58,609 nucleotides of DNA from a bacterium MS4. GTDB taxonomy: Bacteria; Bacillota; Clostridia; Oscillospirales; Acutalibacteraceae. This document shows positions 1 to 58,609 of the stretch, piece after piece. Within the stretch, counting starts at the first letter, position 1, and each line of letters starts with the position of its first letter. A program made the translations under genes and the position numbers. The notes beneath the pieces were generated by a model, which saw only the letters and a program-made list of their open reading frames with translations, was not told where the DNA came from and ran no database searches. The stretch covers positions 1 through 58,609 of the forward strand of contig CCFG01000015.1 in the NCBI GenBank assembly GCA_000752215.1. The letters are read 5' to 3'.

Positions 1-585
1 ATTTTAAAAGGGATGCCGTCTTCGTTTAATCTGGAGCTTCCCCCCTACCGCCGCCCGCAGATCGGCCGGGTAATCGTCCGCTCCATCTTCGACCGAACGC
101 TGTTCGTCCTGCGCCGCGCCGTCGTCGTAGCCGCCCCTGCGGGTCTTGTGATCTGGCTGCTCGCCAACATTCAGGTCGGCGGCATCAGCCTTCTCGCGCA
201 ATGCGCGGGGTTTCTGGACCCGTTTGCCCGAACGCTGGGGCTGGACGGCTATATTCTGATGGCGTTCATTCTGGGATTCCCTGCAAATGAGATCGTCATC
301 CCGATCATCATTATGAGCTATATGGCGGTGGGAAGCCTGACCGACTTTGAAAGCCTTACACAGCTTCATTCGCTTTTTGTCAGTCACGGATGGACCTGGC
401 TGACCGCTGTCTGCGTCATGCTCTTCTCCCTTCTGCACTGGCCCTGCGGCACCACCTGTCTTACGATTAAAAAAGAAACACAGAGCTTGAAATGGACACT
501 GCTGTCGTTTGTGATTCCGACAGTAACAGGGATTGTGGTCTGTTTCCTCGTCGCCAATACGGTAAGGCTTCTCGGGTTGGTATGA
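1..585 (+). CDS. feoB: Ferrous iron transport protein B, C-terminal part (partial at window edge)
   Basis: The reading frame is open from base 1, so the start lies outside the window and about 194 residues are visible. FeoB is the membrane permease of the Feo Fe(II) uptake system. Its G-protein domain is in the missing N-terminal part. The visible part begins with the cytoplasmic stretch LELPPYRRPQ typical of the C-terminal Gate region. It continues with about four hydrophobic segments and the conserved GFPANEIVIPI motif, then CGTTCLTIKKET. The protein ends normally at a TGA. An SD-like AAAAGGA follows the stop, but no plus-strand gene does. The next gene is convergent. Family assignment is confident; whether feoA lies upstream cannot be seen. 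Confidence 0.93.
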   Translation: MLKGMPSSFNLELPPYRRPQIGRVIVRSIFDRTLFVLRRAVVVAAPAGLVIWLLANIQVGGISLLAQCAGFLDPFARTLGLDGYILMAFILGFPANEIVIPIIIMSYMAVGSLTDFESLTQLHSLFVSHGWTWLTAVCVMLFSLLHWPCGTTCLTIKKETQSLKWTLLSFVIPTVTGIVVCFLVANTVRLLGLV

Positions 586-600
586 TGAAAAGGATATAAC

Positions 601-625
601 AAAAGCACCTCCGAAGAGGTGCTGA
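601..625 (-). terminator. Rho-independent terminator of patB
   Basis: An 8-bp perfect stem AGCACCTC/GAGGTGCT has loop CGAA on the plus strand, which is UUCG read on the minus strand. On the minus strand it is followed by TTTTG, just after the stop codon of the C-S lyase gene. A nearly identical hairpin ends the MetE-like gene at 3400-3419. Confidence 0.85.
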
Positions 626-653
626 ATAATATTTTCCTTCCGACGCATGGGTG

Positions 654-1835
654 TCAGATTTTCTGCTGATTTACCGCCTGCTCAAGCTGCAGCAGCGCAC
701 TTTGCAGGGTCGCTCTTGGGCAGGCGATATTGACCCGCTCAAAGCCTTTCCCCTCCGGTCCGAAAATGGAACCTCTGTCCAGCCACAGCTTTGCCCGGTT
801 CACAATCAGGTCTTCAAGCTGCCTGTCATCCAGACCGAGCCTGAGGAAATCGAGCCATACCAGATAAGTCCCCTCCGGCTCGATCATTTCGATCTGCGGT
901 AGTTTTTCAGATAAAAAGCTCCTGATAAACGCGAGATTTTCAGCAAGGTATTGTTTGAGCTCCTCAAGCCACGGCCTGCCGTTTTCGTAGGCCGCCTGGC
1001 AGGCGGCAAGTCCCATCGTGTTTAGCTGGGAATAACCTGACCTGTTGATCTCAAGCTGAAATTTTTTTCTGATCTCCCCGTTGGCGATCAAAATATTGGA
1101 TACCTGCAGGCCCGCCAGGTTGAAGCTCTTGCTCGGCGCCGTGCAGGTGATGGTTCTCTCCAGATACTCCGGTTTCAGACTTGCAAAAACAGAATGACGG
1201 TGTCCCTCGAAAACAAAATCCGCATGGATTTCATCGGATACAATATAGACCCCGTGTTTTATACAAATATCGCCTAAGCGAATCAGCTCTTCCTTTGTCC
1301 ACACGCGGCCGACCGGATTGTGAGGATTGCAAAGAATAAAAATTTTCACCTTGTTCCGAACGATTTCCTCTTCAAAATCCTCGAAATCGATCCCGTATTT
1401 CCCGTCGCGATAAACGAGCGGGTTATTCACCAGCTTTCGGCCGTTGTCCAGAATAGACTGGGAAAACGGGTAATACACCGGGCGCTGGATTAGGACGGAG
1501 TCTCCTTCTTTCGACAGGGCACGGATGGCCATACAGATCGCGAAAACAACGCCCGGCGTTTTTACAAGCCAGTCGCTCTGAAGCTTCCAGCCGAAATACT
1601 GGGCATACCAGCTTTGCAGGGCATCAAAATAGCCCGACTTGCTTTCGGAGTAACCGAAAATTCCATGCCCGGCAGCTTTCTGTAAAGCATCAACAATAAA
1701 AGGAGACGTTTTAAAGTCCATGTCGGCTACCCAAAGGGGCAAAACATCCTCCGGTCTTCCGCGCTCGGCGGCAAAATCATATTTGAGGGAATTCGTACCC
1801 TTTCTCTCTATTACCTGATCAAACTGACAGTTCAT
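654..1835 (-). CDS. patB: PatB/MalY-type PLP-dependent C-S lyase / aminotransferase
   Basis: A 393-aa fold-type I PLP enzyme of the MalY/PatB family. These act as cystathionine beta-lyases or C-S lyases, cleaving cystathionine or cysteine conjugates to pyruvate, ammonia and a thiol. Visible marks are the ADMDF motif near the N-terminus, NPHNPVGRVW, VSDEIHADF for the cofactor-binding Asp, and SKSFNLAG with the Schiff-base lysine. I start at ATG 1835 because the AGGAGG lies 7 nt upstream of it. The ATG at 1841 sits almost on top of that SD. It is transcribed alone, from a long leader with a promoter near 2181-2209 and an operator-like inverted repeat. Which thioether is the substrate cannot be told from sequence. 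The MetE-like protein nearby is compatible with sulfur amino-acid metabolism. Confidence 0.9.
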   Translation of the reverse strand: MNCQFDQVIERKGTNSLKYDFAAERGRPEDVLPLWVADMDFKTSPFIVDALQKAAGHGIFGYSESKSGYFDALQSWYAQYFGWKLQSDWLVKTPGVVFAICMAIRALSKEGDSVLIQRPVYYPFSQSILDNGRKLVNNPLVYRDGKYGIDFEDFEEEIVRNKVKIFILCNPHNPVGRVWTKEELIRLGDICIKHGVYIVSDEIHADFVFEGHRHSVFASLKPEYLERTITCTAPSKSFNLAGLQVSNILIANGEIRKKFQLEINRSGYSQLNTMGLAACQAAYENGRPWLEELKQYLAENLAFIRSFLSEKLPQIEMIEPEGTYLVWLDFLRLGLDDRQLEDLIVNRAKLWLDRGSIFGPEGKGFERVNIACPRATLQSALLQLEQAVNQQKI

Positions 1836-1974
1836 TTCCATTCCTCCTGTGAGAATTCCGTTTTTTCTGATTTTTTATGCTCCAGCTCATACTTGTCTTT
1901 TTCCCTTGTCTTTGGCGTTCGGCCGTAATGGCCAAGGCATTCCTTCAGCGTTCAACATTCCTGAATACTATAGC

Positions 1975-2001
1975 AAAAAACACAGGGGTTTCAAGCCCTG
2001 T
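1975..2001 (-). terminator. Hairpin plus T-run in the patB leader (possible attenuator)
   Basis: On the minus strand the stem ACAGGG/CCCTGT has an 8-nt loop and is followed by GTTTTTTG. It lies about 140 bp upstream of the patB start but downstream of the only promoter I can see for that gene. It may therefore be a leader attenuator, or a terminator for transcription arriving from the MerR gene. Confidence 0.5.
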
Positions 2002-2045
2002 TTGGAAACAGTACGCTAAAATGATCCCTCTTTCCATTATCCTCT

Positions 2046-2147
2046 TACAGCTTTTCCAGTTGATTCTGCAACAAGTTTGCGTTTCTCCCCCGCCAAAGGC
2101 GGGGGAGAAACGTGTTTTGTTCCGCAAACTGGGATGGAATTGCTGTA
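2046..2147. repeat. ~100-bp palindromic interspersed element, copy A
   Basis: The element is bounded by TACAGC and GCTGTA and folds on itself almost completely. It has a central 15-bp stem (2080-2094 with 2098-2112, loop AAA), flanking arms AGTTTGC/GCAAACT, and outer arms at the ends. A second copy in the opposite orientation lies at 32373-32472. Differences between the copies keep the pairing: AGTTTGC/GCAAACT here is AGTTTAC/GTAAACT there, and the central stem differs in length by one pair. No ORF is present. It resembles a REP/MITE-like element. Here it sits in the leader of patB. Confidence 0.8.
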
Positions 2148-2152
2148 ATTTA

Positions 2153-2183
2153 TATATAACATACTAATTATATATGTTATATA
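2153..2183. promoter_or_regulatory. Operator-like inverted repeat at the patB promoter
   Basis: A perfect 11-bp inverted repeat TATATAACATA/TATGTTATATA is separated by 9 bp. It overlaps the -10 box and likely start site of the minus-strand promoter at 2181-2209, a position suited to repression. The cognate regulator is not identifiable. Confidence 0.6.
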
Positions 2184-2209
2184 ATATAGGAAGTCGTAAA
2201 AAAAGTCAA
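2181..2209 (-). promoter_or_regulatory. Sigma-A type promoter for patB
   Basis: On the minus strand there is TTGACT (2209-2204), a 17-bp spacer and TATTAT (2186-2181). This would give a leader of about 340 nt containing repeat copy A and a hairpin with a T-run. The remaining sequence between 2210 and 2361 shows no gene. Confidence 0.6.
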
Positions 2210-2361
2210 CCATGATTGTTGCACGAATCTGCAGATGTTTTTATTGAAACTTTTATCTCTCATCTGCATATGAACAGAACCCCTTGAAAGGGTATTGCGA
2301 AAAATCCCCTTAAGGTAAGGTCCGGACTGCGGCAGGAGGATTCCAAAGCTCTTCCGTCTTT

Positions 2362-3243
2362 TTATTTGTTGTTCTCACTGAAAAATCGGAGGGCTTCCCC
2401 TATGAATTTTGTCGCACCCTTCCCATACTTTTTATCATGGACTTTCGTTTGCTTTGTTAGATACAGGTCTGCCATCATGCCCCAGTAGTTTTCGCCCATG
2501 TCCATCTTGAGAATTTTATAGTGTTCCCTGACCATATCATCCATTTCCTTTACGATTTTCTGAACATCCGCAGAAGAAGGGTCTCTATTTATATCAGATG
2601 TCAAACGTTCCATTAACTGATTTGTTTGAGCCAAATAAACATCGGCATTCTCTTTTATTGTCTGAAACCCTTCCATAATGGACGGCAGATGATCAAGATT
2701 GTTTTTCATCGCTTCGGTGTATTTTTCAATACTGCCAAACTCTTTGATAGCCATCTTTGCAATCTCAAGTTCCTTTGTTTTCATGTTCCGGATATTCTTA
2801 TCAAATTCCTCCACACTGCCATAATACCTAACAACTTCATCCGCATGTTCCTGCTTAAAGGTTTCCAGTGTATTGAAATATTCGCCCATATCAAACTCTT
2901 TAAAGCTCATTGCGCTGCCGCCTTTCAATTTCTTTTCAATCAGTGCGATCAGTTCGTTCAGCCGGTCCCGTTTCAGCATCAGCAGTTCTTTCTGCTCGTG
3001 GAGCGCCCGTACCTTGTCGTACCGCGGGCTTTCCAATATTTCTTTCATGCTTTTCAGCGGAATGTCCAACTCTTTGAAAAAAAGGATCTGCTGTAAAGTT
3101 TCCAGGGCTTCGTTGTCGTATAATCTGTAGCCCGCTTCTGTTGTCGTACTAGGTTTTAACAAGCCAATTTTATCGTAATAATGCAGCATACGAACACTGA
3201 TCCCCGTTAAATCCGAGACCTGTTTAATCGTTTTCATCGTCAA
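2362..3243 (-). CDS. MerR-family regulator with TipAS-like effector domain
   Basis: A 293-aa regulator. Residues 1-75 are a MerR winged helix-turn-helix (IKQVSDLTGISVRMLHYYDK...GLLKP...GYRLYDNEAL). A coiled-coil dimerisation helix rich in KRDRLNELI follows. Residues about 130-290 match the all-helical TipAS domain that binds thiopeptide-type drugs in TipA proteins. The likely start is TTG at 3243, 6 nt after GGAGG; an ATG two codons later is the alternative. The gene sits behind a textbook MerR promoter with a 19-bp spacer and central dyad, so it very probably regulates itself. No obvious drug pump adjoins it. Confidence 0.9.
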   Translation of the reverse strand: MTMKTIKQVSDLTGISVRMLHYYDKIGLLKPSTTTEAGYRLYDNEALETLQQILFFKELDIPLKSMKEILESPRYDKVRALHEQKELLMLKRDRLNELIALIEKKLKGGSAMSFKEFDMGEYFNTLETFKQEHADEVVRYYGSVEEFDKNIRNMKTKELEIAKMAIKEFGSIEKYTEAMKNNLDHLPSIMEGFQTIKENADVYLAQTNQLMERLTSDINRDPSSADVQKIVKEMDDMVREHYKILKMDMGENYWGMMADLYLTKQTKVHDKKYGKGATKFIGEALRFFSENNK

Positions 3244-3269
3244 GCTTCACCTCCTGTCCGTCTGGTTTT

Positions 3270-3300
3270 ATATTACACTATGACACGATGTCAGGGTCAA
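3270..3300 (-). promoter_or_regulatory. MerR-type promoter/operator with 19-bp spacer
   Basis: On the minus strand there is TTGACC (3300-3295), a 19-bp spacer and TAATAT (3275-3270). Inside the spacer lies the perfect dyad TGACA-CGA-TGTCA (plus-strand reading, 3281-3293). Over-long 19-bp spacers with a centred dyad are the hallmark of MerR-activated promoters. This one drives the TipA-like gene directly downstream. Confidence 0.85.
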
Positions 3301-3395
3301 TCCTTTTTTTGAATTTTCGTTTGACATTCCGGTAAAGAAAACATTGATACTGAAATCAGAAAAAAGGCATATTGCTGGGGTTATTTCGGAAATAC

Positions 3396-3419
3396 AAAAA
3401 GCACCTCCGAAGAGGTGCT
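3396..3419 (-). terminator. Terminator of the MetE-like gene
   Basis: AGCACCTC-TTCG-GAGGTGCT followed by TTTTTG on the minus strand, 22 bp after the stop codon. The hairpin is identical to the one after patB at 604-623. Confidence 0.88.
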
Positions 3420-3441
3420 GAGCACAGATGCAATTATGGAA

Positions 3442-4578
3442 TCAGAATGGTCCCCAGACTTCTTCGGCGATTTCTCTGATCCATCTGATTTTGGACCACT
3501 GTTCCTCCTCGGTGAGGATGTTGCCTTCTTCGGTGGAGGCAAAGCCGCATTGCGGGCTCAGGCACAGGCGGTCGAGAGGCACATAGGCAGCAGCTTCGTG
3601 AATGCGGGCGATAACAGCCGCCTTATTTTCCAGCTTGGGGCCTTTTGAAGTAACCAGGCCCAATACCACCAGCTTTTCCCCCGAGACTTTAGCCAGAGGG
3701 GCAAAGTCCCCGGAACGGTCGTCGTCAAATTCCAGATAATAGGCACCGACATTTTCGCCGCCGAACAGGATATCCGCTACCGGCGCGTAACCGCCGCTGG
3801 TAGCCCAGGTGGAGTGATAGTTTCCGCGGCACACGTGCGTATTAACGGTAAGATCGGCGGGCAAATCCGCAATGGCATCGTTATTCAGGCGCAGGTAAAG
3901 CTTTTGCAGCGCATCCGGGCTGTATCCGCTGCCGGCCATGCCGCTCCAGAACTTCTCATCGCAGAGCATTCCCCAAGTGCAGTCGTCCAGTTGCAGAACG
4001 CGGCAGCCGGCCTCGTACAGGGCAAGAATAAAATCACGGTATGCGGCGGACAAGTCCCTGTACAGCTCTTCCCGATCCGGATAGACAGCGTCCAGGAACC
4101 GTTCGTTTTCCCCGCGAACCAGCTCCGCAAAGCACTGGGCGGGAGCGGGAATCGTCTGCTTGATAAGAGCCCGATCGCCAACGATATCCCGTAAAAACCG
4201 GTAGTGGGCAATAAAAGGATGCTGGGAAAAGCGGATTTTCCCACTGACTCTGGCGGAATCCGCCCGGGTTTCTTCCCCGTGGAAAAAATACCCATGCTCC
4301 AATACCACATGGTCGATTCCATCCAGCCCCCACATAAAGTCCAGATGCCAATAGCTGCGGCGAAATTCCCCATCCGTCACACAATGGAGTCCGGCCTCAA
4401 TCTGCTTTTCCACAAGCGTGCGGATGCAGTCATCCTCAACAGCGGAAAGCTGCTGCTTTGATAATGTACCGTCGGTGAAAGATGCTCTGGCTTCCTTTAA
4501 AGCTTGTGGGCGCAAAAAGCTGCCGACAATATCATATCGAAACGGCGCGGTCGTACGTGCGGTAAACTGTGTACTCAT
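3442..4578 (-). CDS. Cobalamin-independent methionine synthase-like protein (YxjG/YxjH type)
   Basis: A 378-aa protein matching the C-terminal catalytic half of MetE, as in the stand-alone YxjG/YxjH group. It opens with the substrate-loop-like FRYDIVGSFLRP. It carries DGEFRRSYWHLDF, the zinc-ligand region NTHVCRGNYHSTW, and the C-terminal LCLSPQCGFAST with the last zinc cysteine. Full MetE is about 750 aa, so the N-terminal half is absent, as is normal in this group. Such proteins probably transfer a methyl group to a thiol acceptor, but the methyl donor is not settled. The start ATG 4578 has a good AAGGAG. It lies about 97 bp downstream of the LysR gene on the same strand. I saw no S-box or T-box upstream. 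Confidence 0.88.
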   Translation of the reverse strand: MSTQFTARTTAPFRYDIVGSFLRPQALKEARASFTDGTLSKQQLSAVEDDCIRTLVEKQIEAGLHCVTDGEFRRSYWHLDFMWGLDGIDHVVLEHGYFFHGEETRADSARVSGKIRFSQHPFIAHYRFLRDIVGDRALIKQTIPAPAQCFAELVRGENERFLDAVYPDREELYRDLSAAYRDFILALYEAGCRVLQLDDCTWGMLCDEKFWSGMAGSGYSPDALQKLYLRLNNDAIADLPADLTVNTHVCRGNYHSTWATSGGYAPVADILFGGENVGAYYLEFDDDRSGDFAPLAKVSGEKLVVLGLVTSKGPKLENKAAVIARIHEAAAYVPLDRLCLSPQCGFASTEEGNILTEEEQWSKIRWIREIAEEVWGPF

Positions 4579-4675
4579 AATTTCTGTCTCCTTATCATTG
4601 GATTTAAATTAATAATACACAAAATACCCGGTGATGTGTTAATTGATAATTTCAATTCTTTGTAATAGACAAAAG

Positions 4676-5587
4676 CTATCGCTGCTTATAAGAAGCAATA
4701 TAGTCCCGCAGCAGGGCGATATACCGTTCACTAATCGCTCCAAGCGGGTAGCCTTCTTCACAGAGATAGCCGATTTCCATCGTCTCCCCGCTCTCCAACG
4801 GAATGGACACGATCTCGTTCCCGTTAAGGTCGCTGCTGAGAATACCGGAAGAAATGGTGTACCCGTCCAGTCCGATCAGGAGGTTGAACAGCGTTGCCCG
4901 GTCCGTCACCACAATGTTTTTCGGGCTGAGTTCCACGCTGTGCAGTTCTTCGGAAAAATAAAAAGAATTGTTGCCCTGTTCGTAGCTTAACCGCGGATAT
5001 GGCTCCAGATCATTCAGCGTAACGGACGCTCTTCCGACCAGTGGATTTTTTCTGCTGACAAAAACATGGGGACTCGCCGTAAACAGCGGAACAAAGCGCA
5101 GTTCGTTGTTACGGATCATCCGCAGGATTACTTTCCTGTTGAAGTTGCTCAGATAGAGGATGCCGAGCTCGCTCCTGCGGGTGCGCACGTCTTCAATAAT
5201 GTCATAGGTGCGCGATTCCCGGAGGGAAAACTCATACCTGGTTTTTCCGTATTCCCGGACCAGGGCCACAAACGCATTGACCACAAAGGCGTAATGCTGG
5301 GCGGAAATGGCAAACATTCTGCGCGCAGGCGCTCCGTGTTTATACTGCTGTTCCAGAAGCTCAGCCTGCTGCACCACCTGACGGGCATAGGATAAGAATT
5401 TTGTTCCCTCCTCCGTCAGCAGAACCCCTCGGTTACTGCGGAAAAAGAGGAATACACCCATCTCTTTTTCCAGTTCTGCAATCGCTTTGGAAAGGCTGGG
5501 CTGCGTAACAAAAAGCAGCTTCGCGGCCGTGTGAAAGGACCCCGTCTGCGCGATTGTAATCACATATCGAAGCTGTTGTAATGTCAT
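4676..5587 (-). CDS. LysR-family transcriptional regulator
   Basis: A 303-aa LysR protein. The N-terminal winged helix (LRYVITIAQTGSFHTAAKLLFVTQPSLSKAIAELEKEMG) is followed by the linker helix and a type-2 periplasmic-binding-like effector domain from about residue 90. The ligand cannot be read from sequence. It lies on the same strand as the MetE-like gene downstream and may regulate it. LysR genes more usually face their target divergently, and here the divergent side holds only the terminator region of the glycyl radical enzyme. The start ATG overlaps an AAGGTGATG ribosome site. Confidence 0.92.
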   Translation of the reverse strand: MTLQQLRYVITIAQTGSFHTAAKLLFVTQPSLSKAIAELEKEMGVFLFFRSNRGVLLTEEGTKFLSYARQVVQQAELLEQQYKHGAPARRMFAISAQHYAFVVNAFVALVREYGKTRYEFSLRESRTYDIIEDVRTRRSELGILYLSNFNRKVILRMIRNNELRFVPLFTASPHVFVSRKNPLVGRASVTLNDLEPYPRLSYEQGNNSFYFSEELHSVELSPKNIVVTDRATLFNLLIGLDGYTISSGILSSDLNGNEIVSIPLESGETMEIGYLCEEGYPLGAISERYIALLRDYIASYKQR

Positions 5588-5737
5588 TTCATCACCTTGA
5601 CCGGATTTTCAAATTTTGATGGCTGGCCGATGGAAAGCTGCTCCAGCCTGCCGCTGTCTTTTTCTCCATTATACCGATGTTTTCCCCTTCCTTCAACCAA
5701 TATCCAAAAAACCGGCAAATAAACGCAAAAAAGAAGG

Positions 5738-5810
5738 AGGCAATGTGAAAGCGGGACGGTTTTCCTGCCGCGTTTTACGGCACAGAAAACACAAACACTT
5801 CACATTGCCT
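5738..5810 (-). terminator. Long-armed inverted repeat/terminator after the glycyl radical enzyme gene
   Basis: Perfect 12-bp arms AGGCAATGTGAA (5738-5749) and TTCACATTGCCT (5799-5810) enclose a second small hairpin (TGCCG/CGGCA). On the minus strand the structure is followed by CCTTCTTTTTTG. It ends 22 bp downstream of the stop codon. The two-tier fold is larger than a simple terminator. Confidence 0.7.
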
Positions 5811-5832
5811 GTAAAGGAATCAATAAAGGATG

Positions 5833-8361
5833 TCAGCGGAAGGTCTGCTCCGTACGGCTGATGATATCGTCCTGGACCTCTTTTGCCAGTACCACAAAGT
5901 GCGCGCTGTAACCGGCGACACGCACCACCAGATCCCTGTAATCGTCGGGATTTTTCTGAGCAGCCAGCAGGGTCTCCCTGTCTACGACATTGAACTGGAT
6001 GTGCTGACCTTTATGGTCAAAATAGCTTCTGACAACGGAGGCGAAATTCTTTAGTCCCGTATCCCCCGCAATGGCTGAGGGCAGGAATTTCATATTGTAA
6101 AGGCTTCCGTTGGAAACGAGCGTATGGTCCAGCTTGGCAACGGAATTCGCCGCCGCTGTGGGCCCTTTGACATCTTTGCCCGGTCTGGGGGAACAGCCGT
6201 CCGCCAGGGGCTGCTTTGCAAGCCTGCCGTCCGGCATAGCGCCGACGTCCTTTCCGAACAGGACGTTTGCCGACACCGGATAAATCCCCGGCTGGAAGAG
6301 ACCGCCGCGCGGATTCCGGTACTTTTCAACCTCTTTGCAGTAGAGCAGCGCGCACTTGCGGGCGATCATATCGATCTCGTCAATGTCATTTCCATAACAC
6401 GGCGTGCTGTCCATCAGCCTGCGGATATACTCATAATCCCCTGCGGGCGGAGCTTGGATCTCCGCCATTACCCGGTCTCTGAGAGAGGCCAGATCAATTC
6501 CGCAGTGGCATCCCGCCAGCTTTGCAAGAGCCTGGTACATTCTTCTGTCGATTTCCTCCTCCGTCAAAGAGGAGGCCGGCCGCACGCCGCCGTCGCCATA
6601 ACCGAAGTTCGCGTCCATCGCTTCCTTCAGCCGGGAGAGCGTAATGTTTTTATCTTCAAAAACATTTTTCTGTATCGCATAAACGGAGTCGCCGCAGTCG
6701 GCAACGCCGAATGCCTGCGGACCGGTAAAGTTGTAAACGGCTCCGCCCTCCTGCAGCGATTTGCCTCTGGCGATACAATCATCCACCAAAGCGGAAAGGA
6801 ACGGCAACGGACATCTTTCCGTATGTGCGACATCCACGCAGTTGTCCGCCTCCGCCACATAATAGACAAAATACTCAATCTGCTTCTTAAACGCCGCGAA
6901 CAGGTCGTCGGTGGATTTCCATTCGGTCGGGTCCCCCGTGACGGGCCCGAGCTGTTTTCCGCCGGCTTTTCCGTTGTTGAGGGTGATTTCCAGTATCTTG
7001 GCGACATTGACGAAAGCGGCGTCATGCCATCCGTCCGTCTTGTGGGGACACTGCGGCTCCACACAGCCGATCAGGGCGTAATTGCGGGCGTCCTCCAGAG
7101 AAACGCCCCTGTTTTCCAGTGCCGGAATGATGACCTCGTCATTATACATGGCCGGCACACCGAGTCCGAGACGGGCAAGCTCGCACGCACGGTAAAGGAA
7201 TTCGTCCGGAGTCCCCTGCCATACGCGGATCGAGAAGGAAGGCTGCGGCATCTTCACGGCGGCACAGGCATCCATACAAAGGTAGGACAGCTCGTTGGAT
7301 GCGTCCATCCCGCCGGGGGTCTGCCCGCCGACGCAAAGGTTCTGGAACCCGCCGTAACCGGCGAACGCCTGTGCGGAAACCTCGTCGCGGATTTTGCTGA
7401 CGTCATTGAACTTGACCCACAGGCAGTGGATCAGCTCTTTCGCGAAATCCTCGGTAAGCGATTTATCCGCGGCGTAATACGGATACATATACTGGTCGAA
7501 GCGCCCGGGGGAAACAGAATGGCCGCTGGACTCGATCTGGATCATGGCCTGAACAAACCAGAACGACTGGCAGGCCTCGTAGAAATTGGTCGCACCGTAT
7601 TCCGGCACCCGCTCACAGTTGCGGGCGATCTGAAGAAGCTCCGTTTTCCTGACGGGGTCGGATTCGGACGAGGCCAGCTCCTTCGCCTTAGCCGCGTACC
7701 GGTGGGCGAACGTGATCGCCGCGCAATATGTAATGATCAGAGCATGGTAGAACTGCTGGGTTCTTACATAGTTGGGGTCCAGCTTATCCAGCTTTTCCAT
7801 CGCGTTGACCGCTTCCGCAAGGATTCCCCGGAAGCCGATCTTCAGCACCTTGCCATAGTCGGCGTTCACATGGCCGACTCCGCCGAAAAAGTAGTTTCCG
7901 ACGGTAAATACACCGGATGCCATCGCGTCCTTTGCCTCCTGCGACATATAGGAGGCGGCCAGTTCGTTGACCGTCCTGCCTTTCCAATAGGTAAAAACGT
8001 CATGGAGCTCTTTTTTGGTCTGCCCGGAGATGAGGAAAGGATCGGCCAGACGGTCGGTCATGGTATCAAATTCCTTTTCCACCCATTCACAGGAAAATTC
8101 GGGATAGATTCCCGCCGAACGCGGATTCTTCGTCATGGAACCGACGATCAGCTCGTCGTCACGGATCGTCACGGGCAGCTCGTTGAAAATCTTCTCCGCT
8201 GCCTTTGCACGCCTCATGATGATAGGGAGTCCCTCTGTTTCCTTATAGGACTCGGTAATCAGAATAGCGCGCTCAGATTCCACACAGGGTTTGGCATGAA
8301 TAATCATGTCTTTCAGACGTTCTACTCTGGCGGTCGGTTTGGAAAATCCTTTTTCTAACAC
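5833..8361 (-). CDS. Glycyl radical enzyme, diol (propanediol/glycerol) dehydratase type
   Basis: An 842-aa glycyl radical enzyme. The C-terminal RVAGYSAHF holds the radical glycine (Gly817). GCVEPQ holds the thiyl cysteine Cys433 and the base Glu435. I start at GTG 8361 because AGGGAGGT lies 7 nt upstream; the longer TTG start at 8406 has no ribosome site. With this start His164 (GGVGH), Ser282 (SSGHS), Cys433, Glu435 and Asp447 fall at the numbers I remember for B12-independent glycerol dehydratase. That supports a diol dehydratase over pyruvate formate-lyase or choline lyase. Phe339 occupies the place where I recall a tyrosine in glycerol dehydratase, which hints at 1,2-propanediol. No activating radical-SAM enzyme, aldehyde dehydrogenase or microcompartment gene is adjacent, which is unusual. 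The substrate assignment is inference. Confidence 0.85.
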   Translation of the reverse strand: MLEKGFSKPTARVERLKDMIIHAKPCVESERAILITESYKETEGLPIIMRRAKAAEKIFNELPVTIRDDELIVGSMTKNPRSAGIYPEFSCEWVEKEFDTMTDRLADPFLISGQTKKELHDVFTYWKGRTVNELAASYMSQEAKDAMASGVFTVGNYFFGGVGHVNADYGKVLKIGFRGILAEAVNAMEKLDKLDPNYVRTQQFYHALIITYCAAITFAHRYAAKAKELASSESDPVRKTELLQIARNCERVPEYGATNFYEACQSFWFVQAMIQIESSGHSVSPGRFDQYMYPYYAADKSLTEDFAKELIHCLWVKFNDVSKIRDEVSAQAFAGYGGFQNLCVGGQTPGGMDASNELSYLCMDACAAVKMPQPSFSIRVWQGTPDEFLYRACELARLGLGVPAMYNDEVIIPALENRGVSLEDARNYALIGCVEPQCPHKTDGWHDAAFVNVAKILEITLNNGKAGGKQLGPVTGDPTEWKSTDDLFAAFKKQIEYFVYYVAEADNCVDVAHTERCPLPFLSALVDDCIARGKSLQEGGAVYNFTGPQAFGVADCGDSVYAIQKNVFEDKNITLSRLKEAMDANFGYGDGGVRPASSLTEEEIDRRMYQALAKLAGCHCGIDLASLRDRVMAEIQAPPAGDYEYIRRLMDSTPCYGNDIDEIDMIARKCALLYCKEVEKYRNPRGGLFQPGIYPVSANVLFGKDVGAMPDGRLAKQPLADGCSPRPGKDVKGPTAAANSVAKLDHTLVSNGSLYNMKFLPSAIAGDTGLKNFASVVRSYFDHKGQHIQFNVVDRETLLAAQKNPDDYRDLVVRVAGYSAHFVVLAKEVQDDIISRTEQTFR

Positions 8362-8646
8362 GTTATTGACCTCCCTTACAAAATGAAACACTTCTTCTAT
8401 ATACAAGACTACTTGCCATCTATCATTATATAGAATTCTTTACGGAGCAGGGAGCGAAATCCAAACCATTAAGCAATAAATTCCAAACCAGAAAAATGAG
8501 TGCATGACAACTTTAGTGAAAAATCCAGACATTATATCCACTTAAAATTTTAACATTTTTATACAAAGCCTTTACCTGGGGCCATTCATCCTGCAGCCTG
8601 AGCTTTTCCGCCGACAGGGCAATTATCACCCCCTCATTTCTATTGA

Positions 8647-8680
8647 TAAAAAACGAACAGACCGGGTTTTTCCCGATCTG
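8647..8680 (-). terminator. Terminator of the GNAT acetyltransferase gene
   Basis: On the minus strand the 9-bp stem CAGATCGGG/CCCGGTCTG (one G-U pair) has loop AAAAA and is followed by TTCGTTTTTT. It lies about 55 bp after the GNAT stop codon. The rest of 8362-8733 holds no convincing gene. Confidence 0.8.
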
Positions 8681-8733
8681 CTCCATCCCTTTATACGCTT
8701 TAAAAAGGCAGGTCCGCCGTCGGTTTTCCGCCT

Positions 8734-9300
8734 TCAGCGCCGGCCGCCTGAGATATTTTGACGCCACTGCTCCTTTGTAATGCAGGAAAAGTGCGTTATA
8801 CGGGTTTCATGCATCAGCGGGCATAGCCTGCTATGCTCGGTATGATGATAGACAAACCCGCATTTCTCCTGTACCCGCCGGGAGCGGTCGTTTCCCTCAT
8901 AATAGCCGCACCAGAGGGTTTTCAACCCGAGGTCCTCGAAACCGTGCCGCATAAGTTCCCGCACGGCTTCGGGGATAAGCCCTCTTCCCCAGAAGGGCAC
9001 GCCGATCCAATAGCCGATCTCTCCGCTGCCGGTTTCCAGAGTCCACCCATCCTCCTCGGAGGAAATCAGGCCGATACTGCCGACCGGGCGGCTGTCCCCT
9101 TTCAGGGCGACGGCATAGGTTTCCTCTTTAGAAAGAACATCCCTGATAATCTCTCTGCTGTTATCAACGCCGGTATGTACCGGCCAGCCGGCGATCGGCC
9201 CCACGCGGGGGTCCCGGGCATATTCATACAGCGCCTGCGCGTCCTCCATATGCCACGGCCTTAAAATCAGCCGCTCGGTTCTTAATATTGTCTCAGCCAA
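8734..9300 (-). CDS. GNAT-family N-acetyltransferase (RimJ/RimL-like)
   Basis: A 188-aa acetyltransferase. It begins with the RimJ/RimL-like LRTERLILRPWHMEDAQALY, then GYWIGVPFWGRGLIPEAV, which is the acetyl-CoA pyrophosphate-binding loop. LWCGYYEGNDRSRRVQEKCGFVY follows, the typical C-terminal motif of the fold. Members acetylate protein N-termini, small amines or antibiotics; the substrate cannot be named here. The start appears to be TTG at 9300, after AAAGGAGTGG. It lies just beyond the terminator that ends the upstream TnpB-like operon, so it is probably transcribed separately or by read-through. Confidence 0.88.
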   Translation of the reverse strand: MAETILRTERLILRPWHMEDAQALYEYARDPRVGPIAGWPVHTGVDNSREIIRDVLSKEETYAVALKGDSRPVGSIGLISSEEDGWTLETGSGEIGYWIGVPFWGRGLIPEAVRELMRHGFEDLGLKTLWCGYYEGNDRSRRVQEKCGFVYHHTEHSRLCPLMHETRITHFSCITKEQWRQNISGGRR

Positions 9301-9322
9301 TTTGTTTCCACTCCTTTTAGAA

Positions 9323-9366
9323 AAAGCCCGAGCCGGGAAGGAACTTTCCTTCCGGATCAGGCTTTA
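9323..9366 (-). terminator. Terminator closing the TnpB-like operon / guide-RNA region
   Basis: The 8-bp core stem GGAAGGAA/TTCCTTCC (9336-9343 with 9346-9353) is extended by imperfect outer arms AAAGCC/GGCTTT. On the minus strand it ends in GGGCTTTTTC. It begins about 16 nt after the putative end of the RNA scaffold, so it would define the 3' end of a short guide. Confidence 0.8.
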
Positions 9367-9503
9367 TTTAAATAGCTACACTTGAACGGTTACCCGTTTC
9401 CGCTCAGCGGAATCGCTCTGCACACGGGATTGCCCGCATGTGCGGAATCATGATGCGGTAGCTAATGCACCCAAAACAGGAATTCACCTCAAAAGCAGGT
9501 GAA
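9366..9503 (-). ncRNA. Candidate omegaRNA-like guide RNA at the 3' end of the TnpB-like gene
   Basis: Read on the minus strand, the region starts with a 7-bp hairpin over the stop codon (TTCACCT/AGGTGAA, 9483-9489 with 9497-9503). Next come a CCGCA/TGCGG hairpin (9434-9445) and a two-storey hairpin. In the latter CCCGT/ACGGG (9393-9397 with 9424-9428) encloses TTCCGC-TGA-GCGGAA (9398-9412). The structured part ends in GTAACCGTTCAA at 9382. TnpB omegaRNAs similarly overlap the tnpB 3' end, end in a hairpin plus a TTCAA-like tail, and are followed directly by the guide. Here the guide would be about 16 nt, 9381 down to 9366, beginning GTGTAGCTATT, before the terminator. The fold is seen; the function is inference. 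Confidence 0.55.
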
Positions 9504-11025
9504 CGGATTTCCGCAGGTCGGGCGCCTGAGCAAGCTTTTTCCAGACGGCGTACCTTTTGGAATCGTCGATATAGGTTTCCCGCATTCTGCCGATAAAACG
9601 GCCGAGCTCCTCAAACATCGGCGTATAATCCGTCGTGTCCGGCGGAAGCTCGCACCGGAAGCCGAGAATTTTATTGCAGCAAAGAAAACCGTCCTCTTTT
9701 TTCGAGACCGTGATGGGGACCTTGTCGCTGTGATATTTGTCCAGCCTTTTCGCAAGGTTCTCGCTTCCGACCGTCTCAAATTCAGCCGCGTATCCGCAGT
9801 GGATACACGCGAAAAGCTCCTCAGTTACACGGTTTCTCTGCGTCCTTGTCCCGCAGCGGGGACAGGTGAGGAAAAGGCCGTTCGAGCTCACCTCGACCGG
9901 CGGCGGCAGACCTTTGCCGGGCAGCTTGTATTTCAATTTTTGAGCAAGCAGCAGATAATCCCGGACTGAAAAACAAAGCTCCCGGTTCTGTGCGGGAACG
10001 GGCATCCGGTCGTTTTTTCCGCCGTTTGCCTCCAGCACCACCTGAGCGCGGTTCTTTGCCGCGATTTCCGCAATCGTATTGGACAAGTCGGGAGAGTTGC
10101 TCTGCTTCCGGCACGCGGAAATCCGTTTTCTTTCCCTGACGCCGCCGCCTTTATCGCAGATCGTATAACTCAATCCCCCATGAACGCCGCGCGCAACCCC
10201 CATGGTCGTGACCGCTTCCCTGGTGATCTGACGGCACTCGATATTGACCATCAGATAATACTGCCGGTCTTTTTTGACCAGCCGGGAGGAATGCAGCAGG
10301 CGCGGATTTTTCAACGCTTCCTTCAGGTCGGCGTACTGCTCTTTTCCAAAGGCCAGCGGAACGACGATATATCTTCTCTGCCCGGGCAGATTGCTCATGA
10401 AGGGCATCCCGTCCCAGACATATTTCAGGCTGAGCCCGCTTGCGCAATACCCGCCCGGAATACTGTTCGCCCGGTTCATCAGATACAGCTTCGCATAGAA
10501 ACGGTCCTTAAACTCATCGTAAAGCAGGCAGTAATCGCGGTTCATTGCGTACCGGCCGAAATAGACGGACCGCAGCTTTCCCGCCTTATCCACCAGCTTA
10601 AAGGAGCGGTGCTGAAACCTTTGCGGGCCGATCTCTCCGCTGTCAAACTGCGCAACGCAGTCCGACATTGCGCGGGAATAGCTCTGGGCGTCCAGAAAAG
10701 GAAGAGGATACCCGGTTTGGGGATGATTTTGCCTGCGCGCAAGATAGGAGGCGGCGACGGCGGAAAATTCCAGCAGCAGGGAATCCTTAAAAGGCTGTAT
10801 GTCGAAGCGGTTCAGGCTTTTGGCGGTTTCCCTGTCGATCATTTTCAGGATCAGATGCTGGGTAATATCGGTCTCCGATTTAGAGAGCTCTATAATTTCA
10901 TTTCGATAGGTATCCATCAGGAACTGCAAAGCCTGGGAATAGCGCAGCAGGGCCGTATCCATCAAATCCCGTTTCTGTTTTCCGGGCTTATAAAGCTGAA
11001 GCATCAGCGTTTTAAAAATCATCAT
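9484..11025 (-). CDS. TnpB-like protein with inactivated RuvC site (candidate TldR-type RNA-guided regulator)
   Basis: A 513-aa TnpB/OrfB homologue. The N-terminal part (KTLMLQLYKPGKQKRDLMDT) matches the TnpB start. The RuvC core has its first motif as MGVARG, with Ala278 where the catalytic Asp belongs. The second motif is VVLEANGG, with Glu332 kept. The zinc ribbon CPRCG...CIHCG (Cys388, 391, 407, 410) is intact. The third motif is SENLAKRL, where TnpB has D-x-N-A-A; Ser421 replaces the Asp. It should therefore not cut DNA. About 85 extra residues follow the RuvC domain, and the protein is longer than the usual ~400 aa. No tnpA or transposon end is visible. It starts 30 bp after the SpoIIE-like gene, so it belongs to the sensory-hydrogenase operon. 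Nuclease-dead TnpB proteins (TldR) are known RNA-guided repressors; that role here is inference. Confidence 0.8.
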   Translation of the reverse strand: MMIFKTLMLQLYKPGKQKRDLMDTALLRYSQALQFLMDTYRNEIIELSKSETDITQHLILKMIDRETAKSLNRFDIQPFKDSLLLEFSAVAASYLARRQNHPQTGYPLPFLDAQSYSRAMSDCVAQFDSGEIGPQRFQHRSFKLVDKAGKLRSVYFGRYAMNRDYCLLYDEFKDRFYAKLYLMNRANSIPGGYCASGLSLKYVWDGMPFMSNLPGQRRYIVVPLAFGKEQYADLKEALKNPRLLHSSRLVKKDRQYYLMVNIECRQITREAVTTMGVARGVHGGLSYTICDKGGGVRERKRISACRKQSNSPDLSNTIAEIAAKNRAQVVLEANGGKNDRMPVPAQNRELCFSVRDYLLLAQKLKYKLPGKGLPPPVEVSSNGLFLTCPRCGTRTQRNRVTEELFACIHCGYAAEFETVGSENLAKRLDKYHSDKVPITVSKKEDGFLCCNKILGFRCELPPDTTDYTPMFEELGRFIGRMRETYIDDSKRYAVWKKLAQAPDLRKSVHLLLR

Positions 11026-11055
11026 GCCATTTCATCCTCAAAAAGTGCAGTCATC

Positions 11056-11733
11056 TTACGTCGCGCGAAGGCAGCTGATCCGGAAGGCCAGCGCCGACAG
11101 ATCGCTCGCCGGTTTTCCGGAAGAAAGGGAACTGCCCGCGGCAAGAAGCAGCCGGACGGGGTCTTCGGCCGACATCCGGGAATCGTAGGCATTCGCCATA
11201 TAGGTTTCTATATTTTTTAAATTCCAGCCGTCCTTCAGCTTTCTGTTCTTTCCGGCGGTCAGCATCCCGTTGCCGACCGCGACGATCATATCCGCTTTTT
11301 TTGCCGTTATCTTCCCGCTGCGGATGGTTCTGCCCTGCACGGCCCTTTGGGTCGTCTGCAGCTCAACCGGTCTGCCCCTGCGGAGCAGGATCACGTCGGG
11401 CGTTTCAAACTGCTCCACCCGGATCGTTCCGTCGAAAAGCGCGAGGATCAGCGTAAAGGCGATATTCCCCGCCTTCCCCTTTTTCCCGCCGGACGGCTGG
11501 GATTCCGCAATCATATCGGCGACCCGGTCGATGGATGCGCCGCTGCCGCGCATCGCCACCATCATCTTTGCGGCAAAAGAGGTCAGGAGGCTTGCCCTCG
11601 CCCCGCCGTTTCTTCCGTCCGCAAGAATCGCCGCGACGCCGGACTCATCACGTACGATTCTGATCTGATCGTCGCAAAGGCCCTCATGATACTTGGGAAC
11701 GGAATCGCTGTACGTCTCAATGCTGATGTCCAT
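11056..11733 (-). CDS. SpoIIE/PP2C-like protein of a hydrogenase sensory operon, probably catalytically impaired
   Basis: A 225-aa single-domain protein of the SpoIIE branch of PP2C phosphatases, which dephosphorylate Ser/Thr in partner-switching pathways. The frame is clear: DDQIRIVRD, ILADGRNGG with Asp39-Gly40, VEQFETPDVILLRRGRP, and GW at 169-170. The motif normally written SDG is GNG here, so Asn155 replaces a metal-binding Asp. The later D-D pair is reduced to a single Asp211. It may be a weak enzyme or a pseudophosphatase that only binds. Its start overlaps the end of the sensory hydrogenase gene by 17 bp and has GGAGG 6 nt upstream. Similar pairs of PAS-hydrogenase and PP2C genes are known from Clostridia. 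Confidence 0.78.
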   Translation of the reverse strand: MDISIETYSDSVPKYHEGLCDDQIRIVRDESGVAAILADGRNGGARASLLTSFAAKMMVAMRGSGASIDRVADMIAESQPSGGKKGKAGNIAFTLILALFDGTIRVEQFETPDVILLRRGRPVELQTTQRAVQGRTIRSGKITAKKADMIVAVGNGMLTAGKNRKLKDGWNLKNIETYMANAYDSRMSAEDPVRLLLAAGSSLSSGKPASDLSALAFRISCLRAT

Positions 11734-13444
11734 TTTTGTCCTCCGCTCCCGGAACGATATTTTCGGTCAGCTGAAGCAGCGCCACCTTTGTTTCACAGGT
11801 TGTTTCCCCGAGAAGGTCGGCGATTTCCTGCACTACCCGCATTTGTTTGTTGACGACCTCCCTGGCAAAGGCGGCGGTTTTCTCCGTCACCTTCCGCTGT
11901 TCGTCCAGCACCTGCTCCTGCTGGGTAATATCTTTCAGAAGCACAAAAATCAGCTGGTTATTGCTCACATGAACCACCGTCTGCTCCAGAATAAGCCCGA
12001 GTTCCTTGTAATACTGCTTATGGTTCAAAATGTTTTTGCCGGTTTGAAGGACCTCCTCAAAATCCTTGCTGGGAAGGAGTTCTTCAACGGGAAGCCCGAC
12101 GCAGTCCTTTCCGAGCTTCAAAAGCTGAGTGGCGGAGGGATTGATCTGCTCGATTTGCAGATGGTCGTTGATGACCAGAATTCCGGTGGGTGTGTGTTCC
12201 ACGACTGTATTGGACATGCTTTCGGCCAGCTCGCGCATATAAGGGATACACATGTTGATGTTCGCTTTTCCCTGCAGCACCGCAATCGCTTTTTCGCGGC
12301 AGGTGTTGTACCCGCAGCAGCCGCAGTTCAATTCCTTCTCCGGCGAGGTTTTTCCGGTTGAAGCCAGCACGCTGCGGATTTTCTCCTCGTCGATGATTTC
12401 CTTTTTCGCCGAGCGGTTCCGGAACCTTTTCGTAAACTGGGACGCAACCCCTTCCGTAAGGGCGGGCGGAGCTTCATTCGCCCGTTTCACATTATCGACC
12501 AGCACATTTTTGGCGTTTAAAAAGCTGAGATTCATCAGCTTGAGAATCGGGCCTCCCAGGCATCCCCCGGAGCAGGCGTTCAACTCCAGAAAATAGCCGG
12601 AAAGGTTGTCGTGCACGACGGAATCCAGAATTTCAATGCAGCGATCCACCCCGTCGACGCTCAGGCATTCGTAAGTACTCCGCTCTTTCCGGTGAAGATT
12701 TTTGATAATGCCCCCCGGCGCGGGATAGTAGCGGGGCAAGGTGTTTTTCAGAGTGCGGCTGTTATGGTCGTCCTGTGAAAAATTTACGTTTTCTTCGCGA
12801 AACCATTTTTCCAGTTCGTCAAATGTCAGGACCGAAAACAACAGATTTCCGTTATCGGGGTCCACGCATTCGTACTTTTTGGAGATGCACGGCCCGATAA
12901 AAACGATTTTGGCCCGGATACCGTAAATCTGTTTGATCATGCGCGCATGCGCGATCAAAGGGGTCACCACCGGCGCAAGCTGATGAATCAGCGACGGATA
13001 ATTCTTTTCGATCAGCAAATTTACCGACGGGCAGGAGGTGGTAATGATATTCTGCATTTTGTGTTCGCGGATCAGCTTTTCATATTCCCGGGTAACCTGT
13101 TCGGCGCCGATCGCCGTTTCCTCCACATGGGCAAACCCCAGTTGCTTCAGCGCTGCGGACATCTTCGCGATGCCGGTTTCGGGAAAGGCTGCAATATAGG
13201 AAGGCGCCAGGGACACATACAGCTTTTCACCCGCACGGATCGCCTGTTTCACCTTGGAAAGATCGCTGTTGATATATTTCGCGTTCTGCGGACAGATCAG
13301 CAGGCAGTTTCCGCAATAGATACATTCGTCGCCGATAATATGAATCTGCTCGTTCCGGTAGGCAATCGATTTTACCGGACAGTTGCGAATGCACTTATAG
13401 CAGTTCTTACAGTTTGATTGATTTAAACCAATAATTTCTTCCAT
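11717..13444 (-). CDS. Sensory [FeFe]-hydrogenase with PAS domain (HydS-like)
   Basis: A 575-aa protein. Residues 10-60 hold two 4Fe-4S ferredoxin motifs (CxxCxxCxxxCP twice). The H-cluster domain follows, with TSCP (Cys138), PCISKKYE (Cys186) and CSGGCLGG (Cys291, Cys295). A further CGCCGYNTC...C iron-sulfur motif lies near 374-399. A PAS domain spans about 405-508 and ends in a coiled coil. The proton-relay cysteine that precedes the first H-cluster ligand in catalytic enzymes is Ser137 here, as expected for a slow, sensing enzyme. The start is ATG 13444, with GGAG 8 nt upstream. It heads the minus operon with the PP2C-like and TnpB-like genes, divergent from a second hydrogenase. Likely role: reporting H2 or redox state to the PP2C-like partner. 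Confidence 0.88.
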   Translation of the reverse strand: MEEIIGLNQSNCKNCYKCIRNCPVKSIAYRNEQIHIIGDECIYCGNCLLICPQNAKYINSDLSKVKQAIRAGEKLYVSLAPSYIAAFPETGIAKMSAALKQLGFAHVEETAIGAEQVTREYEKLIREHKMQNIITTSCPSVNLLIEKNYPSLIHQLAPVVTPLIAHARMIKQIYGIRAKIVFIGPCISKKYECVDPDNGNLLFSVLTFDELEKWFREENVNFSQDDHNSRTLKNTLPRYYPAPGGIIKNLHRKERSTYECLSVDGVDRCIEILDSVVHDNLSGYFLELNACSGGCLGGPILKLMNLSFLNAKNVLVDNVKRANEAPPALTEGVASQFTKRFRNRSAKKEIIDEEKIRSVLASTGKTSPEKELNCGCCGYNTCREKAIAVLQGKANINMCIPYMRELAESMSNTVVEHTPTGILVINDHLQIEQINPSATQLLKLGKDCVGLPVEELLPSKDFEEVLQTGKNILNHKQYYKELGLILEQTVVHVSNNQLIFVLLKDITQQEQVLDEQRKVTEKTAAFAREVVNKQMRVVQEIADLLGETTCETKVALLQLTENIVPGAEDKNGHQH

Positions 13445-13808
13445 CAAGCATGCTCCAAATAAATAAGAAAATCCAATTTATAATTCATGTTTTTTTATCC
13501 TACCACAAAACATTTGAAAAGGCAACGTCAGTGTTACCCAATTTTATTCCTTGTATTGTAAATATGGTTTTTTGTTTTGAGGGATTTCCCCGCCGAAAAA
13601 AGGATGCGATACCCCTGAAAACCCCACGGCTGATCGGGCTTTTTCGTCCATAGACAAATTGCGCCAACCACTGCTTCCACTCTCAGAAATATCTTGCGGC
13701 TCCAATTTTGTTGACGGTTTTTTCCTGCCGTGCTACCTTTACACTATTAGCGTGTGAATAATTTATCAATTGTAACTAAAGTTTCATAAAGAATAGGTGG
13801 GGTTTTAT
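13445..13808. other. Divergent intergenic region between the two hydrogenase operons
   Basis: This 364-bp AT-rich gap separates the sensory and catalytic hydrogenase operons and must contain both promoters. On the plus strand TTGACG is followed at 17 bp by TACCTT, a weak match. I found no convincing Rex-type dyad, riboswitch or ORF, and no match to the candidate guide GTGTAGCTATT. Confidence 0.5.
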
Positions 13809-14060
13809 ATGGTGATCGAAGTATACATTGGAAAACAGCTGCGGCAAAAGGCACTGGATGTATTAAAAGGGTTCCGCAGGCTGATTGAAGAAAATCATCT
13901 GGAGAACAGTGTCTCGCTCAACGCTTCGCTTTGTGTCGGGGATTTCGGCCGGTCCGGGATTCCGGTCAGGTTTGGAGAGAAATTTACCGATTATGTCTCA
14001 GCGGAAAATCTGGAAAATGTGTTCGGAGAATATGTTCTTCAGGCAGTCGGCCCCTGCTGA
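13809..14060 (+). CDS. Small NuoE-like (thioredoxin-fold) protein lacking most iron-sulfur cysteines
   Basis: An 83-aa protein with the pattern of the thioredoxin-like 2Fe-2S domain found in NuoE and HydC-type hydrogenase subunits. It has VEVYIG-like strands, VSLNASLCVGDFG and a terminal SAENLENVFGEYVL helix. Only Cys42 of the usual four ligands is present in the core, and the CxGxC cysteine is Phe46, so it probably binds no cluster. The start is ATG 13809, 6 nt after AGGTGGGG; the in-frame GTG at 13797 lies within that ribosome site. It is the first gene of the plus operon and ends 56 bp before the catalytic hydrogenase. The role is unknown; a small partner or docking subunit is a guess. Confidence 0.65.
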   Translation: MVIEVYIGKQLRQKALDVLKGFRRLIEENHLENSVSLNASLCVGDFGRSGIPVRFGEKFTDYVSAENLENVFGEYVLQAVGPC

Positions 14061-14116
14061 CCGGCCCCTGTTTTCCGAATGATCCGGGTTTGACTTGTGA
14101 GAGGGTGTGTAATTTG

Positions 14117-15532
14117 TTGATTTTTGATTCCAACGTACAGGAACTGAAATACAGGGTACTGAAAGAGGTGGTCCGGCTTTCGTCAAGGAACGAGCTTCCC
14201 GCAAAGCTGTATGATATTCCGCGCACAATCGTTCCGGGACCCAAAGCGACGATGCGGTGCTGCATTTACCGGGAAAGGGCAATTGTGGAGGAGCGCGTAA
14301 AGATGGCGATGGGCGGCAGCCCGGACAACAAAAATGTTGTAGAGGTCATCGATATTGCCTGTGAAGAATGTCCGAGCAAGCGCTTTCTGGTCACGGAAAC
14401 CTGTCAGGGCTGTATTGCCCACCGCTGCCAATCCGCATGTCCGGCGAAGGCGATCACGTTTGTAAACCATAAAGCGGTCATCGACCCCGAAAAATGCAAA
14501 GGGTGCGGCCAGTGCATGAGAGCCTGCCCCTATCACGCGATTACGGAGCAGGAAAGGCCGTGCATCAACGCGTGCAAAGCAAAGGCGATCTTACTGGACG
14601 AGCAGAACAAGGCGGATATCGATCCGGACAAATGCATCCGCTGCGGCGCATGTGTACGTCAGTGCCCGTTCGGCGCCATTGTGGATAAATCGTATGTTCT
14701 GGACGTTCTGCGAATGATACAAGAATCGAATAACGGGGAAAACTTCCGGGTATACGCCGCGGTCGCGCCGGCGATTGCGAGCCAGTTCTCCTACGCGAAG
14801 GTCGGTCAGGTGGCGGCCGGCCTGTACAAAATGGGCTTTAACCGGGTCGTTGAAGCGGCCCTCGGCGCGGACATCGTGGCGCACAAGGAAGCGGAGGAGC
14901 TCGTGGAAAAGGAGTTTCTGACGACCTCCTGCTGCCCGGCCTTTGTCCAGTATATCAAGGCAAATTTCCCGGAACTGGAGAACAATATTTCGAGCAATGT
15001 TTCTCCGATGGTCGAGACGGCCAGGCTGATCAAGACGGTCGACAAAACGGCGAAGGTCGTGTTCATCGGCCCCTGCATCGCAAAGAAAATGGAATTTCAG
15101 AAGGAAGAGCTCAAAGGTATCGTCGACAGCGTGATCACCTTTGAAGAGCTGCAGGCGATTTTCGGCGGTCTGGATATCCGTCTGGAAGAGCTGGAAGAAA
15201 GGAAGCTGAGCGACGCTTCCTACTTCGGCAGGATTTTTGCAAGGAACGGCGGCGTGACGGAGGCGGTTTCCAACGCGCTGGAGGAAAAGCATATCGATTT
15301 CCAGGTAGACCCGGCGATCTGCGACGGGCTGGAGGAATGCCGCGCCGCGCTGATCAAAGCCTCCAAGGGGAAGCTGGATGAAAACTTCATAGAAGGAATG
15401 GCCTGCGTCGGCGGATGCGCCGGCGGAGCCGCCTGCATCAGCCTGAACCACGCGGTTAAAAATAAAATGAACATCGACAATTACGCGAAGCAGGCACACA
15501 GAGAAATCAGTGAATTTGCGCCTGTAAGATAA
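14117..15532 (+). CDS. Monomeric [FeFe]-hydrogenase with ferredoxin domains
   Basis: A 471-aa hydrogenase. Residues 45-110 carry cysteine motifs ending CQGCIAHRCQSACP, and residues 125-190 hold two 4Fe-4S ferredoxin motifs (KCKGCGQCMRACP and KCIRCGACVRQCP). The H-cluster domain has TSCCPAF (270-275), PCIAKKMEF (319-327) and MACVGGCAGGAAC (428-440). All ligands and the proton-relay cysteine are present, so it should be catalytically active, making or consuming H2 with ferredoxin. The start is TTG 14117 (or 14114), about 10 nt after GAGGG; no ATG fits. The short ferredoxin-rich single-subunit layout matches the group often called B. It is the main enzyme of the plus operon and a natural target for the divergent sensor operon. 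Confidence 0.9.
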   Translation: MIFDSNVQELKYRVLKEVVRLSSRNELPAKLYDIPRTIVPGPKATMRCCIYRERAIVEERVKMAMGGSPDNKNVVEVIDIACEECPSKRFLVTETCQGCIAHRCQSACPAKAITFVNHKAVIDPEKCKGCGQCMRACPYHAITEQERPCINACKAKAILLDEQNKADIDPDKCIRCGACVRQCPFGAIVDKSYVLDVLRMIQESNNGENFRVYAAVAPAIASQFSYAKVGQVAAGLYKMGFNRVVEAALGADIVAHKEAEELVEKEFLTTSCCPAFVQYIKANFPELENNISSNVSPMVETARLIKTVDKTAKVVFIGPCIAKKMEFQKEELKGIVDSVITFEELQAIFGGLDIRLEELEERKLSDASYFGRIFARNGGVTEAVSNALEEKHIDFQVDPAICDGLEECRAALIKASKGKLDENFIEGMACVGGCAGGAACISLNHAVKNKMNIDNYAKQAHREISEFAPVR

Positions 15533-15561
15533 ATCTATCCACTCGATAAAGGAGGATTTCT

Positions 15562-15936
15562 ATGTTGGACTGTAAATTATGCGATTATTATCACGCGGTT
15601 TCCGGCCGGGATTTCAATGGGCTGGACCTCGGCATCTGCGATTTCACCGATCTTCTGTTCATTGAAGACGCCGAAAACATGACAGCCGAATATCCGTGCC
15701 GCGAAATGAGCTACAACGATTACCTTCGTAAAAAATCGGCGAACAGCATCGACCCTGCCGCGGCCGCGGAATTGGTCGACCCCGAAATGTTCCGGGAGCT
15801 GAAACAATGCGGGGTATCCATGATAAAATTTCCGGAAGGAATCATATCCAAATGCTTTCAAAAACAGCTGGATACGGAAACCAGCGGGACTCTGTGCGAA
15901 ACGCACGCTGATCTGGTGAAAGCCGCAAAAAGATAA
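15562..15936 (+). CDS. Conserved Cys-containing protein of the hydrogenase operon, unknown function
   Basis: A 124-aa protein I cannot assign. It starts MLDCKLCDYY, has a C-x2-C pair at 4 and 7, and further cysteines in GICDF, YPCRE and later positions. This suggests a metal or cluster site. No signal peptide or membrane segment is visible. AAAGGAGG lies upstream of the ATG, and it follows the hydrogenase by 29 bp. It is the last gene of the plus operon, ending just before a strong terminator. A role in hydrogenase function or regulation is inferred only from position. Confidence 0.75.
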   Translation: MLDCKLCDYYHAVSGRDFNGLDLGICDFTDLLFIEDAENMTAEYPCREMSYNDYLRKKSANSIDPAAAAELVDPEMFRELKQCGVSMIKFPEGIISKCFQKQLDTETSGTLCETHADLVKAAKR

Positions 15937-15979
15937 AAATTTATTTTGAAATTACTTTGAAAACTTAATAAGACTGATA

Positions 15980-16020
15980 AAAGGGCCGGAATCCTGTTCA
16001 ATGCGGGATTCCGGCCCTTT
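15980..16020 (+). terminator. Terminator of the plus-strand hydrogenase operon
   Basis: A perfect 15-bp stem AAAGGGCCGGAATCC/GGATTCCGGCCCTTT encloses an 11-nt loop. Confidence 0.88.
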
Positions 16021-16177
16021 CGCTGATTTCAAATAATTCTTCCTATGGCTAGAGAGTGTCTAGAAACTTGTCAGGAGTCGAGAAATCGTGCAAGACAAGG
16101 CAAGTGCATCCAACGGCAGTAAGCGAAATTGTTTCATAATTTTGCGGTTGTACAACTTTATCGACAGCCTGGTTGAA

Positions 16178-16198
16178 GAATCAACCGGAAATGCTGTA
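16178..16198. repeat. Partial copy of the 100-bp palindromic element end
   Basis: GAATCAACCGGAAATGCTGTA differs by one base from the end of copy B (GAATCAACTGGAAATGCTGTA at 32452-32472). Only this outer end is recognisable. The surrounding 16021-16212 holds no gene. Confidence 0.5.
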
Positions 16199-16212
16199 AG
16201 CCAAATTTCGTA

Positions 16213-16241
16213 TTGACATAACTGTATTACTGTATTAGTAT
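16213..16241 (+). promoter_or_regulatory. Promoter of the VanZ gene
   Basis: TTGACA (16213-16218), a 17-bp spacer and TAGTAT (16236-16241). It lies about 65 bp upstream of the VanZ start codon. Confidence 0.7.
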
Positions 16242-16253
16242 TATTAATACAGT
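16229..16253. promoter_or_regulatory. Operator-like dyad overlapping the VanZ promoter
   Basis: A perfect 9-bp inverted repeat ACTGTATTA/TAATACAGT with a 7-bp gap lies across the -10 box. An additional ACTGTATT half-site lies just upstream. It resembles sites of GntR (YtrA-type) or BlaI-type repressors. No such gene is adjacent. Confidence 0.6.
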
Positions 16254-16304
16254 TGAAAAAATAATCGAAGGATCATCATATTAGAAAAGTTTAAGGAGGT
16301 CTCT

Positions 16305-16823
16305 ATGGAAAAAAAAGAAAGCAGGCAGCAAATTCTGACAGGAAGCTTATTGGCTGTTTATCTGCTCGTAATGACCTGGATCATATTATTCAAGATGCAG
16401 TCGCCTTTTGGGCCGTTTTATCCCTTCCGCAGTATCAACCTGATCCCTTTTTATCAGTCGGTAGTCGTCAACGGCAGGATTGAATGGTCGGAAATCTACG
16501 GAAATATCCTGATTTTCGCCCCGTTCGGCCTCTATATCAGTATGCTGAAAAGCAGCTGGTCTTTTCTGAAGAAAGTCATCCCGATCTTCAGTGTAAGCTT
16601 CTTTTATGAGGCAATGCAGTTTATTCTGGCAGTCGGGGCGTCCGATATCACCGACCTGATCGGCAACACGTTCGGGGGAATCCTTGGGATCGCGGTCTAT
16701 GCCATTGCCCTCAGGCTGCTGAAAACACAGCGGAAAACCAACGCAGTTTTAAACACGATTGCGTTGGTCGGAACACTGCTGACCGTCGCCCTGCTGGCGT
16801 TTCTGACCGTATCAAATCTGTAA
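16305..16823 (+). CDS. VanZ-family membrane protein
   Basis: A 172-aa integral membrane protein with about four to five hydrophobic segments. The VanZ signatures are NLIPFYQSVVVNG, EIYGNILIFAPFG and the glycine-rich DITDLIGNTFGGILGI. VanZ of glycopeptide-resistance elements gives low-level teicoplanin resistance. Chromosomal members like this one have no established function. It has a strong AAGGAGG ribosome site and its own promoter with an operator-like dyad. It is single-gene and convergent with the PAP2 gene downstream. Confidence 0.88.
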   Translation: MEKKESRQQILTGSLLAVYLLVMTWIILFKMQSPFGPFYPFRSINLIPFYQSVVVNGRIEWSEIYGNILIFAPFGLYISMLKSSWSFLKKVIPIFSVSFFYEAMQFILAVGASDITDLIGNTFGGILGIAVYAIALRLLKTQRKTNAVLNTIALVGTLLTVALLAFLTVSNL

Positions 16824-16917
16824 AAGTCTATGGTTTACTGAGAAAGCCGGCAGGCAAAGGGTTTGAAAGACAGCGTTCAGGTCAGCCGGGAAAGAAACAC
16901 CGGATTTCCACAACGGA

Positions 16918-17436
16918 TTACACAAGCCAGAATCCGATGATGCCGGTCAGGACGCTAAACACCATACCGGCAATCACGTCTTTGGGAAAATGGATTCCGG
17001 CTAGGGGCCGGATAACGGCGATCAGCAGCGCGATCACCGACATTGCAATTCCAATGGGAGGCCAGATATACCAACAGGCAACCGCGATAATGGTCACCGA
17101 AGCTACGTGTCTGCTTGGAAAAGAATGCCCCCTCTTTTCGCGGGGAATCAGCGGTTCTATCCCCAGTTTTTCATACGGCCGCGGCAGATTCCAGAGCTTT
17201 CGCATCACGGTCACTGCGCCGAAAACGAAAGCCGGTATCAGCAGCACCTGAAAGAAGCGCTCATCCTTCCGAATGGCCAGCACCGCCAGCAGGACGGGAT
17301 ATGCGCAGTAAACAATTCGCGGCAGCCAGAGGTTTAGCAGCTTCATACTGCTCAACCATACCGGGTGAAGTAAAAACCATTGCCTGATTTTGTCATATCG
17401 TTCCTTATTCAATAAAAATATCCTTTCTGCGACCAT
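16918..17436 (-). CDS. PAP2-family membrane phosphatase
   Basis: A 172-aa protein with four or five hydrophobic helices and the three PAP2 phosphatase motifs. These are KLWNLPRP, PSRH in GHSFPSRHVAS (the usual PSGH has Arg for Gly), and IRPLAGIHFPKD with the catalytic His and Asp. Members hydrolyse lipid phosphates such as undecaprenyl diphosphate or phosphatidic acid; the small size fits the BcrC/YodM-like group. The start is uncertain. ATG 17436 lacks a clear ribosome site, and an in-frame TTG 27 bp later follows AGAAAGGA. Confidence 0.85.
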   Translation of the reverse strand: MVAERIFLLNKERYDKIRQWFLLHPVWLSSMKLLNLWLPRIVYCAYPVLLAVLAIRKDERFFQVLLIPAFVFGAVTVMRKLWNLPRPYEKLGIEPLIPREKRGHSFPSRHVASVTIIAVACWYIWPPIGIAMSVIALLIAVIRPLAGIHFPKDVIAGMVFSVLTGIIGFWLV

Positions 17437-17608
17437 GGCCCAATTTCTTTCACAAACTATATAGGACTGATCTTAAACGGAACGCGGATTTTATGGTTGT
17501 TTTGCATTCACTTTTAAGGGTCAGGTTCCCTGATGAAAGAATTCCTTCAAATCGATAATTTTTGAATAGCTGAGCAAACTAATCAAAAACAGCAAAGGAG
17601 GAACTCAA

Positions 17609-17914
17609 GTGGAACAAAATCAGGAGCAGAACACGCTTGCCCAGAACACGCTGGACAATATTCCATCGCCCGCGCCCAACGCCCGCAGTATCACCGGGCT
17701 GGTAAAAGAAAGCGGCAGAGTGACCGGTTATCAGCTTTCCGACAACACGGTCCTTGATAAAGCACAGGCCGTTCAATTGGCCAGACAGGGCGGAATAACC
17801 GGCGTTGGGATCGCCCATCGGGGCGACACCGAATATCTCAAGTCCATTCCCGACGGAAGCGACGGCAACAATCTGAGTAATTTACCTTCCATTTCCCGTT
17901 CTGAACAGTCATAA
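17609..17914 (+). CDS. DUF3892 domain protein
   Basis: A 101-aa soluble protein starting at GTG, 8-9 nt after AAAGGAGG. Residues about 27-80 match DUF3892 (ITGLVKESGRVTGYQLSDNTVLDKAQAVQLARQGGITGVGIA...). This is a small domain of unknown function common in Firmicutes. The N-terminal 25 residues and the C-terminus are low-complexity and polar. It stands alone, followed by a terminator. Confidence 0.8.
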   Translation: MEQNQEQNTLAQNTLDNIPSPAPNARSITGLVKESGRVTGYQLSDNTVLDKAQAVQLARQGGITGVGIAHRGDTEYLKSIPDGSDGNNLSNLPSISRSEQS

Positions 17915-18034
17915 GCAAGCGGAATGGCGATTGTTCCCGGCTGCCCGCAGCAAATTTTTTCATGTTTTCCAACAGCATGACAGCCATCAATTTTTATCAA
18001 TCCTATTATACTTCCGGGAATATCACAATTCAAT

Positions 18035-18076
18035 AAAAAGGCGCAAATGTCTGGAATGCAGGCATTGCGCTTTTTT
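18035..18076 (+). terminator. Terminator after the DUF3892 gene
   Basis: GCGCAAATG/CATTGCGC stem with one mismatch, flanked by an A-run and followed by TTTTTT. Confidence 0.7.
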
Positions 18077-18254
18077 GTTATCTGGGAGTAAAGCTCTGGA
18101 AATGTAAGGTTTTTCCGATCTCTGTATTTTTCTTTTCATGCATTTTGTTTCACCGAAGGGTCCAAAAAATACTCTTTATGGAAATATGGATGCCGGAGAA
18201 CAGCAGGAAAGAGCTTTAAATTGGTATTTAACTGTTTCAGTGATAAAAAGTCTC

Positions 18255-18283
18255 TTGACAAAAAGGTGAAAATCTTTTATCCT
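18255..18283 (+). promoter_or_regulatory. Promoter of the amino-acid transporter operon
   Basis: TTGACA (18255-18260), a 17-bp spacer and TATCCT (18278-18283). The leader of about 230 nt to the binding-protein gene contains a TATGCTTT/AAAGCATA hairpin (18322-18345) and a Cys-rich upstream ORF. Confidence 0.65.
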
Positions 18284-18391
18284 TATTGCAACCCTATTTC
18301 ATATAATAATTATATGAAAAGTATGCTTTATTACATAAAAGCATATGGTGCTTATGAAACAGGGATGAGATTTTGGGAAAGGAAGTTACTT

Positions 18392-18481
18392 ATGAACTGC
18401 TTGAAGGGAAAAATGATTCGCTGCATCCATCGCCATACGCGAATGTGTAGAAGGTGCAGCCGCTGTTATATTGGAAAATAG
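18392..18481 (+). CDS. Cys/Arg-rich 29-aa upstream ORF (candidate leader peptide)
   Basis: ATG 18392 follows AAAGGAAG at 6 nt. The 29-residue product has five Cys (3, 11, 19, 22, 25) and six Arg, with CRRCSRC near its end. It finishes with TAG 41 nt before the binding-protein start codon. Cys-rich leader peptides are known to sense cysteine supply by ribosome stalling in other bacteria. The transporter and Fe-S lyase downstream make cysteine or cystine a plausible signal. I see no terminator hairpin after the ORF, so any control would be by translation coupling or a structure I have not found. A short secreted or metal-binding peptide is the alternative. Confidence 0.5.
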   Translation: MNCLKGKMIRCIHRHTRMCRRCSRCYIGK

Positions 18482-18522
18482 AATCCAAGTTTTATACTTA
18501 AAAAATGAAAGAGGTTTTACAT

Positions 18523-19419
18523 ATGAAAAAGGGCGCAAAATCAATTTCTCTCTTCCTGGCTACTCTTCTGCTTCTGCTGACCGCCGCCTGCGCAAATACC
18601 GCAGCACCCGCAGCCACCGGTTCGGCGGCAGACACGTCCGCATCCTCTGCCGCAGCAGCACCGGCTTCTTCCGGTACCAAGGTGGAAACCGTGGTCGTTG
18701 GAACAGAAGGGGCCTACCCGCCATTTAACTACGTAAATTCGGATGGTACCGTCGACGGGTACGACATTGCGGTTGTCCGCGCGCTGGACGAACTGATTCC
18801 CGAAGTGGAATTCAAATTTCAGCCTACGGCGTGGGACTCTATTTTTGTCGCGCTGGAATCCGGAAAATTCGATATGATTGCCAGTCAAATTGCCAAAAAC
18901 CCATCCAGAGAAGAAAAATATCAATTTTCAGAGCTCCCCTATTCTTATGCCGGGAACTCCATTATTTATAAAGGCGGCCGCACGGACATTCATTCCCTGA
19001 AAGACCTTCATGGGAAAACAGTAGCGGCGGGCGTCGGTTCCAATAATACAGTCTGGCTGGAGGACTACAACAAGAAAAACAATAACGCGATTAAGCTGAA
19101 ATATTACGATGGCGATGTTACCCTGATGCTTCAGGACATCATCTCCGGCCGTGTGGACGCCACCATCAACAGTGAGGTGACCACAAAGCTGATTGCCGAA
19201 AAACAGAACCTTGATCTGGGTTACGCATTGGCGCCAGAGTTGGGAATAAAACCGGAATTTTTCCTTTTCTCCAAAAATGAAAAGGGAACCGAATATAAAA
19301 AACTGATCGATAAAGCACTGAAAACCCTGACTGACAACGGAACGCTTGTTGAAATCTCCAAAAAGTATCTTGGCGAGGACTATTCAACGGAAAAAGCCAT
19401 TACCGACCGGACCTCTTAA
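18523..19419 (+). CDS. Polar amino-acid ABC transporter, substrate-binding lipoprotein
   Basis: A 298-aa lipoprotein. The N-terminal MKKGAKSIS plus hydrophobic core ends in the lipobox LTAAC, followed by an Ala/Ser/Thr-rich linker. From about residue 50 it is a family 3 periplasmic-binding domain (VVVGTEGAYPPFNYVNSDG, GYDIAVVRAL, SGKFDMIASQIAKNPSREEKY, GRVDATINSE). These bind polar amino acids or cystine. The start is ATG 18523, 7 nt after AAGAGGT; an upstream in-frame ATG at 18505 lacks a ribosome site. It is the first gene of the transporter operon, separated from the permease by a hairpin that may lower downstream expression. Confidence 0.92.
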   Translation: MKKGAKSISLFLATLLLLLTAACANTAAPAATGSAADTSASSAAAAPASSGTKVETVVVGTEGAYPPFNYVNSDGTVDGYDIAVVRALDELIPEVEFKFQPTAWDSIFVALESGKFDMIASQIAKNPSREEKYQFSELPYSYAGNSIIYKGGRTDIHSLKDLHGKTVAAGVGSNNTVWLEDYNKKNNNAIKLKYYDGDVTLMLQDIISGRVDATINSEVTTKLIAEKQNLDLGYALAPELGIKPEFFLFSKNEKGTEYKKLIDKALKTLTDNGTLVEISKKYLGEDYSTEKAITDRTS

Positions 19420-19433
19420 TTTTCAGATACAGG

Positions 19434-19480
19434 CGGCAGAAGGAATACGGTGCAACGGCCCGCGTTCCTTCTGCCGGCCT
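19434..19480 (+). terminator. Intra-operon hairpin between binding protein and permease
   Basis: A perfect 12-bp stem CGGCAGAAGGAA/TTCCTTCTGCCG (19434-19445 with 19465-19476) is followed by GCCTTTTC. Such partial terminators commonly set a higher level of binding protein than of permease. Confidence 0.7.
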
Positions 19481-19531
19481 TTTCACCGGAAAAGGAAATT
19501 GGCAAAGATCTGCAAGGAGACTTGACTTTCT

Positions 19532-20248
19532 ATGAATAAATTATTTGACCCCACATTTATGATTTCCACCGTGCCTGAAATTGTGTCCTATCTGCCGGTT
19601 ACCCTCGGGCTTGCCGTGGTTTCCTCCCTGATCGGACTGATGATCGCGCTGGGGATCGCCCTGGTCCGCTATTTTCATATCCGCATTCTGGAGCCGATCA
19701 GCAAAATCTATGTGTCTTTTATCCGCGGAACCCCCACGCTGGTTCAGCTCTTCCTCGTGTATTACGGAACGCCGATCCTTCTTCAGGCGCTGAACGAGCA
19801 GTTCCAATGGAATCTGAACGTCGACGGGATCCCGACGCTGGTTTTCGGCGTCGTGGCGTTTTCCTTCAATTCCGGCGCGTATATGTCCGAAACCATCCGG
19901 AGCGCCATGCTCTCGGTCGATTCCGGACAGCTGGAAGCATGCTACAGCGTCAACATGACCACAAGGCAGGCGATGGTCCGCATCATCATCCCGCAGGCGT
20001 TCAAGGTCGCGCTTCCCCCGCTGGGGAATTCCTTTATCTCCATGGTAAAGGAAACGTCGCTGGCTTTCAGCATTTCCATTGTGGACATCATGGCTCAGGC
20101 GAAGTTGATCGGCGCCCGCTCCTTCCGCTTCTTTGAAATTTACATTGTGGTATCGCTGATCTACTGGGCGTGCTGCTTTGTAATTGAGCGGATTCTGTGG
20201 ATAATCGAACGGTATGTAAGACGATATGAAAGAGATGTTGCCCGATGA
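19532..20248 (+). CDS. Polar amino-acid ABC transporter, permease
   Basis: A 238-aa inner-membrane permease with about five helices. It has the HisM/GlnP family signatures [18 protein letters not shown] near residue 70 and [24 protein letters not shown], the EAA loop that docks the ATPase. It overlaps the ATPase gene by ATGA, so the two are translationally coupled. Together with the lipoprotein it forms a complete uptake system. Confidence 0.93.
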
Positions 20249-20985
20249 TACAGATTGAAAATCTTAAAAAAGCCTACGGTACCAATCAGGTGCTTCGTGG
20301 GGTCAGCCTCCAGATAAAAAAAGGGGAAATCGTGACGGTAATCGGCCCCAGCGGCGCGGGAAAAACGACGCTGCTGAGGATGCTCAACTGGCTGGAGCTG
20401 CCGGACGAAGGCACCATCCGGATTGCGGACGCCGCTATTGACGCGAAAAACCCGACCAAAAAAGAGATTTACCATCTTCGCGCGCAAAGCTCCATGGTGT
20501 TTCAGCATTACAACCTTTTCCATAATAAGACGGTCCTGGAAAATGTTACGGAAAGCCTAATCTACGTGAAAAAGCTTCCAAAAAAGGAAGCGGATGAAAT
20601 CGGCATGGAGCTTTTGCGCAAGGTCGGCCTGCAGGAAAAGCATGACCAATATCCTTCCCGGCTTTCCGGCGGGCAGCAGCAGCGTGTGGGTATTGCGCGC
20701 GCGCTTGCCGTGGACCCCAAGGTGATGCTGTTCGACGAGCCGACCAGCGCGCTGGACCCGGAATGGGTCGGCGAGGTTCTGGCGGTCATGAACCAGATTG
20801 CGGCGGAAGGGATGACGATGGTGGTGGTTTCGCACGAAATGCGTTTCGCGCGGAGCGTGTCCAACCGCGTCCTGTTTTTTGATGAAGGCGTGATTCAGGA
20901 GGACGGCACCCCCGAACAGATCTTCCGCAACCCGCAGAACGAACGGACAAAGCAGTTTTTGTCACAGGCCTGCCTTGACGGCTGA
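20245..20985 (+). CDS. Polar amino-acid ABC transporter, ATP-binding protein
   Basis: A 246-aa ABC ATPase of the GlnQ/HisP type. Walker A is GPSGAGKTT, the Q-loop is MVFQHYNLF, the signature is LSGGQQQR, Walker B is [13 protein letters not shown], and the H-loop His lies in VVSHEM. It starts inside the permease stop codon and ends before a hairpin terminator. Substrate specificity lies with the binding protein, not here. Confidence 0.95.
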
Positions 20986-21024
20986 AAAGGCGGAAACCGG
21001 ACAGCGATACGAAAAAATCATTTT

Positions 21025-21057
21025 AAAAGCCTGTAGGAGAATCTCCTATCGGCTTTT
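21025..21057 (+). terminator. Terminator after the ABC transporter genes
   Basis: AAAAGCC-TG-TAGGAG/CTCCTA-TC-GGCTTTTT is a hairpin with a T-run. The M20 gene 40 bp further on must be reached by read-through or an unseen promoter. Confidence 0.75.
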
Positions 21058-21097
21058 TATATAGGAAAGCACATGCAGATTCAGGAAAGGAAGAAAC

Positions 21098-22252
21098 ATG
21101 GACGAAAAGACATTACAGAATACGCTGGAAGAGCATTTTTCATGGCTCCACCGCCACCCCGAAACGGCGCTCAGGGAATTTGAAACCACGGCGTATATCA
21201 AGCGGATTCTGACGGAAAACGGCGTGGAAATTTTGGACAGCGGACTGCAAACCGGTCTTGTCGCCGTCCTTCGGGGAAAAAAAGAGAAGCCCGTAGTGGC
21301 GCTGCGCTGTGATATCGACGCTCTTCCGATCGAAGAGACGGCGGATGTACCATACCGGTCTGAAAACCCGGGAAAAATGCACGCCTGCGGGCATGATTTT
21401 CACACCACGGCGATGCTGGGGGCCGCCCTGCTTCTGAAACGGAAGGAAGCGAATCTGGAAGGCACCGTAAAGCTTCTGTTTCAGCCTGCGGAGGAAGCGG
21501 GGCACGGAGCGGAGCATGTTCTGAAAATGGGAGCTTTGGACAACGTGGAGGAAATCTACGGACTGCACGTGGCTGCGGACCTGCCAGCCGATACGGTTGC
21601 GGTGACGGCGGGGGCCGACCATGCGGCGGTCGACCGGTTTGTTGTGGATGTAACTGGTCTGGGCGGCCACGCGGCGCACCCGGAGCTGGTTATTGATCCG
21701 ATTCTTGCGGCTTCCCAGCTGACCATCGCTTTTCAGACCATCGTGAGCCGCAGTCTTTCCGCGTTCGACCGCGCCGTCATCAGCGTAACCAGAGTGGAAG
21801 CGGGCAGCACGTGGAATGTAATCCCGTCCTCCGCCCAGCTGGAGGGAACCGTTCGGACGCTGGACAAAACGGTCCGGCAAAAGATCGTCCGCCGGATGAA
21901 GGAAATCTGTGAGGGAATCGCGACGGTATCCGGCACGTCCATCCGGTTTCACTGGTACCCCGGCTGTCCCTCCACAAACAACGACGCAGAGCTGGCGGCT
22001 TTTGTAAAAGACACCGCGGAGTCATTGGGACTGCTCCCACAGGAGGCGGTCCCCTCCATGGGAGGCGAAGATTTTTCCTGCTATCAGGAAAAAATCAGAG
22101 GGGCGTTCTGGATGATCGGGGTGGGCGATACCGCCCCGCTGCACAATCCTTCCTTCAAAGCGGACCGGAGCGGGCTGACGGGCGCGGCAAAGCTGCTGGC
22201 CGCGCTTGGGGAAAGGGCGCTTACAAGAATCAACAGCGGAAAGGACAGGTAA
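21098..22252 (+). CDS. M20 family amidohydrolase (N-acyl amino acid / hippurate hydrolase type)
   Basis: A 384-aa metal-dependent hydrolase. It shows the M20D pattern ALRCDIDALPIEE, MHACGHDFHTTAML with the metal-binding His and Asp, QPAEEAGHGA with the catalytic Glu pair, and GGEDFSCY near the C-terminus. The lid dimerisation domain is at about 180-290. Members release a free amino acid from an N-acyl amino acid or related amide. It lies between an amino-acid importer and a serine-dehydratase-like lyase. A pathway that imports an acylated or conjugated amino acid, removes the acyl group and deaminates the product is plausible inference. Confidence 0.88.
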   Translation: MDEKTLQNTLEEHFSWLHRHPETALREFETTAYIKRILTENGVEILDSGLQTGLVAVLRGKKEKPVVALRCDIDALPIEETADVPYRSENPGKMHACGHDFHTTAMLGAALLLKRKEANLEGTVKLLFQPAEEAGHGAEHVLKMGALDNVEEIYGLHVAADLPADTVAVTAGADHAAVDRFVVDVTGLGGHAAHPELVIDPILAASQLTIAFQTIVSRSLSAFDRAVISVTRVEAGSTWNVIPSSAQLEGTVRTLDKTVRQKIVRRMKEICEGIATVSGTSIRFHWYPGCPSTNNDAELAAFVKDTAESLGLLPQEAVPSMGGEDFSCYQEKIRGAFWMIGVGDTAPLHNPSFKADRSGLTGAAKLLAALGERALTRINSGKDR

Positions 22253-22253
22253 C

Positions 22254-23888
22254 ATGGGAAAGATTTTTTATCCTGATTTTTTTAACGACGTATTCGGGCC
22301 GATTATGCAGCCCGGTTCCAGCGGAAGCTTCGCGGGTACCAGCCGGGTGGGCCGGATTGCACGGCATACGCTGCTCAGTGAACCGAAACGGGTGCGCATC
22401 CTGTTCAATCCCGGCGACCACCATATGCTGAATCTCGGAAATATGATGGACGACCGGGGCTATCTGGGCGGCCTGCAGGATTTTGCCACGGACGACGTGC
22501 GCCTGTTTTCCGCGCATGAGCTTGCCCGGAAAAAAAAGATATCGTATGAATTCGGGGAGCTGGAAACCGATAACGCTTATCCCGGAAGCGTCCACTTCGA
22601 GCTGACGGGAACCGGCGGGGACACCGCTTCCCTCACTGCAAAATCGGTCGGCGGCGGCATGGTGGCGACCTATGAAATTTCCGGCTTCCCCATCCATTGG
22701 CGGGCGGATACCTTCGGCGTGCTGCTGCAAAATGCCAGACAGGACATTCCGGAGGAACAGCTGCGCGGCTTTGAGCAAAGCGCGGGGGAAGCGTTCCTTA
22801 CGGCGGAACGCGTCGCCCGCCCGGACGGCGCGAGCGCCGTATTCCTTGAGCTCTCCGAAAACCCGGAGCCCGGCGGGCTGCTCCGGCATTTCGGTCCCGA
22901 CACGCAGGTCAGGGTATTCCCCGCCCTTCTTCCGGTCGTCACCACCGCGAAAAGAAAGCCGCAGCTTTTTAAAACAGTGGAGGAATGGCGCCGGGTGGCG
23001 GAACAGCGGGGAATTTCCTTTGTTCAGGCCGCCATTGAATACGAAAAGGATTTTTCCGGATGGACGGACGAAACCATCTGGCAGTATTTTGAAAATATCG
23101 CGGATATTTTAAATCACCAAATCCATGCTCTGGAGACCATCGGCTACGACAAAGCGAAGGACACTCCGATGCTGCCTATTTACGGCAGACAGTGGAATAC
23201 ATACATGCAGAACCATCAGACGCTGTCGGACCCGATCACACGCCATATTCTGGTGCACGCCTTTTCTACCAACGCAAAGCTGCCGGGTGTACGGATTGTA
23301 CCCGGCCCCATGGGGACCGGAGGAGGATATCTGTTTTCCGCTTTGGACGCCGTGCGGGAGGCAAGAGGTTTTTCCCACCGGAAGATGATCGAGGGACTGG
23401 TCGTGGCGGCGGGGCTGGGCGCTTTGGCCTATACGCACACCAACGCGACCGGCGAGGTCGGCTGTGTCGGAGAATCCGGGGTCTGCTGCGCAATGGCGTC
23501 CGGCGCGGTCACCTGGATGGCGGGGGGCGACGGAAACCAGGTCGAGCACGCCGCCTCCATGGCGCTGCAGGCGAACCTTGGAATCCCCTGCGACCCCATT
23601 CCCGGCGGTCTTGAATTTCCCTGTATTACACGGACGATTCGCGCAGCGGTGACCGCGCCCCTTTACGCGGATCTGGCTCTGAGCGGAATTGACCCTCTCG
23701 TTCCCTATCACGAAGTGCTGGGAGCGATCGAAAAGAATTTCCGCAGCAGCAGACCGGGGGAGCTTTGCGGCCCTCTCTGCGGGATCAACTGCACGCCCAC
23801 GGCGGGCCGCTGCAAGGCTTTTCTTCAGAACGAGGTCATGGGAGACAAGATCAAATTTGAAGCGGAAGAAACGGAAACCGGCCGATAA
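22254..23888 (+). CDS. Iron-sulfur L-serine dehydratase-like lyase, fused beta-alpha form
   Basis: A 544-aa protein. Residues 1-200 correspond to the beta domain (MQPGSSGSFAGTSRVGRIARH replaces the usual GPSSSHT stretch), and residues 250-530 to the alpha catalytic domain. Cluster ligands are expected in GEVGCVGESGVCC, GIPCDPIPGGLEFPC and the C-terminal CGPLCGINC. The Fe-S serine dehydratase family converts serine to pyruvate and ammonia, and related proteins act on cysteine. The altered N-terminal motif and extra C-terminal cysteines make it a divergent member, so its substrate is open. The start is ATG 22254, placed after the M20 stop with AAGGACAGG upstream. It is tightly coupled to the M20 gene. 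Confidence 0.82.
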   Translation: MGKIFYPDFFNDVFGPIMQPGSSGSFAGTSRVGRIARHTLLSEPKRVRILFNPGDHHMLNLGNMMDDRGYLGGLQDFATDDVRLFSAHELARKKKISYEFGELETDNAYPGSVHFELTGTGGDTASLTAKSVGGGMVATYEISGFPIHWRADTFGVLLQNARQDIPEEQLRGFEQSAGEAFLTAERVARPDGASAVFLELSENPEPGGLLRHFGPDTQVRVFPALLPVVTTAKRKPQLFKTVEEWRRVAEQRGISFVQAAIEYEKDFSGWTDETIWQYFENIADILNHQIHALETIGYDKAKDTPMLPIYGRQWNTYMQNHQTLSDPITRHILVHAFSTNAKLPGVRIVPGPMGTGGGYLFSALDAVREARGFSHRKMIEGLVVAAGLGALAYTHTNATGEVGCVGESGVCCAMASGAVTWMAGGDGNQVEHAASMALQANLGIPCDPIPGGLEFPCITRTIRAAVTAPLYADLALSGIDPLVPYHEVLGAIEKNFRSSRPGELCGPLCGINCTPTAGRCKAFLQNEVMGDKIKFEAEETETGR

Positions 23889-23952
23889 AGCCGAGAAGTC
23901 TCTTCCCCGACTTTTTCGGGGACTTCCCATGCGGACAAAACCCCATCGTACA

Positions 23953-23993
23953 AAAACGGCTGACATTCCGGTTTGCGGAAGGTCAGCCGTTTT
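23953..23993. terminator. Bidirectional terminator between lyase and citrate synthase
   Basis: A 12-bp stem AAAACGGCTGAC/GTCAGCCGTTTT with an inner TTCCG/CGGAA has T-runs on both strands. It serves two convergent genes. A smaller CCCCGA/TCGGGG hairpin lies just before it, near 23907-23922. Confidence 0.85.
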
Positions 23994-24025
23994 AAATTTC
24001 TCAGGATTTATCCGTAAAGAAACTC

Positions 24026-25402
24026 TTATCTTTCGTGGAGCGGAACATAGTCCTTGTGGGAGGATATGCTCTTGTATGCGGGGCGGATGATCTTGCCGAC
24101 GTTGATCAGCTCCTCCAGTAAATGGGCACTCCATCCGGAGATACGCGCCATGGCGAAAACAGGGGTGAAAAGCTCCGGCGGCAGGCCAAGCATATGGTAG
24201 ACAAACCCGCTGTAAAAGTCGATGTTCGCGCTGACGCCCTTATAAGTTTTGCGCTCGCGCCCAATCACCTCCGGCGCCAGCCGCTCCACCAGAGAATAGA
24301 GCTTGTACTCCTTGGTGAGGCCCTTTTCTTCGGAAAGGCTCTTGACAAACTTCTTGAAAATATTCGCGCGCGGGTCGGAAAGGGAATAAACAGCGTGACC
24401 CATCCCGTAAATCAGGCCGGCCCGGTCAAACGCCTGCTTATTCAGCAGCCTGCTCAGATAGTCGGCTACCTTGTCCTCGTCCTCCCAATCGTCGATATTC
24501 TGCTTCATATCCTCAAACATCATCATGACCTTGATATTTGCGCCGCCGTGCTTCGGCCCCTTGAGCGAGCTGAGCGCCGCCGCAATGACCGAGTAGGCGT
24601 CCGTACCGGAGGACGCGACCACATGGGTGGTAAAGCTGGAATTGTTGCCGCCGCCGTGCTCGGCGTGCAGAACAAGCGCAAGGTCAAGGATACGGGCTTC
24701 CAGGGCGGTGTATTGATTGTCGATTCGAAGCATGTACAGAATATTCTCCGCCACGGAGAGCTCCGGCTTGGGCGCATGGATGAAAAAGCTGTAGTTCGGG
24801 TCCATGTCGTGGGCGTAGGCCTGATAACCGTAAACCGCGAGCTGCGGGAAAAGTGCGATCATTTCCAGGCACTGGCGCAGCACATTCGGCAGCGAGGTAT
24901 CGTTTGGCCTTTCATCGTAGGCGTAAAGAGTGAGGACACTTCTCGCCAGCGTATTCATCATATCGAAAGACGGCGCCTTCATAATAATATCGCGCACAAA
25001 ATTGGTGGGCAGAGTTCTGTATTTGAAAAGGAGCCTTTTGAATTCCTGCAGTTTGTCCTCCTCCGGCAGTTCGCCGAACAGGAGCAGATAGGTCGTCTCC
25101 TCAAATCCGAAGCGGTTTTCCGCGATAAAGCCGCGTACAATATCGTGAATATTAATGCCGCGGTAATATAGTTCCCCTTCGCAGGGCACACTTTTTCCGT
25201 CTATTTCCTTGGAAGAAATAATATCCGATATCTCGGTTAAACCGGTCAGGACGCCTTTTCCGTTAATATCGCGCAGACCGCGCTTCACGTCGTATTGGGC
25301 AAACAGGGAGGGGTTGATCGTACTGTGGCTTTTACAAAGGTCCGTCAGCTCCAGAATTTCGGGAGTTACCGTGAAAAAGTCTGCATTTGCTTTTTTCTCC
25401 AT
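24026..25402 (-). CDS. Citrate synthase (citrate/2-methylcitrate synthase family)
   Basis: A 458-aa citrate synthase of the long clostridial type. ELYYRGINIHDIV begins the core. VLHAEHGGGNNSSFTTHVVASSGTD contains the first catalytic His, and GPKHGGANIKVM and GMGHAVYSLSDPRANIFK the others. The enzyme condenses oxaloacetate with acetyl-CoA. Whether it is a true Si-citrate synthase or a methylcitrate synthase is not decided by sequence. No aconitase or isocitrate dehydrogenase adjoins it. The MarR gene lies upstream on the same strand, 31 bp away. Confidence 0.92.
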   Translation of the reverse strand: MEKKANADFFTVTPEILELTDLCKSHSTINPSLFAQYDVKRGLRDINGKGVLTGLTEISDIISSKEIDGKSVPCEGELYYRGINIHDIVRGFIAENRFGFEETTYLLLFGELPEEDKLQEFKRLLFKYRTLPTNFVRDIIMKAPSFDMMNTLARSVLTLYAYDERPNDTSLPNVLRQCLEMIALFPQLAVYGYQAYAHDMDPNYSFFIHAPKPELSVAENILYMLRIDNQYTALEARILDLALVLHAEHGGGNNSSFTTHVVASSGTDAYSVIAAALSSLKGPKHGGANIKVMMMFEDMKQNIDDWEDEDKVADYLSRLLNKQAFDRAGLIYGMGHAVYSLSDPRANIFKKFVKSLSEEKGLTKEYKLYSLVERLAPEVIGRERKTYKGVSANIDFYSGFVYHMLGLPPELFTPVFAMARISGWSAHLLEELINVGKIIRPAYKSISSHKDYVPLHER

Positions 25403-25433
25403 GTTTCATATCTCCTTTTCTTTACATTATACG

Positions 25434-25877
25434 CTATTCCTTTTGGGGAATTTTGGTGAGAATTCTGTTAACAATACGAACCGCGGCGTTAAAGTCCTTA
25501 TAATCTGCTTCGCTGAAGCCATTCATGGCAGATTTCAACGCTTTATCAAATTTTTCGCGTCCGTTGCTGATTTCCTTCGCGGTGGTTTCCGAAACGGAAA
25601 TCCGTATTTTTCGTCTGTCCCTTGTGTCCAGGCTCCGCACAATATGTCCTTCCTCATACAGCTTTTCAATCATGCGGCTCATCTGCTGGCGCGGCGTATG
25701 CAGGCTGGCGGCCAGCTCGCTCATCGTCATCGGCCCGTTTGCGCACAGAACGCACAGTGCGTTCAGCTGCAGGCTTGTGAATTTTCCCCTGAAATGATCT
25801 TCAAAAGGCTTTGTCAAGGCCCTATGGACACAAACCAGAAAATGAAGAATATCTTCATCGGCCTGCTGATTCGCCAT
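25434..25877 (-). CDS. MarR-family regulator
   Basis: A 147-aa winged-helix protein. The DNA-binding part reads MTMSELAASLHTPRQQMSRMIEKLYEEGHIVRSLDTRDRRKIRI, with the beta-wing Asp-Arg pair. Long N- and C-terminal helices form the dimer. I choose ATG 25877 because AAGGGTG lies 6-7 nt upstream; the ATG at 25916 adds 13 unsupported residues. It lies just upstream of citrate synthase on the same strand. Ligand unknown. Confidence 0.88.
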   Translation of the reverse strand: MANQQADEDILHFLVCVHRALTKPFEDHFRGKFTSLQLNALCVLCANGPMTMSELAASLHTPRQQMSRMIEKLYEEGHIVRSLDTRDRRKIRISVSETTAKEISNGREKFDKALKSAMNGFSEADYKDFNAAVRIVNRILTKIPQKE

Positions 25878-26054
25878 TTTACACACCCTTAATAAACTTT
25901 TCATGATAATAAACATTTGTTGATATTTTCATAGTATAACTTTTTGGAGGCCGGATTTCAACCAAAATTCTGTGAACGTGCTGTTAATTTTGAGAAAAGG
26001 GTAAAAAAATACCCCCGCAGCCCGGCGAAGGTATTCTGTCAATAGAGCCTCTAT

Positions 26055-26921
26055 TCAATAGAGCTTCTTCAAAACGGAACCGGAGGTTTTCTGCTTGTTG
26101 GCGCTGCTCTCGTCATAGGTTCGTTTGAAATACTCCATGTAGATCAGATCGATCAGGAGCATCTGGCTGATTCTGGCCGAGGTGGAACCGCCCTGAAGCG
26201 GGCCCTCGTTCGTACCGCACAAAATCACCACATCGGAATACGCGGTCAGCGGCGATTTTGCAAACCGGGTGATACAGACCACCCTGGCACCCGCTTTTTT
26301 CGCCTGCTGCGCCACCTGGATGGTGTCCTTTGTGGCGCCGGAATAGGAAATGACAAACGCCAAATCCTCCGGCGAAAGAATCGAAGCCGCCATCGCCTGT
26401 AAATGCGCGTCGGCGTAATTGTGGACCTTCGGCGTAATCCGGACAAATTTGTCCACCGCGTCCATAGCGGTCAGCAGGGACGATCCCACTCCGAAAAAAT
26501 AAATCTGCTTCGCCCCGATCATATAATCGATGGTTAAGGACAGCTCCTGAAAATCCAGCAGCGAATACGTTTCATTCAGCGCGTTGATATTGGTCTGCAG
26601 CACCTTTTTGGCTACGTCCTCAAGGGTGTCCTCCTGCGTGATTCTGCCCGACAGCATGGACGCAATCCGGCTGCTGTCCTCATCCTCCGAGATGCTCAGC
26701 GAAAGCAGCATTTTAAACTCCTGGTAACCCTGGAGCTGCATGGTTTTGCAGAACCGGAACACGCTGGTGTCCCCCACCTCGCACGCTTCCGCAAGGTCGG
26801 TAATGGACAGGAACAAAACTCGTTTCGGGTCCTGAAGAACATAATCGGCCACCTTTTTTTCGGCCTTTGTGAAAAGGTTGTACCGGGCATTGATTTTTAA
26901 AAGAAAGTCACCGCTTGCCAT
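26055..26921 (-). CDS. RpiR/MurR-family regulator with SIS domain
   Basis: A 288-aa regulator. Residues 1-80 form the RpiR helix-turn-helix (FTKAEKKVADYVLQDP, SITDLAEACEVGDTSVFRFCKTM). Residues about 110-265 form a SIS sugar-phosphate-binding domain (IYFFGVGSS, FVISYSGATKDTIQVAQQAKKAGARVVCIT). Members sense amino-sugar or sugar phosphates. No sugar operon is next to it, so its targets lie elsewhere. Confidence 0.92.
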   Translation of the reverse strand: MASGDFLLKINARYNLFTKAEKKVADYVLQDPKRVLFLSITDLAEACEVGDTSVFRFCKTMQLQGYQEFKMLLSLSISEDEDSSRIASMLSGRITQEDTLEDVAKKVLQTNINALNETYSLLDFQELSLTIDYMIGAKQIYFFGVGSSLLTAMDAVDKFVRITPKVHNYADAHLQAMAASILSPEDLAFVISYSGATKDTIQVAQQAKKAGARVVCITRFAKSPLTAYSDVVILCGTNEGPLQGGSTSARISQMLLIDLIYMEYFKRTYDESSANKQKTSGSVLKKLY

Positions 26922-27002
26922 CTTTCCGTCCCCTTCCGCAGCGGTATGGCCGGGCGGATTTTCTTTGCGGGACCCCCGGCCTGATAAAAACAGTTTAAAT
27001 CA

Positions 27003-27030
27003 AAAAACCGGGTTTGTCCACCCCGGCTTT
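27003..27030 (-). terminator. Terminator of the ABC-F gene
   Basis: On the minus strand GCCGGGG/CCCGGT forms a hairpin followed by TTTTTTG, 13 bp after the stop codon. Confidence 0.75.
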
Positions 27031-27042
27031 TCACAGACAGAT

Positions 27043-28641
27043 TTAAGAGAGGATGCCGTCGCGTGCTTCCAGATATTCGTCATAGGTGGAAACACGGTCA
27101 ATGACGCCTTCTTCCGTAATTTCGATCACACGGTTTGCAATCGTCTGGACAAACTGGTGGTCGTGGGAAGCAAACAGCACCACGCCTTTAAAGTCCGTCA
27201 GGCCGTTGTTCACGGCGGTAATGGATTCCAGGTCCAGATGGTTGGTCGGCTGGTCCACTACAAGGACATTGGCACCGAACATCATCATGCGCGAAAGCAT
27301 GCAGCGCACTTTTTCACCACCGGAAAGCACGTTCACCGGCTTTAAAACGTCCTCGCCGGAAAAGAGCATCTTTCCCAGAAAGCCGCGCAGATACGTTTCC
27401 GTTGTATCTTTGGAGTACTGCTCCAGCCATTTAAGGATACTTTCCTCACAGCCGTTAAAATAAGCGGAGTTATCCTGGGGAAAATAGGACTGGCTGGTGG
27501 AAACGCCCCACTTGAAGGAACCTTCGTCCGGTTCCAGCTCCTCCATCAGGATTTTAAACAGCGTGGTGTTGGCGATTTCATTGGAGCCGACAAAGGCAAT
27601 CTTGTCGCCCTTGTTTACGCGGAAGCTGACGTTATTCAGCACCTTCACACCGTCAACGGTTTTGGAAAGGTCCGTGACCTCAAGAATTTCCTTGCCCGGC
27701 TCACGGTCCATGGTAAAGCCGACATAGGGATACCGGCGCGAAGAGGCGGGCATTTCCTCGACGGAAATTTTCTCAAGCAGCTTCTTCCGGGAAGTCGCCT
27801 GCTTTGATTTCGACTTGTTGGCGGAAAAACGCTGGATAAAGCTCTGCAGCTCCTTGATTTTATCCTCCGCCTTCCTGTTCTGGTCGCGCATGACGCGCTG
27901 CATCAGCTGGCTGGACTCATACCAGAAATCGTAGTTGCCCACATACATCCTGATTTTATTGAAATCGATGTCGACGATATGGGTACAGACGTTATTCAGG
28001 AAATGACGGTCATGGGACACCACGATCACCGTTCCCTCATAATCCATCAGAAAGCTTTCCAGCCAGGCGATGGATTTGTTGTCAAGGTCGTTGGTGGGCT
28101 CGTCCAGAAGAATGATATCCGGCTGTCCGAACAGCGCGCGGGCAAGCAGGATGCGGACCTTTTCCGTGCCCGTGAGGGTGCCCATCACGGAATCCAGCAG
28201 CGCATTGTCCAGGCCGAGCCCCTGCAGAAGCTTCCCCGCTTCGGTTTCGGCCTCCCAGCCGTTCAGCTCGGCAAATTCCGCTTCCAGCTCCGCGGCGAGG
28301 ATCCCGTCCTCGTCGGTAAAGTCTTCTTTTTCGTAAATGGCGTCCTTTTGTTTCCTTACTTCGTACAGACGGGCGTTGCCCATCAGGATGGTCTCAAAAA
28401 CGGTATAGGAGTCGTAGGCGTGGTGGTCCTGACTGAGTACGGACATCCGCAGACGGGAGTCAATGACAACCTCGCCCTTCGTGGGCTCCAGTTCGCCGGA
28501 AAGAATTTTTAGGAAGGTGGATTTTCCCGCGCCGTTCGCCCCGATGACACCGTAGCAGTTCCCGGCGGTAAAAAGCAGATTGACGTGTGAAAACAGGTTT
28601 TGGCCGTTAAACCCAAGGCCAAGATCGGATACAGTAATCAT
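27043..28641 (-). CDS. ABC-F type ATPase (YkpA/YbiT-like)
   Basis: A 532-aa soluble protein with two ABC domains and no membrane part. The first Walker A is GANGAGKST and the first Walker B is IILLDEPTNDLD. The linker (residues about 240-310) is rich in Lys/Gln, typical of ABC-F proteins that act on the ribosome E-site. The second domain has GSNEIANTT in place of a canonical Walker A (the usual GKT/GKS lysine is lost) and VLVVDQPTNHLD instead of DEPTNHLD. The degenerate second site is characteristic of the YkpA/YbiT subgroup. Such factors modulate translation; this subgroup is not usually linked to antibiotic resistance. Confidence 0.9.
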   Translation of the reverse strand: MITVSDLGLGFNGQNLFSHVNLLFTAGNCYGVIGANGAGKSTFLKILSGELEPTKGEVVIDSRLRMSVLSQDHHAYDSYTVFETILMGNARLYEVRKQKDAIYEKEDFTDEDGILAAELEAEFAELNGWEAETEAGKLLQGLGLDNALLDSVMGTLTGTEKVRILLARALFGQPDIILLDEPTNDLDNKSIAWLESFLMDYEGTVIVVSHDRHFLNNVCTHIVDIDFNKIRMYVGNYDFWYESSQLMQRVMRDQNRKAEDKIKELQSFIQRFSANKSKSKQATSRKKLLEKISVEEMPASSRRYPYVGFTMDREPGKEILEVTDLSKTVDGVKVLNNVSFRVNKGDKIAFVGSNEIANTTLFKILMEELEPDEGSFKWGVSTSQSYFPQDNSAYFNGCEESILKWLEQYSKDTTETYLRGFLGKMLFSGEDVLKPVNVLSGGEKVRCMLSRMMMFGANVLVVDQPTNHLDLESITAVNNGLTDFKGVVLFASHDHQFVQTIANRVIEITEEGVIDRVSTYDEYLEARDGILS

Positions 28642-28742
28642 AGTTCCTCCAATGTGAAAATAGAAAAGTATACGTTTTAATATTTTAGCATAAAACCGCT
28701 CAGAAAAATATAGCGGAAATTATGAACTAATCGCAATAACGC

Positions 28743-28771
28743 TTGTCATTTTTGAGGAACAATGCTACAAT
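28743..28771 (+). promoter_or_regulatory. Promoter of the DtxR-like gene
   Basis: TTGTCA, a 17-bp spacer and TACAAT, 47 bp upstream of the GTG start codon. Confidence 0.65.
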
Positions 28772-28817
28772 ATGAAAAATACGGACCGCATTTTCGCGCC
28801 AATTAGGAGGTATACCG

Positions 28818-29207
28818 GTGAAAATACAGGAATCGGGCGAAAATTATCTTGAAACAATACTGATTTTACAGAATAAAAACGGATATGTCCGTTCTATTGA
28901 CGTTGCCAATTACCTGGATTTTACCAAGGCAAGCGTCAGCCGGGCCATGAGCATCTTAAAAGAGGCGGGCTATCTTACCATGGAGCCGAACGGCAACCTG
29001 GTCCTTACGGAGCTGGGACGCACAAAGGCCGGTTCCGTGTACGAACGCCACACCCTGATTGCGCAGTTTCTGGAGATGACCCTCGGGGTCAGCAGCGACA
29101 TCGCGCTGCAGGACTCCTGCCGTATTGAGCATATTATCAGTGAAGAAAGCTTCGACCGTATCAAACAATATACGCGGGAGCATAGCCGCGACGGAGGTGC
29201 CGAATGA
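28818..29207 (+). CDS. DtxR/MntR-family metal-dependent regulator
   Basis: A 129-aa protein with a GTG start after TTAGGAGG. Residues 1-60 are the winged helix (ENYLETILILQNKNGYVRSIDVANYLDFTKASVSRAMSIL). Residues 65-129 are the dimerisation and metal-binding domain, with the RH and DSCRIEH metal-ligand motifs. It lacks the SH3-like domain of DtxR, as in MntR. It overlaps the next gene by four bases (ATGA), so the zinc-ribbon protein is translationally coupled and perhaps under its control. Fe or Mn is the likely effector metal. Confidence 0.88.
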   Translation: MKIQESGENYLETILILQNKNGYVRSIDVANYLDFTKASVSRAMSILKEAGYLTMEPNGNLVLTELGRTKAGSVYERHTLIAQFLEMTLGVSSDIALQDSCRIEHIISEESFDRIKQYTREHSRDGGAE

Positions 29208-30109
29208 ATTATATCACCGCACTGTGCCCCCACTGCAAAAAAGAACTGCAGCTGCCGGAGGACGCAGAAGATATTGTGTGCATGTACTGCGCACAGCCCA
29301 TTCATGTGAAATCGCTGCTCTCGAAAACCGAACCGGCAGCGGACGACGACTATCAAAGACTGATGAAGGAAGCCTTTTCCCTCTTAAAGGACGAGAGCTT
29401 CATCGTGAAAAACGGGTTTAAAAATGTCAAGCAGAACGTTTATCCCGCCGAGTTTGAAAAATACAGCAAACTGATTTCCCCCGCTTTGAAAGCATACTGC
29501 CTTGCCGCAGCGGGCAAAGACGAAGCGCCTGACTTTTTTGCCAACGTTCTCTTTGACCGCTTTCAGAAAAAGATTGAAGAAAGCGGAATCAAAAAGGAAA
29601 GCGACGCCCGGCTTTTTGAATACCGCTACATGATTGTGGCCTTTACGGTGCCCGCCATTCTGGAACAGCACACTCCCGCCGCCGAAGCGCTTGCAGACAG
29701 CTTTTTAAAGGTCTGGAACGAACATTACCCAAAAAATCCGCTCGGGAAATCGAGCTATGACACCATTAGCAGCGGCTTTCGAAAAAAGCTGTGCTTTATC
29801 ACCACCGCGGTCTGCACCTCGCTCGCCAAGGGGGACGACTGCCCGGAGCTGAACGCTTTCCGTAGCTTCCGCGACGGCTGGCTTGCGGCCACGCCGCAGG
29901 GCAAAGCCAAAATCGGCGAATACTATCTTTTCGCCCCGATGATTGTCAGCGGAATTGACCGGGCGGACAACCGTCAGGCCGTCTACCGGGAAATCTGGGA
30001 AAATCACCTATTCCCCTGTCTGAAATCACTGGAGGACGGAAATCCGCGGCAATGCGCGGAGCAATACGAAGAAATGATGACTGCCCTCGAGCAAAAATGG
30101 CTAAGCTGA
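29204..30109 (+). CDS. Zinc-ribbon protein with CFI-box-like motif, unknown function
   Basis: A 301-aa soluble protein. The N-terminus has a zinc ribbon (CPHCKKELQLPEDAEDIVCMYC). Residues about 45-190 are helical and unassigned. A motif KKLCFITTAVCTSLAKGDDCPELNAFRSFRDGWL lies near residues 197-230, here split for length: KKLCFITTAVC, then DDCPELNAFRSFRDGWL. It resembles the CFI-box that usually ends proteins of unknown function and has two conserved cysteines. Its ATG lies in the stop codon of the DtxR-like gene, which suggests a metal-linked role. I cannot give a function. Confidence 0.75.
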   Translation: MNYITALCPHCKKELQLPEDAEDIVCMYCAQPIHVKSLLSKTEPAADDDYQRLMKEAFSLLKDESFIVKNGFKNVKQNVYPAEFEKYSKLISPALKAYCLAAAGKDEAPDFFANVLFDRFQKKIEESGIKKESDARLFEYRYMIVAFTVPAILEQHTPAAEALADSFLKVWNEHYPKNPLGKSSYDTISSGFRKKLCFITTAVCTSLAKGDDCPELNAFRSFRDGWLAATPQGKAKIGEYYLFAPMIVSGIDRADNRQAVYREIWENHLFPCLKSLEDGNPRQCAEQYEEMMTALEQKWLS

Positions 30110-30154
30110 GCGGCGTTGAAGAAGAAGGGAAAAGCACCCGGAACAGCCTTGTTG

Positions 30155-30213
30155 AACAGCACCCCAATCGTTAGACAGTATGACATACTGAATAACGATT
30201 GGGGTGCTGTTTT
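30155..30213. terminator. Very long palindrome / bidirectional terminator
   Basis: The 19-bp arms AACAGCACCCCAATCGTTA and TAACGATTGGGGTGCTGTT (30155-30173, 30193-30211) pair perfectly. The space between them contains a further perfect CAGTAT/ATACTG hairpin. T-runs follow on the plus strand. It lies between two convergent genes, so termination is the simple reading, but 25 paired positions are far more than needed. Confidence 0.75.
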
Positions 30214-30245
30214 ATGCCGGAAAAAACACTGGACAAAAAATACTC

Positions 30246-32210
30246 TTATGATAGGACCGGCGGCTCAGTCTGCCCCGCGGTCCTAAATTCCGCGACCATT
30301 TCTTTCAGCAGCTGCGTTTGGCTCAAAAGCTCCTCGCTGGTCGCCGCGCTTTCCTCCGCTGTCGCCGAATTTGCCTGTGTAGTGTAGGAAATCTGCTTCA
30401 TGCCCTCATTCAGTTCGGTAATGCTTTGGGACTGGCTGTTCAGCGACTCGGACATTTTAGCGATCAGAGCGTTGATACTGTTGGTCTGCTCCACAATCTT
30501 TCCGAATGCAGAGGCAGTCTGCTCAGCATTGCGCATTCCCTGGGAAACCGATTGAATCGTGGTTTCGATCAACTCAGCCGTGCTTTTTGCGGCCTGTGCG
30601 CTCCGGGTCGCCAGCTGCCGGACCTCGTCGGCCACAACGGAGAACCCTTTCCCGGCTTCTCCGGCATGGGACGCTTCTACCGCGGCATTCAGCGCCAGAA
30701 TATTGGTCTGGAAAGCAACGTCGTCAATCATATGGATAATATCCTGAATCTTTTTAGAGGAGGAATCGATGCTTGCCATCGACTGCAGCATCTTCTGCAT
30801 TTCCTGATTTCCCTGATCGGTTTCCGACAGAGCGGCCTGAGCCGTGTTCTGCATGGAAGCGGAATATTCAGCGTTTTCCCGGACATGACGGGAGACGAGC
30901 TCCAGAGAGCTTGTCAGACGTTCCGTGGTGGAAGCCTGCTCGGAAGAATTTTCGGCCAGATTCTGTCCGCCCAGCGCGACCTGCTCCGAACCGGAACGGA
31001 CCTGGTCGGTGGCCTGAGCGATCCCGTCCAGCGTGGTATTGAGGGATTGGACGATTTGCTCCAGCGAGGTCTGGATGGAGACAAAGTCGCCTGTGTATTG
31101 GACCGAGCTTTTGACGGTCAGATTTTTTTCGGCAACCGCGTTGAGCACGTTGGAAATATCCATGATATAGGAGCGAAGGCTGTGAATCGTGTTTTGCAGG
31201 GCCAGCATCAGGCGGGCGCTTTCGTCTTTGCCTTTCACCTGCTGAATGTCCTCCTGAAGGTTTCCCTGCGCCAGCAGTTCAATACGCCGGGTTGCTGAGA
31301 CAATCGGGTCGGTGATCTTTTTGGAAAAGATACCGGTGACGAAAACGGCGGCGAGAATCAGCAGAAGTCCCATGCCGACACAGAGCATCAGGGAATTGCG
31401 CAGATTTTCCTCAACCTGCGTAACCGGCGTGGTAACCGCAACCGACCAGCCCTCGGGTCCGTCAAGCGGAGTATAGCCGACAAGACGCCGCACTCCCTTG
31501 TAGTTGCTGTAGCCGAATCCGGTTTTTCCGGCGATCATCTGACGGTAGATATTGGCAATGGGAAGGTAAGAGGAATCCTTTTCCGCCAGTTTGATATAAT
31601 CCGTCGGGCTTTCAACATTTTTTTGCTCCGGATGAAGCACGGTGTAGCCGCCGCGGTTAATCACAAACGCATATCCGCTTTCCCCGATCTTGATCTGGTC
31701 AAGCGCTTTGCCGAGAGCCTCGTAAGAAAATTCTCCGTACAGTATTTTCCCTGAGTCCGCGATTGGGCTCGCAACCAGAAGCGTTAACTGCTTGGAGCTG
31801 TTCAGCGCGGGGCTGGAGAGAGAAGTTTCGCCTTTCTTCGCTTCCTGAAAAAAGGTCTGCTCCCCGATCTTGTCGTCCCTTTCATTGCTCCCCTGCGCGT
31901 CGGCGATCGCTATGTAATTGAAACCGGCCGCCTTCGCCTCCTCGTCCAGAAGCCGCTTCTGTTCCCCGGAAGCAGTTTGGCCGTCTGTCAGATAACTCTT
32001 TGACGCGGTGATTTTCAATTCGTCGCGGTAGGAATCCAGCACCGAATCGATCCCCTGTTTATACGCCGCTGCCAGATAGGAAGAATTCTGCTGCAGCTGG
32101 GACATCGAACTCTGATAGTAAAGGACGGAAGAAATAAGCGTAAGGGAAAGAATGGTAAGAACAAGTATTAAGGAAATGTAGAGCAAAAGCCTGGTTTTTA
32201 AATGTTTCAT
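30246..32210 (-). CDS. Methyl-accepting chemotaxis protein with dCache sensor
   Basis: A 654-aa chemoreceptor. It has an N-terminal membrane helix ([21 protein letters not shown]), a periplasmic-side dCache domain to about residue 265 ([26 protein letters not shown]), a second membrane helix near 280-300, a HAMP domain, and a long signalling coiled coil. The conserved hairpin tip is near residues 490-520 ([19 protein letters not shown]...[19 protein letters not shown]). The ligand is probably a small molecule such as an amino acid. I start at ATG 32210; the in-frame TTG at 32243 adds residues not typical of a membrane anchor. No che genes are adjacent. Confidence 0.92.
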
Positions 32211-32372
32211 TTGTAAAATTACCCCTAAAAGATGATCATCCAATTAATCTGGATAAATATAGTATAATTTCTTTTATAAATTCTGTAAATAGTCGAAAAA
32301 ACAGATTAAAGCTCTTTTTTGGGAATTGATTTGTTGGATTCCGACGGATTCTCTCTTAAAGAGGCCCGTATC

Positions 32373-32472
32373 TACAGCAATTTCGTTTCAGTTTACGAGA
32401 CAAAACACGTTTCCCCCCGCCGAAGGCGGGGGGAAACGTAAACTTGTTACAGAATCAACTGGAAATGCTGTA
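32373..32472. repeat. ~100-bp palindromic interspersed element, copy B (inverted relative to copy A)
   Basis: Bounded by TACAGC and GCTGTA. Its central stem CGTTTCCCCCCGCC/GGCGGGGGGAAACG has a 3-nt loop. It matches the reverse complement of 2046-2147 along its whole length. It lies between the TetR stop and the chemoreceptor start, where it could also terminate TetR transcription. Confidence 0.8.
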
Positions 32473-32485
32473 GGATGACAGCCGC

Positions 32486-33046
32486 TTACCTGATCTTGGA
32501 AGACATGCTGTAAATAATTTCAGCCATTTCTTTCACGGACCTGCTCAGACCGTTTTTAAGCCAGTACTGTATCAGCCCGATGCTTCCGTTTACGACAAAT
32601 ACGAAATAATCTTCTTTGGTGCTTACGCCCGCATCCGCTGTGGCCGAGGGAGAAATCCCACATTCCTGATAGATCAGGGTGAACAGCTGCTTCTGGAAAT
32701 CGATATCGCCCTGCTCACTCATCAGGACCTGAATATGCTTCCTGTTCTCAGCAAAATATTGGAAGATTCCTTCGAGAACCTCCATCGATTCGTATTTGTC
32801 CGTTTTACCGATCAGATTGGTGAGCGCCTCCTTCACCCAGGAAAGCGTCTCGTCCTCAATTTTACGAAGAAGGTCGTACTGGTCGGTATAATACGCATAG
32901 AAAGTCGTACGGTTGATGTCCGCGTTTTCACACAGCTCTTTAATGGTGATTTTTGTAATCGGCTTTTTCTCCATTAACTCAAACAGGCTGTCCTGCAAAG
33001 TCATGCGCGTATAACGTGTTTTTCGGCTCTCTTTCATTTCCTTCAT
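32486..33046 (-). CDS. TetR-family regulator
   Basis: A 186-aa regulator. The helix-turn-helix is at residues 15-60 (TRMTLQDSLFELMEKKPITKITIKELCENADINRTTFYAYYTDQYDLL). The C-terminal helical domain resembles the DhaS/SczA-like TetR_C subgroup. It faces away from the export operon at 33381, with a 334-bp intergenic region holding a dyad and the operon promoter. It is therefore the likely repressor of that operon; the inducer is unknown. Confidence 0.9.
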   Translation of the reverse strand: MKEMKESRKTRYTRMTLQDSLFELMEKKPITKITIKELCENADINRTTFYAYYTDQYDLLRKIEDETLSWVKEALTNLIGKTDKYESMEVLEGIFQYFAENRKHIQVLMSEQGDIDFQKQLFTLIYQECGISPSATADAGVSTKEDYFVFVVNGSIGLIQYWLKNGLSRSVKEMAEIIYSMSSKIR

Positions 33047-33124
33047 AAAGCGCGTCTCTCCCCCTTAGTCAACAATTGAATGCAATGGATTCTGTTCTGA
33101 AATCAACAGTTGCACGGCATTTTG

Positions 33125-33139
33125 TTGTAAACATTACAA
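33125..33139. promoter_or_regulatory. Candidate TetR operator
   Basis: The perfect dyad TTGTAA-ACA-TTACAA lies 18 bp upstream of the -35 box of the export operon and between the divergent genes. The rest of 33047-33380 shows no ORF. Confidence 0.5.
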
Positions 33140-33157
33140 TCTATAAGCATCTGATGG

Positions 33158-33186
33158 TTGCAAAATAAACACAGTGTCATTATAAT
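33158..33186 (+). promoter_or_regulatory. Promoter of the export operon
   Basis: TTGCAA (33158-33163), a 17-bp spacer and a perfect TATAAT (33181-33186). The transcript would have a leader of roughly 190 nt before the ATPase start. Confidence 0.7.
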
Positions 33187-33380
33187 GAGTTCCTAGCCGA
33201 ATGTCAAGAATCTCAGGAAGAATTTTGGAATATTGCCGGTCGAAACAATCATAATGTGCAAGGGTATGGGATCGGGCGTCTCAACGTCGGGCCATAGAAT
33301 TGCAATGCTCCCACCCGGGTCAGGGTGTAAAGGGGTCCGATATTTTAATAGAAGCAGTTACATAACAAGGGAGACCATTC

Positions 33381-34082
33381 ATGGATTTTATTACATTTGA
33401 AAACGTGGAACGGGAATATCACGTCGGAGACGCCGTTATCATGGCGGTGGACGGCGTCAGCTTCAGCCTTGGCAGCGGCACGTTCAACGTGGTGCTCGGA
33501 CAGAGCGGCGCGGGAAAAACCACGGTGCTCAACATGCTGGGCGGCATGGATTCGCCGACTGCCGGCAGGATCATTGTCAACGGAAACGAGGTCTCCGGTA
33601 TGTCGGAGCAGGAGCTTACCGACTACCGCCGCACGCAGATCGGTTTTGTATTCCAGTTTTACAATCTGGTCCCGAATCTGACGGCACTGGAAAATGTGCA
33701 GCTTGCCGAGGAAATCTGTACCGACCCGCTTGACGCCCGGGAAATGCTGCGGCGCGTCGGCCTTGAAAAGAGGATGGACAATTTCCCCAGCCAGATGTCG
33801 GGCGGCGAGCAGCAGCGCGTCTCCATCGCGCGGGCGTTGGCCAAGAACCCGCAGATCGTGCTGTGTGACGAACCGACCGGCGCGCTGGATTCCGAGACGG
33901 GGCGCAAAGTTCTGCGGCTCATCCGCGACGTCGCGAACGACCTTGGCAAGACGGTAATCATTGTCACACACAACGCACCGATTTCTGAGATGGCTCAGAC
34001 GGTGCTGCATATGAGGGACGGAAAAATCGCCGAAATGGAGTTCCACGAGCACCCCAAAGACGTGGAGGAAATCCTATGGTGA
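33381..34082 (+). CDS. MacB/LolD-type ABC transporter ATP-binding protein
   Basis: A 233-aa ATPase. Walker A is GQSGAGKTT, the Q-loop is FVFQFYNLVPNLTALENV, the signature is MSGGEQQR, Walker B is IVLCDEPTGALDS, and the H-loop is IIVTHN. The EPTGALD form and FYNLVPNLT are typical of ATPases serving FtsX-like permeases. AAGGGAG precedes the ATG. It overlaps the permease gene by 7 bp and is the first gene of a four-gene export operon. Confidence 0.93.
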   Translation: MDFITFENVEREYHVGDAVIMAVDGVSFSLGSGTFNVVLGQSGAGKTTVLNMLGGMDSPTAGRIIVNGNEVSGMSEQELTDYRRTQIGFVFQFYNLVPNLTALENVQLAEEICTDPLDAREMLRRVGLEKRMDNFPSQMSGGEQQRVSIARALAKNPQIVLCDEPTGALDSETGRKVLRLIRDVANDLGKTVIIVTHNAPISEMAQTVLHMRDGKIAEMEFHEHPKDVEEILW

Positions 34083-36391
34083 AGGGTGCCCTGTTCAGGA
34101 AATCCCTGCGCGATATGCAAAAGTCGAAATCGCAGTTCCTGTCCATCTTTATCATGGCGACTCTGGCCGTCTCCATTATGACGGGCCTTGACAGCATCTG
34201 GTTCACCGTCCAGAATCACGCGGACGCCATGTACCGTGCGGCCAACCTGTCGGACCTTTGGGTGACCGTGCAGAATCCCTCGGAACAGCAGCTCTGGGGC
34301 ATCCGTCAGATCGGCGGGGTAACGCAGGTGGAGAAACGCTTTTCCGCCGACGCCGACACGGACCTGCCCGGCGGACCCACCCTCCACGTCTATGCGCTGA
34401 ATGACCGCAGTACCCTCGACCAGCCGGAGCTACAGGAGGGAAAGTTTGCCAAAAGCGGCGGCGGGGCGGTGCTGGACAGCGGGTTTGCAAAGGCACACGG
34501 CCTGAAAGTCGGCGATACGGTTTCCATCAAGCTAAACGGCGTCTGGCTGCGCCTTTCCATTGACGGGCTGGCGCTGAGCAGCGAACAGGTCCACGCCGTC
34601 AAAAACTCCGCCACCCTGGTACCGGACCCGGCCACCTATGGTTTCGTGGTAGTCCATACCGGCGTGCTGGAAAGCGTGTACGGACAGAAGGTCTACAACC
34701 AGATCAGCGTAAAAACCAAGCCGGGCACCGACCTTACACAGGTGGTGCAACAGGCGGACGCGGAGATCGGCAGGGAGCTGATCGGCATTACTCTGCAGAA
34801 AGACAGCAGCAGCGTCAGCAGTGTAAACGGCCGGATCCAGCAGTTCAAAACGCTCTCCATTGTATTTCCCCTTTTGTTTTTCCTGGTGACGGCGCTGATT
34901 ACGCAGAGCACGATGATGCGGCTGGTGGAAAATCAGCGCGCGCAAATCGGGGTCCTGAAAGCACTGGGGTACAGCAAGCGGAGCATTCTCTGGCACTACA
35001 CCTCCTACGGGGTCATGGTCGGCGTGCTCGGCTCCGTGTTCGGCCTTCTGCTCGGCCCGAACGCGTTCGGACGGATTCTGGTTCCGCAGCTGAAGCTGGC
35101 GTTCAGCGACTATAAGCTCAGCATCAATTTCGGACACTTCGTTTTTGTCTTTCTTCTGATTCTGCTTTGTACGGGCGGCGTTTCGTTTTACGCCTGCTGG
35201 AAGCTTCAGGGGGACACCCCCGCGGTGCTTCTCCGGGAAAAACCGCCGAAAAAAGGCGACCACATCTTTCTGGAAGCTCTCCCCTCCCTCTGGCGGAAAA
35301 TGAAGTTCAGCAGCAAGCTGATTGCGCGGAACACCGTGAAGAATAAAATCCGTCTTCTGATGAGCATCATCGGCGTCATGGGCTGCACCGGCGTGATCAT
35401 CTCGGCGCTGACCATTAAAAGTACGCTTTCCGGGATCACCGACCAGATGTACGGGACGACATTCACTTATGACCAAAAAATCATTCTGGATACGAAAAAG
35501 GCCGACTCCCGCTACCTCAGCAATCTGGACCTGGACGGCGTCACACAGCAGGCGGAGGAATCCGCCCTTGAGGTGGTATACCCGAACGGCGAGCAGAAAA
35601 TGGAGCCGGTCACCATCACCCCAAAGGACAGCCCGCTGATTCATATGCAGGATGTCGCCGGGAACCCGATTTCCCTGCCGGAAAACGGGATTCTCATGAC
35701 CCGCAAGCTGTGCAAATCACTGGGGGTAGAGGCCGGGGACATCGTCCGGATCAAGCGCACGAACAACGGCTATGTTTCCGTACCGATCGTTCAGGTCGCC
35801 TATCTTGCCTCAGGTCAGGGAATTTATATGACAGACACCTACTGGGAATCCCTTGGGGAGACCTTCAAGCCGACGGCACTGCTCGTCAAATGGAACGGTA
35901 CGCCGGATGAGAAATTCCTTGCCAGCGACGCGGTAGCGGACTCCGCGACACGCGAAAGCCAGCAGTCCAGCCTGTCCTCCAGCATGCAGGTGGTAAACCT
36001 CGCGGTGATCATGATGATCGTTATGGGCGCGTCGCTGGCCTTTGTGGTGCTGTACAACACCAGTATCCTGAATTTCGTCGAGCGGGTCCGGGACCTTGCG
36101 ACCCTGCGGGTACTCGGCTTCCGCCACCGGGAAATCCGGAATCTGGTGCTGATCGAAAATTATTTTTCCGTACTGCTCGGAATGCTGGCCGGCATCCCCA
36201 TTGGAAGGTTCATCTCCTGGATTATCGCCAGCAGCCTGGACGAACGGCTGGACCTTCTGGGCAACATCACGCTGCCGGACGTGCTGATTGCCGGAGTGAC
36301 AACCCTGTGCTTCGCCTGGATCATCAACAACGTCGTAGCCCGGAAAATGAAACAGATCGACATGCTTGAAGCGCTGAAAAGCGTCGAATAA
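34076..36391 (+). CDS. FtsX/MacB-type ABC permease, duplicated form
   Basis: A 771-aa permease built of two halves. A helix at the N-terminus precedes an extracytoplasmic domain (about 45-255), then three helices (LSIVFPLLFFLVTALITQSTMM onward) with the FtsX motif LKALGYSKRSILWHY. A second half follows with a helix near 425-445, another outer domain, and three C-terminal helices with LATLRVLGFRHREIRNLVLIENY. Such proteins act as mechanical exporters or lipoprotein/peptide movers rather than filling a channel. It is coupled to the ATPase and adaptor genes. Confidence 0.9.
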   Translation: MVKGALFRKSLRDMQKSKSQFLSIFIMATLAVSIMTGLDSIWFTVQNHADAMYRAANLSDLWVTVQNPSEQQLWGIRQIGGVTQVEKRFSADADTDLPGGPTLHVYALNDRSTLDQPELQEGKFAKSGGGAVLDSGFAKAHGLKVGDTVSIKLNGVWLRLSIDGLALSSEQVHAVKNSATLVPDPATYGFVVVHTGVLESVYGQKVYNQISVKTKPGTDLTQVVQQADAEIGRELIGITLQKDSSSVSSVNGRIQQFKTLSIVFPLLFFLVTALITQSTMMRLVENQRAQIGVLKALGYSKRSILWHYTSYGVMVGVLGSVFGLLLGPNAFGRILVPQLKLAFSDYKLSINFGHFVFVFLLILLCTGGVSFYACWKLQGDTPAVLLREKPPKKGDHIFLEALPSLWRKMKFSSKLIARNTVKNKIRLLMSIIGVMGCTGVIISALTIKSTLSGITDQMYGTTFTYDQKIILDTKKADSRYLSNLDLDGVTQQAEESALEVVYPNGEQKMEPVTITPKDSPLIHMQDVAGNPISLPENGILMTRKLCKSLGVEAGDIVRIKRTNNGYVSVPIVQVAYLASGQGIYMTDTYWESLGETFKPTALLVKWNGTPDEKFLASDAVADSATRESQQSSLSSSMQVVNLAVIMMIVMGASLAFVVLYNTSILNFVERVRDLATLRVLGFRHREIRNLVLIENYFSVLLGMLAGIPIGRFISWIIASSLDERLDLLGNITLPDVLIAGVTTLCFAWIINNVVARKMKQIDMLEALKSVE

Positions 36392-36409
36392 AAACAGATG
36401 GAGGAACCC

Positions 36410-37579
36410 ATGAAGGATTGGCTTCTACCAGTGAAGGACTGGATTTTATCTCATAAAAAAACGGCGTTGGCCGGGGCGTGCGCACTCGCCGCACTCTTCG
36501 TCGTACTCGGAATCTTTTTTCACCAGAAAAGCGCCCCCGCGGCTCCGCAGAAGACGGATTCCGCGGCTTCGGCAAATCAGTCCGGAGAGATCGACGCGTG
36601 GGGCGAGGTGAAATACACCCGCATGGAGGACATCAGCGTCGACTTCCCGTCGATCGTGACGGATGTACTGGTGAAGGAGGGCGAGCGGGTCACGCTTGGC
36701 CAGCCGCTCGTAACGCTGGACCTTTCCGAATACAGCGGGAACGTCGAAAAGCTGAAACAGCAGCTTGCCGCGAACCAGGCGGCGCTGCCCGCCGCCGCGC
36801 AGGACACCGCCGCTCTGGAGGCCGACATTGCCCAGACACAGAGCCAAATCGCGCGCAAGACAACGGAATATAATAAGGGCACGAGCCCCGATTTGGCGCT
36901 CGCCCAAACACAGCTCGACGCCGCGAAGCGCAATCTCTCGAACTACCAGGCGCTCTACAACGCGGGCGGAGCCTCAAAGGAAACGCTGAACCAGTATAAG
37001 GACGCTGTGACCCAGGCCACAGAAACCCTGAAAAAAACCAAAAACGCCCTGAAAGACGAGCTTGACCAGCTGAACGTCTCGCTCAAATCCAAGCAGGCGC
37101 AGCTCGCCCAGCTAAAGCTCGGCAACACCGCGAACACCGTAAAGCAGCAGGGCGGCGTCTCCGCCGCACAGGTGGATTTGGACGCCATGACGGCCAAAAC
37201 CGCAAAAACCTATCTCAAGGGGAACCAGATCATCTCCGATATCAAAAACGGGATCGTACAGAATATCACAGTCAGCAACGCGGCCCATCTGGGCGTGCAG
37301 GGCGCACCGACCAAGGTGCTCCAGATCATCGACGCGGACTCCATCACCATCAGCGCGGAGGTCGACGAAGAATTTATCGGCAGCATAAAGGTCGGCGAAA
37401 CCGTCAGGATCGTGCCGACTTCGGCTCCGGACGCCTCGCTTACCGGCACGGTTACGCAGATTCCCGACCTGGCCGTGGAGAAGGACGGCAAGCGCGTCGT
37501 GCGCGTTCTGGTAAAACCCGACGACCCGAACGGTCTGCTGAAACCGGGTTATACGGCGGATGTTTATTTCTCAAAATAA
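36410..37579 (+). CDS. HlyD/RND-type adaptor (efflux periplasmic adaptor-like) protein
   Basis: A 389-aa protein with one N-terminal membrane anchor (residues about 20-40) and a lipoyl-like half (VKYTRMEDISVDFPSIVTDVLVKEGERVTLGQPLVTLD). A long alpha-hairpin at about 100-240 and a beta-barrel part with AHLGVQGAPTKVLQIIDAD and VRVLVKPDD complete it. This is the layout of MacA/HlyD adaptors. ATG 36410 is chosen because GGAGG lies 5 nt upstream; the ATG at 36398 has no site. It follows the permease by 18 bp. In a monoderm cell it may simply bridge the permease to the wall side. Confidence 0.88.
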   Translation: MKDWLLPVKDWILSHKKTALAGACALAALFVVLGIFFHQKSAPAAPQKTDSAASANQSGEIDAWGEVKYTRMEDISVDFPSIVTDVLVKEGERVTLGQPLVTLDLSEYSGNVEKLKQQLAANQAALPAAAQDTAALEADIAQTQSQIARKTTEYNKGTSPDLALAQTQLDAAKRNLSNYQALYNAGGASKETLNQYKDAVTQATETLKKTKNALKDELDQLNVSLKSKQAQLAQLKLGNTANTVKQQGGVSAAQVDLDAMTAKTAKTYLKGNQIISDIKNGIVQNITVSNAAHLGVQGAPTKVLQIIDADSITISAEVDEEFIGSIKVGETVRIVPTSAPDASLTGTVTQIPDLAVEKDGKRVVRVLVKPDDPNGLLKPGYTADVYFSK

Positions 37580-37649
37580 AGATTCCCGGAATGATTTTTT
37601 TCACAGCGATCAGACAAGAAAAAGTTTTATTACAAAGGGAGAAAACCTT

Positions 37650-38882
37650 ATGAACTTTCAAAAAATCACCGCAGGGCTGCTGTCCGTTCTTCTTCTGGCC
37701 GGGGCCCCGGTTCCCGCGTTCGCCGATACGGCTTCCAGCCCGGTCACAGCCGCTCCCCAGATCGTAAATGTAAATTACGCAGACATCGAGTTTCTCGTGC
37801 GCTCGGGTAATCAGACCATCCGCGCAAACGAAAAAACGCTGGACAGTCTGAACAGCAACGATGCGGCCGAACAGAAGCAGCAGGAGCTCGCCGCCAGCCG
37901 CGCTTCCCTGCAAAGCGTAAGCGACCAGCTCCAAAGCGCTTACAATGCCGTCGCCGCTCTGTCCTCCTCGCCGGAGCGGCAGGCCATAGCCTCATCGCTA
38001 CAGGGCAGTCTCGCGTCAATCGCAGCGATCCGCTCGATTTTGAGCGCCCAAAGCGATCAGCTCGACGTGAGCGAGGACACCATCGACCAGACCGAGCTGC
38101 AGATGGACGACGCCGCCGATCAGATCGTCGTGGCGGCGCAAAAGCTTTATGTGACGTTTCACTACCTGAACGCCGAGCGTAATCAATTGCTCAAGCAGCA
38201 GCAGGCACTGGACGACACGCTGAAAATCACGCAGCTGAAAGCAGACCTCGGCCTCATTACGCAGACCGACCTGCTCAACGCCCAACAGCAGAAAAACACA
38301 TTGGCAGATACCCTCACCGCTCTGGCGAACCAGATGCGGACGGTAAAAAACAATCTTCAGGTACTTCTGGGATATTCGTTCGATTACGACCTCTCGATTT
38401 CTTCCGCACCGTCGCCGGTTGCAAACTTCTCCGCCGCAGTGAATGAGGCTACCGACCGGCAGACGGCACAGGACGCAAACTGGACGCTGAAAGAAAAGAA
38501 GCTGGCGAAAGAAATCGCAGACGACAACAAGGATTCCGACCTGGATTCAACGGTGGACGACTATCGCGCGGCGTCGCTGAATTACGGCCTTGCGCTGAAC
38601 ACATTCAACGCTTCCTTCCAGCAGGTATACAACGATGTGGCGGAAAAGCAGGGCCGCCTTACCTCGGCGCAGACTGCTTACGACGCGAAAGCAAAAGCGC
38701 TCGACACCGTAAAGCTGCAGAATTCGCTGGGGGTCGCCTCGGCACTCGAACTGAAAAACGCGCAGACGGACCTGGACAGCGCACAGACCGCGCTCGATCA
38801 GGCAAAGCTCAACCTTTTTTCTTCCCAGGAGCAGTACCGCTGGGCGCTTCGGGGCGTGATCAGCACATCCACACAGGAATAG
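37650..38882 (+). CDS. TolC-family-like secreted coiled-coil protein
   Basis: A 410-aa protein with a clear signal peptide (MNFQKITAGLLSVLLLAG...FADT). Two long coiled-coil regions follow with TolC-like repeats. AQKLYVTFHYLNAERNQLLKQQQ and LGLITQTDLLNAQQQKNTL occur in the first half, and LGVASALELKNAQTDLDSAQTALDQAKLNL in the second. This two-fold pattern is that of TolC outer-membrane efflux proteins, yet nothing else in the window suggests an outer membrane. It is the last gene of the export operon, with a terminator 86 bp after the stop. It could be a wall-spanning or extracellular tube or a scaffold. The family is recognised; the function is not known. Confidence 0.82.
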   Translation: MNFQKITAGLLSVLLLAGAPVPAFADTASSPVTAAPQIVNVNYADIEFLVRSGNQTIRANEKTLDSLNSNDAAEQKQQELAASRASLQSVSDQLQSAYNAVAALSSSPERQAIASSLQGSLASIAAIRSILSAQSDQLDVSEDTIDQTELQMDDAADQIVVAAQKLYVTFHYLNAERNQLLKQQQALDDTLKITQLKADLGLITQTDLLNAQQQKNTLADTLTALANQMRTVKNNLQVLLGYSFDYDLSISSAPSPVANFSAAVNEATDRQTAQDANWTLKEKKLAKEIADDNKDSDLDSTVDDYRAASLNYGLALNTFNASFQQVYNDVAEKQGRLTSAQTAYDAKAKALDTVKLQNSLGVASALELKNAQTDLDSAQTALDQAKLNLFSSQEQYRWALRGVISTSTQE

Positions 38883-38968
38883 TCCTCCGCGCAGGGGTGA
38901 CGGTTCCACATATCCGGAGCCCGCTCAAAACAGCCGACAGTGGATTTTCAACATAAATAAGATTACAG

Positions 38969-39007
38969 AAGCCCGTCATCCTGATTACATAGGGATGACG
39001 GGCTTTT
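38969..39007 (+). terminator. Terminator of the export operon
   Basis: A 13-bp perfect stem AAGCCCGTCATCC/GGATGACGGGCTT has an 11-nt loop and ends in TTTTC. Confidence 0.88.
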
Positions 39008-39053
39008 CATGAAACGCTTCCATTGTAAACGATAGTGACCGGGAAGCCTTGCA

Positions 39054-39329
39054 TCATTTTGACCGGTTGGACTGATATGCTTTATCTTTCCAATACCACC
39101 ACTTTAATTTCTCCGGCTCCCGTATCTCATTTTCGGCATAATAAACCACTAATCGAAATACGTAAAGCTGGCACCGATCTTCCTGAAAGCCCTTGTATCG
39201 GCAGTCTTTCCAGTATATCTCCTCCGGGTTCTGACCGACCAGAGAGGCAATGCTGCCGTACCCTATATTGAGCAAATCCTGTTCAATATTTTTTCCCACG
39301 CCGGGAATTTCTCTTAGATCACTTTTCAT
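39054..39329 (-). CDS. Cdd1-like helix-hairpin-helix protein (pathogenicity locus family)
   Basis: A 91-aa protein matching the Cdd1/pathogenicity-locus family. It has a helix-hairpin-helix start (LREIPGVGKNIEQDLLNIGYGSIASLVGQNPEEIY), then YKGFQEDRCQLYVFRLVVYYAE and a Trp-rich end. The HhH motif suggests non-specific DNA binding. Despite the name, members are widespread in harmless bacteria and have no known role. It is single-gene, divergent from the DUF4317 gene. Confidence 0.85.
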   Translation of the reverse strand: MKSDLREIPGVGKNIEQDLLNIGYGSIASLVGQNPEEIYWKDCRYKGFQEDRCQLYVFRLVVYYAENEIREPEKLKWWYWKDKAYQSNRSK

Positions 39330-39430
39330 AATTAACCCCCTATTCTTAGGATGACAACCACATTCCTCCGTGATATAATTAAAAATACGTGACTGGAACC
39401 AAATTACATATAGAATTGAACGAGGATGCT

Positions 39431-40558
39431 ATGAACGAAAAAGAAATTGCAGAAATCCGCCGCCGATTCCGTCCGGAAAAGAGCAATATTACCCGGATAC
39501 GCGGCTGCTACGTGAACGATCAGAGAGAAATTATTTCGGAGTTCAGCCAGCCGCTTGGGTTAATGCCCCAGGAGGAATCCGAGGAGCTGCTGGCCATTCT
39601 GAAAAAGACGCTGTCCGGGGCGATCGGAAAGAACCTGATCGACATTGAATTTGCGACTCAGCAGGTTCTGGAAGGCGAGGAGCACAAGCTGCTGATGACG
39701 CTCAAAGATTCCTCGCTGGAAAGCGATGATGCCGTGAGGGAATTTTACGGACGCGTAATTCAGACGCTCGACATGGAAGGCCATTATCTGATTCTTCTGG
39801 CTTACGATCAATACGACGTTCCTTACTATACAAAAGACGGAGAAAAGCAGGAGGATTCCTCGGAGGTGTTTTCGTACTTTCTGTGCAGCGTCTGTCCTGT
39901 AAAATTAACAAAACCGGCGCTTGGCTACTATGTTTCCGAAAACAGCTTCCGCAACATCAGGACAGACTGGGTCGTGTCGGCGCCGGAGCTTGGATTCCTG
40001 TTTCCGGCTTTCAACGACCGCAGCGCCAACATTTACAACGCCCTTTACTACTCCCGCAACATTGCGGAGAGCCACACGGAATTTGTCGACACCATATTCA
40101 AAAGCGAAATCCCGATGCCCGCCGCCGCACAGAAGGAAACCTTCCAGGCCGTTTTGGAGGAGACCGTCGCCGAAGACTGCAGCTTTGACGTCGTGCAGGC
40201 GGTTCAGGGGCAATTATCCGAAATGATCGAGGAACACAAAAACAATAAAGAGGAAGAGCCGCTGGTCGTCTCCAAAAAAACGGTAAAGGGGATTCTGGAA
40301 TCCTGCGGCGTTTCCGAAGACCGCGTGACCGCCTTTGAAGAAAAATTCGACACGGAATTCGGCGCCGATACCGAGATCAGTCCGCGAAACCTGATCGATA
40401 CAAAACAGCTGGAGGTCCGTACTCCCGACGTGACGATCCGTGTAAATCCGGAGCGCAACGATCTGGTTGAAACGCGGATCATCGACGGCACCAAATACAT
40501 CTTGATCCGCGCGGACGAAGGTGTCGAGGTAAACGGCGTGAACATCCATATTTCGTAA
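39431..40558 (+). CDS. DUF4317 family protein
   Basis: A 375-aa soluble protein of the DUF4317 family. It starts MNEKEIAEIRRRFRPEKSNITRI with GCYVNDQREIISEF, and has the middle motif FSYFLCSVCPVKLTKPAL. It ends with a domain containing TPDVTIRVNPERNDLVETRIIDG. ATG 39431 is chosen with GAGG 5 nt upstream; the longer ORF start at 39389 has no site. The function is not known. Members are common in Clostridia. Confidence 0.85.
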   Translation: MNEKEIAEIRRRFRPEKSNITRIRGCYVNDQREIISEFSQPLGLMPQEESEELLAILKKTLSGAIGKNLIDIEFATQQVLEGEEHKLLMTLKDSSLESDDAVREFYGRVIQTLDMEGHYLILLAYDQYDVPYYTKDGEKQEDSSEVFSYFLCSVCPVKLTKPALGYYVSENSFRNIRTDWVVSAPELGFLFPAFNDRSANIYNALYYSRNIAESHTEFVDTIFKSEIPMPAAAQKETFQAVLEETVAEDCSFDVVQAVQGQLSEMIEEHKNNKEEEPLVVSKKTVKGILESCGVSEDRVTAFEEKFDTEFGADTEISPRNLIDTKQLEVRTPDVTIRVNPERNDLVETRIIDGTKYILIRADEGVEVNGVNIHIS

Positions 40559-40649
40559 TGGCGTCCTGACCGCTTTCTTCCTGTGCTGTCCTCTTCTTCC
40601 GGTATCATGCGTACATCAATTTTAAAAGATGCTTTTTTAAAACCAGATT

Positions 40650-41354
40650 TCACTCCATAACCCGGCTCATCCTGTAACCGATCCCAATGCGGGTCTGGAT
40701 GTAAACCGGTTTGGAGGGGTCTGGTTCTATTTTTTTCCTGAGCGTCGCCATGAATACCCTGACCAGGGAAGAGTCGGATTCCAGAGGATTTGGCCAGACA
40801 TTTGTCAGGATAAAATGATAGGTCAGCACCTTGCCGACGTTTTTTGCCAGAAGGCACAGCAGCTTATATTCGATAGGAGTCAGGTGCACTTCCCGTCCGT
40901 CCACAAAAACCGATGCGGCGGAATAATCGATTTTCAAAGCTCCGTTCTCAAAGGACGCCTCATCCAGAACGGGACGGCTGTCATACTGCATTTTTCGGAC
41001 CGCGACACGGATTCTTGCCAAAAGCTCCTCCACGCTGAAGGGCTTTGTCAGGTAATCGTCGGCGCCTGCGTCAAGGGCTCTGATGATATCCCGATCCTCG
41101 CTTCTGGCGCTTACCACAATAATCGGACGGTTTGACCACGTGCGGATTTTCCGGATCACCTTCATGCCGTCTATGTCCGGAAGTCCCAGATCCAAAATCA
41201 TGACGTCCGGATTTTTGGAGGCGGCCTGGGAAATCGCCGATTCCCCCGTGGAAGCCGTCAGAAGCGAATACGAATGGGACGCGTTTAAAGTGGTGGTAAG
41301 CAGATTGCGGACCGCCTTATCGTCTTCCACAACCAAAATCGAAGTTTTATCCAT
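40650..41354 (-). CDS. kdpE: KdpE response regulator
   Basis: A 234-aa OmpR-type regulator. The receiver domain (residues 1-120) has acidic residues near the N-terminus, the phospho-acceptor Asp in VMILDLGLPDIDG, and the switch Lys in DDYLTKPFSVEELLARI. The winged helix spans about 135-234 (LTPIEYKLLCLLAKNVGKVLTYHFILTNVWP). It is phosphorylated by KdpD and activates kdpFABC at low K+ or high osmolarity. It is the last gene of the operon and overlaps kdpD by 8 bp. Confidence 0.95.
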   Translation of the reverse strand: MDKTSILVVEDDKAVRNLLTTTLNASHSYSLLTASTGESAISQAASKNPDVMILDLGLPDIDGMKVIRKIRTWSNRPIIVVSARSEDRDIIRALDAGADDYLTKPFSVEELLARIRVAVRKMQYDSRPVLDEASFENGALKIDYSAASVFVDGREVHLTPIEYKLLCLLAKNVGKVLTYHFILTNVWPNPLESDSSLVRVFMATLRKKIEPDPSKPVYIQTRIGIGYRMSRVME

Positions 41355-44049
41355 GATGATCTACCTCCTCCAGCCGCAGAGAAAAACCGAACACCGTACC
41401 GTGCGGCTGATGATCTCTGACGTAAATTTCCCCGCCGTGGGCATTGATGATCGATTTGCACAGGGAAAGCCCGATCCCTAGCCCTCTTCTGCTGTCGACA
41501 ATTTCATTATTGGCCGTATAAAACATGTCAAATATCTGTTTCTTGTCCTTGTCCGGAATTCCCTTCCCGTTATCCGAAATTTCAACGATCACCCACTGCT
41601 TTTGCTGGAACGCGTGGATGACGATCTGGGAACCGGCCGGCGTATAGGTGATCGCGTTGTTCACGATGTTGATGATCGTCTGGACGATCAGATGGGCGTC
41701 CACCCGGACCATCAGCATGTCATCCTCCAGAACCGTACTGATCTGATGCTCCGTGCTGTGCCTGTCCGTATGGAGCAGCGCTTCTGCAATCAGATCCTGT
41801 ACCAGCTCCGGCTGCGTTTCAATGCTCAGCCGTCCGTCGTCGATTCTGGTGACGGCAAGGATGTTTTCAACCAGATTGATCAGCCACAGGGAATCCTCGT
41901 AAATATTTTCGAGAAGCCTGTGCGTCTGTTCTTCTTCGATTTGGGTTTCGTCCGATAAAAGGACGCTCGCATTCCCCGAGATGCTGGTAAGCGGCGTGCG
42001 CAGGTCATGCGAAATGGCCCGCAGAAGATTTGCGCGCAGCCTCTCCTTTTCCGCTTTCATGGACGCTTGATTTTGTTTTTCATTCAAATTATATTTTTCA
42101 ATCGCGAAGGAAATTTCATAAATCATTCCTTCCAAAAGGGAACGCCCGAAAACCTCCAGTCCTTCCTCATTCCACATCGGGATGCCGATGACCGCCAGAA
42201 CCGTATCCTTTCCCTTGACGGGCAGATACAGGGATTTTGCACCCGGAAGCGTATCCGTCGAAATCCCCGCCGGCTTCCGGTTATGGTAAACCCAGACCGC
42301 GACGGCATATTCTTCCTCACCGGAATACTCCGCCGGCAGAGGGCGGGATGGGTCGGCGCTGTAAATCCACGGTTTTTGAAGCTCCCCGTCCTTTACCGCA
42401 AAAAACATCACCGACTGGTTCAGAAGTCGGGATATCTGCTGAGAGGATTTCTCGACAATTTCATGGAATTCATTCGCGCGCTGCAGCTTCCGGCTGGTTT
42501 CCAGCAGAATCCCCGTACGGTGCGCGTTGACGGCCGCCGCCTTCGCCTGATATTTTACCCTCATGGTAAGGGAACTCGTGATGAGGGACGAAATCAGCAT
42601 AATCAGAAAGGTGACCGGGTAATCCTGGCCGTAGGCGTTGAAGGTGAACCTCGGCTCGATAAACACATAGTTGTAAATCAGCACGCTTAAAACAGAGGAG
42701 CCCAAGCCGTAGATTCTTCCGTTCGTCTGATTGGAAATAATGAGGACGCCTAAAATATAAATGGTGATGATATTGATCTGGACATAATGAAGGCTGGAAA
42801 AAAGAATCCCGACCAAAGTACACAAAGCTAAAATTCCGGCCATTTTCAGCAGGTCGGACAGATAAAAATGCTCCTGGATGTGTCTTTGGGCCGTTTCCGG
42901 ACGGTGAGGCGGCAAATTGTCTGGAATGATGTATACGTCCATATTGGGCGCCAGCGCGGTAAGCCGCTCCACAAAATTCGGTTTGGCAAAAAAAAGCCCG
43001 TGCTTATTGTTGGAGCGCCCCATGACGATTTTTGAAACGCCGCCGGCATTGGCGTATTCCGAAATCTGGTATGCCACGTCGTCGCCGTAAACGGTTGCGA
43101 TTTTCGCCCCGAGCTGTTCGGCAAGCTTCAGATTTTCACGCAGGCGCACCCTGTTTTTGTCGTTTAATTCCTTCGTGTGCGGCGTTTCCACAAAAAGCGC
43201 CGTAAACGAAGCGTGGAACGCGCTTGCGAACCGGGCCGCGGTGCGGATCACCTTTGCGTTGGAGGGAGAACTGCTCAGACAGACAAGGATGTGCTCGCCC
43301 GTATAATAGGGAGTGTCCCGGACCTCCGCCCGGTTTGATTCCACTTCCCTGTTCACCTTGTCCGCGATCCTGCGCAGCGCGAGCTCGCGCAGGGCCACAA
43401 GGTTGTCCCGCGTAAAGAAATGGCGCAGCGCACGTTTCGCCTGTGTTTCCTTATAGATTTTTCTGGCGTTTAAACGCTCGATCAAAACATCGGGCTCAAT
43501 GTCGACCAGCTCCACCTGTGTGGCCCTGTCGAAGATGAAATCCGGCACCCTTTCCTTCACCGTAATGTGGGTGACGGAGGCGACAATATCGTTCAGGCTT
43601 TCCAGATGCTGCACGTTCAGCGTGGTATAAACGTTGATTCCGGCGTTCAAAAGCTCCTCGATATCGTCATAGCGCTTGACGTGCCTGCATCCGGACGCGT
43701 TGGTATGGGCGAGCTCGTCCACCAGAATCAGTTCCGGCTTACGCTTCAGCGCCGCGTCCAGGTCGAATTCATTCAGCACGATTCCCCGGTAAGCGACCTT
43801 TTTAACGGGAATATCCTCGAATCCCTGCGCCAGAGCCATGGTATCGGGGCGGGAATGCGGTTCGATATATCCCAGGACCACGTCCGCCCCGGCCTTTTGC
43901 TCGGAACGGGCGGCGTCCAGCATGGCGTAGGTTTTTCCCACGCCGGCCGCGTAGCCGAAAAAGATTTTGAGTGTTCCCCGTTTGGCTTTCCCCTCATGAT
44001 CGCTGATCCTTTTCAGCAAAGTTTCGGGAGTCGGACGCTCGTCGCTCAT
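41347..44049 (-). CDS. kdpD: KdpD sensor histidine kinase
   Basis: A 900-aa sensor kinase. It has the N-terminal KdpD domain with Walker A GYAAGVGKT (32-40), a Usp-like domain (about 245-370), four membrane helices near 400-500, a GAF-like domain, HisKA with AISHDLRTPLTSI holding the phospho-His, and an ATPase domain with DNGKGIPD and GLGIGLSLCKSI. It senses K+ and turgor, and in Firmicutes the Usp region can bind c-di-AMP. I start at ATG 44049, 8 nt after GAGG; the in-frame GTG at 44058 lies inside the ribosome site. It lies 15 bp downstream of kdpC. Confidence 0.95.
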   Translation of the reverse strand: MSDERPTPETLLKRISDHEGKAKRGTLKIFFGYAAGVGKTYAMLDAARSEQKAGADVVLGYIEPHSRPDTMALAQGFEDIPVKKVAYRGIVLNEFDLDAALKRKPELILVDELAHTNASGCRHVKRYDDIEELLNAGINVYTTLNVQHLESLNDIVASVTHITVKERVPDFIFDRATQVELVDIEPDVLIERLNARKIYKETQAKRALRHFFTRDNLVALRELALRRIADKVNREVESNRAEVRDTPYYTGEHILVCLSSSPSNAKVIRTAARFASAFHASFTALFVETPHTKELNDKNRVRLRENLKLAEQLGAKIATVYGDDVAYQISEYANAGGVSKIVMGRSNNKHGLFFAKPNFVERLTALAPNMDVYIIPDNLPPHRPETAQRHIQEHFYLSDLLKMAGILALCTLVGILFSSLHYVQINIITIYILGVLIISNQTNGRIYGLGSSVLSVLIYNYVFIEPRFTFNAYGQDYPVTFLIMLISSLITSSLTMRVKYQAKAAAVNAHRTGILLETSRKLQRANEFHEIVEKSSQQISRLLNQSVMFFAVKDGELQKPWIYSADPSRPLPAEYSGEEEYAVAVWVYHNRKPAGISTDTLPGAKSLYLPVKGKDTVLAVIGIPMWNEEGLEVFGRSLLEGMIYEISFAIEKYNLNEKQNQASMKAEKERLRANLLRAISHDLRTPLTSISGNASVLLSDETQIEEEQTHRLLENIYEDSLWLINLVENILAVTRIDDGRLSIETQPELVQDLIAEALLHTDRHSTEHQISTVLEDDMLMVRVDAHLIVQTIINIVNNAITYTPAGSQIVIHAFQQKQWVIVEISDNGKGIPDKDKKQIFDMFYTANNEIVDSRRGLGIGLSLCKSIINAHGGEIYVRDHQPHGTVFGFSLRLEEVDHHG

Positions 44050-44064
44050 TCCATCCACCTCGTT

Positions 44065-44670
44065 TTATTTTAAAATACCGTCAAGCGCCAGGTTGATCTT
44101 CAGAACGTTGACCGTATCTTCCCCAAACACCTTCAGAAATTTCCCGTTCGTATATTTGGCGACAATGTCGCGGACCTGCTGCACAGGCAGGTTTCTTGCC
44201 CTGGCGATCCGCTCTACCTGATACTCCGCCGCCGCGGGGGAAATATCGGGGTCGAGCCCGCTGCCGGAGCAGGTGACAAGGTCCTCCGGAACAGGGGTGT
44301 CCGCTTTCTCCGGATGCGCGGCCCGGATTTTCTCCACCCGTTCTTTTACCAGCTCTTGATACCGGTCGCTGGCCGGGCTCAGATTTGACGGCGAAGCGTA
44401 CAGCATTGCTTTTCCGCTGGAATCGGTGTACGTCTTTGTGTCCAGATTCATAATCCGGCCCCAAAGATAACCGTCGCCCGTAAACTGCTGCGCCAGAAGC
44501 GCGCTGCCATATTTCTTTCCGTTAATTTCAATTATACTTCCATTTGCCTGATTATGGAACAGGAGTTGTGAAATTCCTGTAACGGCCAGCGGATAAAGCA
44601 GCCCACACAGCAGGGTAAAAAGCAATAACGCGCCAAACGCCTTTGCCCAAACGGATTTTATCAGTTTCAT
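44065..44670 (-). CDS. kdpC: KdpC subunit of the K+-transporting ATPase
   Basis: A 201-aa protein with one N-terminal membrane helix (AFGALLLFTLLCGLLYPLAVTGISQ) followed by an extracytoplasmic domain. Conserved pieces are GSALLAQQFTGDGYLWGR, YASPSNLSPASDRYQELV, DLVTCSGSGLDPDISPAAAEYQVERIA and VNVLKINLALD. KdpC stabilises the KdpFABC complex. It lies 14 bp after kdpB. Confidence 0.95.
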   Translation of the reverse strand: MKLIKSVWAKAFGALLLFTLLCGLLYPLAVTGISQLLFHNQANGSIIEINGKKYGSALLAQQFTGDGYLWGRIMNLDTKTYTDSSGKAMLYASPSNLSPASDRYQELVKERVEKIRAAHPEKADTPVPEDLVTCSGSGLDPDISPAAAEYQVERIARARNLPVQQVRDIVAKYTNGKFLKVFGEDTVNVLKINLALDGILK

Positions 44671-44684
44671 GAAAAGATTCCTCC

Positions 44685-46754
44685 TTAAGAAACGCCGAAC
44701 AGAGTCAGTAAAACATCGATAAGCTTGACAAAAACAAACGGCGCCGCAAGACCGCCCAGCCCATAGAGGAAAAGGTTCCGGGAAAGCAGCTTTTTGGCGG
44801 GGACCTCGCGGTATTTCACGCCCTTCAGCGCAAGCGGAATCAGAGCGACGATAATCAGCGCGTTGTAGATGATCGCGGACAGGATCGCTGTGTCCGCGCT
44901 GTGAAGTCCCATGATATTCAGCGCCGCGAGACCGGGGTACAGGGTCATGAACATGGCGGGAATAATGGCGAAATACTTCGCCACGTCATTCGCGATGCTG
45001 AAGGTCGTCAGCGAGCCTCTGGTCATTAAGAGCTGCTTTCCGATGCGGACAATGTCGATCAGCTTTGTCGGCGAGGAATCCAGGTCAACCATGTTGCCCG
45101 CTTCCTTCGCCGCCTGTGTCCCGGTATTCATGGCCACCGCCACGTCCGCCTGAGCGAGCGCGGGGGCGTCGTTCGTACCGTCGCCCGTCATGGCGACCAG
45201 GTGCCCCTGCTTCTGAAAATCACGGATCATCTGCAGCTTGCCTTCCGGCGTCGCCTCCGCCAGAAAGTCGTCCACCCCCGCCTCTGCGGCAATAGCCGCC
45301 GCGGTCATGGGATTGTCGCCGGTAATCATGATCGTTTTGATCCCCATCTTTCTCAGGTCGGCAAATTTTTCCTTTACGCCGCTTTTGATGATATCCTTCA
45401 GATGGATGACCCCCATGATTTTACCGTTTTTGGCAACAACCAGCGGCGTTCCTCCGCTGTCGGCGATCTTTCTGACCGCTTCCTCACATTCTTTGGAGTA
45501 GATGCCGTTCTGAGCGCGCACATACTCCTTTACCGCTTCCGCCGCGCCTTTGCGGATTTCCATGCCCGGAAGGTTCACGCCGCTCATTCTTGTTTTCGCG
45601 GTAAACGGGACAAACCTGGGGGACTGGCCTCCGAACTCATGCCCGCGGATACCGAATTCCTTTTTCGCGAGAACGACAACGCTTCTGCCCTCCGGCGTTT
45701 CATCCGCCAGAGAGGACAGCTGCGCGGCATCGGCCAGTTCCCTGATCTCCACCCCGTCTACGGGAATAAATTCCGCGGCCTGGCGGTTTCCCAGCGTGAT
45801 GGTGCCGGTTTTATCCAGCATCAGGATATCCACGTCGCCCGCGGCTTCAATCGCCCTGCCGCTCATGGCAAGCACATTGGCCTGATTCAGGCGGCTCATG
45901 CCCGCAATGCCGATGGAGGAAAGCAGCGCGCCGATCGTGGTCGGGGCAAGGCATACCAGAAGCGCAATCAGCGCGGTGATGGAGCTTGGGTTCCGAATTC
46001 CCGCCTGCCCGGCGGCGAACGCCGAATAGGGGTACAGCGCCGCCGTGACCAACAGGAAGATGATCGTCAGAGCGACCAGCAGAATCTGAAGCGCGATTTC
46101 GTTCGGCGTTTTTTTGCGGGACGCGCCCTCCACCATGGCGATCATCTTGTCCAGAAAGCTTTCCCCCGCCTCGCTGGTGACGCGAACGACCAGCCAGTCG
46201 GAAATAACGGTGGTCCCCCCCGTCACAGCGCTGCGGTCGCCGCCGCTTTCCCGAATGACCGGGGCGGATTCTCCGGTGATCGCGCTTTCATCCACCGAGG
46301 CCGCGCCGTCGATCACCTCACCGTCCGCGGGAATCTGCTCCCCGGCCTTCACAATCACGATATCGTCCTTGACCAGCTCAGACGAAGAAACTTTTTCAAC
46401 ATGGTCTTTTTGCTCCGGCGATGGGATCTTGCTGGCCGGAACGTCCTTTTTCGCGGCGCGCAGCGAATCCGCCTGCGCTTTGCCGCGGCTTTCCGCAATG
46501 GCTTCCGCAAAATTCGCGAACAGCACGGTGAACCAAAGGATGACGGCAATCGCCAGAATAAAGCCCGGCTGCGCGTCCTTCACCCCGAACAGCGAGACAA
46601 AGTAAAGAGCCGTTGTCAGGACCGCCGCGACATAAACAATAAACATAACCGGGTTCTGTACCTGTATTTTTGGATTGCATTTTGCAAAGGAATCCTGAAC
46701 GGCCCGGCCGACCATCTTTTTATCTGCAAAAGCATTTTTTTGTTTTGTACTCAT
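44685..46754 (-). CDS. kdpB: KdpB, P-type ATPase subunit
   Basis: A 689-aa P-type ATPase. The phosphorylation motif is [11 protein letters not shown]. The actuator loop is [15 protein letters not shown]. The hinge [24 protein letters not shown] is intact and the membrane helices fit the KdpB pattern. It energises K+ import through KdpA. It is separated from kdpA by 12 bp. Confidence 0.96.
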
Positions 46755-46766
46755 ACGGCAACCTCC

Positions 46767-48506
46767 TTAGCCAATCATCTGATAAAAATCGGCCACCGGC
46801 CCAAGCGCCAACGCAGGGAAAAAGCTGAGCGCGCCGATCAGAAGAATGACGAAAATCAACAATCCCACAAACATGGCGTCATGAGTGGGCAGAGTCCCCG
46901 CGCCAACCGCTACCTTCTTTTTCTGCGCCAGAGAGCCGGCCATGGCAAGCGCAGCCACCAACGGGACGTACCGGGCAAAAAGCATGACGATTCCGGTGGA
47001 AAGATTCATAAACAGCGTATTTGAGGCCATTCCTGCGAAAGCGGAGCCGTTGTTTCCGCCCGCCGACGTAAAATTATACAGAATCTCCGAGAATCCGTGC
47101 GCCCCCGTGTTAGTCAGCGTGGATGAAATACCGGGAACCATACAGGCCACCCCGCTGCCGACCAGAATGGCGACCGGCGTCGCAAGGCAGAGCAGAACCG
47201 CCATTTTCATTTCATACGGTTCCACCTTTTTCCCCAGATACTCCGGCGTTCTGCCGACCATCAGACCGGCGATAAAAACGGTAAAGATCGCAAATCCAAG
47301 CATGCCGTACAGGCCGGAGCCGACGCCGCCGAAAATCACTTCTCCCAGTTGGATCAGCAGCATGGGAACCAGCCCGCCGATCGGCGTAAAGCTGTCGTGC
47401 ATGGCGTTGACGGAGCCGTTGGAGGCCGCCGTGGTAAAGACAGCCCACGTGCCGGAAGCGGCAATGCCGAGACGTGTTTCTTTCCCTTCCATATTGCCGC
47501 CCGACTGACCGGCAAAGGAGGTGTTCACCGCCCCGTTTTGGGCAAGCTGAGGCGTCGCCCGCATTTCATTGAAAAGAACGACGCCCAGGCACACGGACAG
47601 AACAAGAAACATTGCCAGAAACAGGGCCCTCCCCTGCCGCTTATCCTTTACATTCCGCCCAAACGTAAAGCACAGCGCCGCGGGAATCAGCAGGATGGAA
47701 ATCAATTCAATTAAATTCGATGCCGCCGTCGGGTTTTCAAGCGGATGCGCTGAATTCACGCCAAAAAAGCCGCCGCCGTTTGTCCCCAACTGCTTAATGG
47801 CAATCTGGCTTGCCGCCGGACCCTGCGGAACCACCTCAGTGGTAATGACGGTGCCGTCCGCAAGGGTAATCGGCTGCACAAGGTCGACCCGGTCATAGCT
47901 GTTGAAATTCTGAACGACGCCCTGTGAAACCAGAGCAACGGATACGACCAGAGAAAGCGGAAGCAAAATATACAGAACGCTTCTCGTAAGATCCGTCCAG
48001 AAGCTTCCGAGCCCGGTTTCCTGCACCTTCACAAAGCCGCGGATCAAGGCAAACAGAACGGCGATCCCCGTCGCGGCGGATAAAAAGTTCTGTACCGTGT
48101 AGCCGAGCATCTGCGTGAAATAGCTCATGGAGCTTTCCCCGGAATAAGCCTGCCAGTTTGTGTTGGTAACAAAGCTGACGGCATTGTTAAATGCCAGGTC
48201 CCATGGGACCGCTCCAAAATGCTGCGGGTTCAGCGGGAAAAGGCCCTGTAAAAGATTCAGTAAGAATACCGCCAGAAACCCGAAGAGATTGAAAATGAGG
48301 ACTGCTCCGGCGTATTTTTTCCACCCCATCTGCTCATCCCGGTCGATATTCAGTGTTCTGTAAAAAAAGCCCTCCACCGGTTGCATCATCCGGGACAAAA
48401 AGACTTTTTCGCCGTTCATGACCTTTCCAATATAGCCGCCAAGCGGGATGGCCAGAACAATCACAAGGACAAGGCAAAGCACCGCCTGCAGTATTTCTCC
48501 ATTCAT
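46767..48506 (-). CDS. kdpA: KdpA, K+-binding subunit
   Basis: A 579-aa membrane protein with about ten helices and the four selectivity-filter repeats of the SKT superfamily, for example NTNWQAYSGE, QLGTNGGGFFGVNSAHP, AMHDSFTPIGG and GGNNGSAFAGM. It carries K+ across the membrane. Its ATG overlaps the kdpF stop codon (ATGA). Confidence 0.96.
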   Translation of the reverse strand: MNGEILQAVLCLVLVIVLAIPLGGYIGKVMNGEKVFLSRMMQPVEGFFYRTLNIDRDEQMGWKKYAGAVLIFNLFGFLAVFLLNLLQGLFPLNPQHFGAVPWDLAFNNAVSFVTNTNWQAYSGESSMSYFTQMLGYTVQNFLSAATGIAVLFALIRGFVKVQETGLGSFWTDLTRSVLYILLPLSLVVSVALVSQGVVQNFNSYDRVDLVQPITLADGTVITTEVVPQGPAASQIAIKQLGTNGGGFFGVNSAHPLENPTAASNLIELISILLIPAALCFTFGRNVKDKRQGRALFLAMFLVLSVCLGVVLFNEMRATPQLAQNGAVNTSFAGQSGGNMEGKETRLGIAASGTWAVFTTAASNGSVNAMHDSFTPIGGLVPMLLIQLGEVIFGGVGSGLYGMLGFAIFTVFIAGLMVGRTPEYLGKKVEPYEMKMAVLLCLATPVAILVGSGVACMVPGISSTLTNTGAHGFSEILYNFTSAGGNNGSAFAGMASNTLFMNLSTGIVMLFARYVPLVAALAMAGSLAQKKKVAVGAGTLPTHDAMFVGLLIFVILLIGALSFFPALALGPVADFYQMIG

Positions 48507-48592
48507 ACTTTATCGCTCCTAAACAGAATAGTAACCAGATAAATCAATAGTGCCGCACAAATGAATCCCGTTATTCCAACAATAACCTGCAA
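48503..48592 (-). CDS. kdpF: KdpF, small stabilising subunit
   Basis: A 29-aa single-helix peptide encoded immediately upstream of kdpA. It is hydrophobic throughout (VIVGITGFICAALLIYLVTILF) and ends in RSDKV, as KdpF proteins do. The start is TTG 48592 with GGAGGG 8 nt upstream; the stop TGA overlaps the kdpA ATG. KdpF stabilises the KdpFABC complex in the membrane. Confidence 0.85.
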   Translation of the reverse strand: MQVIVGITGFICAALLIYLVTILFRSDKV

Positions 48593-48838
48593 AATGATAT
48601 CCCTCCGTTTCTTTTGACAGTATAGCATTGGGATGATAAGGGTGCCGTTAGGATTTGACCAATTATATAAAGATTGCGAAAAGATGAATTTGAGATATTA
48701 CCATCAGCTTTCCTAAATCGTGTCAGAACATGTATCCGTTCAAAAAGAGCGCTGCCGTTAAATCATTATTTTTTATTACAGCAAATAAACTGCAAAGTAA
48801 TTTGGGGACTGCGACTTCATCGGCAGCCTGAATAGAAA
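48593..48838. other. Region upstream of kdpFABCDE
   Basis: No gene is seen. On the minus strand a perfect TATAAT (48667-48662) without a good -35 box lies about 70 bp before kdpF. This fits an activator-dependent promoter such as one used by KdpE. I could not recognise a c-di-AMP (ydaO) riboswitch. Confidence 0.45.
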
Positions 48839-48899
48839 AAAACCTCCCTTTGCCGAAATCAGTGCGGTTTTTTCAACCGCACGAAAGCAAAAGGAGGTT
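48839..48899 (-). terminator. Terminator of the PanE-like gene
   Basis: Outer arms AACCTCC/GGAGGTT and an inner perfect 8-bp stem GTGCGGTT/AACCGCAC are followed by TTTTTTT on the minus strand, 19 bp after the stop codon. Confidence 0.85.
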
Positions 48900-48917
48900 T
48901 GTTATAAATATCTGATA

Positions 48918-49871
48918 TTATTGATTTTTTGAAGGCATGTACCGCTCCAGTTCACTCCACACCGGCATGGGAAAATCCGGCTTTCGGGTCCGCATGGCAC
49001 GAAATGCTTTGTCGAGCGCCTGCATTTCCGTTAAGGCGGAACGGCAGTGATCGCTGGCGGCCAGACGGCCGATGCCGGTTTTGGCCATTATCCAGAGCAA
49101 GACAGACAAAAAGCATCGCCGGAGGCCTTTCTCGAGATACTTCTCACAGCCCTCCGGCAGAACGGGATACCCCAGAGCCTGAAGCAGACCGTAGCCCTCC
49201 CGGACAGCCGTCACCATCTGCCGCCGCTGAGCCGCGGAAGCTTTTTTCAGGTCGCATCCATTGGCATAGCACACATACCCGACGGGCAGGACCATGGCCA
49301 GATGGCACTGATACCAGGCGTCCATGTCGGAGAAATACGACGGCTGATATTTTGTTCCGGCAAAGATTTTAGCCAGTCTGGCTTTATCCGTTTCATCCGG
49401 CTCGCTGTGCAGGGCACCGCATTCCAATCCCCCGGCACCCGGCCGGACGCAGATGACTGCGCCGTTTTCCCGACGGCCTCCGGTCGCCTGGAACCCGAAA
49501 AGGACGGTCTTTAGTGTGGGACTATGATGCTGTAGGTACCGTTCCATCTGAGCCGCAGAAGGATTGTTGCCCACCAGCATCACCAGAGGACTGTCGCAGG
49601 CGGCCAGGTCATTCAATATTGCCCACATTTGCTGGTACTGCATGACGGCGAAAACGGCGTCATAATGCTCTTCCGGTTTCAGCCGCCCCACGATTTGCGG
49701 ATGATCGACTGTAATTTTATGCTGAAGGTAATGGTGAATTTCCAGTCCTTTTTGCTGCAGTTCTTCTTTGCGTTTTCCCCTGGCCAGCAGGGAAACGTCA
49801 TGTCCCGCCGTGCAGAGCACATGGGCTAAATAACTGCCGATGACCCCGGCGCCATAAACTAAAATTTTCAT
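48918..49871 (-). CDS. Ketopantoate reductase (PanE/ApbA) family protein
   Basis: A 317-aa NADPH-dependent reductase-type protein. It starts MKILVYGAGVIGSYLAHVL, the dinucleotide-binding loop. AVMQYQQM and VMLVGNNPSAAQM follow, and the C-terminal helical domain starts near residue 185. Family members reduce 2-oxopantoate, but many with divergent C-terminal domains have other substrates. The C-terminal part here (MAKTGIGRLAASDHCRSALTEM) departs from typical PanE. No other pantothenate genes are adjacent. Function is only assigned at family level. Confidence 0.8.
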   Translation of the reverse strand: MKILVYGAGVIGSYLAHVLCTAGHDVSLLARGKRKEELQQKGLEIHHYLQHKITVDHPQIVGRLKPEEHYDAVFAVMQYQQMWAILNDLAACDSPLVMLVGNNPSAAQMERYLQHHSPTLKTVLFGFQATGGRRENGAVICVRPGAGGLECGALHSEPDETDKARLAKIFAGTKYQPSYFSDMDAWYQCHLAMVLPVGYVCYANGCDLKKASAAQRRQMVTAVREGYGLLQALGYPVLPEGCEKYLEKGLRRCFLSVLLWIMAKTGIGRLAASDHCRSALTEMQALDKAFRAMRTRKPDFPMPVWSELERYMPSKNQ

Positions 49872-50028
49872 AAATGGAAGTTCCCTCTTTTCAGCTGATC
49901 ACCGTTTTTTCGAAAATAGTTGTTTCAGCGATTTCCTTTCCACGAACAACTTTCTGAAATGTATAAACCTGCTTAGAATTGAATATAATTAATTTAAGGA
50001 AATAATTAAAATCAAGGAGCTGATTGTT

Positions 50029-50265
50029 ATGTCCCGCGGAACTCAAAAAACAGATGAGGAAAGGCTTCAAATTCTGGATGAAGAAATTGCGAAACTGGAA
50101 TCCAGAAAAATAAAAATGGATGAAAAAATCGAAGGATTCAATAAACGAAAAGAAGCTATTTTAAATCAGCAAAAACAAAAAAAGCTGGAGGAACTGCAAA
50201 AATTCATTTCTAAATCAGGTAAAAGCCCTGAAGAAATTTTGGAAATGATAAAAAGAGCCGGGTGA
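50029..50265 (+). CDS. Small coiled-coil protein
   Basis: A 78-aa, charged, helical protein. Residues 8-58 form one coiled coil (EERLQILDEEIAKLESRKIKMDEKIEGFNKRK...QQKQKKLEELQKFI). The C-terminus reads SGKSPEEILEMIKRAG. It recalls the short DUF4315-type proteins found on conjugative elements, but the match is weak. It has AAGGAG upstream, a TATAAT box at about 49981-49989, and a terminator after it. No mobile-element genes are nearby. Confidence 0.7.
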   Translation: MSRGTQKTDEERLQILDEEIAKLESRKIKMDEKIEGFNKRKEAILNQQKQKKLEELQKFISKSGKSPEEILEMIKRAG

Positions 50266-50278
50266 AAACACAAGGCAA

Positions 50279-50312
50279 CGGTAATGGTCAAAAAGCCATT
50301 GCCGCTTTTTTT
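50279..50312 (+). terminator. Terminator of the coiled-coil gene
   Basis: CGGTAATGG/CCATTGCCG stem with one G-U pair, followed by CTTTTTTT. Confidence 0.85.
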
Positions 50313-50367
50313 ATGCTCAGGAAAGGTTACGACTTTTGTAAAGCCGGGAGCCGCCTGAATTGAAATA

Positions 50368-51603
50368 TTATGATACAGAGGATTCCTGAGAGGAGGCTTC
50401 CTCTGATCTGCATCCTTTTACTTCTACTCTTTCAATCCCATAAAGCCCTATGACCAGACCCAGCGCCGTAGCGATCAATCCCGCAAAAATCATTCCTCTC
50501 ACACCGGAATTATCCAGCAGAAATCCGCCGAGAAGACTCGCGGCCACACCGCCAAGCGTGATCGCGCTTGTCATAAAAGCCTGCCCTTTTGCCAGGTCCT
50601 CTTTACAGATAATTTCATTTACATAATAGACGGAAGCAGGAATAAACAGCGCATAGGAGCTGAACTGAAATATTTGTGCCACATACAGCATCCACACATT
50701 GGTTGCCGACATCGTGAGCGCCGCTTTCAAGGTAAAGAAAAAGAGGGAAAATTTCAGGATGGAACTGCATCGAATCTTTTTCACCAAAAATCCGAATAAA
50801 ATCATGGCGGGCAATTCTATCGCCGCCGCGATTCCGGTGGAGATTCCCATTTCCTTTGCAGTGCCGCCCACATTTTCGGTAATTTGTATCAGGTAATTGT
50901 TGATCATGGTATGCGAACAAAACGTAAGGGATACGGCGATCATCAGCGCGGCAAATTTTTTGTTATGCGTAAAAAAGGAAACCAGATGATTCGTATCGGC
51001 GTTTTTCGGTCCGCTTGTCAGCTTCCTATTTTCCGGGCAAACCGTATCGCTTTCGGTATCAGCGGATTGCTTCTTCGTAAACGTATAAATGACGATTCCC
51101 AGCGCTATGTAGAAGCCCGTGGAAATAACCGGCAGAAGGTCGGTGCCGAAACCGTCCACAAAGATTCCCAGCAAAACGGATAATACCGCGTAGGAAATAG
51201 AACCCATTCCTCTGGCAAGGCCGAAATTGATTCCGACCCCTTTATTAATGAACTGCATTCCGAGCGAATTGACCAGAGGCTGCAGCGTATACAGAACGGC
51301 GGATTCAAGCGTGAGCAGAACCGCAAGCACAAAAAAGCTCCCCGTCGAAAAGGAACGGGCCGCCGCAAGCGCTCCCGCCGCTGCTGTCAGGACGACAATT
51401 AAACCCTTCATCGATATTTTTCTGGTTCTGTCGGCAAACGCCGCCACCGCGGGCTGCAGCAGTACCGCGAAAATATTAGCCAGCGCAAGCACCAGACCGA
51501 TCTGGCTGTTGCTGAAATGCTTGGATAATAAAAATATGGATGCAAAGCCGATACTGCTGCACATAACCGACCAATAGAAGCTGTGGGCAGCCGAATACTT
51601 CAT
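50368..51603 (-). CDS. MFS transporter
   Basis: A 411-aa protein with twelve predicted helices. It resembles the MFS_1-like (LacY/HcaT-type) group. The first helix is HSFYWSVMCSSIGFASIFLL, and the first cytoplasmic loop has AAFADRTRKISMKG in the place of the usual GxxxDRxGRR motif. A polar central loop is at about 185-210. Substrate unknown. It lies downstream of the Crp/Fnr-type gene on the same strand. Confidence 0.88.
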   Translation of the reverse strand: MKYSAAHSFYWSVMCSSIGFASIFLLSKHFSNSQIGLVLALANIFAVLLQPAVAAFADRTRKISMKGLIVVLTAAAGALAAARSFSTGSFFVLAVLLTLESAVLYTLQPLVNSLGMQFINKGVGINFGLARGMGSISYAVLSVLLGIFVDGFGTDLLPVISTGFYIALGIVIYTFTKKQSADTESDTVCPENRKLTSGPKNADTNHLVSFFTHNKKFAALMIAVSLTFCSHTMINNYLIQITENVGGTAKEMGISTGIAAAIELPAMILFGFLVKKIRCSSILKFSLFFFTLKAALTMSATNVWMLYVAQIFQFSSYALFIPASVYYVNEIICKEDLAKGQAFMTSAITLGGVAASLLGGFLLDNSGVRGMIFAGLIATALGLVIGLYGIERVEVKGCRSEEASSQESSVS

Positions 51604-51669
51604 GGTATATTTCAGATTGATATCGATGTTCCTGATCTCCCTTCCGGATGTGTGATACTGGTTTTATGA

Positions 51670-52341
51670 TTACTGATATACTCCGCCTGCGAGGCGCTCC
51701 AATGCATTTTTATCTTTGATCCAATAGGCCGTATTCCTTTTTTCAAGCAGATTTTTATCGCATAGCATATGAAAAGTTCTTAGCAGATGCCGGTGGCTGC
51801 AGCCTAAATACTCGGCAAGCATGGTATAGTTGCCGGAAAAAACGTCTTCATTCTGCATGATAAGAATGTATCCCGCAAGCCGCTGTTCCAGCGGATAGAG
51901 CAGGTTAATTCCGGTATTCCTGTTATTTCGTTCGATTTTTTCACAGATCTGGCTGCAGGCAAACTGTAAAAACTGATTGTCGGACATCAGCAAAGCCTTA
52001 TGCCTGCGGGCGGATATTGCAAGACAATAGGTCTCTTTCAAAGCCTGTATATTTGTTTTCCCTACGGAATCACCGAAAATCTCGAATTCTCCCAAGAGCT
52101 GAATATCCTGATAACAGCATACCAAGAGCGTTTTTCCATTCTCCAATGTCCGAAACACTTTGCAGTTCCCGTCTAAAATGATATAAAGATAATCCGACTC
52201 TGTTCCTTCCCTGAAAAGATATTCGCCGGTTTGAAAGCGGCAAAAACGCATTTGCTCATATACTTCTTTGGACAAGCATTGACGCAGAAATTTCAGCTTT
52301 GATTCCAATTCCGGAAAATCGGTCGATTGCAAATATTCCAT
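51670..52341 (-). CDS. Crp/Fnr-type regulator (YeiL-like)
   Basis: A 223-aa regulator from ATG 52341. Residues about 25-130 are a cyclic-nucleotide-binding fold (FRFQTGEYLFREGTESDYLYIILDGNCKVFRT). A helix follows, and the winged helix is at about 170-215 (NYTMLAEYLGCSHRHLLRTFHML). It lacks the four N-terminal cysteines of Fnr and the full cAMP-binding RxS motif, so its signal is unknown. The closest pattern I recall is YeiL of Escherichia coli. A TTG start at 52365 is an alternative. It faces the DMT pair divergently, with a perfect Crp/Fnr-type dyad between. Confidence 0.82.
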   Translation of the reverse strand: MEYLQSTDFPELESKLKFLRQCLSKEVYEQMRFCRFQTGEYLFREGTESDYLYIILDGNCKVFRTLENGKTLLVCCYQDIQLLGEFEIFGDSVGKTNIQALKETYCLAISARRHKALLMSDNQFLQFACSQICEKIERNNRNTGINLLYPLEQRLAGYILIMQNEDVFSGNYTMLAEYLGCSHRHLLRTFHMLCDKNLLEKRNTAYWIKDKNALERLAGGVYQ

Positions 52342-52386
52342 GGTCTCTTCATTCTCCGTTTCCAATCCATAAAAACCTTACCAACT

Positions 52387-52400
52387 ATGACATCCGTCAT
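52387..52400. promoter_or_regulatory. Crp/Fnr-type operator dyad
   Basis: ATGAC-ATCC-GTCAT is a perfect dyad of the TGA-N6-TCA type used by Crp/Fnr proteins. It lies between the divergent regulator and DMT genes. Confidence 0.6.
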
Positions 52401-52492
52401 ACTGCACGCAAAGCATTTTGTGCAATAATCAATACAAGGACATAAAAGTCAGTTAAAAACAACGAATCTGTCCGGCTTTTGGAGGGTACATA

Positions 52493-52915
52493 ATGAGTCT
52501 GTTCATTTTATTGTTGGGTGGAATCTGTCTGGGGCTGATGACAAGTATGAACGGCCAATTGGCTTCTTATTTCAACGTATTTGAAATCAGTTTCCTTGTC
52601 CACGCAATCGGGGCGGTCATCCTGCTAGGCTATATCCTTTTTAAAAAAGGCGAAAAGCTCCGCATCGGGGGAGCTCCCGGTTACGTTTATTTTGTGGGAT
52701 TCTTCGGCGTGGCTCTTGTTGCCACGGGCAGTATCAGCGCCGCAAAGATCGGGGCCACCCTGACGATGGCGCTGTCGGTAAGCGGACAGCTGCTTATTTC
52801 CGCAGTGATAGACCATTTTGGATTTTTCCATGTGCCGCGCGTTCTGTTCAACTGGAAGCGGATCCCCGCTTTTCTGATCATCGCCGCCGGCTTATTGATT
52901 ATGATTTATGCATGA
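52493..52915 (+). CDS. DMT-family small transporter subunit 1 (DUF606/YdcZ type)
   Basis: A 140-aa membrane protein with four to five helices. The DUF606 pattern is GLMTSMNGQLASYFN and FVGFFGVALVATGSISAAKIGATLTMALSVSGQLLISAVIDHFG. It is half the size of an EamA transporter and probably pairs with the next gene. TTTGGAGGG precedes the ATG. Confidence 0.85.
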   Translation: MSLFILLLGGICLGLMTSMNGQLASYFNVFEISFLVHAIGAVILLGYILFKKGEKLRIGGAPGYVYFVGFFGVALVATGSISAAKIGATLTMALSVSGQLLISAVIDHFGFFHVPRVLFNWKRIPAFLIIAAGLLIMIYA

Positions 52916-52928
52916 GAGGGCTGACATA

Positions 52929-53384
52929 TTGGTTTTTATCGTAATCGCCATTTTCAATGGCATGATTAACATCATTAACAAAATGATCAATTTACAGGCA
53001 AAGCGCACGCTTGGCACGGCAAACGGGACGCTCATCAATTATTTGGAGGGAACCGTTATTTCCATGCCGGTCCTGTTTTTCTATGGCGGTTCCAGGCTGA
53101 TGGATTTATCTTACCTGAATACGGTTCCTCCGCTATCCCTTTCAGGCGGTCTTTTGGGCCTGTTCTCCATGGTTTTGATCCTGATCGGCATGAACAAGAG
53201 CCAGATCGCTTATTCGACCGTTATCGTTCTGGTCGGACAGCTGGGCGCCGGGTTGATGATCGATTCTATCGTTACGCAAAAAATTGTTCCTTTCAAAATA
53301 CTCGGCATCTTATTGGTAATCATCGGTGTCGTGATCGATAAGGCCTTATCTCATAAACCGTCCGACGGAGCGACGCCGATATAA
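52929..53384 (+). CDS. DMT-family small transporter subunit 2 (DUF606/YdcZ type)
   Basis: A 151-aa homologue of its neighbour with the same fold (IAIFNGMINIINKMINLQAKRTLGTANGTLINYLEGT). TTG 52929 is chosen because GAGAGGG lies 8 nt upstream and homologous proteins begin at this point. The ATG at 52908 inside the preceding gene has no site. The pair probably forms a heterodimeric transporter. Substrate unknown; the YeiL-like regulator alongside is the likely controller. Confidence 0.82.
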   Translation: MVFIVIAIFNGMINIINKMINLQAKRTLGTANGTLINYLEGTVISMPVLFFYGGSRLMDLSYLNTVPPLSLSGGLLGLFSMVLILIGMNKSQIAYSTVIVLVGQLGAGLMIDSIVTQKIVPFKILGILLVIIGVVIDKALSHKPSDGATPI

Positions 53385-53543
53385 ATTATTGTTCCATCGT
53401 ATTTTGAATTTACCGCATATTCCTTTTTTATTATACTTTGATTTTTCATCTTATTCAACCGGTTTCTTCCAGTATATGGAATTGTTTCTGTAGGTCTCAG
53501 GGTGCGAGAGAATTGTGCATATGAAATCCTTACAAAGAAATAA

Positions 53544-53580
53544 CAGACGATGACATTTCGCTCATCGTCTGTCTTCTTTT
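53544..53580 (+). terminator. Terminator after the DMT pair
   Basis: A perfect 10-bp stem CAGACGATGA/TCATCGTCTG is followed by TCTTCTTTT. Confidence 0.8.
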
Positions 53581-53602
53581 ACTTTATGAGATAAAAAAGT
53601 TT

Positions 53603-53782
53603 TTATTTTTCATCGCCAACTTCAATTTTGCCGTGAATAGATTCAAATTCGGAAACACGTTTTTTGATGTACTGCTCTATCTCCTTATTGGCAGAGCGGC
53701 CTTCCGATTCTGCAATATAACGGAATTTTTGAAAAAACGCCCGATCTACACGCAGGGTATACCTTAACAATTTATCCTCCAT
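53603..53782 (-). CDS. Ribbon-helix-helix DNA-binding protein (Arc/MetJ-like)
   Basis: A 59-aa protein. It starts MEDKLLRYTLRVDRAFFQKFRYIAESEGRSANKEIEQYIKKRV: a beta-strand with alternating residues, then two helices, as in Arc-type repressors. AAAGGAGG lies 6 nt before the ATG. Its upstream region carries three ATAGTG-type half sites around a promoter, so autoregulation is likely. A toxin partner is not visible downstream; the next gene in that direction is the convergent DMT terminator. Target genes are unknown. Confidence 0.85.
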   Translation of the reverse strand: MEDKLLRYTLRVDRAFFQKFRYIAESEGRSANKEIEQYIKKRVSEFESIHGKIEVGDEK

Positions 53783-53796
53783 AAATCCTCCTTTTT

Positions 53797-53860
53797 CACT
53801 ATTTCAGCGTCATTATGGTTCAATTATAGTGGATTTATTGCACCACAACAAAAATAGTGG
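53797..53860 (-). promoter_or_regulatory. Promoter with repeated operator half-sites for the ribbon-helix-helix gene
   Basis: On the minus strand there is TTGTTG (53851-53846), a 17-bp spacer and TATAAT (53828-53823). Half-sites TATAGTGG (53825-53832) and AATAGTGG (53853-53860) and the inverted CACTATT (53797-53803) surround it. Repeated short sites are typical of ribbon-helix-helix operators. Confidence 0.65.
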
Positions 53861-53968
53861 TAAAATGGTGTAAATATGGTGAATATTCCAGTTTTACTAT
53901 TCGTCCATATATAAAATATATATTCCTTTCAAAACATGGGGAGTCTCACGAACGGAAGCCCGTATATT

Positions 53969-56041
53969 TTAAAGAATGACGGCGTGCACCACAAAGCGCA
54001 TGTCGCGCGCATCGTTCACACAGGTGGACAGTGTCAGAATGCGGCTTTCAGCGTTCGTTTCCACTCCGGTATCATACAGAGAAAGCTTCTTCATTTTTTG
54101 CAGGTAGCTGCCGTAGGAGCTTTGGTCAGAAAAGGAATACGTGTAGGTCTCGCTGTCCGGCTTTGCTTCATGGACAGAAAAGATTTTACAGTCGGCCTTT
54201 CCCGCTTTACTGTAAAGCTCCATTTCCGGATGCCGCTCATAGTAGCCCTTGTCCCGAAAATTGCAAAGCGCGGCAAACATGGCGCCGCTGCGCATATTGT
54301 GCCCGTACACAATCGAATTTTTTGCGCCGGGGCCGTTTTCAATCCGGGAATCCAGAAAAATCGCCCCCATGCTGCTGTTGTTTTTATAAAAAGTATGATT
54401 TAAATAGTAGGCGTTGTCTTTCCCCTGCACAATGGGGTAGCTCAGGTTTGTTTCCGGCAAACGCAGCCAGCCGACGGCGTCACTGTTCTGCGCGGTCAGC
54501 TTTTGATAATCGAAGGCAAAGCCGTCCGCCGCGGGAGTCACCGGCACACCGCTCTGCCGTACGGCGGCGGAAGAGGACGGCGGGGACGGTTCGGACATGG
54601 TCTGAGCCGCCTTTTCATACTCTTTTCTTCCGTTTTCATAATCGCTGTAAACCGCGTAGAACCGCGACCCGCAAAACACCAGAATCAGCAGACAGATCAC
54701 GGCGACTGCCGGTTTCCAGTATCCGCGGATAACGGGGGCCGCTTTCCGTTTTACAAGAATAAAGAGTTCCCCAAAGGCGGCCGGATTTTCAGAAAGTGCG
54801 GGTTTTTCCGTCACCTGCAAAACCTCTTCCTCAGGCTGCGCGGCGAACGCTTCCGCCTGTATCAAAGCGCCGGCGGCGCCCTCCCCCTCCGCCGGGACAG
54901 CGCCGGTATGGGCGGAGGCCATGGAAAAAGCGGAAACCGCGGCCACGATGGGGACCGTCAGAACGACGCCCATGCTGCCGGAAAACGCCTGCATGATTTC
55001 AATGCCGATTCCGTAAGAATTGATAATTTGTACATAAGGAAGATTATAAACATAGTTTGTCACCAGCACACTGACGGAACCGCCCGCAAAGGCGAGAATC
55101 AGCGTGTTGGACATGGTGCCCATCATGTCGCGTCCAACGCTGATACCGGAACGGAAAAGCTCCATCCGGCTGAGGCTGGGGTTCTGCTCCTGAATCTCAT
55201 TGATGGTGGAGGCGACGGAAATCGCCACATCCATCACAGCGCCGAGGGAGGCAATCAGCAAGCCGGAAAACAGCAGGCCGCTGACCTGAATTTTTGTATT
55301 TTCGCCCAGAAACAGTAAATTTTCAATATCCGATACGTTGTTGCCGGATATTCCCGCAAAATAGCCGAATCCGGTGGCGGCCAAGCCCGCAATGATAACA
55401 CCGGCAATAGAACCGACAATGGCGCAGGCCGTTTTTTTCGAAGGCCCGCCGATCAGGTACATGGTGACGAGCGTCGTGACAATCGCCACCAGCACAGCCG
55501 CCCAGAAGGGGGAAAATCCGCGGAAGATCAGAGGAATATAGAGAAGAATGATGCAGGCCAAAGTAAAAATAAGCCCGATGGACGCTTTGACTCCCTGCTT
55601 TCCGCCAATGACACAGAGAATCAGGAAGAACAGCAGCACAAAGGCATAAACAACCGGCTCTCGATTGGCGCTGTAGACGGAGGTAACGGAAATATCGCCG
55701 GAAACGCTCTGGATTGTAATGACCTCCATGCCGGGGATGCAGCCGGCGCCGAACAAATACCCCGCCGAGCTGGTGGCCTCCACGGTCTCGCCCTCCTGCA
55801 GACCACTGAGCATCAGAAGCCGTACGGTCTGCTCGCCGTAACGCCGGCCGTCCTCCTGCAGATTGTCTTTCACCACCTCCACCACTTTGGCCCGCTCGAA
55901 GGTGCGCCCCACCGTAGTGACAAGCTCTGGCTTCTGCACCTGATTGATGAAATAGACGAAAATGAGGAATCCCACCGCCAGTACGGCAATCACCGCCCTG
56001 CGCGCGTTCGCCCGCTTATCTGCAAACAATTTTTTCAGCAT
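53969..56041 (-). CDS. YibE/F-like membrane protein fused to a class B sortase
   Basis: A 690-aa fusion. Residues 1-380 form a YibE/F protein: a membrane anchor at 16-35, an outer domain (about 50-125), and then seven or so helices. A low-complexity linker follows. From about 435-455 a second membrane anchor leads to a class B sortase (about 500-690). Its catalytic His is His581 in SIVYGHNMRSG, its Cys is Cys674 in LTLSTCVND, and its Arg is Arg682. I start at ATG 56041, 8-9 nt after AGGGG, not the upstream ATG at 56116. Both halves are intact, with no frameshift. YibE/F proteins have no firm function. The neighbour upstream ends in an APLTG sorting signal, so this is probably its dedicated sortase. 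Confidence 0.88.
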   Translation of the reverse strand: MLKKLFADKRANARRAVIAVLAVGFLIFVYFINQVQKPELVTTVGRTFERAKVVEVVKDNLQEDGRRYGEQTVRLLMLSGLQEGETVEATSSAGYLFGAGCIPGMEVITIQSVSGDISVTSVYSANREPVVYAFVLLFFLILCVIGGKQGVKASIGLIFTLACIILLYIPLIFRGFSPFWAAVLVAIVTTLVTMYLIGGPSKKTACAIVGSIAGVIIAGLAATGFGYFAGISGNNVSDIENLLFLGENTKIQVSGLLFSGLLIASLGAVMDVAISVASTINEIQEQNPSLSRMELFRSGISVGRDMMGTMSNTLILAFAGGSVSVLVTNYVYNLPYVQIINSYGIGIEIMQAFSGSMGVVLTVPIVAAVSAFSMASAHTGAVPAEGEGAAGALIQAEAFAAQPEEEVLQVTEKPALSENPAAFGELFILVKRKAAPVIRGYWKPAVAVICLLILVFCGSRFYAVYSDYENGRKEYEKAAQTMSEPSPPSSSAAVRQSGVPVTPAADGFAFDYQKLTAQNSDAVGWLRLPETNLSYPIVQGKDNAYYLNHTFYKNNSSMGAIFLDSRIENGPGAKNSIVYGHNMRSGAMFAALCNFRDKGYYERHPEMELYSKAGKADCKIFSVHEAKPDSETYTYSFSDQSSYGSYLQKMKKLSLYDTGVETNAESRILTLSTCVNDARDMRFVVHAVIL

Positions 56042-56185
56042 ATTCTTCAATCCCCTGATTTTATAGTTTTCAGTCGTGCCGCAGGCCGTTTTTTTCTTAC
56101 GGCGGCATTTCGGCACCGACAGGCAGGGAGGCGAAAGCCTGCGCTTACGCCCCCCGTGAAACAGTTCTGTTCATCGTTGTTCCGA

Positions 56186-57919
56186 TTATTTGACAGCCTT
56201 GACCCATTTGTCTTTTACGGCGGCGGTAACCGCCGGTACAAGACCGAGAAGGGCAAGAGCCGCAAGCGCGATCATTCCGGTCAGATCGTTTGTGTCACCG
56301 GTCAAAGGCGCCTGACCTTTTGTACCTGTATTTGAATTGCTGACCGCGGCCGGCGTTCTGTTGACGGTTTTTTCGATTGTAAAGGTGGAATCGATCTGGC
56401 TTGTATTCCCGTCCACAATGCTGTAGGTGGAGATGCTGAAATCCTTGTCATTGATGGAAATGACGGAATAGCTCGGCTTCCAGTTCTGGTTTCTGTAAGC
56501 GACGAAGTTCTGCTGCTGGGAAATCAGCTCATAAAATTTACTGCCCGTGGCGGAATTGGCGGTCATGTACAGGGTGCCCTGGGGGTTCACCACCTTGGCG
56601 GATTTGTTATTGTTGATCGTATAGCAGTTATTCCCCTGAATGAAAGCGGCGTTGGCGGCTTTACCGGCGGCATCGTCCGCCTTCGGGTAGTACGGGTACA
56701 CCTTTCCGGTGGCCTTGTCAACCACGTTGTCCCAGTCAAATTCTCCGGTGCTCGTTTTATTGGCGTCGTAGGCGGCATGGACCTTTCCGTCGCCCTGGAG
56801 CAGGTAACTTCTGGAATAGCTGTGGTCATGGCCCTGAAGGACGACATCCACGTCATATTTGTCCAGAATGGGAGTAAGCTGGGTTCTGAGAACCATTCCG
56901 TCCGACTCGGAGTGGTCGGCGCCGCTGCCGTAGATGTCCTGATGGAACATGACGATCCTCCAGCGGGTATTGGGATTTTCCTGCGTCGCTTTTTTCATCA
57001 GCGCTTCGTGGTCCGCGCAGTTATAGTTGTTGGTGTTCAGTACGACAAACAGCGCATTCCCATAGGTGTAGTAGTAACCGTTGCCGGCTGCGGAGGGGCT
57101 TGTTTCCGCCGTGAAGGAGTTCGGGTTGTTGAAATGGAACGCATAGCTTTTGTTGGTGGCGTCGTGGTTGCCGATCGTTGTGGAGACAGGCAGCGACTTC
57201 AGCGCGGCCGGAGACAGGTAGCCGGCGTATTCGATCTCGTTGCCGGGGTCGATTCCGTTCACGTTTTTGTTGATTTGGTCACCCGCGGAGAGGGCAAAGC
57301 TGGTGTCCGGATTGGCCTTTAACGCGACATTCAGCGTGGTGCTCCAGTTAAAGGCGTCGTTTCTGGCGGCAGTGTTCAGACTGGAGGTGTTTTCAAGCTT
57401 GTCGCCGGTAGAAACCGTCTGCCCTTTGGAAGCGCCGATCTGGGGATCGCCGAAGAACAGCATTTTAAAGCTGGAAAAGCTTTTTGTGGTATACTTTGCC
57501 GGTTTGCTTTCCACCCCATTTGTCAGATAGGTATAATAATACGCGGTGTTTTCCTTCAGGCCGGTGACGGTCACCTTGTTGCTGCGGTAGCCGTCGATCG
57601 CGGAGCCCGCCGTTCCCTGAAAGCTTTTGGCATCGCTCATATCTTCCTTTGCGGCAAGCTTGACAACCGGAGTCGCCGCGGCGCCCGTATTGGAGTACCA
57701 GCCGAAATTCAGTTCGCTCTGGTTTCTCCCGGGGGTCAGGGAAACCTGCTCGTAATTGGTGCTGACAGACGTTTCCCACTGCTGTGTCCAGCCGGACCAC
57801 GACTGGTCGGTGGTTGCGTCGGAGAAGTGTTCCGTTGCGGCAAAAGCGCCTGTAACGGAAGACATTGCCAGACCGGCCGCCAAAACGCCGCATAAAATCA
57901 TTCTGGATGTTTGTCTCAT
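56186..57919 (-). CDS. Surface-anchored metallophosphoesterase (purple acid phosphatase-like)
   Basis: A 577-aa secreted protein with a signal peptide (MRQTSRMILCGVLAAGLAMSSV...AFAA). A fibronectin-like PAP N-terminal domain lies at about 55-145. The metallophosphoesterase domain follows, with GDPQIG (Asp158, Gln160), SAGDQ (Asp214), IGNHDA (251-253), a MFHQDIYG His and QGHDHSYSR. The C-terminus carries APLTG (537-541), then a hydrophobic stretch and a positively charged tail. This is a sortase signal with Ala in place of the usual Leu, and PxTG-type signals are known for class B sortases of clostridia. ATG 57919 is chosen, with AAGGAGGG upstream. It lies just upstream of the sortase fusion on the same strand and would release phosphate from extracellular esters. 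Confidence 0.9.
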   Translation of the reverse strand: MRQTSRMILCGVLAAGLAMSSVTGAFAATEHFSDATTDQSWSGWTQQWETSVSTNYEQVSLTPGRNQSELNFGWYSNTGAAATPVVKLAAKEDMSDAKSFQGTAGSAIDGYRSNKVTVTGLKENTAYYYTYLTNGVESKPAKYTTKSFSSFKMLFFGDPQIGASKGQTVSTGDKLENTSSLNTAARNDAFNWSTTLNVALKANPDTSFALSAGDQINKNVNGIDPGNEIEYAGYLSPAALKSLPVSTTIGNHDATNKSYAFHFNNPNSFTAETSPSAAGNGYYYTYGNALFVVLNTNNYNCADHEALMKKATQENPNTRWRIVMFHQDIYGSGADHSESDGMVLRTQLTPILDKYDVDVVLQGHDHSYSRSYLLQGDGKVHAAYDANKTSTGEFDWDNVVDKATGKVYPYYPKADDAAGKAANAAFIQGNNCYTINNNKSAKVVNPQGTLYMTANSATGSKFYELISQQQNFVAYRNQNWKPSYSVISINDKDFSISTYSIVDGNTSQIDSTFTIEKTVNRTPAAVSNSNTGTKGQAPLTGDTNDLTGMIALAALALLGLVPAVTAAVKDKWVKAVK

Positions 57920-58053
57920 ATTGCCCTCCTTAAATTCATTGGTTAAATTTGACATCGTCATCGATTTCAGTATACGAACCCAATCAGACGATTTCAATGA
58001 ATTCGCAGAAGCTTAAATAAAGTTTAAATTGGAATTTACAAAGGCGTTCCGCC

Positions 58054-58599
58054 TCAGAGCGCGTTTTCGGCAAGGCGCGCGAGCGGGCTGCGTTCCACCT
58101 GGCTCAACGTCACATGGCCTGTCAGCGCGGACTCTTTTAACCTTTCAACCAGATACACCAATCCGTTGGACCGTGAGTCGACCAAAGCATTGTCGATCTG
58201 ATTATCCGTCGGGTCGCCGATAAAGACGAACTTGGAATTCTGCCCGGCCCGTGTCATCATCAGCTTGGCGATATGAGGCGTCGTTTCCTGCGCCTCATCC
58301 ACGATGACGAACGCGTCGGTCAGCGTTCTTCCCCTCATATAGGTAAAGGTTTTCATATCGATCGTACCCGCGCACTTGAGGTTTTCGATAATCGCGTCGA
58401 CGGAGGTGTTGTCCTCCATACAATTTTTTCTTGGCTTGCGGTTGCGGCCGCAGTACATCAGGTTTTCAAAGGCGTCATAGAAGCTGCCCATCCAGGGCCG
58501 GAGCTTTTCCTCCTCATTCCCCGGCAAAAACCCGATGTCGTCCCCCGCCGGCACCACCGGACGGACAAACACGATTTTGCGGTACGCCTGCTGGTCGAT
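58054..58599 (-). CDS. PhoH-family ATPase, C-terminal part (partial at window edge)
   Basis: About 180 residues of a PhoH-like (PIN-PhoH, YlaK-type) ATPase are visible. They include VVPAGDDIGFLPGNEEEKLRPW, Walker B FVIVDEAQETTPH, and FIGDPTDNQIDN. The N-terminal part with Walker A lies beyond the window. An in-frame TGA at 58602-58600, within ten bases of the end, interrupts the expected continuation. It is more likely a sequence or contig-edge error than a real stop. The PIN-PhoH group may act on RNA, but its role is not settled. Confidence 0.8.
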   Translation of the reverse strand: MDQQAYRKIVFVRPVVPAGDDIGFLPGNEEEKLRPWMGSFYDAFENLMYCGRNRKPRKNCMEDNTSVDAIIENLKCAGTIDMKTFTYMRGRTLTDAFVIVDEAQETTPHIAKLMMTRAGQNSKFVFIGDPTDNQIDNALVDSRSNGLVYLVERLKESALTGHVTLSQVERSPLARLAENAL

Positions 58600-58609
58600 T
58601 CATTTTTCC

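Follow-up and report, generated by a model that had tools for sequence, protein, structure and literature searches.

The analysed stretch of DNA (58,609 nucleotides of contig CCFG01000015.1; hereafter the window) carries on its minus strand a hydrogenase-sensor operon that ends in a gene related to transposon-encoded nucleases. The gene for an [FeFe]-hydrogenase with Fe-S and PAS domains (11717..13447; by domain matches a HydS-like putative H2 sensor in a group C3-like context) shares 17 nt with the gene for a SpoIIE/PP2C-type phosphatase-like protein of 225 aa (11056..11733; domain and homologue comparison), and 30 nt after the latter starts the gene for a 513-aa, predicted nuclease-dead TnpB/Cas12f-like protein (9484..11025; ATG frame, profile alignment and homologue alignment), here called dTnpB. 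Both neighbours had been named in a preliminary description of this DNA. Downstream of dTnpB follow, on the same strand, a structured RNA (9364..9474) and the hairpin with T-run that ends it (9321..9364), which resembles a Rho-independent terminator and was recognised by folding, the consensus scan not listing it. Divergent from the sensor operon, on the plus strand, lies a monomeric [FeFe]-hydrogenase of group B1 (13931..15532; TIGR04105 score 576.6 bits, cut-off 450). The sensor gene combines an H-cluster domain with a PAS domain and is linked to a Ser/Thr phosphatase-type gene, as in the available descriptions of group C3 sensors (a comparison of domains and linkage). The window's phosphatase-like protein is without the C-terminal domain of its 390-aa homologues and has Asn in place of Asp154 (in the SpoIIE alignment, A3, starts were picked to give 390 aa; in L019, L023, L024 and L034 the longest frame has an earlier start). 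No transposase, cas or sigma-factor gene was found among the annotated neighbours, and no tandem repeats between positions 8400 and 14500.

As the preliminary description had it, the 513-codon frame is intact from its ATG. Single-sequence matches to TnpB families were weak (under curated cut-offs, with PDB chains at E ~0.01), but the profile of 33 sequences matched Cas12f (9nzq) at E=2.5e-13. The structure predicted for a homologue of the window protein (L022; pLDDT 86.6) aligned with Cas12f 7wju over 484 columns (Foldseek E=3.6e-15) and with TnpB 8h1j (E=4.5e-8); an initial AF2 model built from five sequences had a low pLDDT (47.4) and was set aside. dTnpB belongs to the TnpB/Cas12f superfamily, with a compact Cas12f/TnpB N-terminal part, a RuvC fold and a four-cysteine zinc ribbon. 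The ribbon cysteines (Cys388, Cys391, Cys407 and Cys410 in the window protein) are kept in all 33 homologues, and the C-terminal extension of about 85 residues, likewise noted earlier, begins near residue 428 and measures 84-96 residues in every one of them. Profile alignment to 9nzq places Ala278 at the RuvC-I aspartate, in agreement with the initial reading, and this Asp is lost throughout the 33 homologues (Ser in 19, Ala in 8, Thr in 3, Gly in 2 and Val in 1). The other two catalytic positions had been read less accurately: Glu332 does align with the RuvC-II glutamate and is kept in the window's clade, but Glu occupies this column in just 10 homologues (Gln in 13, Tyr in 4, Lys and His in 3 each), and the assignment of RuvC-III to S-E-N-L-A (Ser421) was a register error, the ungapped alignment from the fourth cysteine leading to Glu417. 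The RuvC-III column holds Glu in 19, Asp in 10, Lys in 3 and Gly in 1 (Glu or Asp in 29/33). The D-E-D triad of active TnpB is absent (RuvC-I acid 0/33, RuvC-II Glu 10/33, RuvC-III Asp 10/33), and because the RuvC-I Asp is replaced in every homologue we consider the loss of the triad genuine, though the residue details differ from those first given. Judged by its sequence, 9484-11025 encodes a predicted nuclease-dead protein of the TnpB/Cas12f fold.

All 33 homologous frames are free of internal stops (the start codon of L034 is ambiguous), and dN/dS amounts to 0.16 between the window gene and its closest homologue and to 0.15 against C. faecalis, for which dS approaches saturation; the window protein is 30-36% identical to the distant branches of the clade. 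Far from the homologues never being linked to hydrogenase genes, the order HydS - SpoIIE - dTnpB was found in 27/27 distinct loci. The idea of domestication without decay is thus supported by stop-free frames, a dN/dS of ~0.15 and a constant operon order. Fifteen of the 391 class genomes carry dTnpB and all of these also carry the SpoIIE family, itself present in 111. An alignment-based scan of the genome collection recovered 24 loci; searching the genome and viral collections with a single sequence brought up no relatives, nor did the alignment-based scan of the viral collection, and relatives were absent from the viral, phage and plasmid collections searched. A PF07282 search of the window's own genome found no further TnpB.

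Two readings of the protein itself can be weighed here. That the nuclease still cuts by means of a non-canonical triad draws some support from Glu332 in the window's clade and from the acidic RuvC-III residue in 29/33, but the RuvC-I Asp has given way to Ser, Ala, Thr, Gly or Val everywhere and RuvC-II Glu is absent in 23/33, and on these grounds we rejected it as very improbable. Just as improbable is a functionless TnpB remnant, decaying or hitchhiking: the lost catalytic residues and the restriction to 15 of 391 class genomes would fit it, but it was rejected on residue conservation and dN/dS, and the uninterrupted frames, the fixed operon position, the conserved RNA and the lack of a second TnpB in the genome, or of relatives in the mobile-element collections searched, also count against it.

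The RNA of TnpB (omega-RNA, or reRNA) is encoded 3' of the gene. At the corresponding place in the window the covariance model scores 85.4 bits (the window's own sequence being part of the model alignment), and the RNA lies directly 3' of dTnpB in 33 of 34 distinct loci; in the remaining one the contig ends too early (that of L034 stops 67 nt past the dTnpB stop codon). It comprises a P1 hairpin (9472-9451), a P3 hairpin (9412-9398) and a pseudoknot in which the loop GCTAC (9462-9458) pairs with GTAGC (9379-9375), all on the minus strand. In an alignment of 25 sequences (A4) the pseudoknot helix is paired in 25/25, with G-C to A-U double changes in five, and P3 in 25/25, with double changes at four of its five pairs; P1 is paired in just 72.7% of cells. 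RNAalifold chose the pseudoknot and P3 helices unaided. None of 500 shuffles reached the RNA's covariation score, percentage paired or number of cells with double changes, and two measures fell within the shuffle range (pairs with double changes, as high in 41/500, and further pair types, in 500/500). Left out of A4 were L017, L031 and L036 (long inserts or a misplaced start), the near-duplicates L009, L035, L055, L057 and L058, and L060 (a pattern miss), and all nine were later matched by the covariance model. Eight of nine distinct dTnpB loci outside model building were matched, some being near-copies of training rows. At the RNA in seven loci Rfam returned no family at or above its gathering score, and over window positions 7500-17000 it gave nothing beyond two matches under the threshold; one of these reaches the end of dTnpB, on the opposite strand. 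We regard the RNA as an omega-RNA-like scaffold with a pseudoknot, presumably bound by dTnpB.

All 15 dTnpB genomes of the class sample gave strong RNA matches (E up to 2.5e-14). Weak ones (1e-5 to 1e-4), with no dTnpB in their 1.5-kb flanks, came from three other class genomes (L086-L088) and were rejected as probable false positives: all three overlap open frames (462-856 codons long), L087 and L088 each have two disrupted pairs in P1, and P3 is unaligned in L088. L086 keeps the model's pairs, and the call is least certain there.

Directly 3' of the pseudoknot strand stands a candidate guide, TATTTAAATA (9365..9374, minus strand), and its putative target (13559..13571, minus strand) joins a TAM-like AAAACCA (13571-13565) to TATTTA (13564-13559); the sequence AAAACCATATTTA at this place occurs once in the genome. 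In the window, the guide's TA might take part in pseudoknot pairing, and in some loci few nucleotides separate pseudoknot and terminator. Of 26 homologous loci scanned, 16 have the post-pseudoknot TATCT or TATTT again upstream of hydrogenase promoters, preceded by ACC(A/G/T). Guide and target are both TATTT in five Caproiciproducens-clade loci (among them L012, from another genus) and both TATCT in the 11 remaining site-bearing loci, a co-switch that may represent one evolutionary event. Guide-target matches extend over 5-10 nt (mean 6.2; the longest own matches are 10, 8 and 8 nt), and a permutation test restricted to the 16 loci with a site gave p=5e-5 for all of them and p=0.008 inside the TATCT group. 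Agreement was not significant in the Caproiciproducens group, the window's own clade (p=0.65), nor for positions 6-10 alone (p=0.10 and 0.20 in the two groups). A less guided test upstream of HydS yielded a small excess for the own guide (6.96 vs 6.07; 23 loci). Ten of the 26 loci showed no site (L016, L020, L021, L023, L024, L025, L028, L032, L036 and L037), and the contigs of L016, L028 and L036 cover the upstream region incompletely or not at all.

The site motif co-occurs with the protein. The exact motif AAAACCRTATYTR was found within 12 kb in 12 of 18 dTnpB-positive genomes versus 0 of 25 dTnpB-negative genomes with SpoIIE (Fisher p=1.2e-6, a test that ignores relatedness and contig ends, on a pattern built after guide and sites had been seen), and within 8 kb in 8/18 versus 0/25; it was absent within 12 kb in six of the 18 positives. 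The positives were 18 of 20 genomes (G639 and G378 left out) and the negatives 25 of the 96 dTnpB-negative SpoIIE genomes, taken from the top of the list with two skipped and with HydS as no criterion. Genome-wide pattern counts were often near the reversed-pattern control, and intergenic matches also occur away from these operons (L018, 15495; L019, 101; L021, 4107; L037, 14943).

In the window, weak promoter-like hexamers (TTGCCT-17-TAGGAT; 13497..13525, minus strand; tied best score, below the consensus-scan threshold) lie 39 nt downstream of the target start, and G305 has TTGTCT-17-TAGGAT at equal distance from its target. For 21 sites, the distance from site start to -35 start was 50-54 nt at ten, 41-42 nt at four and 39 nt at two, and 23 nt at three tandem second sites (L017, L018 and L022), so that 19 sites start 23-54 nt upstream of the -35 box and 16 of them (39-54 nt) are clear of the promoter core; L010 and L029 had no clear promoter. 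This placement suggests an activator-like arrangement. The TldR-like interpretation put forward in the preliminary description divides: its RNA-guided part is favoured by the conserved pseudoknotted RNA and the guide-like matches, and the site positions do not point to its repressor part.

We reason that the whole is best, and probably, explained by a domesticated RNA-guided regulator through which phosphatase-linked H2 sensors exert their output. dTnpB and the RNA encoded directly 3' of it would form a ribonucleoprotein in which TATCT or TATTT, the nucleotides past the pseudoknot, may serve as a short guide together with a tail of variable sequence that runs up to the terminator. The complex would dock at ACC(A/G/T)+TATCTA-type sites, some 20-55 nt upstream of the -35 box, before the operon of the sensor itself and, in several species, also before the electron-bifurcating hydrogenase operon, and there regulate transcription, with activation or co-activation more plausible than repression by blocking the promoter. 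The level or activity of dTnpB is probably set by the H2-sensing hydrogenase and the SpoIIE-type phosphatase encoded in the same operon, which would make dTnpB the sensor's output. In its most specific form (a vertically kept, TnpB-derived activator in several clostridial families, guided through 5-10 nt of a pseudoknotted RNA to roughly helical-turn-spaced sites upstream of hydrogenase promoters, as H2-sensor output) we offer the proposal tentatively, as quite possible.

Two rival accounts keep part of this scheme. In one, dTnpB would be a domesticated RNA-binding protein that targets no DNA and makes up a riboregulator with the RNA, the latter either controlling dTnpB or being an sRNA that dTnpB stabilises, and the ACC(A/G/T)-TATCT sites would belong to an ordinary, unrelated transcription factor. 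The very short candidate guides with a terminator close behind, the possible pairing of the window guide's TA and the lack of significant guide-target agreement in the Caproiciproducens group are all in keeping with it; we nevertheless hold it doubtful, given the co-occurrence of motif and dTnpB (12/18 vs 0/25), the match in register right past the pseudoknot, the C/T co-switch and the extended matches. The other account accepts ribonucleoprotein and sites and would have them repress hydrogenase or sensor transcription, TldR-fashion, by standing in the way of RNA polymerase or of an activator bound upstream. The TldRs in the available text of PMC13418256 are repressors, and the tandem second copies 23 nt upstream of -35 could hinder polymerase, but with 16/21 sites starting off the promoter core repression seems unlikely to us.

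Measured against known systems, the domesticated regulator proposed here is closest in kind to TldR, with which, as far as PMC13418256 is available, it shares the TnpB fold, a dead RuvC (here in an intact frame), a guide RNA beside the gene (here a conserved putative scaffold), a short guide (here a candidate one; TldR guides work with 6 nt) and linkage to a non-transposon gene; it differs in its hydrogenase-sensor operon (TldR being associated with fliC or csrA), in having most sites upstream of -35 rather than over the promoter core, and in the C-terminal extension. Cas12f, including the catalytically dead 9n9c and 9n9m, provides the best fold and profile matches and is likewise compact with a zinc ribbon, whereas dTnpB has a single RNA 3' of its gene, no tandem repeats at window positions 8400-14500 and no annotated cas or sigma-factor neighbours. 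With the TnpB of IS200/IS605 and IS607 it has in common the fold, the zinc ribbon and the position of the RNA, but it occupies a fixed place in a chromosomal operon, has a dead nuclease and no annotated transposase neighbour. The HydDB group C3, HydS and HfsB systems share a PAS sensor hydrogenase followed by a SpoIIE-type phosphatase, and the accessible descriptions of them mention no TnpB-derived partner. In the literature searched, which did not include the TldR paper in Nature (2024) or the TnpB survey in PNAS (2023), no link between a TnpB-type protein and a hydrogenase was found.

The accessible HydDB text describes phosphatase-linked group C3 [FeFe]-hydrogenases as of undetermined role; the SpoIIE partner family alone occurs in 111 of 391 class genomes. 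The conserved pair of dead TnpB and RNA, together with candidate sites before sensor and hydrogenase operons, offers a directly testable output for such sensors. If correct, it would couple gas sensing to RNA-guided gene control, extend such control from the flagellin and csrA contexts of the available reports to a metabolic circuit, possibly provide a natural RNA-guided activator, and show how short a guide can be in nature. The available text of PMC5707799 reports higher adhE expression upon deletion of hfsB, the homologue of HydS. Upstream of adhE we found no site, and own guides matched hardly better than others (5.20 vs 4.99; 5 loci), so that adhE was rejected, by sequence, as a direct target; in L017-L020 and L032, AdhE is encoded between SpoIIE and dTnpB.

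The dTnpB gene (window 9484-11025, minus strand) keeps an intact frame of 513 codons, and its genome, which groups with Caproiciproducens, holds no second PF07282 match besides this locus. Taken alone, the window sequence gave weak, sub-threshold matches only, situated around the zinc ribbon; a 33-homologue profile searched against structures recovered Cas12f (9nzq, E=2.5e-13) and TnpB (9nzp, 1.8e-9). For fold comparison we relied on the AlphaFold2 model of the homologue from locus L022 (32 sequences, pLDDT 86.6); the window protein's own model used five sequences and was poor. The L022 model matched AsCas12f (E=3.6e-15 over 484 columns), TnpB (8h1j, 4.5e-8) and a dead Cas12f (9n9c, 2.2e-7). 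By profile alignment, the RuvC-I Asp, RuvC-II Glu and RuvC-III Asp fall on residues 278, 332 and 417, respectively; the preliminary description had placed the RuvC-III residue at Ser421, wrongly, the catalytic position lying four residues earlier. Its claim that the protein is nuclease-dead was borne out, and we draw this conclusion from the RuvC-I position, where an acid is absent in all 33 homologues (S19 A8 T3 G2 V1), and not from position 332 (Q13 E10 Y4 K3 H3) or 417 (E19 D10 K3 G1). The four cysteines and a C-terminal extension (84-96 residues) were found in 33/33 homologues; in Pfam, the extension of the window protein had no match and that of L022 had only matches below the cut-off.

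The SpoIIE-like gene of the window (11056-11733, 225 aa) ends 30 nt before the dTnpB start and shares 17 nt with the gene for HydS, a [FeFe]-hydrogenase of 576 aa that carries Fe-S and PAS domains; a group B1 [FeFe]-hydrogenase gene runs divergent from this sensor operon. The hydrogenase linkage, initially noticed in the window, recurred when the neighbours of homologues were checked: HydS, SpoIIE and dTnpB stand in one order on one strand in 27 of 27 distinct loci (24/24 from the genome collection plus the window and L009 to L012, of which L010 and L011 repeat L014 and L015), with HydS truncated by the contig start in two (L016, L028). The operon-bearing records include Caproiciproducens, Christensenella, Ruminiclostridium, Caloramator, Petroclostridium, Anaerobacterium, Pseudobacteroides and a record under the label Calditrichales, which has a dTnpB and an RNA that match a genome placed in the window's class. 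An AdhE gene is found between SpoIIE and dTnpB in L017-L020 and L032 (e.g., L018:7379-9985). Among 391 sampled genomes of the class, dTnpB occurs in 15 and the SpoIIE family in 111, all 15 included; dN/dS of dTnpB was 0.16 and 0.15 in two comparisons. Given the operon conservation, the co-occurrence with the SpoIIE family and these ratios, dTnpB is not a passing insertion but an optional, conserved component of a wider sensor system.

The SpoIIE protein spans ~390 aa in most loci. The dTnpB-linked versions of the window and L016 were without the ~165-aa C-terminal domain of these relatives (19 full-length sequences aligned), for which the L022 representative (L022:9491-9985) had no match in Pfam up to E=1 or in NCBIfam up to 0.01. 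The SpoIIE-like protein of the window also carries Asn in place of Asp154, and a second, full-length family copy is present in the same genome (contig C13, 55806-56978). The HydS gene of the MAG locus L034 (2850-4681) is broken into two frames, and the dTnpB frame next to it is open, with an uncertain start. Other neighbours in the window are a 124-aa frame beside the group B1 hydrogenase (15562-15936; same place in L009-L012, 54-90% identity) and, near the sensor operon, a pyruvate-formate-lyase-like glycyl radical enzyme (5833-8406; TIGR01774, 815.5 bits).

The dTnpB stop codon is directly followed by a conserved non-coding element, ordered as a hairpin with a GCTGC/GCTAC loop (P1), a second hairpin CTTAC..GTAAG or TCCGC..GCGGA (P3), a strand such as AAGTG(C/T)AGC, and TATCT or TATTT; a terminator-like hairpin closes the RNA in nearly all loci folded (none in L060). 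From 25 sequences, RNAalifold chose unaided the second hairpin and the loop-to-3' helix that, once combined with P1, forms a pseudoknot. Both were paired in 25/25 sequences, with double changes in 5 for the pseudoknot helix and at 4/5 pairs for P3, and P1 was paired in 72.7% of cells, a shortfall partly due to a one-column misalignment. The covariation score was reached by 0/500 shuffles and dropped from 0.38 to 0.11 or less upon sliding the pairing partner by 1-3 columns; in the same alignment, pairs with double changes and the number of pair types were no better than shuffles. With the covariance model, the RNA was recovered at 33 of the 34 distinct dTnpB loci (40/41 sources, seven of which repeat a locus, as judged from identical scores) and at 8/9 of those left out of its building; the sole miss was L034, where the contig ends too early. 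Four sources without dTnpB yielded one weak match (E=0.29), and the window's genome has a single strong copy, besides three weak matches (E 0.08-0.82). Among the 391 genomes, strong matches fell in exactly the 15 with dTnpB, and each of 3 further weak ones overlapped a long open frame. No Rfam family reached its gathering score in the dTnpB RNA region. In L016 (4584-4795), a FuFi-1 RNA (RF02986) lies on the strand opposite to the dTnpB RNA, ~0.8 kb downstream of it.

Candidate target sites were found upstream of HydS or of an operon of NuoE-NuoF-hydrogenase type in 16 of 26 loci (25 scanned first plus L035; a strict pattern gave 13, and a relaxed one added L026, L033 and L035), the other 10 having no candidate site. 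In the Caproiciproducens clade and in L018, the sites upstream of HydS read AAAAACCA then TATTTA or TATCTGACAT, and the letters after the motif are those following the pseudoknot in the respective RNA. The tested proteins (L019, L022, L026, L029, L031) identify the downstream operons as NuoE/NuoF/group A [FeFe]-hydrogenase; that of L030 encodes NuoF and a glutamate-synthase/formate-dehydrogenase-like gene. The exact 13-mer AAAACCRTATYTR lies no more than 12 kb from the locus in 12/18 dTnpB genomes vs 0/25 SpoIIE-bearing genomes without dTnpB (Fisher p=1.2e-6, in a test that ignores relatedness), and AAAACCATATTTA has a single occurrence in the window's genome, at the candidate site upstream of HydS. 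Guide-target prefix matches extend over 5-10 nt (mean 6.2). Guide swapping gave p=5e-5 among the 16 loci with a site, p=0.008 within the TATCT group and p=0.65 within the Caproiciproducens (TATTT) group; positions 6-10 only gave p=0.10 and 0.20 for these two groups, and a blunter test a slight excess only. For TldR, PMC13418256 describes repression with guides of as little as 6 nt.

At 21 sites we measured how far the first target letter lies from the start of the -35-like hexamer. The distance was 52-54 nt at eight sites (L017, L018, L019 twice, L022 twice, L030 and L031, the last softer because its hexamers rank second), 50 and 52 nt in L011 and L012 (softer because of a poor -35), 41-42 nt at four Ruminiclostridium sites (L026, L027, L033, L035), 39 nt in the window and L009 (softer because other hexamers score equally well) and 23 nt at the second of the tandem sites in L017, L018 and L022; neither L010 nor L029 showed a clear promoter at a comparable distance. 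Activators typically bind upstream of the -35 at spacings of this kind, and the positions of the candidate sites appear, from sequence, unlike promoter occlusion.

dTnpB resembles TldR in its apparent behaviour, and the two have in common a dead RuvC and a 3' RNA. As RNA binding and targeting are putative, we file dTnpB as a TldR-like variant by likeness and not as a proven member. No link of TnpB-type proteins to hydrogenase sensors turned up in the papers searched, whose coverage of key TnpB work was incomplete, and an earlier mention of the clade is possible. We propose that H2 would be sensed by HydS and the signal relayed via the SpoIIE-type phosphatase, and that dTnpB and its RNA, both products of this operon, may form a complex that tunes transcription by binding short sites matched to the guide, in front of its own promoter and those of hydrogenases. 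Group C3 hydrogenases are called phosphatase-linked, their role being given as undetermined, in PMC5037454. According to PMC5707799, deleting hfsB, the homologue of HydS, increases both adhE transcript levels and the yield of ethanol, through a route given as unknown. The guide search upstream of adhE returned no match, and therefore control of adhE, if any, would be indirect or through Rex-like boxes in L018. These boxes are TTGTTAA/TTAACAA repeats at the promoters of that locus and resemble the Rex motif.
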